Below are positions 1 through 64,000 of a stretch of DNA of 64,000 bases, in pieces. Each line of letters begins with the position of its first letter. The first letter of the stretch is position 1. The stretch is from Aquimarina sp. Aq107 (GTDB lineage Bacteria > Bacteroidota > Bacteroidia > Flavobacteriales > Flavobacteriaceae). Made by a program: the position numbers and the translations under genes. Location: positions 1,824,501 to 1,888,500 of the forward strand of contig NZ_OX030782.1 in assembly GCF_943733665.1 (NCBI RefSeq). The letters run 5' to 3'. The notes beneath the pieces were generated by a model that saw nothing but the letters and a program-made list of their open reading frames with translations, had not been told where the DNA came from and made no database searches.

Positions 1-371
1 GAAGCCGTCCAATAAAGTCCAACATGTTTGATAGCTGCACATCCTGAAGTAATATCAAGATCGGCACTACTAGAATTAAAAGTAGAAGGATCATTATCTA
101 TATCAATAAATCCCATTCTAAATTGATTGTTTAATCCTCCGTTGTTATAACTTTTATTAGGATTAAACTTATCTGTTCCATCATCATTACTTACTTTACC
201 AAGAATAGTATTAGAGACGAATTTAAAGTCACCTTTGATGGTAAACTCCGTTCTTTTCTCAAGAGGAACCTCTACTTGCGCATGTAAATTAAAAGAAAAA
301 CATAGTAGGGTCAGAATTACACTAACATACGTTTTTCTATAATTTAGTATTTGATTATTTATTTTTTCCAC
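1..371 (-). CDS. N-terminus of a large secreted protein (partial)
   Basis: An open frame runs from a GTG at 371 (preceded by an AAAGGAAAA ribosome site) off the left edge, giving about 123 residues. It starts MEKINNQ, has a hydrophobic segment and a likely signal cleavage at LHAQ. The mature start (GDFKFVSNTILGKV, then MGFIDIDNDPSTFNSSSADL and HVGLYWTA) resembles the N-termini of very long flavobacterial surface proteins that end in a type IX or gliding-motility C-terminal domain; that resemblance is from memory and the far end is outside the window. The GTG start is chosen because the first ATG lies out of frame. Confidence is good that it is a secreted protein, low on function. Confidence 0.7.
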   Translation of the reverse strand, partial: MEKINNQILNYRKTYVSVILTLLCFSFNLHAQVEVPLEKRTEFTIKGDFKFVSNTILGKVSNDDGTDKFNPNKSYNNGGLNNQFRMGFIDIDNDPSTFNSSSADLDITSGCAAIKHVGLYWTA

Positions 372-763
372 TTTTCCTTTTTTATTCCCTATTATATATA
401 ACTTAAATCTTGTCACTAAATTGCGTTTAATTAATCGGGGTAAACGTCTTCATTTTAAGGGGAAACCGTAGGTAAATTTAAATTTTAACATTTGATTATG
501 TAAGTAAAATCTGTTCTTTTCGATATAAAATACGCTTTTATCGATTAAGTGTAGGGTATTACCCGGCTCATTTTCACATATTTATGTTTTAGTTCGTAGA
601 TAATTCTCGTTCCGTTATGCCTTTAAATTTCTTTTTGTAAAAATCATAGTTATAAATAGTTTTTTTTCGAATATTCTTTTTTATCATTTTATTTATAGAA
701 TTGTAAATGCTTATTCTTAAACTTGCGTGTATAATTTTATTTTGCTTAAACTTTTTCTGAAGT
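372..763. other. Intergenic stretch, nothing recognised
   Basis: A 392-base AT-rich gap between two divergent genes. It must hold the promoters of both. I see no open frame of note, no strong hairpin and no RNA signature; a loose promoter-like TATTTTG lies about 25 bases before the downstream ATG. Confidence 0.5.
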
Positions 764-1249
764 ATGAAAACTTTATATATTATTAGGCATGCTAAATCCT
801 CTTGGGAGTTTGATTTAGATGATCATAAAAGACCTTTGAATAACCGAGGTTTGAAGGATGCTGATTTGATCGGAAAAGAATTGAAAAACCGCATAAACAC
901 TATAGATAAGGTTATAAGTAGTGATGCGGAGAGAGCTAAAAGTACCGCAAAGATTATATTAGATAATCTAGAGGTTGATGACGCTATATTTAATTTAGAG
1001 CCAAAGCTTTATGATTTTAATGGACATCAGGTAATAGAAGTAATTAAAAATTGTGATGATAAAGTAAATGCTCTTATGGTTTTTGGTCATAATCACGCAT
1101 TTACTTCTATAGCAAACCTTTACGGTAGTGAAATGATAGATAATCTACCAACGGCAGGTGTTATAGGTATTCAGTTTGATATTGATAGTTGGAAAGATGT
1201 AAGTGTAGGAAAAAACATACTGACTCTATTTCCCAAAGATTTACGATAA
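764..1249 (+). CDS. SixA-type phosphohistidine phosphatase
   Basis: Histidine phosphatase superfamily protein, 161 residues, cytoplasmic. The RHG-type motif is R8-H9-A10 (IIRHAKSSW), the second catalytic histidine is in GHNH at 108-111, and a conserved arginine follows SSDAER (R57). Length fits the short SixA family. Its stop abuts the ATG of ppk1 with no gap, so it opens a polyphosphate operon (sixA-ppk1-ppx). The family removes phosphate from phosphohistidine proteins; a role in tuning polyphosphate metabolism is inferred only from the neighbours. Confidence 0.85.
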   Translation: MKTLYIIRHAKSSWEFDLDDHKRPLNNRGLKDADLIGKELKNRINTIDKVISSDAERAKSTAKIILDNLEVDDAIFNLEPKLYDFNGHQVIEVIKNCDDKVNALMVFGHNHAFTSIANLYGSEMIDNLPTAGVIGIQFDIDSWKDVSVGKNILTLFPKDLR

Positions 1250-3355
1250 ATGGTAGAAAATCAAGTAAATAAATATATAAATCGAGAATTAAGTTGGTTG
1301 CAATTTAATGCTAGAGTGTTACAAGAAGCGTCTGATGATAGTGTTCCTTTATTAGAAAGACTGAGATTTATAGGTATATTTTCTAATAATTTAGATGAAT
1401 TTTTTAAAGTACGTTATGCGGCAATTAAAAGAATAGATCTTGCTGGTAGGGATGGTAAAAATGTCCTTAAAGGTAAAACTGCAAGCGAATTATTAGAACA
1501 AATTACCAAAATAGTTATTAAACAACAAGCGGAAAGTTTAAAGACGATTAATACTATTGGAGAAAGACTGAAGGAACATAATATTTTTATTATTAATGAA
1601 AATCAAGTAACTCCAGAACAAGATAGTTTTATCCGCAGGTATTTCGTAGACAAGGTAAGTCCTGCTTTGGTAACCTATATTTTAAATGATTTAGATAAGT
1701 TTCCACACCTTAAAGACAGTGTAGCTTACTTAGCAGTAAAATTGGTTTTAAAAGATAAAATACCTAAAGAAGGTGCTATATCTAAGATTTTACAGCAGAA
1801 AACAAAGGAGAAAATCTATGCATTAATTGAGATTCCTAAGAATACAGATCGTTTTGTTGTATTACCGGAGAAAGATGGTAAAAAATATATAATCATTCTT
1901 GATGATCTTATTAGGTATTGTATGCAGATCAACTTTAGTATTTTTGATTATGTAAGTGCCTCTGCGCATATGATCAAGATTACTAGGGATGCACAGCTTG
2001 ATTTTGATAATGATTTTAGTAAAAGTTTTATAGAAAAAATTTCTAGTAGTGTAAAATCAAGAAGAGACGGAGAACCTGTACGATTTGTATACGATAAGAC
2101 TATAGATAAGGATACACTTAATTTCTTAATGGAAAAAATGGGAGTTGATAATGCTGATAGTATTATTCCTGGTGGTAGGTATCATAATCGAAGGGATTAT
2201 ATGAATTTTCCTGATTTAGGTAAGAAGGAATTAGTATATCAATCATTGATTCCATTAACAATTCCTGGATTAAGTCTACAAGGAAGTCTTCTTGACAAAA
2301 TAGCTAAAAAGGATTACTTACAATATACACCATATCATACATTTTCTTATACAGTTAAATTCCTAAGAGAATCAGCAATTGATCCAAAAGTAAAGACAAT
2401 TAAGATTACAATATATCGATTGGCGAGTATTTCTCATATTGCTAGCTCTTTGATAAATGCTGCAAAGAACGGAAAAAAGGTTACTGTGCAGATAGAGCTT
2501 CAGGCTAGATTCGATGAACAAGCAAATATTAGTTATGCAGAGCAAATGCAAAGAGAAGGAGTAAACTTAATTTTTGGTGTTCCAGGTTTAAAGGTTCATT
2601 GTAAAGCTTGTGTTATTGAACGAGAGGAAAAAGGTAAGCTAAAGAGATATGGATTTATTAGTACAGGGAATTTTAATGAATCCACTGCCAAAATATATAC
2701 TGATTATACTTTGTTTACTACCAATGAAGCTATTTTGAAGGAAACGAATAAGGTATTTAAGTTTTTTGAGATTAACTATAAAGTAAGTAGATATAAACAT
2801 TTATTCGTATCTCCTCATTATACCAGAAGTTCGTTAACTAAATTAATTGATTCTGAAATAGAGAATAGTAAAGAAGGAAAACCTGCTGGGATTAAACTAA
2901 AACTAAATAGTTTAAGCGATTATAGTATGATCGATAAACTTTATGAGGCAAGTAGAGCAGGTGTAAAGATTGATTTGATTATTCGTGGTATATGCTGCTT
3001 GATTCCAGGAATTCCTGGGATGAGTGAAAATATTAGAGCAATCAGTGTGGTAGATAAGTTTTTAGAACATCCAAGACTTTTAATATTCGAAAATGGAGGA
3101 GACCCTAAGGTTTTTATATCATCTGCTGATTGGATGAGAAGAAACTTAGATAGACGTGTAGAAATTACCTGCCCTATTTATGATGATGATATTAAAGATG
3201 AATTGATAGATACATTCGAAATCTGTTGGAGTGATAATGTGAAAGGTCGAAAACTTTCAGAAAATCAGGATAATGGGTATATTCGAAACGACAATGCGAA
3301 AGTGAGATCTCAAATTGCTACGTATGATTATTATTTAAGAAAACTAGGAAATTAA
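1250..3355 (+). CDS. ppk1: Polyphosphate kinase 1
   Basis: Reversible transfer of the gamma phosphate of ATP onto polyphosphate chains; membrane-associated or cytoplasmic tetramer in the family. At 701 residues it is full length. It has the N-terminal helical domain (YINRELSWLQFNARVL), the head domain, and the two phospholipase D-like catalytic domains: GLKVHCKACV carries the expected autophosphorylated histidine (H450), followed by FISTGNFNE, and the second domain has IRGICCLIPGIPG. Starts directly after the sixA-like stop and is followed 5 bases later by the exopolyphosphatase gene, so the three are co-transcribed. Confidence 0.97.
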   Translation: MVENQVNKYINRELSWLQFNARVLQEASDDSVPLLERLRFIGIFSNNLDEFFKVRYAAIKRIDLAGRDGKNVLKGKTASELLEQITKIVIKQQAESLKTINTIGERLKEHNIFIINENQVTPEQDSFIRRYFVDKVSPALVTYILNDLDKFPHLKDSVAYLAVKLVLKDKIPKEGAISKILQQKTKEKIYALIEIPKNTDRFVVLPEKDGKKYIIILDDLIRYCMQINFSIFDYVSASAHMIKITRDAQLDFDNDFSKSFIEKISSSVKSRRDGEPVRFVYDKTIDKDTLNFLMEKMGVDNADSIIPGGRYHNRRDYMNFPDLGKKELVYQSLIPLTIPGLSLQGSLLDKIAKKDYLQYTPYHTFSYTVKFLRESAIDPKVKTIKITIYRLASISHIASSLINAAKNGKKVTVQIELQARFDEQANISYAEQMQREGVNLIFGVPGLKVHCKACVIEREEKGKLKRYGFISTGNFNESTAKIYTDYTLFTTNEAILKETNKVFKFFEINYKVSRYKHLFVSPHYTRSSLTKLIDSEIENSKEGKPAGIKLKLNSLSDYSMIDKLYEASRAGVKIDLIIRGICCLIPGIPGMSENIRAISVVDKFLEHPRLLIFENGGDPKVFISSADWMRRNLDRRVEITCPIYDDDIKDELIDTFEICWSDNVKGRKLSENQDNGYIRNDNAKVRSQIATYDYYLRKLGN

Positions 3356-3360
3356 ATATT

Positions 3361-4269
3361 TTGTTGACTATAGAAAAATATGGGGCTATTGATATAGGTT
3401 CTAACGCTGTTAGATTACTAATTAGTAGTGTACATGAAGAAGAAGGGAAGACCACAAGGTTTAAGAAAACTAGTCTAGTGCGAGTTCCTATTAGATTGGG
3501 AGCTGATGTGTTTTTGACGAATAAAATTTCTGATGAGAATATTAAAAGGATGATTGATACCATGCAAGCATATCAACTTTTAATGAATACTCATAAGGTA
3601 GTTAGATATAAAGCTTGTGCTACATCTGCTATGCGTGAGGCTGAAAACGGCAAGGAGGTAGTAGATCTAATTAAAAAGAAAACAGGAATTCAGATTGATA
3701 TTATTGATGGGACTAATGAAGCTGCTATTATTGCAATGACCGATCTTCATGATTTAATTAATACTGATGCAACTTATTTATATGTAGATGTAGGAGGTGG
3801 TAGTACTGAGTTTACACTTTATCATAACGGAAACACAATTGCTTCTAGATCTTTTAAATTAGGTACAGTAAGGTTGCTTAATAATGTCGTTTCAGAAAAT
3901 ACTTGGAAAGAAGTAGAAAAATGGATAACGGACACTACTAATGGATATTCCAGGTTATCATTAATTGGTTCTGGTGGAAATATTAATAATATCTTTAAGA
4001 ATAGTGGAAAGAGTAATGGAAAACCATTATCGTTTTTATATTTAAGTTCTTATTACGATCTTTTAAATTCATTAACCTATGAAGAACGAATATGGGAGTT
4101 AAACCTAAATCAAGATAGAGCAGATGTTATATTACCAGCTACTAAAGTATATTTATCAGCTATGAAATGGAGTGGAGCTAAAGATATTTTTGTTCCTAAA
4201 ATTGGTTTGTCAGATGGGATTATAAAATCGTTGTATAGTGAAAAATTAGAAAATCGATTAAAGACATAA
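3361..4269 (+). CDS. ppx: Exopolyphosphatase / GppA phosphatase
   Basis: Ppx/GppA family, 302 residues, the short form without a C-terminal HD domain. Actin-like ATPase motifs are visible: AIDIGSNAVRLL near residue 8 and VDVGGGSTEFTL near residue 140. It would remove terminal phosphates from polyphosphate or pppGpp. No ATG lies near the start; the frame opens with tandem TTG codons at 3361 and 3364, with AGGAAAT about 12 bases upstream as the ribosome site. It follows ppk1 by 5 bases, giving an operon that contains both the synthesis and the breakdown of polyphosphate. Confidence 0.93.
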   Translation: MLTIEKYGAIDIGSNAVRLLISSVHEEEGKTTRFKKTSLVRVPIRLGADVFLTNKISDENIKRMIDTMQAYQLLMNTHKVVRYKACATSAMREAENGKEVVDLIKKKTGIQIDIIDGTNEAAIIAMTDLHDLINTDATYLYVDVGGGSTEFTLYHNGNTIASRSFKLGTVRLLNNVVSENTWKEVEKWITDTTNGYSRLSLIGSGGNINNIFKNSGKSNGKPLSFLYLSSYYDLLNSLTYEERIWELNLNQDRADVILPATKVYLSAMKWSGAKDIFVPKIGLSDGIIKSLYSEKLENRLKT

Positions 4270-4400
4270 AAAATCAATTTATTGGCTTTTTGTCGATTTA
4301 TCATTCGAATATTTGGTCTAAAGTACCTACACAATCTTTAAAATTACTTTTTTTGTGTTAAATTGCTTTAAGAACCAAATTGATTATAAATACTTATGTT

Positions 4401-4955
4401 ATGAATAAAATTTTACTTTTACTTTTTACCTTATTTATAGGTACTGTTACTATTAAAGCTCAGGAATCAAGATATGGAATTAGAATAGGAGCAAATTTAA
4501 GTTCTATTAGTTCTGATGATATTACTGGGGATTTAGATCAGAGTAGAATAGGTGTTGTAGTTGGTTTTTTAGCGGACTATAGATTAACAGATAAATTAAG
4601 ATTACAACCAGAATTTCAATATTCTGGACAAGGAAATAAAGATAGAGACTTACGAGTTAATTATCTTCAATTACCTGTAATGGTAAAATATAATATTACG
4701 GATCTTTTTAATGTTCAATTAGGACCACAAGTTGGTCTTAAGATATGGGAATGGGAGGATAATCAATCTAGTGATACCGATTTTGGTACATTTGATTTTG
4801 CCGGAGTTATAGGGATTGGAGCGAATATAACAGATAATTTTTTTGTAGATCTACGTTATGCTTTTGGGTTGTCTAATGTTTTTGATGATGGAGCTGGTGT
4901 AAATATAGACGGATCAAACCGAAATATTCAACTATCCGTTGGATATAGATTATAA
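4401..4955 (+). CDS. PorT-family outer-membrane beta-barrel protein
   Basis: 184 residues from the ATG at 4401. I prefer it to an upstream TTG because it puts a signal peptide (MNKILLLLFTLFIGTVTIKA, cleavage before Q) at the very start. The mature part opens with YGIRIGANLSS, then alternating strands (LQPEFQYSGQG, LQLPVMVKYN, LGPQVGLK, VDLRYAFGLSNV) and ends in an aromatic strand, LSVGYRL. This is the small eight-strand barrel fold common in Bacteroidota (OmpA-like/PorT-like). No specific role can be read from the sequence; the neighbours are unrelated. Confidence 0.85.
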   Translation: MNKILLLLFTLFIGTVTIKAQESRYGIRIGANLSSISSDDITGDLDQSRIGVVVGFLADYRLTDKLRLQPEFQYSGQGNKDRDLRVNYLQLPVMVKYNITDLFNVQLGPQVGLKIWEWEDNQSSDTDFGTFDFAGVIGIGANITDNFFVDLRYAFGLSNVFDDGAGVNIDGSNRNIQLSVGYRL

Positions 4956-5016
4956 TTACTTTTTACTGGAACTAATATAAAGCAGATTCAGGTATTTAGT
5001 TGTGGTGACTATATAC

Positions 5017-5601
5017 TTAACCGTGAATTGATTCTTTTTTACTTAGAGATTTCATGATATCTGCTTCGAAATCCAACAAATCCTGCCATTTTTGATCAAC
5101 TTCTTTGCGATCTCCATACTGACGAGCAAAGTTTAAAAACATAGTATAGTGATTTGCTTCACTAACCATTAAATCTCTGTAAAACTTAGCTAATTCTTGA
5201 TCTTCTAATTCTTCTGATAAAAGTTTAAAACGTTCACAACTTCTGGCCTCAATCAAGGCTGCATATAGTAGTCGATGTACTAATTGTGTAGTTCTACTAC
5301 CACCTTTTGGGAAAAAAGTAACTAATTGAATGACATAATCATCTTTTCTATCTCGACCTAATGTCCATCCACGGGCAATGATTTTATCGTGTACCATTTT
5401 AAAATGACTAATTTCCTCTTTAACTAGTTTAGTCATCTCCTGTACCAATTCTGTATACTCAGGGAAACTAACAATTAATGATATGGCAGTTGATGTTGCC
5501 TTTTGCTCACAATAGGCATGATCCGTAAGGATTTCTTCAATGTTTTTTTCTACAATATTTACCCATCGTGGATCAGTTGGGAGTTTTAAACCTAGCATCA
5601 T
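5017..5601 (-). CDS. miaE: tRNA-(ms2io6A)-hydroxylase
   Basis: Diiron hydroxylase that oxidises the isopentenyl group of ms2i6A37 in tRNA. 194 residues, typical length. Ferritin-like diiron motifs are visible in order: ILTDHAYCEQKA, VKEEISHFKMVH (ExxH), ALIEARSCERFKLL and VSEANHYTMF (ExxH). Two ATGs in a row open the frame (MMLGLK); the second may be the true start. Transcribed alone. A minus-strand TAATTTTG at 5622-5629 fits a promoter -7 element about 20 bases upstream. Confidence 0.93.
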   Translation of the reverse strand: MMLGLKLPTDPRWVNIVEKNIEEILTDHAYCEQKATSTAISLIVSFPEYTELVQEMTKLVKEEISHFKMVHDKIIARGWTLGRDRKDDYVIQLVTFFPKGGSRTTQLVHRLLYAALIEARSCERFKLLSEELEDQELAKFYRDLMVSEANHYTMFLNFARQYGDRKEVDQKWQDLLDFEADIMKSLSKKESIHG

Positions 5602-5756
5602 CTTGTTTCAATTATAATAAGCAAAATTACTATTTTGATTTTTCTAATGCTAATTAGTCAGATAGAAAGGTTTTTCTAAACTAAGAAATGTTGACTCCAG
5701 ATTTTAATCATGTTTATTAGAAATCTTAAGTTATATAATTTTTCAACAAAACGCTA

Positions 5757-7561
5757 TTAAATATCTAAGTCAAAATCAGACCTTAATTTATCAATAAGAG
5801 GATTTTTTTCTCGAAGTTTTTCGTATTTATCTTGCGGAGTAAAAGCATATTTTTTTGATGCCTCTTCGTTTACCTTAATATCAAGTGCAATACTATAATT
5901 ATTAAGTTTTTTGTAAAGAAACTGAAATAATCCAGGTAGTGCACTCTCCATATCAGCTTTCATAGAATTATTAGGTAACTCTAAATAAATTTTACCATCA
6001 TTTAATGTAGGTATATTCATCGCGAACATAGAGCCAATAATGCGTTCCCCTTTTTTGTCTTGCATTTTCCCATATTCTTCCCAACCAGCTTGCATTTCTG
6101 TTTCAGTGAAATCATCACTAGGTAAATTTTTAGGATCAACAATTGTATCTACTTTTTTCTCAGCGTGTTCTTTTTTCTTGCGAATACTACTTAGTGATAA
6201 ACCAGAGGTTCTACCAGTTCTATTTCTAATTGAAGGTTTGTTTTCCGAAGTGGTCGGAGCTATAGTAGCTGTTTGTTCTGTATTAGCAATTTGAGAAGGA
6301 GATTCTTGTTTTTTTTCATCAACAGGAGTGGATGAAACAGATACACCGGGATTTTCTTTAGAAATAGAAATCTCAGATTCACTATGAGCAGCTTTTTCTT
6401 CAGCTCTTTCTTTAACTTCTGGAGAAATCTTTACTGGTTGTATTCCTTTTTCCTTGAAATAGTTAGGAGGGATTATGTAAGGCTGGCCTTTTTTTTTTCT
6501 CCGTCTTTAGTAAGTACAGAGGCAAGTTGCATTAAACATAATTCGACCAATAATCGCTGGTTACGACTTGTTTTATATTTTAAATCACAATCATTTGTAA
6601 GTTCAATTCCCTGAACTAAAAATGGATGTGGTGCTTTTTGTGATTGTTCTAAATATTTGGCTTTTGTTTGTTCTCCAACTTCCAATAGATTAATGGTAGC
6701 TTGATTTTTGCAAACTAATAAATCTCTAAAATGAGAAGCCAAACCAGCTATAAAATGATGACCATCAAATCCTTGAGCTAGAATTTCATTGAATTCTAAA
6801 AGCAACTGAGGAATATTATTTTGCAGAATTAGATCTGTAGTCTTAAAATACGTTTCATAATCTAATACATTGAGGTTTTCAGTAACCGCTTGTCGAGTTA
6901 GATTTTTACCACTAAAACTAACAACTCTATCAAAAATAGACAAAGCATCTCGCATAGCACCATCCGCTTTTTGAGCAATGATTTGTAAAGCATCCTCATC
7001 AGCAGTTATTCCTTCTTGCTCAGCTACCTGCATTAAATGGTTCTTTGCATCGGTAACTGTTATTCGTTTAAAATCAAAAATCTGACAACGAGATAATATC
7101 GTTGGAATGATTTTATGTTTCTCTGTAGTAGCAAGTATAAAAATCGCATGTTTTGGCGGTTCTTCTAATGTTTTAAGAAAAGCATTAAAAGCTGCTTGTG
7201 ATAACATGTGTACCTCATCAATTATGTAAACTTTATAAGTTCCAACTTGTGGAGGTATACGAACTTGATCTATTAAGTTTCGGATATCATCAACAGAGTT
7301 ATTAGAAGCAGCATCTAACTCAAAAATGTTAAATGCAAAATCTTCATCTGGATTTTCATGTCCTTGTTGATTAATTGTTTTTGCTAGAATTCTAGCACAA
7401 GATGTTTTACCAACACCTCTAGGGCCTGTAAATAATAAGGCTTGTGCAAGGTGATTGTTCTCTATAGCATTAAGCAGCGTATTAGTAATAGCCTGTTGTC
7501 CCACAACGTCCTTAAACGTCTGAGGTCTATATTTACGAGCAGATACTATGAAGTGTTCCAT
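5757..7561 (-). CDS. dnaX: DNA polymerase III gamma/tau subunit (frameshifted in an A10 run)
   Basis: Clamp-loader ATPase. The frame from the ATG at 7561 encodes 362 residues: SARKYRPQTFKDVVGQ, Walker A GPRGVGKTS, Walker B YIIDEVHML, sensor LSRCQIFD, and domain III, then KDGEKKKASLT and a stop at 6473. The zinc-module cysteines of E. coli DnaX are absent. Shifting to the -1 frame in the ten adenines at 6489-6498 opens an uninterrupted continuation (KKGQPYIIPPNYFKEKG onward) through a charged linker to a C-terminal domain ending FDLDI at 5757, about 601 residues in all, the size of a normal tau. So the short product would be gamma-like and the long one tau. A homopolymer sequencing error would look the same. 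Confidence 0.85.
6489..6498 (-). promoter_or_regulatory. A10 slippery run in dnaX
   Basis: Ten adenines on the coding strand, preceded by GGAG and followed at once by AAGGCCAGCCTT, which can fold into a 4-base stem with a 4-base loop. An eleven-A (or eight-A) transcript, or a ribosomal -1 shift, joins the 362-residue frame to the tau tail. Thermus dnaX uses transcriptional slippage on a similar A run and E. coli a ribosomal -1 shift; which applies here cannot be read from DNA. Confidence 0.55.
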
Positions 7562-7677
7562 CGATACAAAGTTAAAAATTGATTGGAAATAAAGAATTAC
7601 TGTATTTGGTTTTTACAACCGAGTTATTAACAGTTCAAAAAAAACACGAATTACTTATACAGGCTTTCTATTTATTT

Positions 7678-7685
7678 TATTTTTG
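7678..7685 (+). promoter_or_regulatory. Promoter -7 element of rnpB
   Basis: TATTTTTG matches the flavobacterial TAnnTTTG box exactly. It ends about 6 bases before the start of the RNase P RNA, the expected distance to a transcription start. No clear TTTG at -33 is seen. Confidence 0.6.
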
Positions 7686-7690
7686 CACGC

Positions 7691-7998
7691 AAGCAGATCA
7701 CCTTATCGCTGTTTTGATTTATCAAAAGAGAGGAAAGTCCGGACACCATAGTGCAGTATAGCGGGTAACGCCCGTCCGTCGTGAGATGAGGACAAGTGCA
7801 GCAGAAAGTATGTACAGGTAAGGCTGTAGTGAAACCAGGTAAACTCTATACGGTGCAACGCCATGTATACCAACGCTTAAGGGTTGCGCGCCCAATGTTG
7901 GAGGGTAGGCGGTTTGATCTTGATAGTAATATCAAGGCTAGATAAATGATAAGGATTCCATCTTTGATGGATTACAGAATCCGGCTTATGATCTGCTT
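7691..7998 (+). ncRNA. rnpB: RNase P RNA (class A)
   Basis: Catalytic RNA that removes tRNA 5' leaders. The signature GAGGAAAGTCCGGAC is at about 7730-7744, the second conserved region shows AGGGTAGGCGG near 7900, and the 3' end carries ACAGAATCCGGCTTA. The ends pair: GCAGATCA at 7693-7700 with TGATCTGC at 7989-7996 forms helix P1, followed by a run of seven T. Length is about 308 bases. It lies between the divergently read dnaX and a secreted-protein gene. Ends are judged from P1 pairing and could be off by a few bases. Confidence 0.95.
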
Positions 7999-8056
7999 TT
8001 TTTATTTCTTTAGTTAGGCATACAATTTGATAAGATTGAATAAACAAGATAAAGAT

Positions 8057-8506
8057 ATGCCAATCAAAATCACCTTACTATTTCTGTTAATTTCCGTTGT
8101 ATCAATCTCCGCCCAAAATCAGATTCCTAATACAGAAGAGTTGTTTGGAAAATGGATCATAGAAAAGGATTCTTATAACAAATTTAAAACGTATCTTATT
8201 AATGCTGAATTAGAAAATACTAATGTATCTACAAAGATTAATATTTTTAGAGATGTGTATACAGGAACACTAAAAATGGAATATATTAAACCGGTGGGGA
8301 CTAAATATAATACTCCTAGACCTAGATGTGGAAATGGTCCTAAATTGATAAAAAATGTCAAAGGAAATTACGAGGCATATACTGTTTGCGCTTATGATCC
8401 GAAAAATGGAAAATTAAAAGTGTTGGACCCTAGTTTTATAGATGGTAAATTGTTTTATGTAAAAAAGGTTGGCATTGAAGAAATAGAGCTAATTAAAATC
8501 AAATAA
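8057..8506 (+). CDS. Secreted protein of unknown function
   Basis: 149 residues from the ATG at 8057. An upstream in-frame TTG at 8027 would only add a charged stretch before the signal peptide. The leader MPIKITLLFLLISVVSISA is cut before Q. The mature part has ELFGKWIIEKDS near its start and three cysteines (CGNGPKL, TVCAYDP), with beta-rich sequence ending in IELIKIK. The GKW opening recalls lipocalin-like or DUF2147-like secreted proteins, but I do not recognise the family. It stands alone between rnpB and bshA. Confidence 0.7.
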   Translation: MPIKITLLFLLISVVSISAQNQIPNTEELFGKWIIEKDSYNKFKTYLINAELENTNVSTKINIFRDVYTGTLKMEYIKPVGTKYNTPRPRCGNGPKLIKNVKGNYEAYTVCAYDPKNGKLKVLDPSFIDGKLFYVKKVGIEEIELIKIK

Positions 8507-8581
8507 CTTTTTTACAAATCCTTTAACAAGTAGCAATACTATTTTTCTTGTACATTGTGCTACCAAAAGAAAATTGTATTT

Positions 8582-9709
8582 ATGAATATTGCTATTGTTT
8601 GTTATCCAACCTTTGGAGGTAGTGGGGTAGTGGCTACAGAATTAGGAATTGCTCTTGCTAAATTAAACCATCAGGTACATTTCGTAACGTATAAACAACC
8701 AGTAAGACTTGGGTTATTAAGTCCCAATATTCATTTCCATGAAGTTACTGTTCCAGAATATCCTTTATTTCATTATCAACCTTATGAATTAGCTTTATCT
8801 AGTAAGTTGGTAAATACGGTAAAGAAATATGATATAGAATTACTACATGTACATTATGCCATACCGCACGCATATGCGGGATATATGGCCAAACAAATAT
8901 TAGCAGAAGAAGGAATACATATTCCAATGGTAACAACATTACATGGTACTGATATTACATTGGTAGGAAATCATCCTTTTTATAAACCGGCTGTTACCTT
9001 TAGTATTAATAATAGTGATATTGTTACTTCAGTTTCCGAAAGTTTAAAAGATGATACATTAAGATTATTTGATATAAAAAAAACTATTGAGGTAGTTCCT
9101 AATTTTATTGAAGCTAGTGTACGTAAAACTGATTTTACAGATTGTCAGAGAGAGTTGATGGCTAAACCAGAAGAGCGTATAGTTACTCATATTAGTAATT
9201 TTAGACCAGTAAAAAGAATTATGGATATTGTAGACATATTCTATAATATTCAAAAAGAACTTCCCGCTAAGTTATTAATGGTAGGTGATGGTCCTGAGCG
9301 AAAAGCGGCTGAAAAGAAATGTAAAGAATTAGGGATAAAGGATCATGTGATTTTCCTTGGTAATAGTAATGAAATTGATAAAATATTATGTTTCTCTGAT
9401 TTGTTTTTACTTCCTTCCGAGAGAGAAAGTTTCGGTTTAGCGGCTTTAGAAGCTATGGTAAATAAAGTTCCCGTAGTATCAAGTAATTCAGGAGGTATTC
9501 CAGAGGTTAATTTAGATGGTGTTTCTGGATATTTAAGTAATGTAGGGGATGTTCAGGAAATGTCTAATAATGCAATTCGTATTTTAAGAGATGACAAAAC
9601 ATTAAGTAAGTTTAAGGAAGGAGCATTTAACCAAGCATTGAAATTTGATATTGCTAATATAGTTCCTTTGTATATAGAATTATATGAGAGCGCACTCGCC
9701 GCAGTTTAG
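8582..9709 (+). CDS. bshA: N-acetyl-alpha-D-glucosaminyl L-malate synthase
   Basis: First step of bacillithiol synthesis: UDP-GlcNAc plus L-malate to GlcNAc-malate. GT4 glycosyltransferase of 375 residues. N-terminal fold IAIVCYPTFGGSGVVATELG, the malate-site region LHVHYAIPHAYAGYMAK, the ligand loop TTLHGTDITLVG, and the nucleotide site PSERESFGLAALEAM with SSNSGGIPEV. Start at 8582 matches the family (MNIAIVCYP); an ORF start 27 bases upstream has no support. Bacillithiol is the main low-molecular-weight thiol in many Bacteroidota. Ends in a strong hairpin terminator. Confidence 0.95.
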   Translation: MNIAIVCYPTFGGSGVVATELGIALAKLNHQVHFVTYKQPVRLGLLSPNIHFHEVTVPEYPLFHYQPYELALSSKLVNTVKKYDIELLHVHYAIPHAYAGYMAKQILAEEGIHIPMVTTLHGTDITLVGNHPFYKPAVTFSINNSDIVTSVSESLKDDTLRLFDIKKTIEVVPNFIEASVRKTDFTDCQRELMAKPEERIVTHISNFRPVKRIMDIVDIFYNIQKELPAKLLMVGDGPERKAAEKKCKELGIKDHVIFLGNSNEIDKILCFSDLFLLPSERESFGLAALEAMVNKVPVVSSNSGGIPEVNLDGVSGYLSNVGDVQEMSNNAIRILRDDKTLSKFKEGAFNQALKFDIANIVPLYIELYESALAAV

Positions 9710-9723
9710 AGAAACAAAATAAA

Positions 9724-9747
9724 GCGCTATTATCAAAATAATAGCGC
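9724..9747. terminator. Terminator after bshA
   Basis: Perfect 10-base stem (GCGCTATTAT / ATAATAGCGC) with loop CAAA, just after the bshA stop. T-rich tail is short. It may also stop the convergent barrel gene. Confidence 0.8.
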
Positions 9748-9790
9748 CTTACAACTAAACAAAAATCAAATCAATTGATTCTCGAGGGGT

Positions 9791-10327
9791 TTAAAAGATA
9801 TATCTTGCAGCGATTCCGATATTGACTCCGAAGTTATCCACATCACTAAATCCTCCAGTATTTTCTATACTATGAATATCATAGGTTGGGCGAATACTAA
9901 ATGCTACCTGCAGCGGAAAATCAAAACGATAATCTACTCCAAAATCAGCTCCAACATAAGGAAAGAATTCACTATCTCGATCATTGGTTATTCCGAAACC
10001 AAAAATGCTAGTTTTAAAGTCAATATAACCCGCACCTATTCCTGGACCGGCAAACCAATTTAGGTTATCCCAAATGTTATAACTCCAGTGAAAGTATGCT
10101 CCTCCACGATAGGTGTTAATGAATGAATTTGTTTTCCAACTAAGATTAACGTCAATTCTATTATGTTCTCCAAACATTTGACGTTGGTATGTGATTTCTG
10201 GACCAAATCCTTCATCACCAACAACTCCTTGTGATAATCTAATACCTATAACACTTTTAGGAATATCTTGTGCCTGAAGATTAATACTAGTTACAATTAA
10301 GATGAGAACAAAAAATAATTTTTTCAT
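9791..10327 (-). CDS. Outer-membrane barrel-type secreted protein, paralogue 1
   Basis: 178 residues. Signal peptide MKKLFFVLILIVTSINLQA cleaved before Q. The mature protein alternates short strands: VIGIRLSQG, FGPEITYQRQM, RIDVNLSWK, GAYFHWSYNI, LNWFAGPGIGAGYIDF, VGADFGVDYRFDFPLQVAFSIRP, and ends NIGIAARYIF with a terminal aromatic residue, as in outer-membrane barrels. Clearly related to the next gene (shared GIRLS, WF/YVGPGIG, FDFPL, ARY.F). Function unknown. Confidence 0.8.
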   Translation of the reverse strand: MKKLFFVLILIVTSINLQAQDIPKSVIGIRLSQGVVGDEGFGPEITYQRQMFGEHNRIDVNLSWKTNSFINTYRGGAYFHWSYNIWDNLNWFAGPGIGAGYIDFKTSIFGFGITNDRDSEFFPYVGADFGVDYRFDFPLQVAFSIRPTYDIHSIENTGGFSDVDNFGVNIGIAARYIF

Positions 10328-10402
10328 GATTATAAGGTTTTTTTAATATTTACCTTTTGTATGTAATCGAATGAAAAGGTTAACATATAATCGAAAAAAA
10401 AT

Positions 10403-10436
10403 AAAAATCCCTCGACAATAGTGCCGAGGGATTTTT
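10403..10436. terminator. Bidirectional hairpin terminator
   Basis: Stem AAAAATCCCTCG with CGAGGGATTTTT, 10-base loop; T-rich on both strands. It lies between the two barrel paralogues and would end the upstream (minus-strand) one, so the two are probably separate transcripts. Confidence 0.85.
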
Positions 10437-10456
10437 ATTATGATATGTAAGATGTA

Positions 10457-10948
10457 CTAAAACTTATATCTTGCACTTAGACCAAGATTAAATATAATAT
10501 CATCATTTGTGTAATCATCAAAGTAAATTTCGGGTCGAAAATCTAAGGAAATTAGTAGAGGAAAGTCGAAATTGAATTCAATACCAACATCTCCCGTTAC
10601 AAAACCAAAAGTCCCTAAGTCATCTCTATTATCAAGATCATTGTCATAATCCACAAGACCACCACCGATACCAGGCCCAACATACCAGTTTAGTCCTCCA
10701 TCAATATTAAATACCCATTGATAGATACCAGTTAATTTAACAGCATTAAAACTATTTCTTCCTTGCACCCCTAAATTTAATTCTGCTCTAGTTTCAGGGC
10801 TTAATCTTGCTTGATATGTAGCTTCCGCCCAGAAACCATTACTTTCACTAAGTCTTAAACCTATAGCATGTTCTGAAATTTCTTGCGCTTGCGCTGTAAA
10901 AATTGAAGCAAATAATAAAGAGGTAATGATAAAAATACGCTTCGTCAT
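10457..10948 (-). CDS. Outer-membrane barrel-type secreted protein, paralogue 2
   Basis: 163 residues with signal peptide cleaved at AQA-Q. Same layout as the gene downstream: AIGLRLSES, WAEATYQARL, RAELNLGVQGRNSFN, LNWYVGPGIGGGLVDYDND, VGIEFNFDFPLLISLDFRP, ending LGLSARYKF. The shared pattern across the full length shows a tandem gene duplication that has diverged, mainly in the acidic loops (DNDLDNRDD). Each copy has its own spacing and the intervening terminator separates them. No further function visible. Confidence 0.8.
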   Translation of the reverse strand: MTKRIFIITSLLFASIFTAQAQEISEHAIGLRLSESNGFWAEATYQARLSPETRAELNLGVQGRNSFNAVKLTGIYQWVFNIDGGLNWYVGPGIGGGLVDYDNDLDNRDDLGTFGFVTGDVGIEFNFDFPLLISLDFRPEIYFDDYTNDDIIFNLGLSARYKF

Positions 10949-11074
10949 TGTGATATTGTTTTTTTATTGTTATCCCAATATAACGTTAGATACTTTTTTT
11001 TAATATGATTGAATTGCTTAAGATTTTGTTAATTTCTAATTTAAATACAACATATGAATTCCTTTAATACCTGT

Positions 11075-11887
11075 CTAAGCTCCTTGTAATTTCATATCTG
11101 TACTTTCGAAAATTTTATCTGCCGAATTTGCAATAAATCCTGTAAAAAGTTGACCATTCTCTTGTTTGTGTCTAAATGCGAATTCATAATAACAAGAAGT
11201 AACCTCTTTGATCCCCTCAATAAATTCTATTTCGATTTTATCTGCTAAAATACTTGATTGTTCAAGAAATTGAGAAGGAGTTCCTTTGATCTCTCCACCA
11301 GAAGAATTTAGCACAAATCCGTTTTTCTTTAGAAAACTATTAAGACTAGTTAAGTTTTTAAAGTTGTTCAGTTTATTAACGTCTACTGTAAAGTGATTGG
11401 AGCAAAAACCATTAACGTACATCCAAGCAGCATATTCAGATTCTTGTTGTAAGTTTTTATAGGTTTCATAGGATGGTGTCTCCCAAACCCTACCTTTTAA
11501 TATTAAATCATCTTGGTCAAAAATTGTACTCTCGACGTTATCCAATAATTCTTTTACAGTTTTCTGAAGCTGTTCAGTAAAATGATGGCTTAGCAATTGA
11601 CTTATGAAAATTTTTGGAGCATCAGGATTATCAGCATGTTCGTAATGTTTAGCATACAGCTTTTTAGCTTCAAAATGATATTCATTTATTTCTTTATAAC
11701 CCATTGCTAAAAATGGTTTAGCAATTACACTAATATTAGTTCTTGGGTCATCAAAAGTTCTAATTGCGATATGATCATTGAAAATTGTTTCATTCTCTCC
11801 CGCCAATAGAGATTTAACCTTATTTGCAGATGGGGTTTTATGAGCATATTGTTTCCATAGCTCTTCAAAAAAAAGTGTAGAATTCAT
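11075..11887 (-). CDS. DUF1338 enzyme, 2-oxoadipate dioxygenase/decarboxylase (HglS) family
   Basis: 270 residues, the short bacteroidete form. Family features: NDHIAIRTFDD with an early metal-site histidine near residue 39, EINEYHFEAKKLYAKHYEH, KIFISQLLSHHF, NGFCSNHFTVDVNKL with a second histidine, and a glutamate late in the chain (YYEFAFRHKQ). Characterised members (HglS, E. coli YdcJ relatives) are Fe(II) enzymes turning 2-oxoadipate into D-2-hydroxyglutarate in lysine breakdown. It faces an Lrp regulator and a YdiJ-like dehydrogenase that could oxidise that product. Family is confident; substrate is inferred from context. Confidence 0.85.
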   Translation of the reverse strand: MNSTLFFEELWKQYAHKTPSANKVKSLLAGENETIFNDHIAIRTFDDPRTNISVIAKPFLAMGYKEINEYHFEAKKLYAKHYEHADNPDAPKIFISQLLSHHFTEQLQKTVKELLDNVESTIFDQDDLILKGRVWETPSYETYKNLQQESEYAAWMYVNGFCSNHFTVDVNKLNNFKNLTSLNSFLKKNGFVLNSSGGEIKGTPSQFLEQSSILADKIEIEFIEGIKEVTSCYYEFAFRHKQENGQLFTGFIANSADKIFESTDMKLQGA

Positions 11888-11908
11888 TTTATCTGTTTAT
11901 TTTTATTT

Positions 11909-11925
11909 CAAAAGTACTACATTTG
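11909..11925. promoter_or_regulatory. Back-to-back -7 elements of the DUF1338/Lrp divergent region
   Basis: Minus strand TACTTTTG (11916-11909) fits TAnnTTTG and lies 22 bases before the DUF1338 ATG. Plus strand TACATTTG (11918-11925) fits the same box 122 bases before the Lrp ATG. Only one base separates them. Neither has a clear -33 box, so at least one may be chance. Confidence 0.4.
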
Positions 11926-12047
11926 ACTAATTTTATTACTTTAGGTAATTGATTTAATTAATTATTGTTTTTTTTTATGTCAAATTGATTTTGCTTTAAA
12001 ATAAGATTTCTTATTTATAGCTTAGATCACTCAAAATTTCATTCATT

Positions 12048-12527
12048 ATGAATCATTTTGATTATATAGATCAGCAAATATTATTGCAGATCCGCGAAGA
12101 TGCTAGAAAACCTTTTTCGCAAATAGCTGAAGAATTAAAGATTTCTAATTCATTAGTACATCAAAGAATTAGAAAGTTAAAGGAGAACCAGGTAATTAAT
12201 AAAGCCGAGTTTGTTATTGATGAAAAGCAAATAGGATACAAAACCAAATCTTATGTTGGAATAAGGCTTAAAGAAGCTAGATATGCTAGGTCAGTAGTTG
12301 ATGATTTGGCTAAAATACCAGAAATATTAGAATGTAATTATGTATCTGGTAATTATGCACTTTTTATCCTGATATTTGCATACGATAATCATCATTTACG
12401 CAATATTCTATACGAACAAGTTCATCAAATAGATGGAGTTGCTGGTACGGATAGCTTTATTTGTTTTGATACCAATTTTAAGCGACAGATTACTTTGGAT
12501 TCATTAGTAAAAGGAAAACAAATATGA
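12048..12527 (+). CDS. Lrp/AsnC family transcriptional regulator
   Basis: 159 residues. N-terminal winged helix-turn-helix (IDQQILLQIREDARKPFSQIAEELKIS, SNSLVHQRIRKLKENQVI) and C-terminal ligand-binding RAM domain (KSYVGIRLKEARYARSV, NYVSGNYALFILIF). Family members respond to amino acids. Its stop overlaps the next ATG (ATGA), so it is translationally coupled to the FAD/Fe-S dehydrogenase and likely controls that gene and the divergent DUF1338 gene. An amino acid such as lysine as ligand is an inference from the enzymes around it. Confidence 0.92.
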   Translation: MNHFDYIDQQILLQIREDARKPFSQIAEELKISNSLVHQRIRKLKENQVINKAEFVIDEKQIGYKTKSYVGIRLKEARYARSVVDDLAKIPEILECNYVSGNYALFILIFAYDNHHLRNILYEQVHQIDGVAGTDSFICFDTNFKRQITLDSLVKGKQI

Positions 12528-15463
12528 TAAAAGAAGCTGATCTCATTACTTTAAGTGAACAGTTAGATGGAGAATTAAACTTCGATTTTCTTACCAAATC
12601 CTTATATGCTACTGATGCATCTGTATATCGCAGAATTCCTACGGCGGTAGCTTTTCCTAAAAATATATTGGACCTAAAGAAAATTATAAATTTTGCGAAC
12701 GATAATAGCTGCGGTTTAATACCAAGAACGGCTGGGACTTCTTTAGCAGGTCAATGTGTTGGAGATGGCATTGTAGTAGATGTGTCTAAATACTTTACTA
12801 AAATAATAGCTATCGATGAAGCTAAAAAAACAGTTACCGTTCAGCCTGGAGTTATTAGAGATGATTTAAACCGTTTTCTAAAACCTTATGGAGTGTTTTT
12901 TGGGCCAAATACTTCTACCTCTAATCGTTGCATGATAGGCGGTATGGTTGGTAATAATAGTAGCGGTACTACTTCTATACAATATGGTGTTACTAGAGAT
13001 AAAGTAATCAAATTACAAACAGTTTTATCTGATGGTAGCGAAGTAACGTTTTCCAATATTTCTAAAGAAGGTTTTGAACATAAGAGGAATCAAAATACAT
13101 TAGAAGGTAAGATATATGATACTGTTTTTAATGAGTTAATTTCTCAGGATGCACAAGAAAACATACATAATAATTTTCCTAAACCTGAGATACATAGGCG
13201 TAATACTGGATATGCAATTGATGAATTAATTAAATCCAATGTTTTCTCAGATTACAAGGAGGATTTTAATATGTGTAATTTATTATCTGGTAGTGAGGGA
13301 ACCTTAGCTTTTACAACCCAAATTACATTGCAACTGGATAAACTACCTCCTCAGGAGTCATTGATGATAGCTTCTCACTTTCATTCTATCGAAGACTGTT
13401 TAAATGCTGTAGAACCGGTAATGAAACATACATTATTTACTTGTGAAATGATGGATAAGACAATCTTAGATTGTACAAAAAACAATGTAGAACAACTTAA
13501 GAATCGCTTTTTTATAGAAGATGATCCTCAAGCGATTTTAATGTTAGAATTAAGAGCTAATGATTTAGAAAGTCTTGAAAAACAAAAAATAACACTGTTG
13601 TCTACATTAGAGAATTCAGGATTGACTTATGCAAATCCTATTTTATTAGGAAATCAAATTAATCAAGCTTTAGAACTTAGAAAAGCAGGGTTGGGGCTAT
13701 TAGGTAATATTATAGGTGATAAAAAAGCAGTTGCCTGTATAGAGGATACGGCAGTAGCTTTATCTGATTTAGCAAACTATATCAAAGAGTTTTCTGATTT
13801 AATGAAAAGACATGATCAAGATGCAGTTTATTACGCACATGCCGGCGCTGGGGAATTGCATTTAAGACCAATCTTGGATCTTAAAAAGAAAACAGATGTT
13901 GTGCTTTTTAAAGAAATTACTGATGATGTAGCTAGTTTGGTAAAAAAGTATAATGGATCCATGAGTGGAGAGCATGGTGATGGAATTGTTCGAGCGGAGT
14001 ATATTCCTTTTATGATTGGAGAAGCGAATTATAATGTGTTAAAACGAATAAAAACTGTATTTGATCCTAAAGGTATTTTTAATCCAGGTAAGATAGTAGA
14101 TGCCTATGCCATGGATGAACAGTTAAGGTACGAGATTGATAGAAAAGAACCTGAAATAGAAACATTATTAGATTTTACAGATTCTTTAGGAATTTTACGT
14201 GCTGCAGAAAAATGTAATGGGAGTGGAGATTGCAGAAAATCAGTAGAGTCAGGAGGAACTATGTGTCCTAGTTATAGGGCTACTAAAAATGAAAAGGATA
14301 CCACCAGAGGTAGAGCTAATACGCTACGAGAAGTATTAACGAATAATACAGAATCTAATAAATTTAACAAGAAAGAATTAAAAGAAGTATTTGATTTATG
14401 TATTAGTTGTAAAGGTTGTTCTAGTGAATGCCCTTCTAATGTAGATGTAGCTGCCTTAAAAGCAGAGTTCGAATATCAATATCAAAAAGAAAACGGAACT
14501 TCTCTTAGAACTAAATTATTTGCAAACAATAATACATTTAATAATCTAGGAAGAATAGCACCCGGTTTAACAAATTTCTTTTTTGAAAACACATTTACTT
14601 CTGGGATTTTAAAATCCACTCTTGGTATTGCTAAAGAAAGAGAATTGCCATTACTAAGTAAACAATCTTTAAGAAAATGGTGTCAAAACCATTTAAAACT
14701 AAAACAACCTAAAAATCCAATTAAAAGTATTTACTTTTTTGTAGATGAGTTTACAAATCATTTAGATACTGATATTGGAATCGATGCATTAGAGTTGTTA
14801 ACAGGATTAGGTTATGAAGTAAAAATCACAAATCACAAGGAAAGTGGTCGAACGTTTATTTCTAAAGGACTATTAAAGCAGGCTAAAAAACTTGCGAATT
14901 ATAATATAAATACTCTTAGAGAATTAATATCTAGTGATATTCCATTAATTGGATTAGAGCCTTCGGCGATATTAACGTTTAGAGATGAATATCATAGGTT
15001 AGCTGATGATAAAGAAGTAGCAAAAACACTTTCGCAAAACACTTTTTTAATTGATGAGTTTTTAAAATCAGAGATTGAATTAGGTAACATTACTTCTGAG
15101 CAATTTACAAGGGAAGAAAAAGTAATAAAACTTCACGGGCATTGTCATCAGAAAGCATTGTCTACTATTCATACAACGTTTGTATACCTTAATCTACCCA
15201 AGAACTACAAAGTGACCATTATTCCTTCAGGATGTTGTGGTATGGCAGGATCTTTTGGGTATGAAAAAGAGCATTATGATGTGAGTATGCAAATTGGGGA
15301 ACAAACATTATTTCCTGCGATAAGAAAAGCTCCAGAAACAACTATTATTGCTGCTGTTGGAACTAGTTGTAGACATCAGATTAAAGATGGAACAAAACGT
15401 ATTGCATTACATCCTGTTAGTATATTAAATGCAGCTTTAATATCGAAAACAGAATATAAATAA
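12524..15463 (+). CDS. YdiJ-like FAD/4Fe-4S D-2-hydroxyacid dehydrogenase
   Basis: 979 residues in three parts. FAD_binding_4 domain: PRTAGTSLAGQCVGDGIVVD near 70, FGPNTSTSNRCMIGGMVGNNSSGT near 125. FAD oxidase C-terminal domain: HAGAGELHLRP and SGEHGDGIVR near 440-490. Ferredoxin-like and CCG domains: CNGSGDCRKS, CISCKGCSSECPSNVD, HGHCHQKA and SGCCGMAGSFGYEKEHYD. The length and order match E. coli YdiJ, reported as a D-2-hydroxyglutarate dehydrogenase, rather than the shorter Dld. Overlaps the Lrp gene by 4 bases. With the DUF1338 enzyme it would recycle D-2-hydroxyglutarate to 2-oxoglutarate; D-lactate or another 2-hydroxyacid is the alternative. Confidence 0.88.
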   Translation: MIKEADLITLSEQLDGELNFDFLTKSLYATDASVYRRIPTAVAFPKNILDLKKIINFANDNSCGLIPRTAGTSLAGQCVGDGIVVDVSKYFTKIIAIDEAKKTVTVQPGVIRDDLNRFLKPYGVFFGPNTSTSNRCMIGGMVGNNSSGTTSIQYGVTRDKVIKLQTVLSDGSEVTFSNISKEGFEHKRNQNTLEGKIYDTVFNELISQDAQENIHNNFPKPEIHRRNTGYAIDELIKSNVFSDYKEDFNMCNLLSGSEGTLAFTTQITLQLDKLPPQESLMIASHFHSIEDCLNAVEPVMKHTLFTCEMMDKTILDCTKNNVEQLKNRFFIEDDPQAILMLELRANDLESLEKQKITLLSTLENSGLTYANPILLGNQINQALELRKAGLGLLGNIIGDKKAVACIEDTAVALSDLANYIKEFSDLMKRHDQDAVYYAHAGAGELHLRPILDLKKKTDVVLFKEITDDVASLVKKYNGSMSGEHGDGIVRAEYIPFMIGEANYNVLKRIKTVFDPKGIFNPGKIVDAYAMDEQLRYEIDRKEPEIETLLDFTDSLGILRAAEKCNGSGDCRKSVESGGTMCPSYRATKNEKDTTRGRANTLREVLTNNTESNKFNKKELKEVFDLCISCKGCSSECPSNVDVAALKAEFEYQYQKENGTSLRTKLFANNNTFNNLGRIAPGLTNFFFENTFTSGILKSTLGIAKERELPLLSKQSLRKWCQNHLKLKQPKNPIKSIYFFVDEFTNHLDTDIGIDALELLTGLGYEVKITNHKESGRTFISKGLLKQAKKLANYNINTLRELISSDIPLIGLEPSAILTFRDEYHRLADDKEVAKTLSQNTFLIDEFLKSEIELGNITSEQFTREEKVIKLHGHCHQKALSTIHTTFVYLNLPKNYKVTIIPSGCCGMAGSFGYEKEHYDVSMQIGEQTLFPAIRKAPETTIIAAVGTSCRHQIKDGTKRIALHPVSILNAALISKTEYK

Positions 15464-15514
15464 CGTATAATCAATGTGTTGTGAAATTGTGAATATCTAA
15501 TAACAAAATTCGTA

Positions 15515-15543
15515 TTGAGAACTTTTTTTAAGATTTATATTTG
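15515..15543 (+). promoter_or_regulatory. Flavobacterial promoter of the DUF4494 gene
   Basis: TTG at 15515-15517, 18-base spacer, then TATATTTG at 15536-15543. Both boxes and the spacing fit the flavobacterial consensus. The box ends 21 bases before the ATG. Confidence 0.7.
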
Positions 15544-15564
15544 GCATCCTAAAAAAGTAAATAT

Positions 15565-16113
15565 ATGAGCGCTACTTGGTACGAATGTAAAGTAAAATAT
15601 AGAAAAATAAATGATTCTGGAGTACAGAAAGTAACTACAGAACCTTATTTAGTGGATGCAGTATCTTATACAGAAGCAGAAACTAGAATTAATGAAGAAA
15701 TGGCAGCATATGTTAGTGAAGAATTTATTATTACTAATATAAAAGTTGCAAATTTTGCTGAGATACACCCTTTTGAAAATTCTGATCGTTGGTTTAAATC
15801 AAAAGTATCTTTGATAGCTTATGACGAAGAAAGCGGTAAAGAAAGGAAAACAAACATGTATCTTTTAATTCAGGCTAATGATGTAAAAGAAGCTTTTGAC
15901 AATACTAATACCGTGATGAAAGGTACGACAGGAGACTATACAATACCTGCAATTGCCGAATCACCAATTATGGATGTATTCCCTTATTTTACAGGTGAAG
16001 AGGAACAATTAGAAAAATTCAAAGCATTGAGAGATTCTATTCAGGAAGTAGAAGAAGTAGAAATAGATGAAAATGTACCAGCAGCTCCAGGTTTTATAGG
16101 AGAAGAAGAATAA
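15565..16113 (+). CDS. DUF4494 domain protein
   Basis: 182 residues, cytoplasmic, no signal peptide. Opens SATWYECKVKYRKI, repeats a similar strand pattern in the second half (WFKSKVSLIAYDEESGKERK), and ends in an acidic tail (EEVEEVEIDENVPAAPGF). This matches the bacteroidete-specific DUF4494 family, whose function is unknown. Own promoter and a strong terminator, so monocistronic. Confidence 0.88.
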   Translation: MSATWYECKVKYRKINDSGVQKVTTEPYLVDAVSYTEAETRINEEMAAYVSEEFIITNIKVANFAEIHPFENSDRWFKSKVSLIAYDEESGKERKTNMYLLIQANDVKEAFDNTNTVMKGTTGDYTIPAIAESPIMDVFPYFTGEEEQLEKFKALRDSIQEVEEVEIDENVPAAPGFIGEEE

Positions 16114-16150
16114 TATTTTTAAAGTATTAAAACCTAATAGAGGTTTCTAG

Positions 16151-16186
16151 AAAAAAGCTTTTGTATTATAACAAAAGCTTTTTTTT
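16151..16186 (+). terminator. Terminator after DUF4494
   Basis: Perfect 14-base stem (16151-16164 with 16171-16184, core AAGCTTTTGT), 6-base loop, eight-T tail. Confidence 0.9.
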
Positions 16187-16340
16187 ATGATTTTTAATTT
16201 AATTAAAAAAAGTTTATTCCCATATATTCTATACGATTATAATAATTTTAATCTTTTAGTAACTTATTCTAAAATTGATCGTCAAATAGATAATAATTGT
16301 TTTATTAAGCAACCACAATATCAATCAAAATAATAATCAC

Positions 16341-18005
16341 ATGAAATTATCACAAACAATTAAAACGTTACTTTTAGTTTTCTTTTGTACAGGATTGTTC
16401 TTTAGTACACAGGCTCAAAATTTAGAGAAAGAAATTGATGCTATTGTTTCTTCTATGTATTCTGTAGATGAACCAGGTATCTCAATTTTAGTAGCAAAGA
16501 ATGGAAAACCAATTTATCGAAAAGCCTTTGGTAAAGCTAATTTAGAACTAGAAGTACCTCTGAAACCAGAAAATGTATTCGAAATAGGTTCGATAACTAA
16601 ACAATTTACGGCAGTTGCGATCCTAATGTTAGAAGAACAAGGAAAACTTAAAATTGATGACGAAATCACTAAGTATATTCCCGATTATCCGATTAATGGA
16701 AAGAAGATTACCATTCATAATCTTTTAAATCATACATCTGGTATTAAAAGTTATACGGGCATGCAGAGTTTTATGAAATCTGCACGTACCGATATGACAC
16801 CAACAGAATTAATAGATGTATTTAAAAATGAGCCTATGGATTTTGATCCGGGAGAAGAGTTTAGATACAATAATTCTGGTTATATACTATTAGGATATAT
16901 TATTGAAGTAGTAACAAAAGATACGTACGAAAATTATATAGAAAAGAACATCTTCGAAAAGATAGGAATGAATTCTTCTTATTATGGCAGTACTAGCGAA
17001 CTGATTAAAAATAGAGCTTCTGGGTATAAACAAAATGAGGATGCATTCCTTAATGCAGATTACCTAAGTCTTACATTACCTTATGCTGCAGGATCATTAA
17101 TGTCTACGGTAGATGATCTATTAAAATGGCAAAATGCGATAAGTGCCAATACTTTTATAAAAAGATCAAGTTTAGAAAAAGCAATAAACGGATCTAAGCT
17201 AAACAATGGCGAAGAAATTGATTATGGTTACGGTTGGAGTAAGATTACCATACAAGAATCCAAAGGATATGCACATAGTGGTGGAATTTTTGGATATACA
17301 ACAAATGGAATCTTTTTAGAAAATGAAAATGTATATGTAATTGGATTAACCAATTGTAACTGTAAGAATGTACGTGAAATCACTATGAAAGTAGCAGCTA
17401 CTGCCATAGGTAAACCAATTCCTGATAAAAAAGATGCAGTTGCATTATCAATTAAAGAAGCAAAAAAATGGGTAGGAGCTTATGAGTTTGAAGATAATGT
17501 TATAAGACATATTATGCTTAAAGATGGTAAGCTATTTAGTCTAAGAGAAGGAGAGAATTCTAGAGAGTTTGAAATATACCAAATGAAAGATGGTTCGTTT
17601 ATTTTTGATGATGGAACTATATCTTATAATTTTTCGATGACTGATGATGGAAAAAGACAAACAGTATTTAAAACTGCTGATGAAAGTTTTACAGGAAAAG
17701 GAATTGATAAAGCTCCTCCTGCAGAAAGAAAGTCTATTACGGTATCAGCAGATATTTTGAAACAATATGTGGGTAAATTCGAGTTACAACCAAACTTCAT
17801 CATAGACATTACTTTAGAAGGAAATTCAATATATGCAGAGGCTACAGGGCAACCTAAGTTTGAACTTTTTGCAGAGACTGAGACATTGTTTTTCTTAAAA
17901 GTAGTACCTGCAGAAATTACATTTAATGCTAATAATAAAGGGTTAATAGATAGTTTGACTCTAAATCAAGGAGGAAGAAAAATGCCGGCAAAAAGGATCA
18001 ATTAG
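16341..18005 (+). CDS. Serine hydrolase, beta-lactamase/PBP4* family, secreted
   Basis: 554 residues. Signal peptide to STQA-Q. The beta-lactamase-like fold shows the nucleophile motif S84-I-T-K87 (GSITKQF), the tyrosine motif YNNSGY near 176, and AHSGGIFG (H-x-G) near 313. After about residue 370 there are two DUF3471-like small beta domains (WVGAYEFEDNVIRHIML; YVGKFELQPNFIIDITL), common in this group. Family members cleave peptides or esters in the periplasm; the substrate is not visible. Not likely a resistance beta-lactamase because of this domain layout. Ends in a hairpin terminator. Confidence 0.88.
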   Translation: MKLSQTIKTLLLVFFCTGLFFSTQAQNLEKEIDAIVSSMYSVDEPGISILVAKNGKPIYRKAFGKANLELEVPLKPENVFEIGSITKQFTAVAILMLEEQGKLKIDDEITKYIPDYPINGKKITIHNLLNHTSGIKSYTGMQSFMKSARTDMTPTELIDVFKNEPMDFDPGEEFRYNNSGYILLGYIIEVVTKDTYENYIEKNIFEKIGMNSSYYGSTSELIKNRASGYKQNEDAFLNADYLSLTLPYAAGSLMSTVDDLLKWQNAISANTFIKRSSLEKAINGSKLNNGEEIDYGYGWSKITIQESKGYAHSGGIFGYTTNGIFLENENVYVIGLTNCNCKNVREITMKVAATAIGKPIPDKKDAVALSIKEAKKWVGAYEFEDNVIRHIMLKDGKLFSLREGENSREFEIYQMKDGSFIFDDGTISYNFSMTDDGKRQTVFKTADESFTGKGIDKAPPAERKSITVSADILKQYVGKFELQPNFIIDITLEGNSIYAEATGQPKFELFAETETLFFLKVVPAEITFNANNKGLIDSLTLNQGGRKMPAKRIN

Positions 18006-18061
18006 AGATTCTAGATCTTAGTTGAGTCATGATTTTTAATATCAAATTATTCGATATCATA

Positions 18062-18098
18062 AAAGCGGAGTTAAAATATTAAATTTTAACTCCGCTTT
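18062..18098. terminator. Terminator after serine hydrolase
   Basis: Perfect 16-base inverted repeat (AAAGCGGAGTTAAAAT and complement) with a 5-base loop between convergent genes; likely serves both. Confidence 0.85.
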
Positions 18099-18154
18099 AT
18101 TGGTTTTAATTAAGTAAAAAATAACTTAATTAAATATGAATAGTTGGTCTTATT

Positions 18155-19465
18155 TTAATCGTTTAAAGAAGTATTTAACTTGATCATATATAAAGAACTT
18201 GCATCTATTTTTGGTTCTGATCCAGGAAGTATTTTTTGTTCAATAATACCATTATCATCTTCATCGGTAACCGCAAAATCATCATCATTGATACACCCTA
18301 AAGTATGATCATCAATAACCCAGATACCTTCTAATTTATCGTGTGGATATCCTGTTTTTTCGACAAGATCTGCTATTAAGGTCTTAGTAACAGGAACAAT
18401 TCCAGCGTTTTCTAACTCCACCCAGGTAGATTCTTCCAGAGTTTTTCCATTAAGTAGTAAGCCAAATTCATCTTCGTCATTAGTGGAACTAACATCTGTG
18501 GCGTTAGAAATATCTATTTTATAGATATGTTTTTGTACAGTACCTTCTCCAGAAAAATTACCATCTCTTTCTATAACAAGAAATTCTGTATCAGATAAAC
18601 CAACGATTTCTGAATTTGATAGGTTTGAGTTTTCTTGTCTATAAAGGAATTGTTTTGTTTTAGCTGTTCGTAAGTCAAACATTAAAATTCTAGTAAGATC
18701 CGTTCTAATTGTTTCTGGATTATACATAGTAGATTGCATGATACCTACCAAATTCCTTTGATTTGGTGTGATTCCTAATCCCTCCATTCCTCGATTTGGT
18801 CTTCGTTTCGAAAATATAGCAGGAATTTTTCTACCTCCATTGTCATCATTAATACCATAAGGAGATATACGTTCAAGTTCTACACCTTCAGCAGAATAGT
18901 GTACGATATGAGGACCATATTCATCAGAAACCCAAAAACTTCCATCATATAATGCTACCAAACCTTCTGCATCTAGTCCGAAATCATCAAATGGTAATTG
19001 GTTACCATCAATATCATAAGGTATCTCTCCTGTAGCTCCTTTTCCTTCAGGATTCGGAATTCCTGAAATAGGATTACCATTTGGATCTTTTAATATGATT
19101 TCTTTTTTTAGAATAATATCACCTTCCGAAGTAACAGAGAACAAGCCGATTCTTGGGGTGTAATCTGCGACTGGAAATTTTTTCCCATCCATAAAGTCAG
19201 TATTTGGACCTCTATCAGTTATTGCATAAAATTCTCCTTTTCTTCGAGGATGAGCAGTTGCCGCAGAACCGTAACCACCATTTCTAATTTCTACATTCTC
19301 TTGGGTGGTAGTTAATACTTCAAAAGGCAGCTCATATTGGATGTTTTCTTCTAAAACAAGTTGAGGTGGAACAGATATTGGACCTCCAGAAAAGTCATCC
19401 AAATACTGACAAGATGTAAAAAGAATTAGTACTGCACAAAGCAACATGGTCTTAAGAGTTTTCAT
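18155..19465 (-). CDS. Esterase-like activity of phytase family lipoprotein
   Basis: 436 residues. Lipobox FTSCQ places the mature N-terminus on a lipid-anchored cysteine near residue 19. Phytase-like beta-propeller sequence: RNGGYGSAATAHPRRKGEFY, AITDRGPNTDFMDGKKFP, FGLDAEGLVALYDGSFWVSDEYGPHIVHY, RRPNRGMEGLGITPNQRN, and the closing LEGIWVIDDHTLGCINDDDF with acidic metal-type loops. Matches the family named for esterase-like activity of phytase; actual substrate is unknown. Transcribed alone toward a shared terminator. Confidence 0.88.
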   Translation of the reverse strand: MKTLKTMLLCAVLILFTSCQYLDDFSGGPISVPPQLVLEENIQYELPFEVLTTTQENVEIRNGGYGSAATAHPRRKGEFYAITDRGPNTDFMDGKKFPVADYTPRIGLFSVTSEGDIILKKEIILKDPNGNPISGIPNPEGKGATGEIPYDIDGNQLPFDDFGLDAEGLVALYDGSFWVSDEYGPHIVHYSAEGVELERISPYGINDDNGGRKIPAIFSKRRPNRGMEGLGITPNQRNLVGIMQSTMYNPETIRTDLTRILMFDLRTAKTKQFLYRQENSNLSNSEIVGLSDTEFLVIERDGNFSGEGTVQKHIYKIDISNATDVSSTNDEDEFGLLLNGKTLEESTWVELENAGIVPVTKTLIADLVEKTGYPHDKLEGIWVIDDHTLGCINDDDFAVTDEDDNGIIEQKILPGSEPKIDASSLYMIKLNTSLND

Positions 19466-19522
19466 TGGTTTTAAGTTTAGTTATATAATTAAGAAATTGT
19501 GTGAGATTTTTTAAAAAACTAA

Positions 19523-20377
19523 TCAGATCTTTTTTTCAAGAAATGAATTCAAGAAAAATGAAGGTTGTAGTCCTTCAAGATCAAGAGGAACGTTTTCAAT
19601 ATCTTCATTTAGTTCTTCAGCATAGGCTTCAAGTTGCTGTTGTTGGTAATGAACAAGTTTCCATTCTTTATTATGATATTCTAGTGATGTCAGGTTTTCT
19701 ATCCAATCTCCAGAATTTAAATACATACAGGATCCATTCTTATCTTTATATGTTTTTATTTGTGGTTGATGGATATGCCCACAAACGACGTACGTATATG
19801 CATTCTTGATAGCAAGTTCTGCAGCTACTTCTTCAAAATCATTTATGTATTTGACTGCTTTTTTAACGCTATTTTTAATTTTTTTAGAAAGTGAAAATTT
19901 TTCCTTCCCCATTCGTAAGAGAAACCAATTAATAAATTGATTTAATAAAATGAGCATATCATAGCCCCATCCACCTAATTTAGCTAACCATTTTGCGTTC
20001 TGAATGGAGGCATCAAAAATATCTCCGTGAAAAAACCAAGCTTTTTTTCCATCTAAATCCAAAACTAACTTATCAACTAATTTGAAGTTACCCATGGTAG
20101 TATCACTGAATTTTCTAAGCATTTCATCGTGGTTTCCAGTGATATATATAACTTCGGTCCCTTTAGAAGCTAGAGTGATAATTTTTTTAATGATTTTAAG
20201 ATGTGGTTTCGGAAAATACCTTTTTCTAAATTGCCAAATATCTACAATATCACCATTAAGAATAAGTACCTTAGGTTTAATACTATTGAGATAATTTAGT
20301 AATTCTTTTGCGTGACATCCAAAGGTTCCTAGGTGAACATCAGATATAACTACGATATCTACAGTACGTTTCTTCAT
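19523..20377 (-). CDS. LpxH-like UDP-2,3-diacylglucosamine diphosphatase family phosphoesterase
   Basis: 284 residues. Metallophosphoesterase motifs in order: SDVHLG (12-17), LNGDIVDIW, YITGNHDE, WFFHGDIFD and CGHIHQPQ. LpxH hydrolyses UDP-2,3-diacylglucosamine in lipid A synthesis. Bacteroidota often carry two such genes, and this longer form (about 280 against 240 residues) may act on another substrate. An ORF on the opposite strand over its end is a shadow. Confidence 0.85.
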   Translation of the reverse strand: MKKRTVDIVVISDVHLGTFGCHAKELLNYLNSIKPKVLILNGDIVDIWQFRKRYFPKPHLKIIKKIITLASKGTEVIYITGNHDEMLRKFSDTTMGNFKLVDKLVLDLDGKKAWFFHGDIFDASIQNAKWLAKLGGWGYDMLILLNQFINWFLLRMGKEKFSLSKKIKNSVKKAVKYINDFEEVAAELAIKNAYTYVVCGHIHQPQIKTYKDKNGSCMYLNSGDWIENLTSLEYHNKEWKLVHYQQQQLEAYAEELNEDIENVPLDLEGLQPSFFLNSFLEKKI

Positions 20378-20737
20378 AAAAATGACTTATTCCTACAAAT
20401 AAACTACTATCTAGTTAAATAATAATTAAGCGATTATGAGCATATTGTTATCTGTGTCTGAATATTTTAACTCGGTATTACTATAATGTTAAACCGATAT
20501 TATTATCAAAAAGTTATAAACCATTAAATATTTAATTATTTCTGTATTATTTTATTAAATTATCTTATTTCAGGGTGTTTTATTGAATAAAATACTTCTA
20601 TAAACTTTCTTAACAACGCCTCAATAGCTTTGTTTTGCTTTTTTCTTATCCTGAAGTATCTCTAAATTCGTCCTTCAAATCTTAACATTTTTCGTATTGA
20701 AAAGTTTAGAATTTTTCTTTCTAATAAAATTTATTTT
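20378..20737. other. Intergenic stretch, promoters only
   Basis: 360 bases between divergent genes, very AT-rich. No open frame, strong hairpin or RNA signature was seen, and no full TAnnTTTG box. Confidence 0.5.
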
Positions 20738-23026
20738 ATGACATTTTTACATTTAAAAGTTTATACATATCGTTTTTTGATTTTTGGCATATTCATAATG
20801 ATGCTATCCTGTGATTCTAAGATTTCAGAAACTTCATCTAGCAATTATCCTAAAGATCCCGTAGAGCTTAAAATAGATAGTATCTTGTCTACAATGTCAT
20901 TAGAAGAAAAAATAGGACAAACGGCGCAACGCGGTAAGTCTAGTAGAGTAAAAGAACTACCAAAAGATCTTAAAGATGCAGTTAGAAAAGGACAAATAGG
21001 ATCTTTTCTTAACATAATGAATAAAGAGGATGCTAAAGAACTTCAGAGAATAGCCGTAGAAGAAAGCCCTAGTAAGATTCCATTAATTTTTGCACGAGAT
21101 GTAATCCATGGTTTCAAAACAATTTTCCCTATTCCGCTAGGGCAGGCGGCTTCATTTAATCCTTCATTAGTACAAGAAGGTTCGCGAATAGCAGCAATAG
21201 AGGCAAGTACTTATGGAATAAGATGGACTTTTGCTCCGATGATAGATATTTCTAGGGATCCTCGTTGGGGAAGAATAGCAGAATCAGCAGGTGAGGACCC
21301 TTATCTTACAAGTAGAATGGCAGAAGCATATGTAAAAGGCTTTCAAGGAGAAGATTTAGCATCACCAACAAGTTTAGCTGCTTGTGCCAAACATTTTATT
21401 GGATATGGAGCTGCAGAAGGAGGTAGGGATTATAACACAGCAAACATCAATGATAATTTGTTGCATAATGTATATTTAAAACCTTTTAAAACTGCAGTAG
21501 ATGCAGGTTCCGCAACTTTTATGACAAGTTTTAATGATCTTAATGGGATTCCAGCATCGGCAAATTCATATATACTAAAAGACATTTTAAGAGAAGAATG
21601 GGGATTTGATGGTTTCGTAGTAAGTGATTGGAATTCTATAATAGAAATGGTAAATCATGGATATGCCAAGGATCAAAAGGAAGCTGCAGAGAAATCTATC
21701 AACGCAATGTTGGACATGGAAATGACCAGTACTTCTTATCACGATCATTTAAAAGAATTAATACAAGAGGATAAGTTTTCTGAAAAAGAATTAGATCAGG
21801 TGGTAAGAAATATTCTTCGAATTAAATTTAGATTGGGATTATTTGATAACCCCTATTTTGATCCTGATGATACAATATTGTATGATAAAAAACATTTAGC
21901 AGCAGCACAAAAAACTGCTGAAGAAAGTATTATTTTATTAAAAAATAAGAATAATATTTTACCATTAGATGCTAAAAGGAAAATAGCTATAATTGGTCCT
22001 TTAGCAGATGCACCTCACGAACAATTAGGAACTTGGACTTTTGATGGAGAAAAAGAGCATACAATTACTCCTTTACAGTCATTTAAAAATGATGATAAGT
22101 ATATGGTGCAATATAGTAAAGGGTTATCATACAGCAGAGATAAATCCGAGAATGACTTTGGTAATGCAATAAAGACAGCAAAATCTTCTGACATCATCTT
22201 GTTTTTTGCTGGAGAAGAGGCAATTCTTTCTGGAGAAGCACATAGTAGAGCTGATATCAAACTTCCTGGAGCGCAAGAAGAACTAATTGCAGAATTACAC
22301 AAAACAGGAAAACCAATTGTTTTAGTTCTAATGGCAGGAAGACCTATTACGTTAGGAAATATTAAAGATAAGGTAGATGCAGTTCTTATGGCATGGCATC
22401 CTGGAACTATGGGAGGTCCAGCTTTAAAAAATATTATTACTGGTTTAGTTTCTCCATCAGCAAAGTTACCAGTAACCTGGCCAAAAGAGGTAGGGCAAAT
22501 CCCTATTCATTACAATCATAAAAATACGGGTAGACCTGTAATACCAGAAGAGTTTGTTCATATGGATTCAATTCCAATTGGTGCTTGGCAGAGTTCTCTT
22601 GGGAATACATCTCACTATTTAGATGCAGGATTTTTACCAGAATATCCTTTTGGTTATGGACTTGGTTACAGTAGTTTTAAGTATTCCAATTTTTCGATAT
22701 CATCTATGAATCCAAAGATAGGAGAAACTATTACTGCTAAAGTTCTAGTGACTAATACTGGAAATGTAAAGGCTAAAGAAACAGTACAATTATATTTTAG
22801 AGATATGGTCGGGAGTTTAACTAGACCTGTAAAGGAGTTGCTACGATTTGAGAAAATTATATTAAATTCAGGGGAATCTAAAGAAGTAGAATTTACTTTT
22901 TCGACAAATGATTTAGCTTTTTATGGACCTGACAAGAAATGGATTACTGAACCTGGTAATTTTAAGCTATGGATCGCTAAACATGCTTTAGACGAAGAAA
23001 ATGAATTAGAATTTATTTTAGAATAA
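20738..23026 (+). CDS. Glycoside hydrolase family 3 beta-glucosidase (BglX-like)
   Basis: 762 residues, lipoprotein-type leader (IMMLSCDSK). GH3 N-terminal domain: LEEKIGQTAQRG, FARDVIHGFKTIFPIPLGQA, RDPRWGRIAESAGEDPYL, KHFIGYGAAEGGRDYN, and the nucleophile aspartate D297 in FVVSDWNSI. Then the GH3 C-terminal domain (IAIIGPLADAPHEQLGTW, LVLMAGRPI) and a fibronectin III-like domain (VTNTGNVKAKETVQLYFRD). It acts in the periplasm on beta-glucosides. It starts an operon with gluconate uptake and breakdown genes, which suggests substrates such as gluconate-ended (aldobionic) disaccharides; that is inference. Confidence 0.92.
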   Translation: MTFLHLKVYTYRFLIFGIFIMMLSCDSKISETSSSNYPKDPVELKIDSILSTMSLEEKIGQTAQRGKSSRVKELPKDLKDAVRKGQIGSFLNIMNKEDAKELQRIAVEESPSKIPLIFARDVIHGFKTIFPIPLGQAASFNPSLVQEGSRIAAIEASTYGIRWTFAPMIDISRDPRWGRIAESAGEDPYLTSRMAEAYVKGFQGEDLASPTSLAACAKHFIGYGAAEGGRDYNTANINDNLLHNVYLKPFKTAVDAGSATFMTSFNDLNGIPASANSYILKDILREEWGFDGFVVSDWNSIIEMVNHGYAKDQKEAAEKSINAMLDMEMTSTSYHDHLKELIQEDKFSEKELDQVVRNILRIKFRLGLFDNPYFDPDDTILYDKKHLAAAQKTAEESIILLKNKNNILPLDAKRKIAIIGPLADAPHEQLGTWTFDGEKEHTITPLQSFKNDDKYMVQYSKGLSYSRDKSENDFGNAIKTAKSSDIILFFAGEEAILSGEAHSRADIKLPGAQEELIAELHKTGKPIVLVLMAGRPITLGNIKDKVDAVLMAWHPGTMGGPALKNIITGLVSPSAKLPVTWPKEVGQIPIHYNHKNTGRPVIPEEFVHMDSIPIGAWQSSLGNTSHYLDAGFLPEYPFGYGLGYSSFKYSNFSISSMNPKIGETITAKVLVTNTGNVKAKETVQLYFRDMVGSLTRPVKELLRFEKIILNSGESKEVEFTFSTNDLAFYGPDKKWITEPGNFKLWIAKHALDEENELEFILE

Positions 23027-23044
23027 TAATTTACTATTGTTAAG

Positions 23045-24961
23045 GTGTCTAAAAGTGTAATATACATTGTATATGGAGTTTCCGGAAGTGGAAAAACTAC
23101 AGTAGGAAAAGCATTAGCTAAAGAATTAAATATTCCTTTTTTTGATGCAGATGATTTTCATCCAGAAGAGAATATTAAAAAAATGTCAACGGGCTTTCCT
23201 TTAGATGATTCTGATAGAGAACCTTGGCTGAAGAAATTAGCGAGTGAAATTGTAGTTTGGAATACAAACAAAGGTGCAGTACTGGCTTGTTCAGCTTTAA
23301 AGAAAGCTTATAGAAAAACCCTTCAATCTATCGATTCTAAGTATGTGAAGTGGATTTTTTTGGATGGGAGTTTTGATTTGATTTCAAATCGTTTAGAAGC
23401 TAGAAAAGAGCATTTTTTTAAAAAGGAAATGCTAGTCTCTCAATTTGAAGCTTTAGAACAACCGGAGGATGGTATTTCTATTAATATAGATAAGAGTGTT
23501 GATCAAATTATGAGCGAAATTAGAACTACATTAAATACAGATAAATCACAATTAGGGTTAATTGGTTTAGGAGTCATGGGTAAGAGTTTAGCTAAAAACT
23601 TATTGTCCAAAAACTTTAAACTTTCTGTATATAATAGACATGTTGATCATATTGAAGTTGATGTTGCTAAAAACTTTGTAGCGGAGGAGTCTAAATACCA
23701 AACATTAGTAGGTTTTGATGATTTAAAAGAGTTTGTAGATTCTTTAGAACAACCGCGCACAATAATGCTTATGGTTAATGCAGGAAAGCCAGTGGACCTA
23801 GTTATCGATGAATTATTACGCTATTTGTCCGAAGAAGATTGTATTATAGATGGAGGTAATTCTCACTATAAAGTAACATTAGAAAGAAGTAAAAGACTAG
23901 AAGAAAAAGGAATTCATTTTTTAGGAACCGGAATATCTGGTGGAGAAGAAGGCGCATTAAAGGGTCCATCAATAATGCCGGGAGGATCTAAAATAGCATA
24001 CAATAGATCTGGTAAATATTTAGAAGCAATAGCAGCAAAAGATAAAAACGATAATAGCTGTTGTGCTTATATTGGGCCAGAAGGATCCGGCCATTTTGTA
24101 AAAATGGTTCATAATGGGATTGAATATGCAGAGATGCAATTATTAGCAGAAGCATATCATATGCTAAGATTTTATGCGCATAAAACTCCAGCTGAAATAT
24201 CTACTATTTTTGCCGATTGGATTAAAAAAGGACTAAAAAGTTATCTGTTAGAGATTACTTCGGATCTTCTTCTTAAAACAGATGGTGAGGATTTTCTTAT
24301 TGATAAAATATTAGATAAAGCAGGGCAGAAAGGAACTGGTGGATGGTCTACAAATGCCGCCTTGGAATTAGGAGTTTCTCTACCTACGATTTCTGAATCT
24401 GTAATGGCTCGTAATGTTTCTGGAATTAAATCCGAACGGGTAAAAGCATCTGAGATATATCAATTTAAAACTTCAGATTGCCCTGCCAATGATATTGTTT
24501 TTATTGAAAATATGGAAAAAGCTTTTAAGGCCGCTAGTATTATCAATCATCACATAGGGTTTGAATTACTAAAAGAAGCATCAACAGCATATCAGTGGGA
24601 GCTCAATCTGTCTGAAATAGCTGGTATATGGACCAATGGCTGTATTATTAGAAGCAACCTAATGGAACAAATGGCTGTATTATTTGTAGAAAATAATGAG
24701 ATGCCTTTATTACTGTTTCCAGAAATTGTTTCTATTATGAAATCTACGATACACTCACTTTCAGAAACTGTAGCAACTGGATTAAAATCAGGTTTTTCAC
24801 TACCAGTATTATCTGCAGCTGCAAATTATTTTTTCGCATACACATCTGCACAATCTTCTGCTAATATTATACAAGCGCAACGAGATTATTTTGGTGCTCA
24901 TACATATCAAAGAGTGGATCAACCAATTGACCAATATTTTCATACAAACTGGAAAAGCTAA
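23045..24961 (+). CDS. Fused gluconokinase / 6-phosphogluconate dehydrogenase
   Basis: 638 residues joining two enzymes. Residues 1-165 are a GntK-type gluconokinase: GVSGSGKTTVGKALA (Walker A), FFDADDFHPEENIKKMSTG, LACSALKKAYRKTL. Residues 172-638 are a decarboxylating 6-phosphogluconate dehydrogenase: LGLIGLGVMGKSLAKNLL, MLMVNAGKPVD, DGGNSHYK, GTGISGGEEGALKGPSIMPG, SGHFVKMVHNGIEYAEMQ, GQKGTGGWS. So one chain turns gluconate into ribulose 5-phosphate. Start is a GTG at 23045 with AAGG directly before it. It sits 18 bases after the GH3 gene and 3 bases before gntP. Confidence 0.93.
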   Translation: MSKSVIYIVYGVSGSGKTTVGKALAKELNIPFFDADDFHPEENIKKMSTGFPLDDSDREPWLKKLASEIVVWNTNKGAVLACSALKKAYRKTLQSIDSKYVKWIFLDGSFDLISNRLEARKEHFFKKEMLVSQFEALEQPEDGISINIDKSVDQIMSEIRTTLNTDKSQLGLIGLGVMGKSLAKNLLSKNFKLSVYNRHVDHIEVDVAKNFVAEESKYQTLVGFDDLKEFVDSLEQPRTIMLMVNAGKPVDLVIDELLRYLSEEDCIIDGGNSHYKVTLERSKRLEEKGIHFLGTGISGGEEGALKGPSIMPGGSKIAYNRSGKYLEAIAAKDKNDNSCCAYIGPEGSGHFVKMVHNGIEYAEMQLLAEAYHMLRFYAHKTPAEISTIFADWIKKGLKSYLLEITSDLLLKTDGEDFLIDKILDKAGQKGTGGWSTNAALELGVSLPTISESVMARNVSGIKSERVKASEIYQFKTSDCPANDIVFIENMEKAFKAASIINHHIGFELLKEASTAYQWELNLSEIAGIWTNGCIIRSNLMEQMAVLFVENNEMPLLLFPEIVSIMKSTIHSLSETVATGLKSGFSLPVLSAAANYFFAYTSAQSSANIIQAQRDYFGAHTYQRVDQPIDQYFHTNWKS

Positions 24962-24964
24962 TTT

Positions 24965-26308
24965 ATGGATTATCAATTACTAATTGCAGTAGGAGTAGGC
25001 ATCATTGCACTACTTTTTATGATTTTAAAGTTACGAATGCAGGCTTTTATAGCCTTGTTAATCGTTTGTATATTAGTTGGAATTGTAGCAGGCTTACCTG
25101 CAGATGATATTCTAAATAGCATAAAAAATGGAATGGGAGGTACACTAGGTTTTGTGGCTACCGTGGTTGGACTCGGAGCGTTGTTTGGTGGTTTACTTGA
25201 GAATTCTGGAGGTGCACAAGGATTGGCTAATTATATCTTAAAATTAGCTGGTGAAAAAAATGCATCTTGGGCATTGATGATTACCGGTTTTATCATTGCA
25301 ATACCTGTTTTTTTTGATGTAGCTTTTATTATTTTGGTTCCCATTGTTTATGCAATCGCTAGAAAAACTAAAAAATCTTTATTGTTATATGCGATTCCAT
25401 TATTGGCTGGTTTAGCAATCACTCACAGTTTTATTCCACCAACACCTGGTCCAGTTGCTGTCGCTGATATATTAGGAGCTAACCTTGGTTGGGTAATTGT
25501 TTTCGGTTTTTTAACAGGTATTCCTGCAGCTATTATAAGCGGACCTATATTAGCAAAATACTTAGCTACTAGAATAAATATTACTATTCCTGAAACAAAT
25601 GACGCAGGTGTTGCAATAAATAACACACCTAATCCTATAGGTATTATATTGATTATAGCATTACCCATTATGCTGATTGTTTTAAAAACGGTTTTACTAG
25701 GTGATTGGTTCGGAGAAGATGTATTATCAAAATCGATGGTAAATTTGATTACTTTATTTGGCCATCCATTTACTGCGTTAATCATTGCTAATCTGGTAGC
25801 TTGGTATTTTTTAGGAATCAAAAGAGGTGTCACTAGAGATGATTTATTGAAAATTTCTATGAAATCTTTTAAACCAGCAGGAGCAATTATTCTATTAACT
25901 GGTGCTGGTGGAGCTTTTAAACAGATATTGGTAGATACTAAAGCAGGTGAGTTATTAGCGTCATCATTACAGAGTTCATATATTCATCCATTACTGTTTG
26001 CTTTTATTGTGGCAGCCTTGATACGAGTTTTACAAGGATCAGCTACAACCGCCATGATTGCAGCCGCAGGAATTACATCACCTATTATTCTTGCCGGTGA
26101 TTTTAGTAATTCTCAGATAGCTCTTTTTGTTATTTCTATTGCTTCTGGGGCAACTATTTTATCTCATGTTAATGATAGTGGATTTTGGTTGGTTGGTCAA
26201 TACCTTGGTATGACAGAGAAACAAACCTTTCGTTCTTGGACTGTGATGACTACATTAATAGCTGTTACTGGGGTTTTGATGTCACTATTATTGTGGTATA
26301 TTTTTTAA
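24965..26308 (+). CDS. gntP: Gluconate:H+ symporter, GntP family
   Basis: 447 residues, about twelve hydrophobic segments. Family motifs: GMGGTLGFVATVVGLGALFG, FFDVAFIILVPIVYA, THSFIPPTPGPVAVADILGA, RVLQGSATTAMIAAAGI, SHVNDSGFWLVGQYLGMT. It imports gluconate across the inner membrane and feeds the fused kinase/dehydrogenase three bases upstream. Last gene of the operon. Confidence 0.93.
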   Translation: MDYQLLIAVGVGIIALLFMILKLRMQAFIALLIVCILVGIVAGLPADDILNSIKNGMGGTLGFVATVVGLGALFGGLLENSGGAQGLANYILKLAGEKNASWALMITGFIIAIPVFFDVAFIILVPIVYAIARKTKKSLLLYAIPLLAGLAITHSFIPPTPGPVAVADILGANLGWVIVFGFLTGIPAAIISGPILAKYLATRINITIPETNDAGVAINNTPNPIGIILIIALPIMLIVLKTVLLGDWFGEDVLSKSMVNLITLFGHPFTALIIANLVAWYFLGIKRGVTRDDLLKISMKSFKPAGAIILLTGAGGAFKQILVDTKAGELLASSLQSSYIHPLLFAFIVAALIRVLQGSATTAMIAAAGITSPIILAGDFSNSQIALFVISIASGATILSHVNDSGFWLVGQYLGMTEKQTFRSWTVMTTLIAVTGVLMSLLLWYIF

Positions 26309-26444
26309 ATATTTTAATTTGATTTTTAAAAGAAGCTTTCATAAACATATCGTTTGGTTAAAAATTAGTTAACTATTTGTTTTGTAATATGTTATTTTAA
26401 TAGATATGTTTATTTTAAACGTGTTAATTATTAAAACAAAAGTA

Positions 26445-26597
26445 ATGGAAGCATTAGATAATCTTAAGAAAACTTATAAGGAGATGGATCGTAATGAAAA
26501 ACAAAAGATCCAAGGCGGAACGCAACAAAAATCAGTAGTAATATGGTCTAGAATGGCAATTACCGAGGAATGTACTGATCATATTTTAGGTTGCTAA
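26445..26597 (+). CDS. 50-residue peptide with double-glycine leader
   Basis: Start at the ATG at 26445 (an ATG 39 bases earlier would add a hydrophobic lead unlike the family). The first 25 residues are charged and helical (MEALDNLKKTYKEMDRNEKQ) and end in KIQGG, the usual cleavage mark of C39-peptidase-processed peptides. The remaining 25 residues include an aromatic middle (VVIWSRMA) and two cysteines, the last being the final residue (ECTDHILGC). This is like bacteriocin or RiPP-type precursors seen in Flavobacteriia. No maturation enzyme or exporter lies in the window; the next gene is a membrane AraC regulator. Confidence 0.6.
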   Translation: MEALDNLKKTYKEMDRNEKQKIQGGTQQKSVVIWSRMAITEECTDHILGC

Positions 26598-26683
26598 AAT
26601 CATATTTTTATTACAAAAAAAATAGTTATTTATATAACTCGTTAGTAAAAACAAAGACTTAAAATTACGTTCTTTGTTGAACT

Positions 26684-27715
26684 ATGAATCCAGAAGTTTA
26701 TAAACACATAGAATTATTATTAGGTAGTGTAGGTTTTATAATTGCACTATTTTTTGGAGTTTTTTTGATAATAACTAGAGAACAACGATCTAAGGCAAAT
26801 GTGTTCTTAGCGATTTATTTATTGGCTTTTAGTCTTAGAATTGGTAAATCACTGTTTTATAATTATTTTCAAATAGATCCGATAGTTCGCAATGTGTTCT
26901 TAGGCATGTTATTAGGTATTGGACCTTCTTTATTTTTTTATGCCAAGCAACTAGTTGAACCGAATAAAATAGATAATAAAAGATCAATTTTTATTCACTA
27001 CATCCCTTTGTTTTTATTCGTAACATTTTGCTGGGTAATCCCGAATAATGATTCTATTTCTTCCAGAATTATATTTTTAGCACTGTTATTTCACATATTA
27101 GTATATGGATTGTATACGTTATATTGGATAGTGGTTAATAGAAAAGAGAGAAATGATAAATCGAATAAAATTTATAATTGGTTATTGTTTCTTACGATAT
27201 TAACGATAATGATGTCACTAATGCAGATAAGTGTTTTTGTGGATGTGGTGCCATATTTAAGTACAGCTTTTTTATTTTCTTTGATAATTTTGATTTTATC
27301 AATTACGGCATTAAAGAATCCTTTTTTGTTTAAAATGGAGAATGAAAAATATATTAATTCTTCACTAGACAATGAAAAAGGGATAGAATATTTGAAAAAG
27401 TTAATGAGTTTAATAGAACAAGAAAAAGTATTTCTGGATCCCGAATTAACACTAACCAAATTGAGTAAGCGGATTGGAATAACTTCTAAACAATTGTCGC
27501 AAGTAATTAATCAAAATAGAAATGAAAACTATTCTCAATTTATTGCTAGGTATCGGGTAGAGGAAGCAAAAAGATTATTGAGCTTACCAGAATATCATAA
27601 TTTCAAAATATCTGCTATTGCTTATGAAAGTGGTTTTAATAGTATATCTTCATTTAATACTGCCTTTAAAAAAATAACGAATACTACTGCAGTTCGATTT
27701 AGAGAATCTTTGTAA
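26684..27715 (+). CDS. Membrane-bound AraC-type regulator
   Basis: 343 residues. Residues 1-215 contain about seven hydrophobic segments (LLGSVGFIIALFFGVFLII, IFIHYIPLFLFVTFCWVI, TAFLFSLIILILSI); residues 240-343 are an AraC/XylS DNA-binding domain with two helix-turn-helices (LTKLSKRIGITSKQLSQVIN; ISAIAYESGFNSISSFNTAF). This 7TM-AraC layout is common in Bacteroidota, where it is thought to sense an outside or membrane signal. It lies 86 bases after the double-glycine peptide on the same strand, so the peptide might be its signal; this is speculation. Confidence 0.88.
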   Translation: MNPEVYKHIELLLGSVGFIIALFFGVFLIITREQRSKANVFLAIYLLAFSLRIGKSLFYNYFQIDPIVRNVFLGMLLGIGPSLFFYAKQLVEPNKIDNKRSIFIHYIPLFLFVTFCWVIPNNDSISSRIIFLALLFHILVYGLYTLYWIVVNRKERNDKSNKIYNWLLFLTILTIMMSLMQISVFVDVVPYLSTAFLFSLIILILSITALKNPFLFKMENEKYINSSLDNEKGIEYLKKLMSLIEQEKVFLDPELTLTKLSKRIGITSKQLSQVINQNRNENYSQFIARYRVEEAKRLLSLPEYHNFKISAIAYESGFNSISSFNTAFKKITNTTAVRFRESL

Positions 27716-27771
27716 AGATGATTGTGATTCTCCAATTACTAGATTAAAACATTTTGGGTTTAATTCATTCA

Positions 27772-28269
27772 TTATAGAAATAGTAAGGTCAATAATCCCC
27801 ATTCTTGATTATGAAATTCACTTGGTGACATTAATTTATTTAAATTACCTCCTTCTTTTATAAATTCTGATTCTGTTAGATTTTGTTTTAGGAGCTCATT
27901 TTCTAGATAGAAAATCTCATATTGTTCCCACCCCTTTATATAAATGATATTACCTTCTTTATAAAGTTCATCTATAGAATTAGCTTTTGTAACTCCATTT
28001 TTATCTAAAGAAGCATTTGCAAAATCAATCATTTCTAATTGATAATTAGATGTTATAGGAACTCTACCGTAGTCACCCATACCATTATTTCTCCAGTATG
28101 AGAATCGCCAAATGAATAGAGTTATGCAAATCAAAGGAATTAAGAATCTTTTTTTCATCCTTTTAAACTTTAGTGATTTGCTAACAATGAACCATATAAT
28201 AAAACCATAGACAAAAGATAAAATAGGTATGCGAATTAATTCGAATAGTAAGTGAAATAGGGAAGCCAT
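27772..28269 (-). CDS. Small membrane protein of unknown function
   Basis: 165 residues. Two hydrophobic segments at the start (RIPILSFVYGFIIWFIVSKS, FLIPLICITLFIWRF) followed by a soluble part with ANSIDELYKEGNIIYIKGWE. I do not recognise a family. A minus-strand TATCTTTG at 28293-28300 fits the promoter -7 box 24 bases before the ATG, so it has its own promoter. Confidence 0.6.
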   Translation of the reverse strand: MASLFHLLFELIRIPILSFVYGFIIWFIVSKSLKFKRMKKRFLIPLICITLFIWRFSYWRNNGMGDYGRVPITSNYQLEMIDFANASLDKNGVTKANSIDELYKEGNIIYIKGWEQYEIFYLENELLKQNLTESEFIKEGGNLNKLMSPSEFHNQEWGLLTLLFL

Positions 28270-28325
28270 ATTATTAAGATATTTTAATAAAACAAAGATA
28301 AACTGGTATGCATATAAAATAGATG

Positions 28326-28874
28326 TTAATAGTTTAGTTTGTGTTTAATTTCAAATATTACTTTTTCAATTTTTTTATTTAAAGTTATTTCTCCTTCTAT
28401 TCTCAAAACTCTACACTGCAATAATTTGATCCACTTATTATGAATTCTTAATGATCTCCCTTCAAAATTCGGGTTTTCATATTGATTCGCCCAATTTAAG
28501 AAAGCTTTTGAATTTTGTTGAATTTCTATGTCTTTTAGAATCTTTTCTCCGTATCGTTCTTTTTCTCTTTTATAAAGACGATCCATCCTTTCTTTATTAT
28601 CAAGGCGAATAAATACTGCAAAGTCAAATGATGTTTGCCATTCTTTTCCCCAACTTACCAATGAACCACTTACAACAACATTTTCATACTTTTTGAAATC
28701 TAACTTTAGTTTTTTATTCCGTTCGTTTCGTGGTACTTTTTTCTGGAATGGTGGTTCTGTTTTTTTCCAATAGTAATCATCAACATCTAAATGAATAAAA
28801 TTAGCGCGTTTTTCAATTTCCTTAGCTAAGGTGGTTGTTCCAGAGCCTGATGCGCCAAATATTAGTATTTTCAT
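28326..28874 (-). CDS. P-loop kinase-like protein
   Basis: 182 residues. Walker A GASGSGTTTLAKE (7-19), then FIHLDVDDYYWKKTEPPFQ, VVVSGSLVSWGKEW and RLDNKERMDRLYKREKERYG with the arginine-rich lid of adenylate-kinase-like enzymes. Annotated relatives are called AAA or shikimate/adenylate kinase-like; the substrate is unknown. The ATG follows directly on the upstream gene's TAG, so the two are co-transcribed. Confidence 0.8.
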   Translation of the reverse strand: MKILIFGASGSGTTTLAKEIEKRANFIHLDVDDYYWKKTEPPFQKKVPRNERNKKLKLDFKKYENVVVSGSLVSWGKEWQTSFDFAVFIRLDNKERMDRLYKREKERYGEKILKDIEIQQNSKAFLNWANQYENPNFEGRSLRIHNKWIKLLQCRVLRIEGEITLNKKIEKVIFEIKHKLNY

Positions 28875-29513
28875 CTATCTTGATTTTGTTTTAAATAAAA
28901 GCAACCCACTTGATAATATCCAAGCAGCTATACTAAAAGTAAACATTCTAAAACCAGTTAAACTGGTAAACACAAAATCTGTTAACCCTCCTACAATAGC
29001 AAAAATTGTAATAAAAACTCCTAAATATCCAATCCATTTTGGATACTTACTTTCTACTAAAATAATAATTGAATATACTAGAATGGATATACAACAAGCT
29101 ACTATAAAAATATAATCCAATGGAATATTTAGAGCAAAACCATAGTTTATAATTGGTTGTAAAACTTCTAAGTTCTCTTCTGTTTTAGTATCATATTGAT
29201 TTAGATAAAGAGGTAGGGTGAGTCCATTAACAAGGGCAGCAAACATCGCAGCAATCAGACCAAAAGAAATGATTATAAATGCAAGAATGGATAGTTTCCA
29301 TTTGTCTAAAAGCGAAATTGTTAAACCATAAAATCCAAATAGTACTATTGGTAAACTGAGAATAGCCAATGAATGAGTAATACGGATCGATTTAGAAATT
29401 TTTATAATGTGTTCAATATTTCCACCTGCAGGATGAAGGATCATCGTGAAGACAATTAGAATCGCTCCTGTAATAAGAGCAATACCAGTACTTTTATAAC
29501 TATAATTTTCCAT
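28875..29513 (-). CDS. Membrane protein of unknown function (six segments)
   Basis: 212 residues from the ATG at 29513; a longer reading would add a lead without a ribosome site. About six hydrophobic segments (GIALITGAILIVFTMIL, LAILSLPIVLFGFYGLTI, LAFIIISFGLIAAMFAALV, YIFIVACCISILVYSIIILV, WIGYLGVFITIFAIVGGL). It recalls DUF4386-type membrane proteins, but I cannot assign it firmly. Located between a Crp-like regulator and the P-loop kinase, same strand. Confidence 0.65.
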   Translation of the reverse strand: MENYSYKSTGIALITGAILIVFTMILHPAGGNIEHIIKISKSIRITHSLAILSLPIVLFGFYGLTISLLDKWKLSILAFIIISFGLIAAMFAALVNGLTLPLYLNQYDTKTEENLEVLQPIINYGFALNIPLDYIFIVACCISILVYSIIILVESKYPKWIGYLGVFITIFAIVGGLTDFVFTSLTGFRMFTFSIAAWILSSGLLLFKTKSR

Positions 29514-29586
29514 GTATTTGATTTTAAATGATACTATCAAATATCTATGGTTTATTAAGAAAGATCACTTGATCGTAATCAAGAAA

Positions 29587-30147
29587 TTAGGTGATTCGTT
29601 TTCGTACTCGGCTTAAAGTTTCGGGTGTTATTTTTAGAAAAGATGCAATTACTTTTTGAGGAAATTTTTGAAGCAGAAGAGGTTTGTTTTTAAGGATATA
29701 TGCGTATTTCTCATCAGGAGTATTATTATTGTCGAAAAAAGAAATTCTAGCAGTTGATTCTTCTAAAACTTTACCAATTTGAAAAAATGTTGGAGATATT
29801 GCTATTAATTTATGTATTGCATCTATGGTTAGTTCATATACAGCACTATTTTCGTACGCCTGAATTTCAAATTCCGAAGGTTTCCGACCAGTAAAGCTTT
29901 TGTGATCGATAACCCAATCATTTTGTATCCTTAAATCAATTATGTTTTTATCTAAATTGGTATCCATAAAATACTGATAAAAACTTCCAGAAATAACAAA
30001 ATACAAAGAAGAACAAACCTCCTCTTTACGCAGTAAATAGGCGTCTTTTTTTAGCTCTTTATATATAACCTCATTTTGTAGCAATGATGATTCTTCATCA
30101 GAAAACTTTCCAGCTTTATTTAAAAACTCTAGAATAGATGTATCCAT
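29587..30147 (-). CDS. Crp/Fnr family regulator
   Basis: 186 residues. N-terminal cyclic-nucleotide-binding-like barrel (NEVIYKELKKDAYLLRKEEV, SSLYFVISGSFYQYF) and a short C-terminal helix-turn-helix (FPQKVIASFLKITPETLSRV). The length and the TPETLSRVRK end are typical of the many small Crp-like regulators of Bacteroidota. The cAMP-binding arginine signature is not obvious, so the ligand is unknown. It sits upstream of the membrane protein and kinase, which it may control. Confidence 0.85.
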   Translation of the reverse strand: MDTSILEFLNKAGKFSDEESSLLQNEVIYKELKKDAYLLRKEEVCSSLYFVISGSFYQYFMDTNLDKNIIDLRIQNDWVIDHKSFTGRKPSEFEIQAYENSAVYELTIDAIHKLIAISPTFFQIGKVLEESTARISFFDNNNTPDEKYAYILKNKPLLLQKFPQKVIASFLKITPETLSRVRKRIT

Positions 30148-30221
30148 TTGCTTTGTGTTTTTCTGAATATAAAGATTGTCTAATAAATAATTCTATCATC
30201 AGTATGCTATGAAGATGATAT

Positions 30222-31436
30222 TTAATTCACACGTTGTTTAAATTTTAATGACTTATTTCCATTAGTAATGACAATAGTATATGTTCCTTTTTTTAAACCT
30301 AGATTACAGTTTTCCTTAGATGATTTTACTTCTGTAATATCTATAGGTACTGCCGTATTTATATTTTCTCCTTCATTAAAGGCTAGAACCATAATAGGAA
30401 ATTCAATTTGAATTTTTTCTAAATTGATAGTAACATTCTGATTCCCATTTTTAAACAACCAGTCCGGTTTATTGTTAATATAAGTTGATGTAGGATGGAA
30501 AATAGCAACATCTGACCAAGCATCACCTTTTTGATGTTTTAATGGTTTTCCTTTTTTATCAATAACAACAGAGGATTCTTTAATGTCCAAAGCGTTTAGA
30601 AGAGGAAAGTTATATTCAGATGTACTTTGTTGACTATATTTAACTTGATTTATTGTCAATGGATCTATTCCAGTATATTCTGTTAATCTTCCTGCCATTG
30701 CTTTTTCCCAATAGTCATAATTTCCTTCTAATGCGTGATCATATCCACAATGAATTAGAAATTTTTCATTTGGTTTCGCTTCCATAGCTTTTTGGATATT
30801 TTTCGCCTGATCAATTTCTCTGGGTTTTCCGTTGGCTTCTTCATTTTTCGTCTCGTACGGGAAAAGAGTATATCCAATCTCTAGTGCTTCTCTAATGAGA
30901 TTACCAAATTGAGGATCTTTCGTATAAAAACCAGTTTTTTGTATTGGATACTTTCTAATATTATTAAGAGAATCTAAATCATCCTTGTATGATAACGCTT
31001 CGAGCCCTAAGTTTTTATATCCCAAATCATATAATTGTTTTAGAAGTGATTTTGTAAATGAACGATGGAAAGAATTATGGTGAGCTTCATTTATTATGAT
31101 CACTTGATTTTTTTTCGCTTGTTCTAAAATATAATCATTAGCATTAACCTTAGTATATTTTTGATTTATAGAATCTACTTGATTTTCGGTAAACCCTTTT
31201 CGTTTTATGCCCATTGCAATATCCCATTGATTCACTGCATTTTTATAATCTCCTTTAGTTGCGTATTGGGAAGCCGCTATTTGATATTTCCAAGAAACAG
31301 TGTCTTTAGCTAATTGAGATTCTATTTCAGAAGAAAACATATATTTTGTTTTAAAATCAACCTGTTCGATTATTTTTTCTTCTTTACAAGAAGTAACTAA
31401 AAAGAATGCCAATAAAAAGTAAACACGTATTCTCAT
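30222..31436 (-). CDS. EreA/ChaN-like lipoprotein
   Basis: 404 residues. Lipobox VTSCK near residue 17. A TPR-like stretch follows (YQIAASQYATKGDYKNAVNQWD). The core IIINEAHHNSFHRSF plus LGYKNLGLEALSY and FLIHCGYDHALEG has the acidic and histidine pattern of the EreA/ChaN superfamily (GExHG type), whose members include erythromycin esterase and a heme-binding protein. A beta-rich C-terminal domain follows. It starts 2 bases after the PLP enzyme's stop, so the two form an operon. No substrate can be named. Confidence 0.6.
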   Translation of the reverse strand: MRIRVYFLLAFFLVTSCKEEKIIEQVDFKTKYMFSSEIESQLAKDTVSWKYQIAASQYATKGDYKNAVNQWDIAMGIKRKGFTENQVDSINQKYTKVNANDYILEQAKKNQVIIINEAHHNSFHRSFTKSLLKQLYDLGYKNLGLEALSYKDDLDSLNNIRKYPIQKTGFYTKDPQFGNLIREALEIGYTLFPYETKNEEANGKPREIDQAKNIQKAMEAKPNEKFLIHCGYDHALEGNYDYWEKAMAGRLTEYTGIDPLTINQVKYSQQSTSEYNFPLLNALDIKESSVVIDKKGKPLKHQKGDAWSDVAIFHPTSTYINNKPDWLFKNGNQNVTINLEKIQIEFPIMVLAFNEGENINTAVPIDITEVKSSKENCNLGLKKGTYTIVITNGNKSLKFKQRVN

Positions 31437-31438
31437 AA

Positions 31439-33283
31439 TTATATACTATTTACAAAATCTATAAAAACTTTTTTATGAAGCTCAAGATCTAGATTAGCAG
31501 AAAGGGCCACTCGTACTATGTAATCCTTATCACCTTCTTTAGTAGTTCCTTGTGTAGAAGTAGCAGGGATTGTCCAATAACACCCTTTTAGTTGACCATA
31601 ACTAACACAAAACTTACTTTCATCAGGAATCTCTTTGATCATTAGATTGATTAACTTAAGATTCAATGCTCTTTTATAAGTTTCTTTTTCATCGTCAGTA
31701 TCACCTTTAGTAGGAAGATCTAAAGAAAATACAGAAGGAGTAAACCCTTCATTTGCTAATTCTGGAGATACAAAATTGATTTTTGCATCTGGTAAATTAT
31801 TCTCGATAAAACTAACGAAATCACGAGTGTTTTTATAGGCATCAGCAATTCTTTGATTCATAGATGGTAATTGCTTTGCTAATATTTCCATTTGTAGATC
31901 AGTAGCTTGATTGTCACAAAGTAGTAAATGTAAGTCTATCTTTTCTAATAAGCTTGCGGATTTGTTATTAGCTACACAATATCCTGCAGTACATTTACCA
32001 CCACTAGGAAATTTTGATCCACTAACATAGGCAATAGCTCTAACCGAGGACAGTATTTCATTTTCTCCTAAGAAATGAACATTAGGGCAAAATGTTTGAT
32101 CTAAAATAAATACTGGATCAATAGCAGTTTGACCATCGGTAGTTTTACGTTCTTTACTAAGAACTGCTTCTAATTGAGGAAGATCTGGAACTTCAACTCT
32201 TGGGTTTGTTGGGATTTCTGCAATTATATATGGAACAGCATCTTGTTCTGCTATTTTATTTAGAACTACCTCAATACTTTGCACCATATCCTGACCACCA
32301 TCTACAGGTAAATCAACTATTTCGATCATATCACTACAAGCAGCAACACGTCTAGCTTGATCATTGGTTCCTCCATAACAGTTTGGAGGAACTACAATTT
32401 TTATAGCTTTTCCTTTATGATGTTCTAATGCGTGATCCACCAATCCCATTACAATGGCATATTGCATAGATAGCCCGCTAGATCCAACAAGACCTTTTGC
32501 CTTAGTTCCAGTAATTTCTTTTATAGTATCCAAAACAATAGTTTTGTTTTCGTCAATATTACTATCTAAATCATTAGAAGAAGATTGTTGGGTTAGACCT
32601 TTTAGAAAAGCTAAAGTGTTCGCAGGTGTCATCGCGATAGTTTCTCTTCTTCTTACATGCTGAATTTCTGATATATATTCTTTATTAGTGTCTTTGTTTA
32701 TTAAAATAACACTACCTAAGTTATGATGAATATTTACAAAAAAATCAATATTAGAATGTATATCAAATTGTGTGAGATCATCCTGTTGAGAAACAAAAAT
32801 TGTACTTCCATTAAAAGCTGGAATTTCATCAGTATTTTCTATTTTTTTAAGATCAAATTGATATCCATATACGGTTTTTAGTATATCGGCATCGAAACAA
32901 CTAGGCAATTTATCAGTATATACAATTTGCGTGTTTTTATTAGCTAATAAGTTTGTTCGCAGAACGGCCATAATTGGAGTTGTCTTAGACGAAAAACTAA
33001 TTATATTTTCTGAATTTAGTTTGTGTAGTTTGGCAATAGTCCATTCTAAAACACAAGACAATGGATGCCCTAATCTAATATAGTCATATGCCGTTGGTAG
33101 TTCACGTAGTGCAGATAGTTGCGCATCATTATTACTAAACAGAAGTTCAAAACCTTCTAGAAATTGATCTTTAGCTAATGCTTCATTATAGATATCTAGT
33201 CGATGTGTTGTTAAATTCAACCAGTCTGCAGGCATGTTTTTTACTACCTCTTTTATATAATTTAATCTGTTATTGTCTTGCAT
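31439..33283 (-). CDS. PLP-dependent enzyme, Cys/Met metabolism (cystathionine gamma-synthase-like) fold
   Basis: 614 residues, longer than the usual 380-400. Residues 1-240 are an extra N-terminal part with no motif I know. The PLP fold covers about 250-614: GLVGSSGLSMQYAIVMGLVD, VPPNCYGGTNDQARRVA, PYIIAEIPTNPRVEVPDL, VFILDQTFCPNV, and the Schiff-base lysine region YVSGSKFPSGGKCTAGYCV. Related proteins are annotated as PLP-dependent transferases. Coupled to the EreA/ChaN-like lipoprotein. The reaction is unknown. Confidence 0.75.
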   Translation of the reverse strand: MQDNNRLNYIKEVVKNMPADWLNLTTHRLDIYNEALAKDQFLEGFELLFSNNDAQLSALRELPTAYDYIRLGHPLSCVLEWTIAKLHKLNSENIISFSSKTTPIMAVLRTNLLANKNTQIVYTDKLPSCFDADILKTVYGYQFDLKKIENTDEIPAFNGSTIFVSQQDDLTQFDIHSNIDFFVNIHHNLGSVILINKDTNKEYISEIQHVRRRETIAMTPANTLAFLKGLTQQSSSNDLDSNIDENKTIVLDTIKEITGTKAKGLVGSSGLSMQYAIVMGLVDHALEHHKGKAIKIVVPPNCYGGTNDQARRVAACSDMIEIVDLPVDGGQDMVQSIEVVLNKIAEQDAVPYIIAEIPTNPRVEVPDLPQLEAVLSKERKTTDGQTAIDPVFILDQTFCPNVHFLGENEILSSVRAIAYVSGSKFPSGGKCTAGYCVANNKSASLLEKIDLHLLLCDNQATDLQMEILAKQLPSMNQRIADAYKNTRDFVSFIENNLPDAKINFVSPELANEGFTPSVFSLDLPTKGDTDDEKETYKRALNLKLINLMIKEIPDESKFCVSYGQLKGCYWTIPATSTQGTTKEGDKDYIVRVALSANLDLELHKKVFIDFVNSI

Positions 33284-33405
33284 GATTTTTACCTTTAGAA
33301 AGGTGGGTAATATACATTAAATAGAATTTTTTTTAAACCTTTTTAAAACGTTTTATTCTATTGTTTTTATTGTTGGTTATATGAACTTGGTTCTGAGATT
33401 ACAAC

Positions 33406-34971
33406 TTAATTTTTTAAAGGTGTATTCATCCAATAGTTCAATAGGTTTTGAGGAGTATTTGTTGGGTGGATGTTTTTCGAAATTGGTTTTGTTTTAATCA
33501 TAAATAATTCAATAGTATTATTTTCATTATCGGTGTTAAGCTCTTGAACAAAAAACTCTCTAAATTGATTATAAGAAACAGATTCTTGTTCATGAACTAT
33601 ATTCCCATAAATATCTTGTACATTTTTGACTTCTATGGATACACCTTTACTACTTAATTTATCAAGAGATTGTATCATTTTTGGATGAAAAAAAGCTTTT
33701 TTGTCTTCAGGGTAGAGGTATACGCTATTCTTTTTTATACTAACACTGTCAATTTTTAACTTTATTTCTTTATACCATAATCGATAATTCTTTTTTTTAA
33801 AAGCATCTTTTGTGGATAGAGGATTATTAAAAATAAGTTCAAAACGTTTTCTTTCGTGATTGATTTTTGCAGTTATGGGCTTAAAATTTGGTGGTTGCAG
33901 AACTTCAAAAGCATTATTAAAAGAGATGTAATTAGGATACATTAACCCTTTGTTTGACCTATATGCTACAATGATTTCGAAAAGTAATTTGCCTTGTTTT
34001 TTTTTAGAAGTATCAGATTGTTTTCTGTCATACACTGCATATTCTAGTTTATAAATTTTATAATCTCCTTTACTAATATAAATTTTACTCTCTACTTGTA
34101 TGTTTTCTCTATTTTTTAAAATTTTAATTACATATAAAGGAGTGTTATCTATAAAAGTTTCTGGTAGAAGCTTAAGTCTATGATTTTTGATCAAATCTTT
34201 ATTTAAACGGTTTACAAAATCATAGGCATTAATATTATAGTTTCTAATAGCATCGTGTAATCTAAGAATAGTATATTCATTTCCTCCTTGACCATCTAAA
34301 GTGGCGTTAGAAATAATCTTACTTCGGTTAACATAATCATATGGTTTTGAAGCAATTGTATCTCTGGGGAAATCTGTATTGTTTTTATACGAGAATAATG
34401 TTGTCTGCGTATTTTTAAAATCCTCAGTTCCAAAACCTTGATCGAAAACCTTCATTATGGCTTCGTTCATATTTAAATAACGACCATCTAGTACTTGATA
34501 ATCTCTATAATAGCCAACATAAGAATATGGTGAAAATGGATAATTTTCGGGAATTCTATCAATGGCAGTGCGAATGATACTTCTGGCACTTTTTCTTTTT
34601 TTCTTTTTTGAAACTACAACTTTTACTTCGTCTAATAACTCTATTTTTTCCAATAGCCATATTAGGTTAATCTGATCTGTTTTAAGGTTTGATAAAGGTA
34701 TTTCTTTCGTTATATACCCTATAGACGATATCACTAAAGTATCAGCATTTTTCTTAAACGTATACGGGATTCTAAATCCTCCATCCGCATTGGAGATTAG
34801 ACCTCTTTTTTTATTTTTAATCAAGACTGTAGCAAATGATATTGGGGATTGATTTTTAGTATTGATTAGTTTACCATCAATAAATGAATCTTCTTGACCA
34901 AAAAGTTGTATTGATTGGGTTATCAGAACAAATGCTAAAATATGATATGTTAGTCTAGCAACTTTATACAT
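33406..34971 (-). CDS. DUF5686-like protein with carboxypeptidase-regulatory domain
   Basis: 521 residues. Signal peptide ending near FGQ. First domain is a CarboxypepD_reg-like beta sandwich (GKLINTKNQSPISFATVLIK, KRGLISNADGGFRI, LVISSIGYITKEIPL). Then KKRKSARSIIRTAIDRIPENYP and YVGYYRDYQVLDGRYLNMNEA, the pattern of bacteroidete cell-surface proteins with this leader domain. Probably periplasmic or outer-membrane bound. Function unknown. Not in an obvious operon. Confidence 0.75.
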   Translation of the reverse strand: MYKVARLTYHILAFVLITQSIQLFGQEDSFIDGKLINTKNQSPISFATVLIKNKKRGLISNADGGFRIPYTFKKNADTLVISSIGYITKEIPLSNLKTDQINLIWLLEKIELLDEVKVVVSKKKKRKSARSIIRTAIDRIPENYPFSPYSYVGYYRDYQVLDGRYLNMNEAIMKVFDQGFGTEDFKNTQTTLFSYKNNTDFPRDTIASKPYDYVNRSKIISNATLDGQGGNEYTILRLHDAIRNYNINAYDFVNRLNKDLIKNHRLKLLPETFIDNTPLYVIKILKNRENIQVESKIYISKGDYKIYKLEYAVYDRKQSDTSKKKQGKLLFEIIVAYRSNKGLMYPNYISFNNAFEVLQPPNFKPITAKINHERKRFELIFNNPLSTKDAFKKKNYRLWYKEIKLKIDSVSIKKNSVYLYPEDKKAFFHPKMIQSLDKLSSKGVSIEVKNVQDIYGNIVHEQESVSYNQFREFFVQELNTDNENNTIELFMIKTKPISKNIHPTNTPQNLLNYWMNTPLKN

Positions 34972-35162
34972 TCTATTTGCTCATATATTCGTTTAAACGG
35001 CTGTTTAAATAAGATAATTATTTACAAGATTAATCCTTTGGCAGATCCTTATTTGTAGGAATTCTTTTCATCTCTAATCCTTAGTTACTAAAGTAAGTAC
35101 ATAATTAGGGATTAGTAAAATATCAAGATGTTTTTAATACTATTTTAAGATTCTAAAATATA

Positions 35163-37472
35163 TTAGTTGTAATTTTCTCTAAGAATTTGAGAGACTAATG
35201 CTTTGGTAATTTTTTTTCCTGTAGTTTTAGTTCGTAACATTTCAAATGAATATCTAAAGTCACAACCGTTTTTGAATTCACTACAGCCGTAAGCAGTTTT
35301 CCCTTTCAGGATGTGTCCTTTTTTACATTTAGGACATTCCATTTGATCAGGTGTACTGGTCATGGGAGTTAATTTTGTTTTCTTCTCTTCTAAAATAATA
35401 TTAAAATGATCATCAAAACGAAGTAAACCTTCTGCAAGTCCGTTTTCTGATTTAAAACCTTTTAAGTTAACAGTACATCCTTTTTTTATTAATCTAATAT
35501 ATTGTTTTTCAGATACTTTTTTATTTAAATACGAAAATGGTAGTTGAAAACTACAACCATCTTTAAACGAACTACAACCATACGCGGACTTTCCTTTTAA
35601 GATTTTTCCTTTTTTGCATTTAGGGCAAAGCTCTTCTATTATTGTCGAAGTCTTTTTAGTTTTTTCTGTATTCGTTTTTTGCGTTTTTTTATCGGTTGTA
35701 TAAGATATATTAGCTCTTGTTTTTTCCGTTCTTACTTCATACACCAAATGGTCCACCATTTGTTTCATATTTTTAATGAATGCACCTGCATTAAAAGAAC
35801 CTTTTTCAATTTCTTTTAATTGTTTTTCCCATCTTCCTGTTAACTCGGCAGAAATAAGTAGTTTATTCTGGATAGTGTCAATAAGCTGAATACCTGTGCT
35901 AGTTGGCAAGATTTGTTTTTTATTACGTTCAATATATTTGCGCTTAAATAGCGTTTCAATAATATTTGCTCTTGTAGATGGTCTACCGATACCATTTTCT
36001 TTCATAAGCTCTCGCATCTCATCATCATCCACCTGTTTTCCTGCAGTTTCCATAGCTCTAAGTAAGGTAGCTTCTGTAAACTGTTTTGGAGGTTTAGTTT
36101 CTTTTTCAAGAAAAGTTGGTTCATGAGGTCCTTTTTCTCCTTTTGTAAAAACAGGAAGAATTCCAGTTTCTTTTTTATTAGGAGCATTTGGATTCTCAAA
36201 AACTACTCGCCATCCTTTGTCTAAAATAACTTTGCCCGTGGTTTTAAAAGAAACTGAATCAGCTTTACCGATTACTGTAGTATTTGCTACTTTACAATCA
36301 TCATAGAATACTGCAATAAAACGTTTTGTAATAATATCATATACCTGTTTTTGATTATACTGCAGGTTTATTTGCTCACCAGTTGGAATAATAGCATGGT
36401 GGTCGGTTACTTTTTTATCATTAAAAACTTTTGATGATTTTTTAATCTTTTTGTCTAATAAAGGTTTAGTTAATGCGCTGTAATCGGTCAAATTTCTTAA
36501 GATACCAGGAACTTTTGGGTATACATCATTTGGCAGAAAGGTAGTATCTACTCTTGGGTACGTAACAACTTTTTGTTCATACAATCTTTGTACAATTTTT
36601 AGAGTTTCATCTGCAGAAAATCCGAACTTAGTATTACAATATACTTGCAATCCTGTTAAATCAAATAACTTGGGAGCATATTCTTTTCCATCTTTTTTAG
36701 TAATAGAAACAATTTCAAAATCACTTTTTTTTACTTTATTAGCTAGTAATTCGCCATCTTCTTTTTTTAAGAATCTCCCTTCCTCATAACTAAATAAAGT
36801 ATCCCGATATAACGTTTGTAATTCCCAATACGGTTGTGGTATAAAGTTTTGGATTTCTTTATATCTATGAACAACCATCGCAAGACTAGGAGTTTGTACT
36901 CGACCGATAGATAATACTTGTTTGTAACCTCCATGTTTTACCGTATACAACCGTGTGGCATTCATTCCTAATAACCAGTCACCGATGGCTCTAGAAAACC
37001 CGGCATAGTATAAGTTATCATATTGTTCAGAAGGCTTGAGATTATCAAAACCTTCTTTAATTGCTTCTGTAGTTAATGATGAAATCCATAATCGCTGTAT
37101 TTCTCCAGAATATCCTGCTTGATTGATAACCCATCGTTGTATGAGTTCTCCTTCTTGTCCTGCATCCCCACAATTAATTACTAGACTTGCTTGATCAAAT
37201 AAAGATTTAACGATGTTAAACTGTTTCTGAATTCCTTGATTATCTACAACTTTAGTTTTAAACTTTTCTGGAAGCATTGGTAGATTATTAAGATCCCAAC
37301 TTTTCCAGTGTGGTTTATAATCATTAGGCTCAAACAAGGTACATAAATGTCCAAAAGTATACGTAACAGCATATCCATTTCCTTCATAATAACCATCACG
37401 TTTTGTATTAGCTCCCAAAACAGTAGCAATTTCTCTAGCGACACTTGGTTTTTCGGCTATACAAACCTTCAT
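35163..37472 (-). CDS. topB: DNA topoisomerase III
   Basis: Type IA topoisomerase, 769 residues. Toprim domain (KVCIAEKPSVAREIATVLGA, NCGDAGQEGELIQRW), RLWISSLTTEAIKEGF, the gate region VLSIGRVQTPSLAMVV, and the catalytic tyrosine Y305 in VVTYPRVDT. ENGIGRPSTRANII and the terminal zinc modules follow: two C4 fingers (CPKCKKG...YGC...C, near 612 and 711). It relaxes negative supercoils and decatenates DNA. No conjugation genes are nearby, so I read it as the chromosomal copy rather than an element-borne one. Confidence 0.95.
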   Translation of the reverse strand: MKVCIAEKPSVAREIATVLGANTKRDGYYEGNGYAVTYTFGHLCTLFEPNDYKPHWKSWDLNNLPMLPEKFKTKVVDNQGIQKQFNIVKSLFDQASLVINCGDAGQEGELIQRWVINQAGYSGEIQRLWISSLTTEAIKEGFDNLKPSEQYDNLYYAGFSRAIGDWLLGMNATRLYTVKHGGYKQVLSIGRVQTPSLAMVVHRYKEIQNFIPQPYWELQTLYRDTLFSYEEGRFLKKEDGELLANKVKKSDFEIVSITKKDGKEYAPKLFDLTGLQVYCNTKFGFSADETLKIVQRLYEQKVVTYPRVDTTFLPNDVYPKVPGILRNLTDYSALTKPLLDKKIKKSSKVFNDKKVTDHHAIIPTGEQINLQYNQKQVYDIITKRFIAVFYDDCKVANTTVIGKADSVSFKTTGKVILDKGWRVVFENPNAPNKKETGILPVFTKGEKGPHEPTFLEKETKPPKQFTEATLLRAMETAGKQVDDDEMRELMKENGIGRPSTRANIIETLFKRKYIERNKKQILPTSTGIQLIDTIQNKLLISAELTGRWEKQLKEIEKGSFNAGAFIKNMKQMVDHLVYEVRTEKTRANISYTTDKKTQKTNTEKTKKTSTIIEELCPKCKKGKILKGKSAYGCSSFKDGCSFQLPFSYLNKKVSEKQYIRLIKKGCTVNLKGFKSENGLAEGLLRFDDHFNIILEEKKTKLTPMTSTPDQMECPKCKKGHILKGKTAYGCSEFKNGCDFRYSFEMLRTKTTGKKITKALVSQILRENYN

Positions 37473-37628
37473 TAATAGATATTTCTTGTTCGGTCGAAAA
37501 TTAAGGAATTTTTATATAAAAACGATGGTAATACTAATTGAGTATATCACGTTTTAGTATACCAGAATCACGATCTTGATAGGAAATACACTCTATATCA
37601 GTCAAATTTGTAGAAAACTAATACTAAT

Positions 37629-38789
37629 ATGAAAGCAACAGGATTTAATAGAAGAAAATTTTTACAATTAGGCGGCACATTAGCAGTAGCAAGTACTATT
37701 TCGCCAATATCTTATGGAGCCACTTTATTAGACAAAAATGATTTAAAACCTTTAGGTAATGATGAGAATATTAGGTTGTTTTCTAATGAAAATCCTTATG
37801 GACCTTCTCAAAAAGTATTAGATGCTATTGCCAAAAATACTGATCGGGTAAATAGGTATGCATCGTTTCATTCGTATTCTACAGACACACTAAAAGAAAA
37901 AATAGCTGACATTAACGGAATTGAAAAAGACCAAGTGATTTTTGGCCATGGATCTTTTGAAATATTATGTATGCTAACCAGAACATTTGGACAGCAACAA
38001 GATGGTATTATAGTTCCTGCGACTACATTTAATGTTACTGCTGCTTTTGCTGATAGAATTTTTGATCATAAAGTAAAGAGAATACTACTTACTGATGGAA
38101 TGGATATTGATTTAGAAACTACTAAAAAAGCAATAACTAAGAACACAAAACTTGTATATATATGTAACCCAAATAATCCGACCGGAAAATCATTACCAGC
38201 GGCTAAGCTAGAATCTTTTTGTAAAGAATTAGCTACTACCAATTGTACTATTGCTATTGATGAGGCCTATATAGAATTAATGGAACCTTCAAGAAGACCA
38301 GATACTATTGAGCTATTAAAACAAAAATATAATGTATTGATTATTAGAACTTTTTCTAAAGCATTTGGTTTAGCTGGTTTACGAGTTGGATATGCAATGG
38401 GATTGCCCGAAACGATAGCAAAGTTGAATCATGATTCCTATACTTTTAGCGGATTGATCGGTAACCCTGGGATTGTAGCTGCAATAACTGCTTTAGACGA
38501 CACTGATTATGTAGATGAATATAGAAAAAAGAATGCAGAAGTAAGAACGTATATGGAAAGTCGCTTAAAAAAAATGGGCTTGAAATATTTAAAAAGTGAC
38601 ACTAACTTTATGTTGATAGAAGTAAAGGATGTTAAACGATTAAAAGAAGAATTGGTGTCATTTGGGATTGCCATTTTTCCGAGTGGAGGAAAACATTATC
38701 CAACTTGGGCAAGAATAAGTATCGGTACTTTGCAGGAGATGAAAATATTCTTTGATGCTATAAATACCATGAATTGGTTAACATCATAA
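37629..38789 (+). CDS. HisC-like aminotransferase with a Tat signal
   Basis: 386 residues. The start MKATGFNRRKFLQLGGTLAV carries a twin-arginine motif (NRRKFLQL) and a hydrophobic stretch ending PISYGA, so it should be exported folded with its cofactor. The rest is a fold-type I aminotransferase of the histidinol-phosphate type: RLFSNENPYGPS, IFGHGSFEIL, YICNPNNPTGKS, AIDEAYIEL, and the PLP lysine K244 in RTFSKAFGLAGLRVGY. An amino-acid substrate is likely; the periplasmic role is unknown. Located upstream of aroC but with its own gap of 143 bases. Confidence 0.85.
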   Translation: MKATGFNRRKFLQLGGTLAVASTISPISYGATLLDKNDLKPLGNDENIRLFSNENPYGPSQKVLDAIAKNTDRVNRYASFHSYSTDTLKEKIADINGIEKDQVIFGHGSFEILCMLTRTFGQQQDGIIVPATTFNVTAAFADRIFDHKVKRILLTDGMDIDLETTKKAITKNTKLVYICNPNNPTGKSLPAAKLESFCKELATTNCTIAIDEAYIELMEPSRRPDTIELLKQKYNVLIIRTFSKAFGLAGLRVGYAMGLPETIAKLNHDSYTFSGLIGNPGIVAAITALDDTDYVDEYRKKNAEVRTYMESRLKKMGLKYLKSDTNFMLIEVKDVKRLKEELVSFGIAIFPSGGKHYPTWARISIGTLQEMKIFFDAINTMNWLTS

Positions 38790-38908
38790 ATCAATAAAAA
38801 TATTCATTGTGTAATAAAAGAGTTTGAAATCTGAAAGAGTAACAATTTTTAAGAAGCAAATCGAGGTTTTTCTATCAAATTACTATGGCGTTTTTAAAGA
38901 TTAACAAG

Positions 38909-38916
38909 TACATTTG
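38909..38916 (+). promoter_or_regulatory. Promoter -7 element of aroC
   Basis: TACATTTG fits TAnnTTTG 16 bases before the aroC ATG. No good -33 box is seen. Confidence 0.4.
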
Positions 38917-38932
38917 TTAAAAATTGTTTTGA

Positions 38933-39997
38933 ATGGCAGGAAATACATTTGGAAACCTATTTAAGGTAACCACTTTTGGAGAATCTCATGGAGTAGCAAT
39001 TGGAGGAGTAATTGATGGATGTCCTTCTGGAGTAACTTTAGATCTAGAGGCGATACAAGCAGAATTAGATCGTCGTAAACCGGGTCAATCTGCTATTGTT
39101 ACGCAACGTAAAGAACCTGATACTGTAGAGTTTTATTCAGGAATATTTGAAGGTGTAACAACAGGAACTCCGATTGGTTTTGTGATTAAAAATGCTAACC
39201 AAAAATCTAAAGATTATTCGCATATAAAAGATTCGTATAGACCTTCTCATGCCGATTATACATATGATCAAAAATATGGTCTTCGGGATTATCGTGGAGG
39301 TGGACGTTCTTCTGCAAGAGAAACTGCTAGTAGAGTAGTAGCAGGTGCTATTGCAAAACAAGTACTTTCAGGAATTTCATTTAACGCATATGTAAGTGGA
39401 GTAGGATCAATAAAGTTAGATAAATCACATACGGAACTTGATTTTTCATTGACAGAAAGTAATATTGTTCGTTGTCCAGATCCCCAGAAAGCAGAGGAAA
39501 TGGAACAATATATTAAGCAAATTAGAAAGGAAGGAGATACAGTTGGTGGATTGGTCAGTTGTGCAATATCTGGTGTTCCAGTGGGATTAGGAGAGCCTGT
39601 TTTTGATAAGTTACATGCAGAATTAGGTAAGGCAATGTTATCCATTAATGCAGTAAAAGGATTTGAATATGGTAGTGGTTTTGCAGGAGCAGAGTTAAAA
39701 GGAAGCAATCATAACGATTTGTTTAATTCGGATGGTACTACCAAGACCAATCTTTCTGGAGGTATACAAGGTGGTATTTCTAACGGAATGGATATTTACT
39801 TTAATGTAGCTTTTAAGCCTGTAGCGACTATTATGCAGGATCAAGAAACTATTGATAAGGAAGGGAATGTTGTAAATATGCAAGGAAAAGGAAGACACGA
39901 TCCTTGTGTAGTACCTAGAGCAGTACCTATTGTAGAAGCAATGGCAGCCTTAGTCATCGTAGATTATTGGTTAATGAATCGTACGATCAAGAAGTAA
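38933..39997 (+). CDS. aroC: Chorismate synthase
   Basis: Last step of the shikimate pathway: 5-enolpyruvylshikimate 3-phosphate to chorismate, using reduced flavin. 354 residues, standard length. Signature motifs: [58 protein letters not shown], and [17 protein letters not shown]. Monocistronic, with its own terminator. Confidence 0.98.
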
Positions 39998-40023
39998 GCT
40001 TTTAAAATATAAAGTTAATGTTG

Positions 40024-40053
40024 CGGTAATCTTAATAAGGTTACCGTTTTTTT
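40024..40053 (+). terminator. Terminator after aroC
   Basis: Stem CGGTAATC / GGTTACCG (one G-T pair), 7-base loop, seven-T tail. Confidence 0.85.
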
Positions 40054-40105
40054 GTTTTTAATTTATATCTTCGACTTCTTGTATTCAAAAAATTAGATAA
40101 TTCAC

Positions 40106-41428
40106 ATGAAGAAACTAGCATTGCATTGGCAAATAATGATCGGAATGATCGCTGGAATATTATTCGGGTTTTTAATGACACAGTTTTCCTGGGGGAAAGG
40201 ATTTACAGGAGATTGGATAGCTCCTTTAGGTACAATTTTCGTTAATTTATTAAAGTTAATAGCTGTTCCGTTAATTCTTGCTTCTTTAATAAAAGGTATT
40301 TCTGATTTAAAAGATATTTCTAAGTTTAAGAAAATAGGAGGAAGAACTATTGTAATCTATGTTCTGACTACTGTTATTGCGATTACTATAGGATTGTTAT
40401 TAGTTAATGTGATGAAACCTGGAGATGGAATTACTCCAGAAACTATAGAAAAATTAACCAACGAATATGCTAGCAGTTCTAAAATATCTGAACGTATTGC
40501 CGAGGCCGGAAGACAAAAAGAAAGTGGTCCTTTACAGTTTGTTATAGATATGGTTCCTCAGAACGCAGTAGCGGCTATGAGTAATAATAAACTGATGCTG
40601 CAAGTAATATTTTTCGCTATTTTCTTAGGGATTAGTATGTTACTTATTAAAGAAGAACAATCAGATCCTTTAAAAAAGTTTTTCGATAGTTTAAATGAGG
40701 TTGTTTTAAAAATGGTTGATTTAATTATGCTCACTGCTCCGTATGCTGTTTTTGCATTGTTGGCAAATGTGGTTGTTACTTCTGATGATCCAGATATATT
40801 ATTAGCTTTATTGAGATATGCAGGAGTTGTAGTATTTGGATTAGCGCTAATGATTGTATTTTATAGTATTTTGGTATCTGTAATTACCAAAAAATCTCCT
40901 TTATGGTTTTTAAAACAAATCAGTCCAGCGCAATTATTAGCATTTTCTACAAGCTCTAGTGCGGCGACATTACCGGTAACCATGGAAAGAGTAGAAGAGC
41001 ATATTGGTGTTGATAAAGAGGTATCTAGTTTTGTACTACCAGTTGGTGCTACTATTAATATGGATGGTACAAGTCTATATCAAGCAGTAGCTTCGGTATT
41101 TATTATGCAAGTGTTATGGCCAGAAGGGCTTACATTTAGCAACCAGATCACTATTGTATTAACAGCATTGTTAGCATCTATTGGTTCTGCAGCTGTTCCT
41201 GGAGCAGGAATGGTTATGTTGGTAATTGTATTAGAGGCAATTGGTTTCCCATCGGATAAACTTCCTATTGGTTTAGCCTTAATCTTTGCTGTAGATCGTC
41301 CATTAGATATGTTGAGAACTACTATTAATGTAACAGGAGATGCTACTGTTTCTATGATTGTTGCAAAATCTGTTGGTAAATTAGGAGATCCTAAGGTAAA
41401 AGATTGGGATGATCATTATCAGGGATAA
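40106..41428 (+). CDS. Dicarboxylate/amino acid:cation symporter
   Basis: 440 residues, DAACS (GltP/DctA/glutamate) family, inner membrane. Motifs: PLGTIFVNLLKLIAVPLILA near 48, the serine-rich hairpin FSTSSSAATLPVTM near 285, the ion site GATINMDGTSLYQAV near 315, and the second hairpin GSAAVPGAGMVML near 370. It takes up glutamate, aspartate or C4-dicarboxylates with H+ or Na+. A group II amino-acid decarboxylase follows 109 bases later on the same strand. Confidence 0.92.
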   Translation: MKKLALHWQIMIGMIAGILFGFLMTQFSWGKGFTGDWIAPLGTIFVNLLKLIAVPLILASLIKGISDLKDISKFKKIGGRTIVIYVLTTVIAITIGLLLVNVMKPGDGITPETIEKLTNEYASSSKISERIAEAGRQKESGPLQFVIDMVPQNAVAAMSNNKLMLQVIFFAIFLGISMLLIKEEQSDPLKKFFDSLNEVVLKMVDLIMLTAPYAVFALLANVVVTSDDPDILLALLRYAGVVVFGLALMIVFYSILVSVITKKSPLWFLKQISPAQLLAFSTSSSAATLPVTMERVEEHIGVDKEVSSFVLPVGATINMDGTSLYQAVASVFIMQVLWPEGLTFSNQITIVLTALLASIGSAAVPGAGMVMLVIVLEAIGFPSDKLPIGLALIFAVDRPLDMLRTTINVTGDATVSMIVAKSVGKLGDPKVKDWDDHYQG

Positions 41429-41537
41429 TAGAGAACTTTAGAATTTATTTGTTATACTTTTTCTAAAATTGAATGCTTTTTCTTATTAATAGAATTGGTA
41501 GTTTTACCTTTATTGAAAATTGAGCAATTAAGGTACT

Positions 41538-42983
41538 ATGAATGAAAATATATTCTTAGACGAATCATTAGAAAAAGTATATAATCCTTCAGATTTTAGA
41601 GAAATAGGTCATCAATTAGTTGATATGCTAGCTGACCACCTCGGTCAGGTACAATCGAATAGAGAACAATCTGTTATTAATTTTGAAGATCCAGAAAAAG
41701 AATTATCATATTGGAAAGAAGATATATCTTCTGATACTAGTATAATGGATTTTTATCAAAAAATTCTGGATAGATCTATTCATGTGCACCATCCAAGGTA
41801 TATGGGACATCAAGTAGCGGTACCTTCAGTAATAAGTAGTTTGTCTGGTTTAATGGTTGATGTTTTGAGCAATGGAACTGGAGTCTATGAAATGGGAATG
41901 GCTTCTAATTCATTAGAAAAAATAGTTACTGATTTTGTTGCAGATAAGATTGGATATGGAGCTAATTCGTCTGGTTTTCTTACTTCGGGTGGTACATTAG
42001 CTAATTTAACAGCTTTATTAGCTGCTCGAAAAGCAAAAGCACCAGGTTCGGTTTGGGAAGATGGACATAATCAGAAATTGGCGGTATTAGTTTCTGAAGA
42101 AGCACATTATTGTATCGACCGTGCAGCGAGAATATTGGGATTTGGGTCAGAAGGAATAATAAAAGTTCCTGCCGATGAAAATTTTAAGATAAATACTTCT
42201 TTATTAGAAGAGTATTTAAAAAAGGCAAAAAATAAAGGATTAACTGTTATTGCACTTGTTGGATGTGCTTCTTCTACATCTACAGGTTCTTATGATAACT
42301 TAGATGAATTAACATCTTTTGCTTCAGAACATAATTTATGGTTTCATATAGATGGAGCACATGGTGGAGGAGTTGTTTTTTCAAAAAAGTATAAACATTT
42401 AGCAAATGGTATTGAAAAAGCGGATTCGGTTGTGATAGATTTTCATAAAATGTTACTAACTCCATCCCTAAATACAGCATTAATTTTTAAAGAAAGTCAA
42501 GATTCTTATAGAACTTTTGAACAGAAAGCGCAATATCTTTGGGATTCTCAGCAATCAAGGGAATGGTATAATTCTGGTAAAAGAACTTTTGAATGCACAA
42601 AACTAATGATGTCACTAAAAGTGTATTCTAATATTAGAATGTATGGGAATGACATATTCGAAAAGAATATAGATCGATTATATGATTTAGGAAAAGCATT
42701 TTCTAGAATCATAGAGAATAGAGAAGGGTTTGAGTTATTAATTCATCCTGAAGCAAATATTGTGAATTTTAGATATACTAATATATCAGAGAATGATCTT
42801 AATTCGTTCAACTCTAAAATAAGAGAAGAACTGATTTTATCTGGTAAATTCTATATCGTAAAAACAATGATAGGAGAGGATCGTTATCTAAGAACTTCAA
42901 TAATGAATCCTCTTACTACTGAAGTAGATTTTAATGCTTTGTTAGATGAAATAGAAAAAATTGCTAATCCTATCCTTGGTTAA
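41538..42983 (+). CDS. Group II PLP-dependent amino-acid decarboxylase
   Basis: 481 residues, pyridoxal-dependent decarboxylase family (glutamate, 2,4-diaminobutyrate, aromatic amino acids). Features: HPRYMGHQVAVPSVISSLSG near 85, GFLTSGGTLANLTALLAARK near 145, the cofactor aspartate WFHIDGAHGGG near 270, and the Schiff-base lysine K304 in VIDFHKMLL. Some annotated relatives are L-2,4-diaminobutyrate decarboxylases, but I cannot fix the substrate. It lies beside an amino-acid symporter, so uptake and decarboxylation may be linked. Confidence 0.88.
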   Translation: MNENIFLDESLEKVYNPSDFREIGHQLVDMLADHLGQVQSNREQSVINFEDPEKELSYWKEDISSDTSIMDFYQKILDRSIHVHHPRYMGHQVAVPSVISSLSGLMVDVLSNGTGVYEMGMASNSLEKIVTDFVADKIGYGANSSGFLTSGGTLANLTALLAARKAKAPGSVWEDGHNQKLAVLVSEEAHYCIDRAARILGFGSEGIIKVPADENFKINTSLLEEYLKKAKNKGLTVIALVGCASSTSTGSYDNLDELTSFASEHNLWFHIDGAHGGGVVFSKKYKHLANGIEKADSVVIDFHKMLLTPSLNTALIFKESQDSYRTFEQKAQYLWDSQQSREWYNSGKRTFECTKLMMSLKVYSNIRMYGNDIFEKNIDRLYDLGKAFSRIIENREGFELLIHPEANIVNFRYTNISENDLNSFNSKIREELILSGKFYIVKTMIGEDRYLRTSIMNPLTTEVDFNALLDEIEKIANPILG

Positions 42984-43104
42984 CTTATTACTCTTAAGAC
43001 GCAACCAATTTATAAGTATTTCATCTATTAATAGAATTAACTAATTGATAACCGGGTATAAATTTTTAGTTTTTTCACTTTTAATAAACTAAAAAAATAA
43101 ACAG

Positions 43105-43500
43105 ATGAGACACTTTTGTATTGTATTGCTTTCGATTATCCTATTCAGTTGTAGTAATGATGATGATAATAATGCCCAGTCATCAACAATTGCAGGAGCT
43201 TGGAACCTGGTTAAGGTTTCTGGTGGAGTTACAGGAGTGGATGAGGATATAGAAAAAGGCCTTATTGTATGGGATTTTAATGAAACTACAGGAATGGTAA
43301 CTATTAATAATACGATTACTGATTCATCTTTTAATGTATTATTAGATTCAGGAACTTATACTTATAGTATTTCTGCTCCGGCGGATGCTGATATTCTTAT
43401 TGTTAATGAAATAGTTTTAGGAGGTATTAATTTAGAAAATACATCATTTACCGTAGAAGAAACATTTGAAGATGGTTTTTCATTTCGTTTTGAGAGATAA
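43105..43500 (+). CDS. Small lipocalin-like lipoprotein
   Basis: 131 residues. Leader MRHFCIVLLSIILFSC with lipobox ending at C16 and the acidic SNDDDNN tag typical of surface-exposed flavobacterial lipoproteins. The mature part opens IAGAWNLVKVSGG, a lipocalin-like GxW start, with beta-rich sequence to the end. Function unknown. The 49665 gene has the same design. Confidence 0.75.
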   Translation: MRHFCIVLLSIILFSCSNDDDNNAQSSTIAGAWNLVKVSGGVTGVDEDIEKGLIVWDFNETTGMVTINNTITDSSFNVLLDSGTYTYSISAPADADILIVNEIVLGGINLENTSFTVEETFEDGFSFRFER

Positions 43501-43522
43501 AAATCTTTACCTTTATGAAACA

Positions 43523-43554
43523 AAAAGGGTTAGAGGTTAACCCTTTTGTTTTTT
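43523..43554. terminator. Bidirectional terminator
   Basis: Stem AAAAGGGTTA / TAACCCTTTT with a 5-base loop and a T-rich tail on both strands. It lies between convergent genes and overlaps the stop codon (43530-43532) of the DUF4139 gene. Confidence 0.85.
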
Positions 43555-45394
43555 GGATATTTTAGTTCGTAAGAAAATTGTTTTTCTAATTGTGTTTTGG
43601 GTTGGATAGTTAATTTCCATTTCATAATTCCTGTTTTAGCATCATAATTAGCATCATTTGTTTTAATATTATCTACTTTGATTTCTTTATTCTGAGATAT
43701 AGGAATTCGATCTTCTAGAATTAAATGAATTGAGTTTTGTTTACTGTTTTTTAATTGTATAGAGTACCCAAGATCTACAACTCTATTATTTCCATAAAAG
43801 GATTTTCTTTTAAATTTTTTTAAAGGCTTTCGTTTTACAATAATGTTTGGATCAGTTCCCAGTGAGATCATTAAACTATCTGTAGTTGCATGTGGATCAA
43901 TGTTTGTTTTTCCGGCATAACTACCTTCAAAATATATGTTTGCTTCTCCTTCTAATAAGTCAAATTGTTCCCAGTTACCTAATTTGGCAGTTAAAAATAC
44001 ATTCTCATTTAATTCTGGAGCTACATAATAACTATAAGTTGCATCCATATCAAAATTATCAATCTCTAGAGTTGTTATATCTGTATTAGATTTGATAGTA
44101 TATTTCTTTTTAATTACAAATCGGGTAGTGGTGATTCCTTCTTGTTTAGAATCGACAGTAAGATTATAAGATTCTTTTTTTCTTTTTGGTTTGCTACGTG
44201 AAGCTTTTCTATATCCTGATGAACTGGCGTATCCAGTGATAACAACTTCTTCTAACGAGTGGTCATCTTCTTCTAAATTTATATTCATTATAGAACTTCC
44301 AATTTTTACTTCTTCTGTAGCAAAACCAATGTATGAAAATGTTAATTGTTTTCCTTGTTGAATATTGATGGTATATCTACCATCAAAATCTGTAGATGTA
44401 CCATTATTTGTTCCTTTTTCTATTACATTAACACCAGCGGTAGTCCTTTATGATCAGTAACAATTCCGCTAACAGTTTTTATATTTGGATTATAGGCAGA
44501 AGAATATCTATTTATCCCACTTCTCCTTTTATAACTACCATAACCGAAGTTTAAATATCTTGTTGTAAGGTCTGGTTTTATGTTATTAGTTGTTGGGTCT
44601 CCAGTCGATAAGATAACTTTTGTTTTGTTCCAATCTGTTCCTGTTTTTTGATAAACGTTAGCCTTATAGGTTATTTCTAACGGAGTATCCGTACTTTTTG
44701 ATTTGATATCATATAAAGGAAACCATCCAGCATCCGTTACGTTATAATTAAATTTCAACTCAAGATTTGTAACAGATGGAACGTCTATTTTTATTTTGAT
44801 TTCTCCTCTTTCTTCTTTTGTATTATCACTGAGTTTATCTATTTGATTTATTATTTTACTAATATCATCTTGTAGTTTATTTTTTTTCTGATTGATGACG
44901 TATGTTTCATTTTGTATAGCGACTGATCTTTTTCTGTAATAAGTAGAGATTTGTTTTACTTTATCTAATGAAAGGTCCGTTTGATCACTTCCGATACGTT
45001 GATTATTCTCTAACACTTTCATTTCATGATTAAATCCAGAGAGTACATTTTCTAATTTATTTTTTTGAAATAAGAGTAATTCTAGTTGATTTTCTAAAGA
45101 TTCTAACTCTTCGGAGTTTTTTTTCTTTTCTAGATAGTTAATTCCATAATTTATTGATAAAATAGAAGCGTTTTTTAGTCCTGAGATTTGGATGCTGTTT
45201 TCATCTATTTTATTAGAAAGATCATAAAATATGATTTCGTTTACTCCTGGAACTAGATCCGTGATAGCAGTTCTTTGTATTCTTGCACCCGATAGATAAA
45301 CGGTAACTTCTCTTATTGTAGATGATATTCTTTTTTCATCATTACCAAAAATGATAGTAGGTAGTAATACTAGAAGTAAAGTAAAGGTTCTCAT
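43530..45394 (-). pseudogene. DUF4139/MuiA-like secreted protein, broken by one frameshift
   Basis: The first frame (45394 to 44423, 323 residues) has a signal peptide, a DUF4140-type start (ISSTIREVTVYLSGARIQR), a coiled coil (about 90-200) and the DUF4139 start (DAGWFPLYDIKSKSTDTPLE). It then enters a carboxypeptidase-regulatory insert, VSGIVTDHKGLPL, and stops at LM. Reading on one frame over from 44445 gives GVNVIEKGTNNGTSTDFDGR and YIGFATEEVKIG, then EEVVITGY and the rest of DUF4139 to 43530. So one gene of about 620 residues has lost one base (or four) at CCGCTGGTG, with no homopolymer. Either a real mutation or an assembly error. Confidence 0.8.
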
Positions 45395-45469
45395 AGTTGT
45401 ATGTTGTTTTAGATTTTAAACGAAAATATAATTGTAGTGCATAAGAATAAATAGGTATTGAGTGAAGTG

Positions 45470-45580
45470 TACATTTGATCGAGTAAATCCTTCTATGTTT
45501 TTAGTTTTTATCCTCTAAAAAATAAAAAGAGACATGAGATTTCACTAAAATTAAAAGAGCTATACAATAGCTCTTTTTTT
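45470..45580 (+). ncRNA. Candidate small RNA (promoter box plus terminator, no ORF)
   Basis: TACATTTG at 45470-45477 fits the -7 box, and a strong terminator ends at 45580, leaving a transcript of about 95 bases with no frame longer than seven codons. The flanking DUF4139 gene reads away from it. A weak point is the lack of a -33 box. Inference only. Confidence 0.35.
45553..45580 (+). terminator. Orphan terminator hairpin
   Basis: Stem AAAAGAGCTAT / ATAGCTCTTTT with loop ACA and a T run. No annotated plus-strand gene ends here, hence the candidate small RNA. Confidence 0.85.
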
Positions 45581-45725
45581 ATAATTTTATATTAATGCTA
45601 TATCTCTTGATTTAGAAATACAGTTGTAAGTAACTGTTTATTAGTTTGTTGCTGCGTACTTACGGTTATTGAATATTAAAAAAGGGGGAAAACCCCTATA
45701 TGATTTTTAGCTAAAGTCCCCTTAA

Positions 45726-45752
45726 TTTGTGCGATAGATAAGTATACTTTTG
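45726..45752 (+). promoter_or_regulatory. Promoter of small membrane-protein gene 1
   Basis: TTTG at 45726-45729 and TACTTTTG at 45745-45752 with a 15-base spacer, slightly short of the usual 17-23. A similar string, TACTTTTAAACC, lies upstream of the second copy near 46281, as expected if the promoter was duplicated with the gene. Just upstream, GGGG/CCCC around 45682-45696 can form a small hairpin. Confidence 0.5.
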
Positions 45753-45787
45753 AACCACACATATTAATAAACTTAAAAAGACTCATT

Positions 45788-45964
45788 ATGAAACGGCTTT
45801 TTCTACCAGTAGCTTTGATCTCATTTGCAGTAATATGCCTAAGTATAGTGCATATTGATAATGTAAACAAGCTTGATAAAGAATATAATCAGCTAAGAGA
45901 GAAACACCAAATTGATGATAATTCTGATGTCGATACAACGATAGAGGAATTTGATGTAAAATGA
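45788..45964 (+). CDS. 58-residue single-pass membrane protein, copy 1
   Basis: Frame MKRLFLPVALISFAVICLSI, then VHIDNVNKLDKEYNQLREKH and an acidic end. One hydrophobic segment with a short charged outer or inner tail. Recognised as real because the 46353 gene encodes the same pattern (MK-L-LPV-LI-F, VHIDN-N-L-KE). An ORF on the opposite strand is a shadow. No known family. Confidence 0.65.
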   Translation: MKRLFLPVALISFAVICLSIVHIDNVNKLDKEYNQLREKHQIDDNSDVDTTIEEFDVK

Positions 45965-46017
45965 AGAGAAGGAAAGGATACGTTACAAACTAATAAACAA
46001 GAGGGAACTATTACTTC

Positions 46018-46235
46018 TGAACTGAAGGAATAAAAAGGAAAACAAAAAAAGTAACGGATAACCACCAATGAACTGTCTTATCTATTTATAGTAAGGCAGT
46101 TTTTTTATGCCATATACCTTTGATTTTATCGTTAGGTCTAGGGTAAATTCTTATTTAAATGATGTTTGTTCGATGCTTCTAAAAACGTTTTTTTTGATAA
46201 GTACAATCACTACAATAACGAATTCTAATTGAATC
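46018..46235 (-). pseudogene. Decayed DUF393 (DCC-type) gene remnant
   Basis: The minus strand aligns to the intact DUF393 gene at 46516-46926. A 20-base exact match (46048-46067 against 46659-46678) encodes GGYPLL. Upstream, remnant HKKTALL-stop-IDK matches HKSTAALQIAK, and further up TTATCAAAA, GTTTTTAGA and GCATCG match the intact gene in the same order with gaps. Stops and indels break it. Together with the two small membrane-protein copies it shows a tandem duplication whose first DUF393 copy was lost. Confidence 0.7.
46072..46107 (+). terminator. Terminator after small membrane protein 1
   Basis: Stem ACTGTCTTA / TAAGGCAGT (one G-T pair), 11-base loop, seven T. It sits in the DUF393 remnant at the position where the intact gene has a coding hairpin (CAGCCGCT / AGCGGCTG), so the terminator seems to have grown out of former coding sequence. 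Confidence 0.75.
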
Positions 46236-46352
46236 ACTACGAATTCTAAAAGACGAAGGTGAGTAGGGTGCAAACATGATTACTTTTAAACCGTAATTAA
46301 AGGATGGTCTTTTTTTGCTCCCAAGTTATTTTAATCCCAAAATAAAATAGAT

Positions 46353-46490
46353 ATGAAGCAATTGTTATTACCGGTAGTTCTTATATGTTTTACAATATTC
46401 TGTTTAGGATTTGTGCATATTGACAATATGAATGAACTGGCTAAAGAAAAGAGTGAATTAAAAAAAATCGAGAATCAAGAAATACTTTGA
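46353..46490 (+). CDS. 45-residue single-pass membrane protein, copy 2
   Basis: MKQLLLPVVLICFTIFCLGF then VHIDNMNELAKEKSELKKIE. One hydrophobic segment and a short charged tail, paralogous to the 45788 gene but without its acidic end. It converges on the intact DUF393 gene, 25 bases away. Too short for automatic calling; supported by the paralogue and by conserved VHIDN. Confidence 0.65.
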   Translation: MKQLLLPVVLICFTIFCLGFVHIDNMNELAKEKSELKKIENQEIL

Positions 46491-46515
46491 TTTTCTATAC
46501 TATATTTTAACCGAT

Positions 46516-46926
46516 TTAATCAATAAATAGGGCTTTAAGTTCTGGAGTTGGAATTACACAATTATCTCTTTTGCCAAACCATTTATATCTGTTTTTAGCA
46601 ATAATATCATAAAACCAATCTCTTAGAATCTTCGGAAAGATAAGAAAAACAGAAAGTAACGGATAACCACCAGACAGCCGCTTTGCAATTTGTAGAGCGG
46701 CTGTTGATTTATGATAATATGCTACAGATGGTTCAATAAGTAGAATAGTATCTAATTTTGACGTATCTACACCAATTTCTGAAGCTAATTTTTTACCTAT
46801 ATCACTTTGTAACGATGCATATCTAAAAACATCATTCTTATCTCTTTTGATAATGAAATTAACAGCACCATTACATAAGTTACAAACACCATCAAATAGT
46901 ATAATCTTTTTCCCTTCAAAATTCAT
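46516..46926 (-). CDS. DUF393 / DCC-family thiol-disulfide oxidoreductase-like protein
   Basis: 136 residues. Starts with IILFDGVCNLCNGAVNFII, where CNLC-type cysteines follow DGVC, then FRYASLQSDIGKKL, YYHKSTAALQIAKRLSGGYP, and ends RYKWFGKRDNC. This is the DUF393 family (YuxK-like), thioredoxin-fold in prediction; biochemical role unknown. Minus-strand TATCTTTG at 46931-46938 lies only 4 bases before the ATG, so the mRNA may be nearly leaderless. A decayed copy lies 300 bases to the left. Confidence 0.9.
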   Translation of the reverse strand: MNFEGKKIILFDGVCNLCNGAVNFIIKRDKNDVFRYASLQSDIGKKLASEIGVDTSKLDTILLIEPSVAYYHKSTAALQIAKRLSGGYPLLSVFLIFPKILRDWFYDIIAKNRYKWFGKRDNCVIPTPELKALFID

Positions 46927-46990
46927 ACTACAAAGATAAGCACCAAATATGACTTCTTACTATGGATTATAATTTCATTAAGAATCTGAC

Positions 46991-47806
46991 TTACTTTAAG
47001 ATAATAGAATCAATGACCTCTTTAGTTGTGATTTGTAGATTTTTTGGTAACAGGTTATCTTTAGGAAGTACAGCTAGATACCGATCATTATTGGAATCAA
47101 AAACTTGTTTAAATATTGGATCTTCAAATTGGAGCATATCACAGATTTCTTTTATAAGATCTAAGTGATATATAAGATCAGTACTTCCTAGATGAAAGAT
47201 GCCTTTTTTACTTCTATTGATTATGTAATGTAATTGTTGTGTTAATTTAGAAATTGAAGTAGCATTTATAATAACGTTAGGAAAGACTTCTATCGAGGCT
47301 TTAAGATCATATAATGTTTTAAGCTCTTGCACACGTGGCGTACTAGCTCCAAAAATCATTGGTATCCTGGCGATTACGTATTTATGAGTTGGCAGTCGCA
47401 TCAATGCATTTTCAATTTTTATTTTAAATCTACCAAAAACACTTTCACTTAATGTCTTATCATATTCATAAGAAGGATAATTACTAAAGGTGTCAAATAC
47501 ATTTGCACTGGATAAGAATATCAATTTAGATTTATTTTTCTTGATCCAATCTATAATTCTATAATGTGCATCGACTTGAGAGTTAAAGTTCCCTCTAATA
47601 GCAGAAACAATGATTGAGGGTTTAAGATTATCCAATAATATTGAGATATCTTCTAATTCCATATCATACTGAAAGAATTTTTGATTCTTTTCATAAAAAG
47701 GATTATCCGTATGATATGTACCATACGTATCGAAATAGGAATTAAGCTCTTTGTAAAGAGCGTTTCCTATAAAACCACTGGCTCCTATGATTAGAATTTT
47801 TTTCAA
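46991..47806 (-). CDS. RmlD-like NAD(P)-dependent sugar nucleotide/epimerase family protein
   Basis: 271 residues, atypical short-chain dehydrogenase. Rossmann motif ILIIGASGFIGNALYKEL at the start, LKPSIIVSAIRGNF, LIFLSSANVFDTFSNYPSYE, YDKTLSESVFGRFK (YxxxK-like), and KYVIARIPMIFGAS. This resembles dTDP-4-dehydrorhamnose reductase-type enzymes, but no sugar-synthesis neighbours support a named pathway. Lies downstream of gcvT behind a terminator. Confidence 0.8.
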   Translation of the reverse strand: MKKILIIGASGFIGNALYKELNSYFDTYGTYHTDNPFYEKNQKFFQYDMELEDISILLDNLKPSIIVSAIRGNFNSQVDAHYRIIDWIKKNKSKLIFLSSANVFDTFSNYPSYEYDKTLSESVFGRFKIKIENALMRLPTHKYVIARIPMIFGASTPRVQELKTLYDLKASIEVFPNVIINATSISKLTQQLHYIINRSKKGIFHLGSTDLIYHLDLIKEICDMLQFEDPIFKQVFDSNNDRYLAVLPKDNLLPKNLQITTKEVIDSIILK

Positions 47807-47820
47807 TACTACGTTATGCT

Positions 47821-47873
47821 AAAAAAGTTAAGTTTCAAAGATCACTAAACTCTGTAATCCTGAAACTTAACTT
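47821..47873 (-). terminator. Terminator after gcvT
   Basis: Perfect 13-base inverted repeat (AAGTTAAGTTTCA and complement) with a 23-base loop; on the minus strand it is followed by six T. Confidence 0.75.
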
Positions 47874-47898
47874 ACCCTTTATTATTGTTATAAAATAA

Positions 47899-48981
47899 TT
47901 ATCCTTTGTAAAAAGGTAATTTTATTACTGTTGCTGGGATTGCTTTTTTACGAACCTGAATATGAATTTTACTACCAGGAGAAGCAAAAACTTTAGGAAC
48001 ATATCCTAATCCGATTCCTTTTCCTAAAGAAGGGGACATCGTACCAGAAGTAACTATTCCGATTATATTTCCATTACTATCTACAATATCATAATCATGT
48101 CTTGGAATTCCTCGTTCATCTAATTCAAACCCTATAAGTTTACGTTCTGCACCATGTTCTTTTTCTTTTGCCAATGCTTCTGCGTTTACAAAGTCTTTAC
48201 TAAACTTTGTAATCCAGCTTAAACCTGCTTCTATAGGTGATGTTGTGTCATTGATATCATTACCATAAAGGCAATATCCCATCTCTAGACGCAAGGTGTC
48301 TCTTGCAGCAAGACCAATAGGTTTAATTCCGAAATCAGCACCAGCTTCAAGTACTTTATTCCATATTTGTTGTACTTCAGAATTTTTACAATAAATTTCA
48401 AAACCACCACTACCAGTATATCCAGTTGCAGAAATAATCACATGATCGATCCCAGCAAAATCAGACACTTCAAAGGTATAGAATTTCATTACTTCTAAAT
48501 CCACAGATGTTAAGGATTGCATTGCCTTAGCAGCTTTAGGTCCCTGAATTGCTAATAAAGAATAGTCCTCAGATAGATCTCGCATATCAGCATTCATGGT
48601 ATTATGACTCTGTATCCAATCCCAATCTTTCTGGATGTTAGAAGCATTTACTACTAACAAATATTTTTCATCAGCTAATTTGTATACAATTAAATCATCT
48701 ACAATACCACCTTTTTCATTAGGTAAACAACTGTATTGTGCCTTTCCATCTATTAGTTTAGATGCGTCATTAGAAGTTACTTTTTGGATTAAATCTAAAG
48801 CATTAGGTCCTGTAATTAAGAACTCACCCATATGCGATACATCAAAAACTCCCACATCTTTGCGGACAGTTTCGTGTTCAATATTTACTCCTTCATAAGA
48901 AACAGGCATATTATATCCTGCAAACGGAACTATTTTAGCACCTAAAGCAATATGAGTTTCTGTTAATGCAGTGTTTTTCAT
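47899..48981 (-). CDS. gcvT: Glycine cleavage system aminomethyltransferase (T protein)
   Basis: 360 residues from the ATG at 48981; an upstream TTG reading adds a lead without homology. T protein moves the methylene group of glycine from the lipoyl arm of H protein to tetrahydrofolate and releases ammonia. Motifs: [66 protein letters not shown], and [20 protein letters not shown]. No glycine riboswitch is visible upstream. The other gcv genes are not in the window. Confidence 0.97.
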
Positions 48982-49180
48982 AATGAATTGATTTGTAGAA
49001 TTAAGAATCAAATTGACGCCGAAAGTAAAAAACTTTGCGTTGGTAAACAATGCTTTTGTATGATAAATTGTTAACTTTTTCCTAATCAGAAAGCATATAA
49101 TTATGGATATAATAATATATGATTGTATTCTCTATGTTTTTTAATAACTTTATAAAGTATCATTAGTTAATTCATGTATT

Positions 49181-49594
49181 ATGCCAGCAGGATATTCAGG
49201 AACTCCATTAGCTAAAAAATTGGGAATAAAAGAAGGATGTACTATTATATTATATAATCGTCCAGATCATTATTGGAATTTGTTTTCTGACCTTCCTGAT
49301 AAGATAAAAGAACTGAAAATGGCAAAAAATGAGCAAGCAGATTTTATTCATGTGTTTTGTAAAACAATAAAAGAGTTAGAAAAGATTATCCCAATCTATA
49401 AAACTGCTTTAAAGAAAACAGGAATGTTATGGGTTAGCTGGCCGAAAGTAAGTTCTAAAATAACCACTGATCTTAAAAGAGAGTTGATCCGAACTCATGT
49501 ATTACAGATTGGATTAGTTGACATTAAGGTAGCTGCCGTAGATGATGATTGGAGTGGTTTAAAATTTGTTTACAGAGTTTCGGATAGAAATTAA
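49181..49594 (+). CDS. DUF3052 family protein
   Basis: 137 residues. Opens MPAGYSGTPLAKKLGIKEGC, the family hallmark, and ends VDIKVAAVDDDWSGLKFVYR. Cytoplasmic, no signal peptide. Members are widespread small proteins of unknown function. Transcribed alone. Confidence 0.88.
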   Translation: MPAGYSGTPLAKKLGIKEGCTIILYNRPDHYWNLFSDLPDKIKELKMAKNEQADFIHVFCKTIKELEKIIPIYKTALKKTGMLWVSWPKVSSKITTDLKRELIRTHVLQIGLVDIKVAAVDDDWSGLKFVYRVSDRN

Positions 49595-49664
49595 TTTTAA
49601 ATTATTTTTTATTGAAAAGCAACCTAACCCTACATAACGCATCTACATTATAAATAACACAATC

Positions 49665-50066
49665 ATGAAAAAGTATATACCTCTTATTTTGATTCCTCTT
49701 TTATGCATGTTTTCTTGCAGTAATGATGATGATACAATTAATGATCCTGATTTATTAGGAAAATGGCAATTAATAGAACAATTGGTTGATCCTGGTGATG
49801 GAAGCGGTACATTCCAGCCAGTAAACAGTGATTTAGAATTAGAATTTCTCCCTGAAGGTGTACTTCAGGTATTTAATGGGACTTTATGCTTAATAACGAT
49901 TGATGGAGAAGGAGATAGCACAGAAAGTTACTCCATTGATGAGAATGTCATAACTGTGGACTGTGGTAATTCTACGAGTATTAGTTTCGAAATAGAAGAA
50001 GGAAGATTATTTCTGTATTTTCCTTGTATCGAAGCGTGCGCCCAGAAATATCAGAAGCTACCTTAA
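49665..50066 (+). CDS. Small lipocalin-like lipoprotein
   Basis: 133 residues. Leader MKKYIPLILIPLLCMFSC with lipobox and SNDDD tag, then DLLGKWQLIEQLVDPG, a lipocalin-like GxW start followed by strands. Four cysteines in the mature part (TLCLIT, VDCGNS, PCIEACAQK) may form disulfides. Design matches the 43105 protein. It ends 5 bases before a convergent gene with no terminator in between. Confidence 0.75.
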   Translation: MKKYIPLILIPLLCMFSCSNDDDTINDPDLLGKWQLIEQLVDPGDGSGTFQPVNSDLELEFLPEGVLQVFNGTLCLITIDGEGDSTESYSIDENVITVDCGNSTSISFEIEEGRLFLYFPCIEACAQKYQKLP

Positions 50067-50071
50067 AAAAA

Positions 50072-50704
50072 CTATCCTAAATACATAAGGTATCTTAGAA
50101 GTTTAATTATTATAAAACAGATAAGAGTAATAATAGAAACTATGGACCCTATTTTTTTCCATTTTTTAACTTTTTCTGGATCTCCAAATCCTCGTGGTTT
50201 TTGAATGTACAACCCATTAGGAATATCTAGAGAGGCGATTAAATCAAATAGTTGATCGATAGTCATTTTACCTCTTAAAAATTCAATGAAAACGGGGTTT
50301 TTTCGGATGAGGTCATGATTTCCCTTTTGTTCTATGATAATGTACTCATCACATTTAAATATTTTAGTATAAAGACTCTGAAGATGGGTTAATTTGATAT
50401 TGTGAATTGGTAATTCCTTTTCTGTATAAAGGGTAAAGTTTCCAATTTTTTTCTCTACCAAGGTATCATCTTGTATTTGGAAATGGTCTTCTTGTAGTGC
50501 TTTTTGAATATTTCCTTTAATAACTTTTAATTCACCTATTGCTAATTGACCAGAACCACCAAATTCTTCTAAGTAGGTTTTTAGCTGTAAATACTTTTCG
50601 TGATTTTCTGCGATCAGTAGATTATCATTCCTTTTTGTTAAAGACAAGCCAATAGTTTGGGCCTGTTCTTCGAAAACTGACATAAACTTTTTTATTAATA
50701 ACAT
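50072..50704 (-). CDS. Tail-anchored protein of unknown function
   Basis: Up to 210 residues; the second ATG (50683, MSVFEEQAQTIG) may be the true start. Soluble for most of its length, then one hydrophobic segment near the C-terminus (IGSIVSIITLICFIIIKLL) after basic residues, like a tail anchor. KGNIQKALQEDHFQIQDD and IIEQKGNHDLIRKNPVF show no family I know. Confidence 0.6.
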   Translation of the reverse strand: MLLIKKFMSVFEEQAQTIGLSLTKRNDNLLIAENHEKYLQLKTYLEEFGGSGQLAIGELKVIKGNIQKALQEDHFQIQDDTLVEKKIGNFTLYTEKELPIHNIKLTHLQSLYTKIFKCDEYIIIEQKGNHDLIRKNPVFIEFLRGKMTIDQLFDLIASLDIPNGLYIQKPRGFGDPEKVKKWKKIGSIVSIITLICFIIIKLLRYLMYLG

Positions 50705-50743
50705 ATCTTAAGATTAATTATTTGTGTGAATAATATATTGTTT

Positions 50744-50783
50744 AAAAACAGCAAATCCTGTCCATAAACAGAACAGGATTTGC
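50744..50783 (-). terminator. Terminator of the 50838 lipoprotein gene
   Basis: Minus strand: stem GCAAATCCTGT / ACAGGATTTGC, 11-base loop, then TG and five T. Confidence 0.85.
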
Positions 50784-50837
50784 CAAATAACCCCCATCAA
50801 TTAAGGTAACTAAACTTAACTTAATATTTCTAAATGA

Positions 50838-51269
50838 TTATTGCATTAGTTTTTTAGATAACTCTTGCAATTCAGCTGACTTTGCGGTCATATAATCATT
50901 TAACTTTTTTACATCATCGCCAGAAAGATTACCCATAACTTCCTGAGCTTTTGTACCTAATTCTTGTCCTTTTTGACCTAAAGAAGCAAAAGCTGTCATA
51001 TCCTTACTTTCGACTACTTTTTTATATTCTTCAATATAAGCTTCATAAGAATTTACATACTCTTGTACTTTTTCGTCACTAAAACTTGGCACACCATCAG
51101 ATGCTGCTGTCGTTGTTTCTTCATTACTTTTTTCCTCTGCTTTTTCAGTTTTTTCAACTTCTTCCGTTTTTTCTGCACTATCAGCAGCGTCGGATTTAGT
51201 TTCATTTTTACAAGAAGCTGTAAAAAGAACAGCAATGATTAATGCGAAATTTAAAATGGTTTTTTTCAT
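50838..51269 (-). CDS. Lipoprotein with acidic linker and helical domain
   Basis: 143 residues. Lipobox TASCK at about residue 20, then a low-complexity Glu/Lys/Thr linker (residues 25-58), then a helical domain (FSDEKVQEYVNSYEAYIEEY, SGDDVKKLNDYMTAKSAELQ). Likely outer- or inner-membrane anchored in the periplasm. Function unknown. It has its own promoter and terminator. Confidence 0.75.
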   Translation of the reverse strand: MKKTILNFALIIAVLFTASCKNETKSDAADSAEKTEEVEKTEKAEEKSNEETTTAASDGVPSFSDEKVQEYVNSYEAYIEEYKKVVESKDMTAFASLGQKGQELGTKAQEVMGNLSGDDVKKLNDYMTAKSAELQELSKKLMQ

Positions 51270-51312
51270 GATTTTTATATAAGTGTTAATTAATTGGTTT
51301 CTATGACCACTA

Positions 51313-51343
51313 CAAAGATATATTGATTGATTCCCTTACCAAA
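51313..51343 (-). promoter_or_regulatory. Consensus flavobacterial promoter
   Basis: Minus strand TTTG (51343-51340), 19-base spacer, TATCTTTG (51320-51313): an exact match to both boxes and spacing. Drives the 50838 lipoprotein gene, with a leader of about 37 bases. Confidence 0.8.
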
Positions 51344-51357
51344 CACTCTTTTCAGTG

Positions 51358-51382
51358 AAAAAAACACCCTGTTTTCAGGGTG
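51358..51382 (-). terminator. Orphan minus-strand terminator
   Basis: Stem CACCCTG / CAGGGTG, four-base loop, seven T on the minus strand. It lies just upstream of the lipoprotein promoter and would end a transcript arriving from the 51.4-51.6 kb gap, where no gene is annotated; it may only insulate the promoter. Confidence 0.65.
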
Positions 51383-51593
51383 CTTCCTTTGATAAGCTTT
51401 ATGATTTGAATGTAATGTATTGATAGTTAATTGTTTGTAATTTGTTGTGCCCCGCTTTTTTAAGTTATAGCCTGTAATTATAGGATTACCATAATTAATA
51501 AGGGATAAATCCCCGTTTTTAATAAGTGTAATACCTGTTGATCTCTCATTAGTAGTAGTGTAAGTTTATAATATCAACTTAAATATATTATAT

Positions 51594-54206
51594 ATGAAAT
51601 CTAAAACAACAATTCTGTGGTGCCTTATGGCACTGATCACTAGCTTTTCGTGGTCACAAAAGACAAAAACAATCAATCAACAACAATTTTTGGAAGAAAA
51701 AGATGGTTGGAAATTGGTTGATGAGCAAACTGGACAAAAATTTACATTAAGTGATGAAATTACAATTCAATTTAAGAAAGCACCTTCACCCAAGGAGATT
51801 CAAAGATTAGAAAACACCTATGGGATGAAATTCATGCGAAGTAACCGATTAGGTTTCTATGACTTTAAAATTACTACCAAAAGTAAACTACTCGATTCAT
51901 ATGAGAAAATGAGTAAGGAAGTAGATGCTGAGCAAATTTTTACGAATACGATGGGTACATATATTTTAACACCTAACGATCCTCAGTTCGGAATACAATG
52001 GGGGCTAGAACAAGCTAGTGATGCGGATATTGATGCAGAAGATGCTTGGGATATTACTACTGGAAATAGCTCGGTAATTGTAGCAATTTTGGATAGCGGA
52101 ACCGACTGGACTCATGAAGATTTAGGGCTTGGTACAGATGGATATCAGAATGTGTATCTTAATCCAGGAGAGGATGCTTGGTCTAATCCAAATGATCCTA
52201 CTACCGGAAACGGAATAGATGATGATGGTAATGGATTTATTGATGATTGGAAAGGTTGGGATTTTAATAATGCAGATAATGATTCCAGAGGACCTTTTTG
52301 GCATGGTACGCATGTAGCAGGAATCGTTGGAGCTAAAACGAATAATAACACTGGGATGTCCGGCATTGCCGGCGGTAACAACGCTGTAGGGTCTAGATTG
52401 ATGTTAGAAGGAGTTGGAGATTTTGCTCCTAATGCTTCTATTTTGGACGACGCAATTATATATGCAATGGATAATGGAGCAGATATCATTCAACTTAGTT
52501 TAACTGTTGGGAGTTCACCGGCTATAGATACAGCACTACAAGATGCATATAATGCGGGAGTATTTATAGTGTGTGCTGCAGGGAATTCTGGAGCGGGAGC
52601 TATTTCGTATCCGGCATCAAATGTGAATGCATTCTCAGTAGCAGCAACAACAAATGCAGATGTTAAAGCAGGTTTCTCGCAATTTGGTCCTAACTTGGAT
52701 CTTGCAGCGCCTGGTGTAGGGATTCGTAGTACACAAAATGGAAATGTCTATGCCGATAGCGATGGAACTTCGTTTGCTGCACCAGCAGTGTCAGGAGTAG
52801 CAGCATTGATGCTATCAGTAGATCCGACATTAAGTAATCAGGAGATTGAAGATATACTAAAATGTACAGCTGATAAAGTAGGAGGATATGATTATATCTG
52901 GAATCCAGCGGAGTTAGGACATTCTCAGGAATTGGGGTATGGTAGATTAAACGCACATCAAGCTGTGTTGGCAGCGAATACTTCAGATATTTATATTAGA
53001 GATACCACGTTGGATGATGGAACAGAACCATCTTCAGGAACCATGTACCTTAGTCCAGACATTTGGGTGCGTAACGATGATGATGGTGTGCTAACTCATG
53101 AAAATCCAGAATATAAATTATTGAGTCCTAATTGGGTATATGTTCGAATTAATAGAAAGAATTGCTCTAATATTGATGATGGGGTTTTAAAATTATATTT
53201 TAGTAAAGCTTCTACAGGATTATCTTGGCCATTGCATTGGGATAATTATTATCAAATGGTAAGTGGTAGTAGTGTATTACACGGAGATTTTATTGGAGAT
53301 GTTCCGATACCAACTTCTCCAGATGATGAGATTATTGTAAAAATTCCTTGGTATCCACCAAATCCAGCAGATTTTATAAATGATGTACATCACTTCTGTT
53401 TATTAGCAAGAATAGAATCTGCCACGGATCCAATTGGAGTAGAAGGAACTTCTGTATGGAACAATACCAGAAATAATAATAACATTGCTTGGAAGAATGT
53501 AAGTGTTTATGATATCGATGCATTTAATAATACCGCTCCTTATGTATTCATCAGAAATGTAGACAAGCGAGTGAGAGCTATTAATTTATCATTGGACGTT
53601 ACAGAGAATAAAACAGGTATTCCATTTGAGAAGATTGGAGCTTTTTATATCATTCCTGACGAAAAGTTAAATGAAATTTTAGCAGAAGCAAAGATGGAAG
53701 GTATTGAACGGGTAGATAGAAATGTCTATAGGGTATATGAACCCAAAGCTCGTATTTATGAGGTAAAAGCAGAACCTTATCAAACCTTTAGTCTTCAGTT
53801 ATTGGTTAAACCAGAAGTAGAGCTTAAAGAAGGCACCTATTTAAATTATAACATTCTACAAACTGATGAAAAGTTCCAACCGATGGGAGGAGAACAGTTT
53901 ACTATCGGTAATTTTGGTGGTAAAGAAGATAGACGAGAAGAAATCGAACAATCAGAAGAAATAAAAACTATTGATTTCAATGCATATCCTAATCCTACTC
54001 AAGGAGAAGTAACTATACGACTTAATGATACTTATACTAATGTGGGGATTGTCATCAGAAATATGGCAGGAGATGTTATTTATGCAGATCATCAGAAAGA
54101 AGCAGATCAATTTAATGTTGAGCTAAAAGGCTACAAAGGATTGTATTTTGTAAAGATTACAGCAGCTAATGGAGAAACCAAAACAATGAAGCTGCTTAAG
54201 AATTAA
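51594..54206 (+). CDS. Secreted subtilisin-family (S8) protease with T9SS sorting domain
   Basis: 870 residues. Signal peptide MKSKTTILWCLMALITSFSW, a propeptide (about 25-125), then the S8 domain with the catalytic triad D167 (VAILDSGTDW), H237 (HGTHVAGIVG) and S393 (DGTSFAAPAVSG). After about 470 there are beta domains. The last 80 residues form a type A sorting domain (FNAYPNPTQGEVTIRL, VIRNMAGDVIY, GLYFVKITAANGETKTMKLL), which directs export through the type IX system. So it is a surface or released protease. Confidence 0.95.
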   Translation: MKSKTTILWCLMALITSFSWSQKTKTINQQQFLEEKDGWKLVDEQTGQKFTLSDEITIQFKKAPSPKEIQRLENTYGMKFMRSNRLGFYDFKITTKSKLLDSYEKMSKEVDAEQIFTNTMGTYILTPNDPQFGIQWGLEQASDADIDAEDAWDITTGNSSVIVAILDSGTDWTHEDLGLGTDGYQNVYLNPGEDAWSNPNDPTTGNGIDDDGNGFIDDWKGWDFNNADNDSRGPFWHGTHVAGIVGAKTNNNTGMSGIAGGNNAVGSRLMLEGVGDFAPNASILDDAIIYAMDNGADIIQLSLTVGSSPAIDTALQDAYNAGVFIVCAAGNSGAGAISYPASNVNAFSVAATTNADVKAGFSQFGPNLDLAAPGVGIRSTQNGNVYADSDGTSFAAPAVSGVAALMLSVDPTLSNQEIEDILKCTADKVGGYDYIWNPAELGHSQELGYGRLNAHQAVLAANTSDIYIRDTTLDDGTEPSSGTMYLSPDIWVRNDDDGVLTHENPEYKLLSPNWVYVRINRKNCSNIDDGVLKLYFSKASTGLSWPLHWDNYYQMVSGSSVLHGDFIGDVPIPTSPDDEIIVKIPWYPPNPADFINDVHHFCLLARIESATDPIGVEGTSVWNNTRNNNNIAWKNVSVYDIDAFNNTAPYVFIRNVDKRVRAINLSLDVTENKTGIPFEKIGAFYIIPDEKLNEILAEAKMEGIERVDRNVYRVYEPKARIYEVKAEPYQTFSLQLLVKPEVELKEGTYLNYNILQTDEKFQPMGGEQFTIGNFGGKEDRREEIEQSEEIKTIDFNAYPNPTQGEVTIRLNDTYTNVGIVIRNMAGDVIYADHQKEADQFNVELKGYKGLYFVKITAANGETKTMKLLKN

Positions 54207-54235
54207 TGACCGAATGAATACCCCGAGACTATGTA

Positions 54236-54266
54236 AAACCGCTCTTTTAATTAGAGCGGTTTTTTC
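54236..54266 (+). terminator. Terminator after the S8 protease
   Basis: Stem AACCGCTCT / AGAGCGGTT, 7-base loop, six T. Confidence 0.9.
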
Positions 54267-54387
54267 TGTAGATGGTAATGGTCTACAATTCATTCGTCGA
54301 TACCTTTTTGCTATTTACCGATTTAAAAGGGAAAATTAAGTGAATTACAATTAATTTAGATTTGGAAAAATAATACATTTGTTTTCT

Positions 54388-54816
54388 ATGCAATACATTA
54401 AAGACTCTATATATTATCACGATGCTATACACGAATTAAATTATCCTTTTGGAAATTTTTATTTGTTCGATGGTTTTGTAGTGGGAGAGTTTAAAGAAGA
54501 TACTGTGGTTACTTGGGATGACCATGCAAAACTTTTAGTAGAGGACTTAACCAACCTCTATGATCACGATGGAGGTAATGTTGTTTATATCACTAATCGC
54601 GTACATTCTTATGCGGTAAAACCAAGTGATTGGATTAAGTTTTATAGAAGTGATTATAAAATGCGGGGATATGCAATTATAAGTTATACTAAAAAAGGAA
54701 TACTTAATGCGTTGATTGAAAAACTCTTCATTAAAAGTAGGTTTCGTAGTTTCGAGTCTTTAAGTGATGCAATTACTTGGGCTAAAAGCTTGACCAAATC
54801 TCCTGTCTCCAAATAA
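54388..54816 (+). CDS. Conserved-looking cytoplasmic protein of unknown function
   Basis: 142 residues from the ATG at 54388 (a TTG 9 bases upstream is less likely). Sequence such as FYLFDGFVVGEFKEDTVVTW, VVYITNRVHSYAVKPSDWIK and a C-terminal FRSFESLSDAITWAKSL recalls the SpoIIAA/STAS-like fold of many short bacteroidete proteins, but this is a weak guess. Not linked to the type VI genes by spacing (189 bases). Confidence 0.65.
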   Translation: MQYIKDSIYYHDAIHELNYPFGNFYLFDGFVVGEFKEDTVVTWDDHAKLLVEDLTNLYDHDGGNVVYITNRVHSYAVKPSDWIKFYRSDYKMRGYAIISYTKKGILNALIEKLFIKSRFRSFESLSDAITWAKSLTKSPVSK

Positions 54817-54960
54817 ATATTCTTTCCTTTTAAATGCTATAAAGGGTTTTATAGTCATTTGATTTCTTACATAATAGATTACCGATATTTAAATTAACAG
54901 TTTATCACGGGAAAATATACCTATATCGAAATAATTCGTGATGGTAACCGTTGTTACATA

Positions 54961-54968
54961 TATTTTTG
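54961..54968 (+). promoter_or_regulatory. Promoter -7 element of the tssD operon
   Basis: TATTTTTG fits TAnnTTTG 37 bases before the tssD ATG. No -33 box at the right distance. Confidence 0.45.
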
Positions 54969-55005
54969 ATATTTTCAGCTTTCCAAATACCAAATTCAAG
55001 CGCTT

Positions 55006-55704
55006 ATGGCCTTTCAGGCAAAACTATTTATTAATGACGAAGAACGAAATGTAATTGACAGTACATTTTTATATCAGCAACTGATGGATAGCAATGGTCG
55101 TCCTAAAACTACGATTCAGGATGGTAAAATCAATGTTTTAATAGAATCCACTAAGAATGATGAATTGTTTTACGATTGGATGTTTTCTACGCATACCACG
55201 TATAACGGATATGTTCGATTTTTTAAACGAGATGGATTTAGTAAACTATTTGATTTCGAATTTGCGAACTGCCATTGTGTTCATTTAGAAGAAAAATTTA
55301 ATGCAGAAGGTAATAGTCCGTTAAAAATGGAATTGGTATTGTCGCCAGGTATTCAGAGAGTGCGGGGTCAGATTTTTGAAAAAAACTGGAATCCAAGCAA
55401 TCCTTTTACGAATGCTACACCGATTACGGAGCGGGAGGAGAAAGAACCAAAAATAATTGAGGCATATTGGATGGATGAAGAAATGAATGAAAGAATAGAT
55501 AAAATAACTTTTTCTAAAAAAGCAACTTTAATTGTTAAAACAGAAAATGTAGATCCTGGTGAAACGGTAAAATTAAAAATTAGAAGAAAAGATAGTGAGA
55601 AGCTAGAAGATAAAGATTATATAACTTATCAAGGTGTGGTTAATGAGGATGGTAATGCAGAAATGGAACCATTGGAATTGAAAGAAAATTGGTTGAAAAA
55701 TTAA
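55006..55704 (+). CDS. tssD: Type VI secretion tube protein TssD (Hcp) with C-terminal extension
   Basis: 232 residues. Residues 1-135 are the bacteroidete Hcp fold: MAFQAKLFINDEERNVIDST, FYDWMFSTHTTYNGYVRFFK, FEFANCHCVHLEEKFNAEGN, LKMELVLSPGIQRVRGQ. Residues 146-232 are an added Ig-like domain (IIEAYWMDEEMNERIDKITF, ATLIVKTENVDPGETVKLKI). Extended Hcp proteins carry cargo in the tube. The next gene starts 7 bases later and encodes a lysozyme-like protein with its own Ig-like start, so the extension probably binds that effector. No sheath or baseplate genes are in the window. Confidence 0.9.
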   Translation: MAFQAKLFINDEERNVIDSTFLYQQLMDSNGRPKTTIQDGKINVLIESTKNDELFYDWMFSTHTTYNGYVRFFKRDGFSKLFDFEFANCHCVHLEEKFNAEGNSPLKMELVLSPGIQRVRGQIFEKNWNPSNPFTNATPITEREEKEPKIIEAYWMDEEMNERIDKITFSKKATLIVKTENVDPGETVKLKIRRKDSEKLEDKDYITYQGVVNEDGNAEMEPLELKENWLKN

Positions 55705-55710
55705 AAATCG

Positions 55711-56946
55711 ATGAGTGAATTAGAGTTAATATTTGATGTTGAAGTTGCTGGGGTAACAAGAAGTTTTCAGAATGAAGTACTAAGGGTAAGACCACCAGTT
55801 GAGGTGTTCGCCAATGATGTACAACTAAATTCTAAAGATGAAGCTACCGATCGATTTGTTCCAATTACAACAGAACCGGCTATGCCGGTTATTACGATAT
55901 CCAATAATATGGATGAAGAAATTAGAGGGAGATTAAAGATAGAATATACCAAAAATTATAGTGGTCAGACTGTTAGGAAGTGGTTAAATTACTATCCATC
56001 TGAAGAAAATGAGGAAGTCCAGACGGAAACTATTGAAGCACATAACTCTTGGAATGTAGATTTTGGAGATCATATAAGAGGTGGAACAGCAATTTTTGAA
56101 TATGTAACTGGTGAAAATGAATGGAATGATGATAATATACAGACATTTACTTTTTATTTAAGAGGAAGAAACCCTAATAGAGATGAAGTGATTTCTTATA
56201 TTGAAGATGAAGGTTATGATGATCAATATTGGTTCCTTATTCGTTTAATTAGACATGAATCAGCTACAGGTAGTTCAAATGAGTTTAGGCAATATAACCC
56301 TGGTACAAATTATACTACAACAAGTGTTCGAGGCTTACCTAATTTTGGACCACCCAGAGGATATGGTCTAGGACAAATAGATAATTTTGGTAGATTGGTT
56401 ACAGGGTATTCTGCATTAACAGAAGCACAAAGGGAGGAACATAATTTGGTCGGAGTAGAAAGAGGGGAAACAATTGTTGATGATGAAGGTAGAACTATTG
56501 ATTGGCAGGGTTATATTGTTGCTTCTGATAATCAAGTTTGGAATTGGAAGGAAAATATAGATACGGTTATAACATTTTTGGATATAAAAAAGCAGACCAT
56601 AATTAATAAGTATACCTCTTGGGTTAATACTGCTAATAATTGGAATATTAATCACCCTGAAGATTTGGTAGAACAACATGCTGATCAAGTGGAGGGAGAT
56701 ATAACATTTAGTAGTATTGAAAGTTTTATTGATGATATTCCAAATAATGTTAATGAATATTTTGATGATGTGGAAGATTCTGATACCACTAAATCCTTTA
56801 TAGATGCCTGCCTTATCCGTTATTATAATGGTGGATATTATCACCGATTAAGAAGAAATGGAAATCAAAAACCTTATTGGGATATTGATCGAGAATCAAC
56901 TCAATCAGGTTTTTATGTTGAACATATATGTAGTCAAGATGAATAG
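55711..56946 (+). CDS. Probable T6SS peptidoglycan-hydrolase effector
   Basis: 411 residues, no signal peptide. Residues 1-152 are beta-rich (Ig-like) and may dock on TssD. Residues 155-411 look like a lysozyme/SLT domain: WFLIRLIRHESATGSSNEFR with the candidate catalytic E183, then GPPRGYGLGQID (217-222), the G-x-G-L-x-Q turn that follows the catalytic glutamate in lytic transglycosylases, and NWKENIDTVITFLDIKKQTI. It follows tssD by 7 bases and overlaps a lipoprotein gene by 8, the arrangement of cargo, toxin and immunity. Wall cleavage is inferred from these motifs. Confidence 0.7.
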   Translation: MSELELIFDVEVAGVTRSFQNEVLRVRPPVEVFANDVQLNSKDEATDRFVPITTEPAMPVITISNNMDEEIRGRLKIEYTKNYSGQTVRKWLNYYPSEENEEVQTETIEAHNSWNVDFGDHIRGGTAIFEYVTGENEWNDDNIQTFTFYLRGRNPNRDEVISYIEDEGYDDQYWFLIRLIRHESATGSSNEFRQYNPGTNYTTTSVRGLPNFGPPRGYGLGQIDNFGRLVTGYSALTEAQREEHNLVGVERGETIVDDEGRTIDWQGYIVASDNQVWNWKENIDTVITFLDIKKQTIINKYTSWVNTANNWNINHPEDLVEQHADQVEGDITFSSIESFIDDIPNNVNEYFDDVEDSDTTKSFIDACLIRYYNGGYYHRLRRNGNQKPYWDIDRESTQSGFYVEHICSQDE

Positions 56947-57661
56947 ATTGTCAATACTCTTTAAATTAATTATTCTATTATTTACACTTAATGGATTGAT
57001 TTCGTGTTATGATACTAATAATAAAGAAAATACTAATCAAAGTAAGATAAACAATGATTCTTTAGCATATTTAGAGGATGATTCAACTTTGAATATTGAA
57101 AACGCCGATAAAATAATCTGGCAAAATAGTAACGTAAAAATTTACGCTAATCATTCAATTATTGAAGAAGGAGAGGAAAGATTGATTATATACTCAAATA
57201 AAAAAGATACTTTACTAAACTTTTTACATGAAGACGGAGGAAAGATCACTTTTCCCTTTGTAATAGGTATTAATGAAGAAGTTTTTATTAATTTTTTTGA
57301 AATTTGGGAAGGAAGCGGATTTCTCAGTAAAAAAAACTTTTATCATCTAGATCAGCAGGGATATACTTTGGATAAAGTAGAAAATGTTCCAATAGAAAAT
57401 GTTTTGCAAGCGGTAAAGACAAAATTTAAAATAACAGATAGTATCTATACCAGAAAAGGGGAATTCTATAAAAACTTTACTTTTGATAAAACCTGTTTTA
57501 ACGAAAACAAAGAATTACCCTTTTCTCTAGTGATTTATAATCATGATAATCCTAATCTCAATAAAGGTTTGGAAGGTTTTAAAACTGTAAAGGGTATTTA
57601 TAAATTCGAAAAAGAAAAGGATTATATTTTAAAACCTATTTTAATTGATCTTAAAGATTAA
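56939..57661 (+). CDS. Lipoprotein, likely immunity protein
   Basis: 240 residues from the ATG at 56939, which overlaps the effector gene by 8 bases (ATGAATAG). An ORF reading from further upstream lies inside the effector and is not likely. Lipobox NGLISC at C23 would anchor it in the periplasm, where a peptidoglycan hydrolase would have to be stopped. The rest (FVIGINEEVFINFFEIWEGS, FTFDKTCFNENKELPFSLVI) matches no family I know. The immunity role rests on overlap and location. Confidence 0.65.
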   Translation: MNRLSILFKLIILLFTLNGLISCYDTNNKENTNQSKINNDSLAYLEDDSTLNIENADKIIWQNSNVKIYANHSIIEEGEERLIIYSNKKDTLLNFLHEDGGKITFPFVIGINEEVFINFFEIWEGSGFLSKKNFYHLDQQGYTLDKVENVPIENVLQAVKTKFKITDSIYTRKGEFYKNFTFDKTCFNENKELPFSLVIYNHDNPNLNKGLEGFKTVKGIYKFEKEKDYILKPILIDLKD

Positions 57662-58810
57662 ATGAAAAAAACGTTTCTTTCTTTAATACTTATTCTATTA
57701 ATTTCCTGTAAAACAACACAAGAAAATAAAGTAACTACCAAGGTAGAAAACGCAGTAGAAAGCATTCCAGAAAAAGTAGAAGCTGCTATAGAAAGAGCCG
57801 AGGAGCCGCCTTCGCAAGATATAGAAGAAACTATAGAAGAAGAATCAGAAGCTTTTACGCCTTCACCATTTATAGCCAAAATTTTAGAACAACTTGGAGT
57901 TCAACCCATACAAGTGTATGAACAATTTGTTGTACAGAAAGTAATGCCTTATGATGAGACCAGTACTATAGTAGTGATTCCTACAGTAGCTAGTCAAGAG
58001 TACGATTGGGACGTTTTTACATTAAACAGTTATATTTTGGTGGTAGATTCGGAAACGGGTGAGATCAAGCAACAATTTTATGAAAAAGAAAGTTGGTATT
58101 CTGATGCTATTCGTATCGATGAGATATCCATTGACACAACCAATTATAAGGTTGCCGATGGAAAGCGAGCTTTTGGAATTACACTTTCTTATATCGGAGC
58201 ATCAAAACCGAATCCTTATAATTCAACTACCATTTCTCTCTTTATTCAGGAAGAGAGTGTTTTGGTACGCGTATTAGATGCTTTCGAAATAAACTCTTAC
58301 TGGGGAGAATGGGATATGCGATGCACAGGAGAATTTACGAGTGTAGGTAAGGTCCTGATTATGGACCATAATCAAAACAATGGTTTTTATGATATTAAAG
58401 TGAATGTGGAAACTACAACCATGGAAACTTTTGAGAAAGGAGAAGATGATTGTGATGAAAAAGAATCTACTCAAAAATCAAAACAATTGCTCCGATATTA
58501 CGGAAGTTATCAGTTGTATCAAAAAGTATACACATTAGAAACAGAATCTTCTTGTGGATTAGAAATCAAGCTAGAAGGGAATCAATATTATCTAAAAACC
58601 AGTAAACGAGAACATAAGGGAATATTCTTAATAAAAGATGGATATATTACTTTCCAAGGATTATTAATTGATAACTCCAAAAAAGAAGTACAAGGCAGTT
58701 ACGATGATGATGAAATCGTAATACAGAACTACGGAAATGCGATGAATCCGTTTACTGTATTTGGAGAATGCGCTGATCAGAAATATCTTCATTTGGTAAA
58801 TAAGGAATAG
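57662..58810 (+). CDS. Lipoprotein of unknown function in the T6SS cargo operon
   Basis: 382 residues; its ATG follows the previous stop with no gap. Lipobox LLISCK at C16, then a Glu-rich low-complexity linker (about 25-65), then two beta-rich parts. Four or five cysteines in the second half (MRCTGEF, GEDDCDEKE, SSCGLEIK, GECADQ). I recognise no family. Position suggests a second immunity or accessory protein. Confidence 0.6.
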   Translation: MKKTFLSLILILLISCKTTQENKVTTKVENAVESIPEKVEAAIERAEEPPSQDIEETIEEESEAFTPSPFIAKILEQLGVQPIQVYEQFVVQKVMPYDETSTIVVIPTVASQEYDWDVFTLNSYILVVDSETGEIKQQFYEKESWYSDAIRIDEISIDTTNYKVADGKRAFGITLSYIGASKPNPYNSTTISLFIQEESVLVRVLDAFEINSYWGEWDMRCTGEFTSVGKVLIMDHNQNNGFYDIKVNVETTTMETFEKGEDDCDEKESTQKSKQLLRYYGSYQLYQKVYTLETESSCGLEIKLEGNQYYLKTSKREHKGIFLIKDGYITFQGLLIDNSKKEVQGSYDDDEIVIQNYGNAMNPFTVFGECADQKYLHLVNKE

Positions 58811-59119
58811 TCTTCGTTGCCCTACTTAGGTAAATATAATTTTATCAAATGAAAAATAGGTTAGGTATCCTTATGTTATTGCCGGCAGGTCAAAGCTATC
58901 CTCGGAATAGCAATTATAAAATATTAGTGTAAGAATTTGGTCTTCAGAATAACATCTAAACGGATAAAGAAAACACATCATATTCGCAAAAAGTCTTTTA
59001 TTAGTAATAACTTTCGGGGAAATTTGCTAGTGTAAAATGAAAAACAGTGGTTTTCAGGGGTGGTTTTATCTTATAGAATTGTTTCCTTTGATATAGAGAA
59101 CCTATAATACCCCCAAAGT
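58811..59119. other. Intergenic stretch with one repeated element
   Basis: 309 bases. A 27-codon frame (58849-58932) has no support. The only notable part is the GTGGTTTTCAGGG element near its end, shared with the next gene's upstream region. Confidence 0.5.
59047..59067 (+). repeat. Shared upstream element, copy 1
   Basis: Starts GTGGTTTTCAGGG; 19 of 21 bases match the copy at 59563-59583. It ends 52 bases before the ATG of the 59120 gene. Could be an operator or a promoter part kept after gene duplication. Confidence 0.55.
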
Positions 59120-59467
59120 ATGAAAAAATCAAGGCTCAAAGAATATGTAGTACCCTATAAAACTTTAAAAACTCAATTTGTTTCACCTTATAACAAAAAA
59201 GAAGTTTTACTAGAAGTACGTATGCATAAAAAGATGATACACAAGGGTTTTGGTGAAAAAACACTAAAACAGCCAATCATTACGTTTCATACTACCACAG
59301 ATCAGACGGAGATCCCTAAAAGGTATTGGACAGAACAAATGATAAAAGCAGTGGATGCCTACGCTAAAGAATATCCTGTAATTGATATCAGAAAAACACA
59401 TTCTATAGCTAGTAAGATGATTTCTTCTATTTCTAGAGTATGGTTGGTATTGATTCCTATTCATTGA
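59120..59467 (+). CDS. Truncated paralogue of the next gene
   Basis: 115 residues. Aligns from residue 1 to about 105 with the 59633 protein (YKTLKTQFVSPY / YQTLKSQFISPY; EVRMHKKMI / EVRLHKKVI; TFHTTTDQTEI / AFYTTTDRTEI; YAKEYPVIDIRKT / YAKQYPIVDAGKT), then ends at IPIH where the longer protein has its membrane segment and outer domain. So it is the cytoplasmic half of a duplicated gene, either decaying or kept as a short form. Confidence 0.6.
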   Translation: MKKSRLKEYVVPYKTLKTQFVSPYNKKEVLLEVRMHKKMIHKGFGEKTLKQPIITFHTTTDQTEIPKRYWTEQMIKAVDAYAKEYPVIDIRKTHSIASKMISSISRVWLVLIPIH

Positions 59468-59562
59468 TTTTTTATTCTGTTAATGAGATTACATAAAATC
59501 AACAATTAATATTATATTTCTCATGCATTACATAAAACAAAGAAATCTTCCCTAATTAAACG

Positions 59563-59583
59563 GTGGTTTTCAGGGTTGATTTT
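59563..59583 (+). repeat. Shared upstream element, copy 2
   Basis: GTGGTTTTCAGGG and flanks, two mismatches from copy 1, ending 49 bases before the ATG of the 59633 gene. The near-equal spacing supports that ATG. Confidence 0.55.
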
Positions 59584-59632
59584 GATCTGAATCCGTGGTT
59601 ATTTTGAGATGTACAAACTAACAACGCACATT

Positions 59633-60373
59633 ATGCCTATTCTTACTATCAGTGAGCATTTAGAACATTATCAAACACTCAAGAGCCAATTTATATCCCC
59701 ATATACTAATATGGAAGTGATGATGGAAGTTCGCTTGCATAAAAAGGTTATAAATACAGGCTTGGTTCAAAACATCCAGAAGAAACCCGTAATTGCTTTT
59801 TATACAACTACAGATCGAACCGAAATTTCTAAAAAAAAGTGGACGCAGCAAATGAAAAAAGCAGCTGCGGATTATGCTAAACAATATCCAATTGTCGATG
59901 CAGGAAAAACATATTCGACATTTGGTAAAATTATATTCTCTACTGCTATTATTGGAGTCATTGGTGCGTTAGCACTGGTTTTTTACTTATTTATGTTTAG
60001 TAATCCACAAGCAAAAATGAATATAGAAGAGTTTGTGTCTTTACCTAATAAAGGAGATAAATACTATGGATTTATTAATCAGACTTTAGATGAAAAGAAG
60101 ACGCCTTTTTTAGCTCATGGTTGGATTAAAGTAATAGCTGTAAATCCTATAGATAGCACTTGTACGTATGTTACGGGTGAAGAAGTAGGAGCGCTTACCT
60201 TTGAAACCTTAGAAGCAGATCATAGTAATTTTTCTAATACACAGATAAAAGGAAAATTTAAAGCAGATAAGCGAGCTCAAAAAATCTCACTTATATCAGC
60301 AGACAAGCGTTGGAGATTCGAATCCCAAGTGATCAGTAATAAAACAAAGAATTATAAAATCACAGCAGAGTAA
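59633..60373 (+). CDS. Single-pass membrane protein of unknown function
   Basis: 246 residues from the ATG at 59633, the start that aligns with its truncated neighbour; an upstream ATG adds eight residues without a match. Residues 1-100 are cytoplasmic, 105-125 a membrane segment (FSTAIIGVIGALALVFYLFM), and 130-246 a soluble domain (MNIEEFVSLPNKGDKYYGFI, HGWIKVIAVNPIDSTCTYVT). No family recognised. It leads a same-strand run with the DUF1266 gene, 7 bases downstream. Confidence 0.65.
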   Translation: MPILTISEHLEHYQTLKSQFISPYTNMEVMMEVRLHKKVINTGLVQNIQKKPVIAFYTTTDRTEISKKKWTQQMKKAAADYAKQYPIVDAGKTYSTFGKIIFSTAIIGVIGALALVFYLFMFSNPQAKMNIEEFVSLPNKGDKYYGFINQTLDEKKTPFLAHGWIKVIAVNPIDSTCTYVTGEEVGALTFETLEADHSNFSNTQIKGKFKADKRAQKISLISADKRWRFESQVISNKTKNYKITAE

Positions 60374-60380
60374 GCAGCTT

Positions 60381-61493
60381 ATGGAAATATTACAAAACAC
60401 ACCATTAAGTCGCATAAATCCACCAAAAAACAATACTTTTTTACAAGCATATCAAAACTTAGAGCAGAACGCCAAAGTTGGGTTATCGATCTTAGGAACC
60501 GCAACGTTGTTTTTTATGTTGGTAATAGGAATGGGATTGTACGAAGTTTTTGGTAATCCTTCACAAGGAAATGGGATGCCTTTAAACTCTTTGATAGAAC
60601 CTCAGTTTCTTGCTATAGTCACTGGTGTAATGATTTCCTTATTTTTTATATTTTCTTTTCTTAATAAACAACGAATATTAGCAATAAAAGAACAACAAAC
60701 ATATTATAGGTTGGGAGATGTAACTCCTTTGAACATAGATCAAAAAAAAGCAATTAGACTCAATTTAGTGCATATGTTTTATGGTGGTGGTTGGTCAGAA
60801 ACTTTAGAAGTTTTTCCGTGTAATATTCGTTTAGGAGAACAGAAGTTTAAACCACAAACATTTGATATACATCAAGATGTGTTGTATCAACAATACCTTA
60901 ATGAAGATTGGGGAGTACTTAATAAAGAACAATACTATGAGATGATAGCTCGTTTATTTGATGGAATGCATTCTAAATGGTTTGCGCAGGATATTGTTTC
61001 GGACTCCGCAAATGATATGATTAATCAAATCTCTGGACTTACTAAAGTGGATCCAATGTATATAGAGAAATGTGGTTTAATCGCTAATAATAAGCCCAAG
61101 AAGTTGATTTGGGGATTTGATTTATTTAGAGTTATACCAATGAGTCGATGGGCATTTATGGCCGGTTATATCTCAGAAAGCGAAGCTTGGAAAAATATAC
61201 TAAAAGCTTCTGAACTCATTTATTATTTGTTTGATAGTCATGAGGATTATTATGATAATTATCGGGTAGGACATGCTTTTTGGAGTAATAATTTTGAAGC
61301 CTGTACGGATCGATTACAGAAATGGACCTATTTTAAAGAAAAATGTGATTGGCCCGCAAATAATTTGGCGTGGACACAACCAGAATCTGTAACGCTACCA
61401 GAAAATATGAAGACGAATTTCGAAACACATCTTTCGGAGATAAACAACCAACAGAAAACTACTATCGGGTTTCGCAAAACCCAAGAAGGGTGA
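60381..61493 (+). CDS. Membrane protein with DUF1266 domain
   Basis: 370 residues. Two membrane segments (about 35-55 and 75-95: LGTATLFFMLVIGMGLYEVF, FLAIVTGVMISLFFIFSFL). Residues 170-330 match DUF1266: YYEMIARLFDGMHSKWFAQD, LIWGFDLFRVIPMSRWAFMA, GYISESEAWKNILKASELIY, HEDYYDNYRVGHAFWSNN. DUF1266 proteins (E. coli YbeU/YbeR relatives) have no firm function; some occur near toxin systems. It follows the cargo operon by 1.6 kb; a link to it is possible, not shown. Confidence 0.75.
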   Translation: MEILQNTPLSRINPPKNNTFLQAYQNLEQNAKVGLSILGTATLFFMLVIGMGLYEVFGNPSQGNGMPLNSLIEPQFLAIVTGVMISLFFIFSFLNKQRILAIKEQQTYYRLGDVTPLNIDQKKAIRLNLVHMFYGGGWSETLEVFPCNIRLGEQKFKPQTFDIHQDVLYQQYLNEDWGVLNKEQYYEMIARLFDGMHSKWFAQDIVSDSANDMINQISGLTKVDPMYIEKCGLIANNKPKKLIWGFDLFRVIPMSRWAFMAGYISESEAWKNILKASELIYYLFDSHEDYYDNYRVGHAFWSNNFEACTDRLQKWTYFKEKCDWPANNLAWTQPESVTLPENMKTNFETHLSEINNQQKTTIGFRKTQEG

Positions 61494-61494
61494 T

Positions 61495-61518
61495 ACTTCA
61501 TACTGAGTACGTTGAAGT
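61495..61518. repeat. Degenerate hairpin repeat after the DUF1266 gene
   Basis: Stem ACTTCA / TGAAGT around a core with CTGAGTACGT, like the repeats near 62.8-63.4 kb (stem, TGAG, a short core, TCGA-like, stem). Begins one base after the DUF1266 stop. Confidence 0.45.
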
Positions 61519-61602
61519 TCTTAAAAGGCTGCAGATTTGAAAGGTCTATGTACAATTAGGAAAAGGTATGAAATCAATTGAATATCAAACCATAAATCAA
61601 TC

Positions 61603-62754
61603 ATGTCAAATACAAAGAAGAAAGCATATCATGCATTAGTAATTAGCACGTGTATCGTTGTACTATTGGTCAGTTTTATTTTTTTGAAATCTAAATATGA
61701 TGAAAAGAAGGCTACTGCAATTGCCAAGTTAGAAGCTAAAAAGGATGTGATTCAGGATTTAGACTATCAGTATGCAAAACTAAAATATGCTGCTAGGGAT
61801 TGGAGTACTTTATACGCTAAAATAACAGCAGTACATAACAGAGATACTGTGCTACATCAAAACTATACAATAGCGGAGTTAACCAGAAAACATCATGATA
61901 TAATCGGTTTCTGGGATGAATATGAAGATGATGTGTATATAAAATATTATGCTACTAATACCCAATACATAGCTAGCATATATCAGGTTAGTGATACTTT
62001 AAAACAGTTGTTTACGACATACCACCTTCATGAAAAAATCTCTCGATATAAACAATCTTTAAATATCGCTTACAGTGATATCATACATAATATGAAGCCT
62101 ACGGATAGTATATCTAGATACCTATCTCATAAATATCCTCAATACACTACATACTTTTATTATTTAGATAAGATTGATCAGGCGTATTATGAATTATTGT
62201 TTGAGCGGTATCCAAATTCATTACATTATTTAATAGAAGGCAATAATGAATTAGAAAAAGAAGCCGTAAGCAGGTTAATTAATATCCAAACACAGGAGCT
62301 AAGTAACCCTTGGTTACATACTAATAAGGTGGTAGAGGAAAAGCTAAGTAATCAAATGAATGCACATTTTAGTGTAGCAAAAGATACTACAAGCATTTAT
62401 AAAATTAAGAAGAATGATCAAAAGTTATTGCTGATGGTAAAAACAGCAATGATTTCCCAAAACGATTCTGAGGCTGCAAAAAAAGCATACTTAGATGCAC
62501 TAACGGTAGCGGCAGAAAGTATAAAAGATACATTTGTAAAAGACATTTATGTATATGTAGAGGTAGTAGATCCAGAAACACTTTTTACCGATGTATGGAT
62601 AAAAACACCAATACAGACAGATCTGGCTGTGGATTACCCTAGCGCGTTATCAAGTATCCTTTCTGGTTTTTATAATGTAGATGCATATAAATATTATATC
62701 AAAGGATCCTTTAATATATTAGAAGCTTGGTATCCTAAAGTAGATAAACCTTAA
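61603..62754 (+). CDS. Single-pass membrane protein of unknown function
   Basis: 383 residues. One membrane segment near the start (ALVISTCIVVLLVSFIFL), then a long helical outer domain rich in Tyr and Lys (LDYQYAKLKYAARDWSTLYA, ISRYLSHKYPQYTTYFYYL), and a beta-containing end (DTFVKDIYVYVEVVDPETLF, SALSSILSGFYNVDAYKYY). No family recognised. Same strand as the DUF1266 gene, bounded by hairpin repeats on both sides. Confidence 0.65.
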   Translation: MSNTKKKAYHALVISTCIVVLLVSFIFLKSKYDEKKATAIAKLEAKKDVIQDLDYQYAKLKYAARDWSTLYAKITAVHNRDTVLHQNYTIAELTRKHHDIIGFWDEYEDDVYIKYYATNTQYIASIYQVSDTLKQLFTTYHLHEKISRYKQSLNIAYSDIIHNMKPTDSISRYLSHKYPQYTTYFYYLDKIDQAYYELLFERYPNSLHYLIEGNNELEKEAVSRLINIQTQELSNPWLHTNKVVEEKLSNQMNAHFSVAKDTTSIYKIKKNDQKLLLMVKTAMISQNDSEAAKKAYLDALTVAAESIKDTFVKDIYVYVEVVDPETLFTDVWIKTPIQTDLAVDYPSALSSILSGFYNVDAYKYYIKGSFNILEAWYPKVDKP

Positions 62755-62788
62755 ATATCCTCCATTACATCCGAACCTTGAACATTCC

Positions 62789-62978
62789 CGAACCCTGAGC
62801 GGAGCTGAAGAGTAATTCCCTATAAATCGGGCTTCGAGAGCCTCAGCCCTCGAATACAATCGAACCCTGAGGTAACTCGAAGGGTGAGACTTCGAGAGCC
62901 TCAGTCTCCAGTGTTATATTATTCCACAGGGTGAGGCACTCGAACTCTGAGCAGTCACACTGAGCTTGTCGAAATGTG
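62789..62978. repeat. Cluster of five short hairpin repeats
   Basis: Five units in 190 bases: 62789-62812 (CGAACCCTGAGCGG...), 62829-62849 (GGGCT/AGCCC stem), 62861-62884 (CGAACCCTGAGG...CGAAGGG), 62886-62908 (GAGACT/AGTCTC stem) and 62956-62978 (CACA/TGTG stem around CTGAGCTTGTCGAAA). Units two and four share the loop TCGAGAGCCTC but have different stems, each still paired, so the pairing is what is kept. These resemble REP-type repeats, and similar strings (CTGAGCTTGTCGAA) are familiar from other Bacteroidota. Confidence 0.75.
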
Positions 62979-63045
62979 TATTCATAGGGTAACAATTACT
63001 TCCTTTTTAACACATAATACTATAGATACGGTAACATCATAAAGG

Positions 63046-63402
63046 ATGGCAGGATATATGTACATATTAGAATGTAGTGACGGTAGTTACTATACAGGAA
63101 GTACAAAAGATTTAGATAGGAGATTGCAGCAGCACCAAAATGGAGAAGGAGCTAATCATACAAAAAAACGATTACCTGTTAGGTTATTATACTACGAACA
63201 ATATGATAGGATCGATACGGCATTCTATCGAGAGAAACAAGTACAAGGATGGAGCAGAGCGAAAAAGGAAGCATTAATGAATGGAGATTTGGATACGCTA
63301 CATGATTTAGCTGAATGCACGAACGGAACTCATTTTTCTGTTTTCAAAGTACCAGACTTCGACTCCGCTCAGTCCTCGGATAAGAATACCACTGAACCCT
63401 GA
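63046..63402 (+). CDS. GIY-YIG nuclease family protein with a repeat-encoded tail
   Basis: 118 residues. The GIY-YIG-type core is YMYILECSDGSYYTGSTKDL (residues 4-23, YIL...YTG), with the arginine in DRRLQQHQNG and the metal-site glutamate in FYREKQVQGWSRAKK. The domain normally ends near residue 95 (DLDTLHDLAECTNG). The final 15-18 residues (VPDFDSAQSSDKNTTEP) are encoded by the hairpin repeats at 63355-63418, which supply the stop codon. ATG at 63046 has AAAGG before it; the ATG at 63058 is an alternative. Repeats lie on both sides of the gene. Small single-domain members have no settled function. Confidence 0.88.
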   Translation: MAGYMYILECSDGSYYTGSTKDLDRRLQQHQNGEGANHTKKRLPVRLLYYEQYDRIDTAFYREKQVQGWSRAKKEALMNGDLDTLHDLAECTNGTHFSVFKVPDFDSAQSSDKNTTEP

Positions 63403-63418
63403 GTGCAGCCGAAGGGTT
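63355..63418. repeat. Two hairpin repeats at the end of the GIY-YIG gene
   Basis: 63355-63374: stem GACT/AGTC around TCGACTCCGCTC, the reverse orientation of the 62789 type. 63395-63418: perfect stem AACCCT/AGGGTT around GAGTGCAGCCGA. The first is wholly inside the coding frame and the second spans its stop codon. Confidence 0.75.
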
Positions 63419-63424
63419 AGTACA

Positions 63425-63465
63425 ACACCCCCAATAGTTGGACGCAACTATTGGGGGTGTTTTTT
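63425..63465 (+). terminator. Strong terminator after the GIY-YIG gene
   Basis: Perfect 16-base stem (63425-63440 with 63445-63460, core CCCCCAATAGTTG), loop GACG, then a T run. Confidence 0.9.
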
Positions 63466-63488
63466 GTCTTTTTGTTTGTTGTAAAATA

Positions 63489-64000
63489 TTATTGATTCAC
63501 ATAATTACCAAATGGGATACCGATGCTAAACCCTAGCGCGTGAGTACTTTCACCACTTAAAGTTTTTTCATGGATTTCTCTCCATTGTAATTCTACACTA
63601 ATAGCAGAATCATCGTTTTTGCCTTTTAGGTAAAATGGAATTCCTATTTTCCAAGTTGATGCTTCATATTCTCCAAATGAATAATCAAAAGAAGCACTTA
63701 ACCCAACAGGGAAATCACGATAAAAGTAAACAAAATCACCTTTAAGATTATGGGTAATGAAAGAATCAAATTCACCAATATACTTGTTTTGTGTACTTAA
63801 TTCTACTGGTGTAGTAGGGGTATTGCTAGGTAAAGAGGTAAATGTTCTTTCTTTAAGAATATTTGCTGCTATAGAGTTGTTCATAAAACCATTATAAAAA
63901 GCGGTAAGTTGCATCGTTCCTATACGCATTGATTTACGATAATAACTGAATGAACCTTCTAATGATAAGGGATAAAAGCTTTTAGTTTCTGAACTAGGAG
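63489..64000 (-). CDS. C-terminal part of an outer-membrane barrel-type protein (partial)
   Basis: The frame is open to the right edge, so the ATG at 63929 is internal; about 170 residues are seen. Alternating strands (FYPLSLEGSFSYYRKSMRIG, LKGDFVYFYRDFPVGLSASF, DYSFGEYEASTWKIGIPFYL, ISVELQWREIH, HALGFSIGIPFGNYVNQ) fit an outer-membrane beta-barrel. Function unknown. Confidence 0.65.
   Translation of the reverse strand, partial: PSSETKSFYPLSLEGSFSYYRKSMRIGTMQLTAFYNGFMNNSIAANILKERTFTSLPSNTPTTPVELSTQNKYIGEFDSFITHNLKGDFVYFYRDFPVGLSASFDYSFGEYEASTWKIGIPFYLKGKNDDSAISVELQWREIHEKTLSGESTHALGFSIGIPFGNYVNQ

Follow-up and report, generated by a model that had tools for sequence, protein, structure and literature searches.

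A GIY-YIG gene in a nest of hairpins

The stretch of Aquimarina sp. Aq107 DNA analysed here (64 kb in all, hereafter the window) contains a single small GIY-YIG nuclease gene, which occupies positions 63046..63402 of the forward strand and encodes 118 amino acids (from the open reading frame list; Pfam PF01541, E 6e-18). It is also the only small stand-alone GIY-YIG gene found in its own genome, the three other matches lying in open frames of 480-600 amino acids. The conserved domain covers residues 1 to about 91, and the C-terminal tail (..DFDSAQ..) is coded in part by a repeat unit. Membership of the GIY-YIG superfamily is indicated by the PF01541 domain and by the conserved Tyr, Tyr, Arg and Glu: Y6, Y16, R26 and E63 are invariant among 131 sequences, and are presumably the catalytic residues. 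GIY-YIG enzymes have one active site and are not known to form a covalent intermediate. The nearest solved structures by sequence are small UPF0213 proteins (PDB 1zg2 and 1ywl), which share this domain and are labelled hypothetical; a match to group I intron endonucleases is weak and falls below the cut-off.

Around this gene, between 62791 and 63418, lie five perfect hairpins (a stem of at least 4 bp with GAG...CGA inside) and three imperfect ones, identified by eye. The nest begins with a decayed unit, AACCCT-GAGCGGAGCTGA-AGAGT (62791..62813, forward strand), whose stem is imperfect and in which CTGA replaces TCGA. Perfect units of class C follow: GGGCT.GAGGCTCTCGA.AGCCC (62829..62849, reverse strand), ACCCT.GAGGTAACTCGA.AGGGT (62864..62885, forward) and GAGACT.GAGGCTCTCGA.AGTCTC (62886..62908, reverse). 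Next come the imperfect units CAGGGT.GAGGCACTCGA.ACTCTG (62927..62949, forward) and CACACT.GAGCTTGTCGA.AATGTG, the latter of class D (62956..62978, forward). The remaining perfect units involve the gene itself: GACT.GAGCGGAGTCGA.AGTC, class A, lies within the 3' end of the open reading frame (63355..63374, reverse), and AACCCT.GAGTGCAGCCGA.AGGGTT, class B, spans the stop codon (63395..63418, forward). The original prediction had described seven or eight hairpins of one plan beside a GIY-YIG gene, in agreement with this inventory, and the stems it named (e.g. GGGCT/AGCCC and GAGACT/AGTCTC) are present. It had let the hairpin region begin at about 61495, a start that was rejected: no GAG...CGA hairpin occurs there even when stems of at least 3 bp are allowed, and the nest starts near 62791. 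At its other end, the nest extends beyond the window (64986-65003 in window numbering, stem 3).

Seven units in the whole window have a stem of at least 4 bp and an inner part of 9-44 nt; in five of them, which are the perfect units, this part measures no more than 13 nt. None of these five is preceded by a GTAG tag, and none has [CT]GTC or CCTC at its foot. In whole-genome scans, carried out with sequence patterns, the strict core TGAGCN2-3GTCGAA was found 11 times in the 5.5-Mb genome, against once for the reversed control, and three of the 11 lie within about 2 kb of the GIY-YIG gene. The loose core TGAGN2-9TCGA occurs nine times in a 20-kb region surrounding the gene (seven of these at 62834-63359); as a genome-wide mark of units it was rejected, giving no excess over its reverse (403 vs 724).

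Window units (n=7) were also folded as single-stranded DNA and compared with 200 shuffles each. Two clearly beat their shuffles (0/200 and 8/200 as good) and one did so weakly (19/200), while four, including 62927-62949, 62956-62978 and 63355-63374, were no better; with two flanking bases per side, the unit at 62864-62885 beat all 200 shuffles. Since the folding energy is unremarkable in most window units, it is the covariation across loci that carries the evidence.

Hairpins and nuclease across phyla

A total of 131 loci were selected by nuclease similarity, 79 loci coming from the best 80 of 385 relatives; six of 58 loci, cut by contig ends (L121, L135, L142, L325, L327 and L339), were excluded from the survey and density counts. 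The units share a common plan, consisting of a variable outer stem, an invariant GAG...CGA within it, and a variable inner part. At least one unit lies within 500 bp of the GIY-YIG gene in 125 of the 131 loci (on both sides in 82), and unit density is 8.2/kb beside the gene vs 0.1-0.4/kb past 500 bp. When all hairpin types were surveyed, GAG/CGA was found in 108/131 loci and the next pair in 24. Units thus cluster beside this clade in Flavobacteriaceae, as had been anticipated, and in other phyla too, the nuclease and the hairpins co-occurring in several of them.

Among 20 distant GIY-YIG paralogues, hand-picked as controls from the listed weak matches in genomes of the same family, four had a unit within 500 bp. 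In one of the controls (L174), TGTCATGCT-GAGCGCAAGCGA-type units form a true nest (ten search matches, some of them overlapping); the nuclease clade therefore has no sharp border. The L174 units (TGTCATGCT-GAGCG...) are similar to the repeats of the genomes with 195, 148 and 92 copies that have no close nuclease relative, and may point to a diverged nuclease there. Before the general plan was defined, the earlier strict repeat classes were detected in just 17/29 and 16/29 close loci; clades initially scored as repeat-free carry long-form units of the GAG/CGA plan, recognized by eye. The reversed loose core was rejected as a near-gene control because it also rises near genes, and strict-core, shuffled-stem and all-hairpin tests were used instead.

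With pairing not required by the search, the outer stem is Watson-Crick paired at positions 1-4 in 263, 254, 235 and 245 of 274 units, against expectations of 223, 153, 92 and 110. The stems therefore differ between copies yet stay paired across a wide set of loci, as the original prediction held for the window, and this free outer stem is interrupted by an invariant GAG/CGA internal loop. The alternative that these are chance or ordinary terminator hairpins of AT-rich intergenic DNA can draw on the general abundance of small hairpins and on the four window units with unremarkable folding energy; it is already refuted by the enrichment, the covariation, and the reversed and shuffled controls.

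The class of the repeats agrees in large part with the nuclease tree, from which seven of 137 loci were omitted because no full protein was recovered by motif: 26 class changes are required vs 56.5 after shuffling, and 0/200 shuffles were as low. No clustering on this tree is seen for class D (8 loci) or class E (5 loci).

Dispersed copies, their number and their sites

Extra copies, often in inverted pairs, are scattered in gene-bearing genomes. Neighbours within 120 bp are inverted in 215 cases vs direct in 124 (sequence collected at that stage), so that the dispersed copies form the inverted pairs by which REPINs and BIMEs are recognized. Across 149 Flavobacteriaceae genera, copy number tracks gene presence (Spearman 0.63, reversed control 0.13; uncorrected for phylogeny), and in a phylum sample at least 10 copies were found in 20/56 genomes with a close nuclease vs 23/240 without (likewise uncorrected; matches at E 1.1e-17 and 1.8e-17 in two genomes were scored as close relatives). 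The genomes behind the non-Bacteroidota loci, compared among gene-bearing genomes only, all carry copies (14/14, with 1-105 copies; control 0-2). The expected fall in copy number without the gene thus holds as a trend, and many single genomes break the rule: in the family sample, 13/48 high-copy genomes have no close nuclease relative and 7/50 genomes with one have fewer than five copies. High-copy genomes without a close nuclease include those with 195, 148, 92, 69 and 55 copies, and 18 others with at least 10. In the 29% of the 195-copy genome that was read, 77 units were found, and their surroundings showed no GIY-YIG gene and no convincing RAYT-like one. In general, then, units are not evenly spread, copy number is not equal with and without the gene, and stems covary.

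Such exceptions are among the points in favour of a homing-type parasite, in which the REPs spread by other means and the GIY-YIG gene has repeatedly inserted into REP clusters that serve as its cutting sites. GIY-YIG domains occur in homing endonucleases, the nuclease has its weak sub-cut-off match to group I intron endonucleases, and in one genome (G125) six copies lie inside an IS-like MITE. We nevertheless regard this account as unlikely: repeat class largely tracks the nuclease tree, copy number tracks nuclease presence in the family sample, motif scans of the sequence retrieved revealed no other mobiliser near the units, and even in genomes otherwise poor in units, such as that of the window, the gene sits among them.

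The REPIN-like architecture and the same six-copy MITE could also suggest that RAYT/HUH transposases or IS elements move the repeats, the GIY-YIG link being a by-product of intergenic clustering. This seems very improbable to us. In the loci collected at that stage, a motif scan found no convincing HUH open reading frame near units, only three weak and unconvincing HUH-like matches; the 195-copy genome (G215) gave three such matches in the 1.12 Mb scanned, none of them closer to a unit than 933 bp. On these motif scans, a RAYT was rejected as partner enzyme. GAG/CGA is, moreover, by far the commonest hairpin type beside the gene, and a published survey of CGTC repeats (PMC3733652) found no flanking transposase.

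Filled and empty sites were sought in Aquimarina, where 22 of 30 loci were taken for a gap comparison and 19 were usable. In one intergenic gap, the units vary from species to species or are missing altogether; at C1:5233972, where some species have other units and some have none, a clean empty site was rejected because the flanks have diverged. The REPIN at C1:204680 is common to two genomes (G166 and G162), with a decayed copy in a third (G189). Its site holds an unrelated gene instead in the nearest relative and several others, and a 7-bp gap in two; being occupied or altered in relatives, it too was rejected as a clean empty site. Some Aquimarina species have the gene with its units near one particular neighbour gene and others do not; the flanks have diverged too far to give an exact site. 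The populated and empty sites foreseen between strains were accordingly not obtained in base-exact form at the Aquimarina sites compared.

A candidate REP system with a GIY-YIG enzyme

We consider it fairly probable that gene and hairpins form an interspersed repeat system of the REP type in which the GIY-YIG nuclease, not an HUH (RAYT) transposase, is the dedicated enzyme. Of the REP-like system originally predicted, the association of nuclease and hairpins is observed directly; mobilisation by the nuclease is what we infer from it. REP/RAYT systems (REPtrons) and REPINs are GTAG-tagged (PMC8266576; see also PMC2817692, PMC3116915). They resemble the present loci in several ways: a small single-gene nuclease lies amid palindromes, the stem has a conserved mismatch, units form inverted pairs, the repeat type matches the enzyme, in some genomes the units gather close to the gene, and there is a 5' tetranucleotide tag (here in some classes). 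They differ in that their enzyme is an HUH tyrosine transposase and their tag GTAG, in contrast to GIY-YIG and to [CT]GTC/CCTC or none (PMC8266576). The mismatch also differs, being GAG/CGA in the present units, and the gene found among the window's repeats encodes a PF01541 protein rather than an HUH tyrosine transposase.

Tags were followed further in 23 plasmid loci picked for spread of taxa from 56 matching records (40 among the matches listed; the records not taken include one Legionella and three Xanthomonas). CGTC/CCTC-tagged palindromes lie beside the gene in eight of the 23, and GAG/CGA units in five more. Among alphaproteobacterial plasmid loci, tagged palindromes were found in 8/13, and the commonest 4-mer before near hairpins is CGTC. 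Rhizobiaceae units (for example in S. meliloti pSymB, Rhizobium, Shinella, Neorhizobium) have a CGTC or TGTC/CCTC tag, a 9-bp stem starting from AT, a 5-nt loop and a CCA tail. In some repeat classes the unit is tagged at its 5' end by a tetranucleotide (TGTC, CGTC or CCTC): TGTCA stands at -8 in 20 of 45 distinct class-A units of Flavobacteriaceae, and TGTC or CGTC precedes the stem in part of the Flavobacteriaceae units and in one Planktothrix and one Spirosoma locus. As a general mark the tag was rejected, [CT]GTC or CCTC being found at the foot of 94/510 near-gene GAG/CGA units vs 64 reversed.

The eight GIY-YIG loci from Firmicutes and from beta- and gammaproteobacterial plasmids, which we take to be UPF0213/YhbQ, stand in contrast: none has a tagged hairpin (0/8), and a GAG/CGA unit was found in only one, a doubtful, AT-rich case inside the next gene. 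These relatives speak against a housekeeping role, in which the nuclease would trim or resolve REP cruciforms and the flanking hairpins would regulate the nuclease's own mRNA or gene. Units at both gene ends, even across the stop codon, and the hypothetical UPF0213 proteins as nearest solved structures would suit such a role; dispersed pairs and copy variation are left unexplained by autoregulation alone, and we judge the housekeeping role improbable.

The CGTC REP superfamily, whose members include Neisseria dRS3 and Rickettsia RPE-4/RPE-6, is apparently without a dedicated transposase according to its describers, who left the matter to future work (Di Nocera et al. 2013, PMC3733652). Rhizobiaceae units beside GIY-YIG genes fit the description given there, and the present loci add a flanked GIY-YIG gene where that paper reports no dedicated transposase (PMC3733652). 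Bacteroidota and cyanobacterial units differ in having the GAG/CGA internal loop, and most near-gene GAG/CGA units, the window's included, are untagged; window units have 4-6 bp stems with this loop, unlike the superfamily stem (8-9 bp from AT, loop of 4-5, CCA tail). We propose that the GIY-YIG clade is the partner enzyme of the CGTC superfamily, RAYT/REP-like with other chemistry. On the stronger reading, the clade would be a dedicated non-HUH, non-covalent "REPtron" mobiliser of a second great REP superfamily, spreading hairpins of the GAG/CGA and the CGTC kind through Bacteroidota, Cyanobacteria, Alphaproteobacteria, Desulfobacterota and Acidobacteriota while co-evolving with them; here we find the balance even. 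Because the tag is not general, both this reading and the GIY-YIG REP-system explanation are held slightly less probable than they would otherwise be.

Cyanobacteria have small dispersed repeats (Elhai et al. 2008) that are reportedly very short and mobile, with no known transposase; the likeness lies in this general description. Among the matches listed in a search of CC-licensed PMC papers, no paper linking this nuclease to these repeats was found.

If the nuclease does mobilise the units, the hairpin may fold where the DNA is single-stranded, as in the lagging-strand template, and GAG/CGA, read from sequence only, would form tandem sheared G.A/A.G pairs in the stem. These pairs could be the recognition mark, like the bulge of E. 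coli REPs. The nuclease would then nick the hairpin foot, and host repair would copy the unit or pair into a broken partner site, the gene-flanking units being the putative parental array.

REPs are widespread small bacterial repeats, and the GTAG superfamily has a known enzyme; with a small named candidate enzyme and a defined substrate, the question of the CGTC partner becomes directly testable. If the proposal is true, two unrelated nuclease folds would share one lifestyle, that of a single-gene nuclease with mismatch-bearing hairpins, and a function would be given to many proteins annotated merely as "GIY-YIG nuclease family protein".

A GIY-YIG gene within a hairpin nest

Near the end of the window (C1:1824501-1888500, in a genome that is a single contig of 5.5 Mb), an open reading frame at 63046-63402 matches PF01541 (E 6e-18) and lies, as the original prediction held, amid a nest of short hairpin units: five perfect ones, each with a 4-6 bp stem and, just inside it, GAG...CGA, surround it, together with three imperfect ones. 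Over the full 64 kb there are seven units with a stem of at least 4 bp; five of them have a short inner part and are those of the nest, which continues beyond the window's end. This is the only small stand-alone GIY-YIG gene found in its own genome, where the other three matches lie within open frames of 480-600 amino acids; among the best 79 of 385 relatives, the nearest named ones by nuclease are Aquimarina. At its 3' end the gene overlaps two units, and the tail of the protein, DFDSAQ, is the repeat translated in frame, with a similar tail in 25 of 77 relatives; in a related species (locus L149) the same domain has, by eye, another C-terminus, with a unit at the stop. The closest of the best 79 relatives (L039, 6001-6354; 87% identical) is a decayed copy amid units, its YIG motif interrupted by an in-frame stop.

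Directly after the nest (63424-63461), a perfect inverted repeat of 17 bp leads into a T run and reads by eye as an intrinsic terminator unrelated to the units. The segment 59120-61493 holds a DUF1266 gene (PF06889) preceded by small ORFs at 59120-59467 and 59609-60373, which look alike over their first 95 residues, and an RNase P RNA gene (RF00010) lies at 7690-8003. Just past the window (L038, 7165-9508), two adjacent, nearly alike genes, an apparent duplication, share a C-terminal domain that by eye is adenylate/guanylate cyclase-like.

Association of nuclease and hairpins, and covariation of stems

The association between nuclease and hairpins is general. In 79 loci retrieved solely by protein similarity (the best of 385 relatives), the density of the strict core TGAGCN2-3GTCGA is 3.37/kb up to 250 bp from the gene, 0.53 between 250 and 500 bp and 0.02-0.09/kb farther away; the reversed control turns up a single time in total. 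A unit of one of three core classes lies within 600 bp of the gene in 77 of the 79. The recurrence of similar strings with GIY-YIG genes, put forward in the original prediction, holds among these relatives. In a motif-free survey of 131 loci (the 79 and 52 further), all hairpins with a stem of at least 5 bp and an inner part of 9-44 nt were collected, and the trinucleotides just inside the stem were tabulated. GAG/CGA had 362 occurrences spread over 108 loci, a 14.6-fold excess relative to far flanks; the pair ranking second by loci reached 24/131, without enrichment, and the sole other enriched pair among the 15 commonest was CCC/ACC (8-fold, 15 loci). With stems of at least 4 bp, a GAG/CGA unit lies within 500 bp in 125 of the 131 loci, 82 of which have units on either side of the gene, at densities of 8.2/kb within 100 bp, 5.5 at 100-250, 1.4 at 250-500 and 0.1-0.4 farther away; this search found no unit within 500 bp in L081, L097 (which contains Ns), L115, L128, L333 and L336. 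T or C precedes GAG in 505 of 510 paired units. By contrast, a unit accompanied 4 of 20 distant GIY-YIG paralogues selected from same-family genomes (3 by the strict classes). The predicted clustering holds near GIY-YIG genes of this clade. One of these four loci, L174 (1597-2510), holds a real nest: its paralogue (44% identity) is flanked on each side by units of the TGTCATGCT-GAGCGCAAGCGA type, similar to repeats in G215 and G283, two high-copy genomes.

The stems covary. Every GAGCNNNGYCGA near a gene was taken irrespective of pairing (274 units in 88 loci). For pairs 1-4 on its outer side, 263, 254, 235 and 245 units were Watson-Crick, where base composition would give 223, 153, 92 and 110, confirming that stems vary yet stay paired. 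T-A occupies pair 1 in 82 loci and C-G in 8; at pairs 3 and 4 every one of the four pair types occurs, in 6 to 57 loci apiece, and pairing fades by pairs 7-8; an earlier count gave four contiguous pairs in 208/335 units, versus a mean of 19 after shuffling. Judged from sequence, Y-GAG...YCGA-R would stack T-A or C-G, G.A, A.G and G-C on the stem, giving two tandem sheared G.A pairs, and in the commonest class the remaining CGNAG could close a GNA triloop. DNA motifs with sheared tandem G.A pairs or GNA triloops are stable. A folding model paired some bases of the GAG/CGA region otherwise, with modest energies.

Copy number and turnover

Copy number relates to nuclease presence. In 149 Flavobacteriaceae genomes, one per genus, median strict-pattern copies were 16 with a close relative of the nuclease (E <=1e-17; 50 genomes), 5.5 with a middling match (14), 3 with a weak one (38) and 1 with none (47); the Spearman correlation, not corrected for phylogeny, was 0.63 (p 9e-18), and 0.13 (p 0.12) for the reversed pattern. 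In a phylum sample (296 genomes, pattern TGAGCGNAGYCGAA), at least 10 copies were present in 20/56 genomes with a close relative versus 23/240 others (odds ratio 5.2, p 6e-6, likewise uncorrected), with medians of 3 and 0. The expected fall in copy number without the gene appears in the medians but not in every genome: besides those 23, 13 of the 48 Flavobacteriaceae genomes with at least 10 copies lack a close relative, and 7 of the 50 with one have fewer than 5. G215 has 195 copies and no nuclease match, and only weak matches accompany the 148, 92, 69 and 55 copies of G283, G382, G341 and G378. In 29% of G215, containing 77 units, no GIY-YIG gene was found, and three HUH-like matches were unconvincing, the nearest 933 bp from a unit. 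In such genomes REPs may persist after their enzyme is lost, or something else may be at work. All 14 genomes reached via non-Bacteroidota loci, each chosen for having the gene, contain units (1 to 105; control 0-2). In places, another palindrome (GTCATTGCGAGGAACGAAGCAATC) adjoins the REPIN-type cores (inverted pairs) of G215 (L348-L363, L391-L430).

Inverted pairs separated by ~12-55 bp are frequent among distant copies, for example TGTC-[stem]-TGAGCTTGTCGA-[stem']...inverted...GACA; over the sequence analysed, gene-flanking units included, neighbour pairs were inverted in 215 cases versus 124 direct. One intergenic gap between two conserved genes could be delimited in 19 Aquimarina species and was read by eye. 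Five species have a pair of a single class there; a sixth has that class with opposite stem order and different flanks, four have other classes (one of them decayed), one has a broken copy, six have no unit, and two are ambiguous. This is turnover at one site; its flanks have diverged, so unit ends are not readable. In G125, an IS-like MITE with IS-like ends (GAGGCTGTCTRAAAA) contains six REPIN copies (L181-L183, L185-L187), which it presumably carried. In one Aquimarina species (L287, G185) a unit core is interrupted by a second, small palindrome-like string such as CCTCCATAGGCGGACA; similar strings in L152, L294 and L296 indicate a nested, different short repeat.

Repeat classes and relation to known REPs

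Repeat class matches nuclease clade in part. On a tree of 130 proteins, with few columns and many open forks, class required 26 changes versus 56.5 with shuffled labels (0/200 as low). The CGNAG class, class C and a group initially scored as repeat-free account for the signal; no clustering is seen for class D (8 loci, 7 changes) or class E (5 loci, 5 changes). By eye, loci of that initially repeat-free group have long-form units of the same GAG/CGA plan, such as GGTCAC-TGAGTAGCGCGAAGCGCGTATCGAA-GTGACC in L331 (near-identical in L328) and, as the plan shared by L138, L142, L144 and L146, TGTCAGTT-CGAGTG...TATCGAG-AAC, with CGTC replacing TGTC in L135, L143 and L147.

Plasmid-borne GIY-YIG relatives (35-50% identity) were fetched from 23 of 56 matching records. 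Eight loci, all Rhizobiaceae or Sphingomonadaceae, have palindromes like cgtc-ATCCTCGGG-cttga-CCCGAGGAT-cca beside the gene (on both sides in 5/5 examined) and lack GAG/CGA units within 500 bp; such units do occur in five other loci (two Methylobacterium, one Sphingomonas, Planktothrix, Spirosoma). Repeats accompany 11 of the 13 alphaproteobacterial loci, where CGTC is the commonest 4-mer before near hairpins (15, in 6 loci; 1 far). No tagged hairpin was found in eight Firmicutes, beta- and gammaproteobacterial loci, and their one GAG/CGA match is doubtful, AT-rich and inside the next gene. The tagged palindromes match the accessible description of CGTC REPs, which the abstract's closing statement calls apparently without a dedicated transposase and for which the accessible text names no nuclease partner (PMC3733652). 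The nuclease clade joins tagged palindromes and GAG/CGA units. Near-gene GAG/CGA units bear a tag (TGTC, CGTC or CCTC) in 94/510 cases, versus 64 for reversed tags, most being without one. Because the window's own units have neither tag nor long stem, their membership in the CGTC superfamily is not supported.

The GIY-YIG system resembles REP/RAYT in several respects: the hairpin has a conserved mismatch, units pair in inverted orientation, repeats correspond to the enzyme, a nest adjoins the gene and some classes carry a tag. In E. coli REPs a bulge is required for activity (PMC8266576). With neither an HUH enzyme nor GTAG, the system falls outside the REP/RAYT family. Among the openly licensed PMC matches listed, no publication linking a GIY-YIG nuclease to these repeats was found. 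The nuclease displays conserved residues; it would recognise the hairpin and nick hairpin DNA, and the unit would then be copied.
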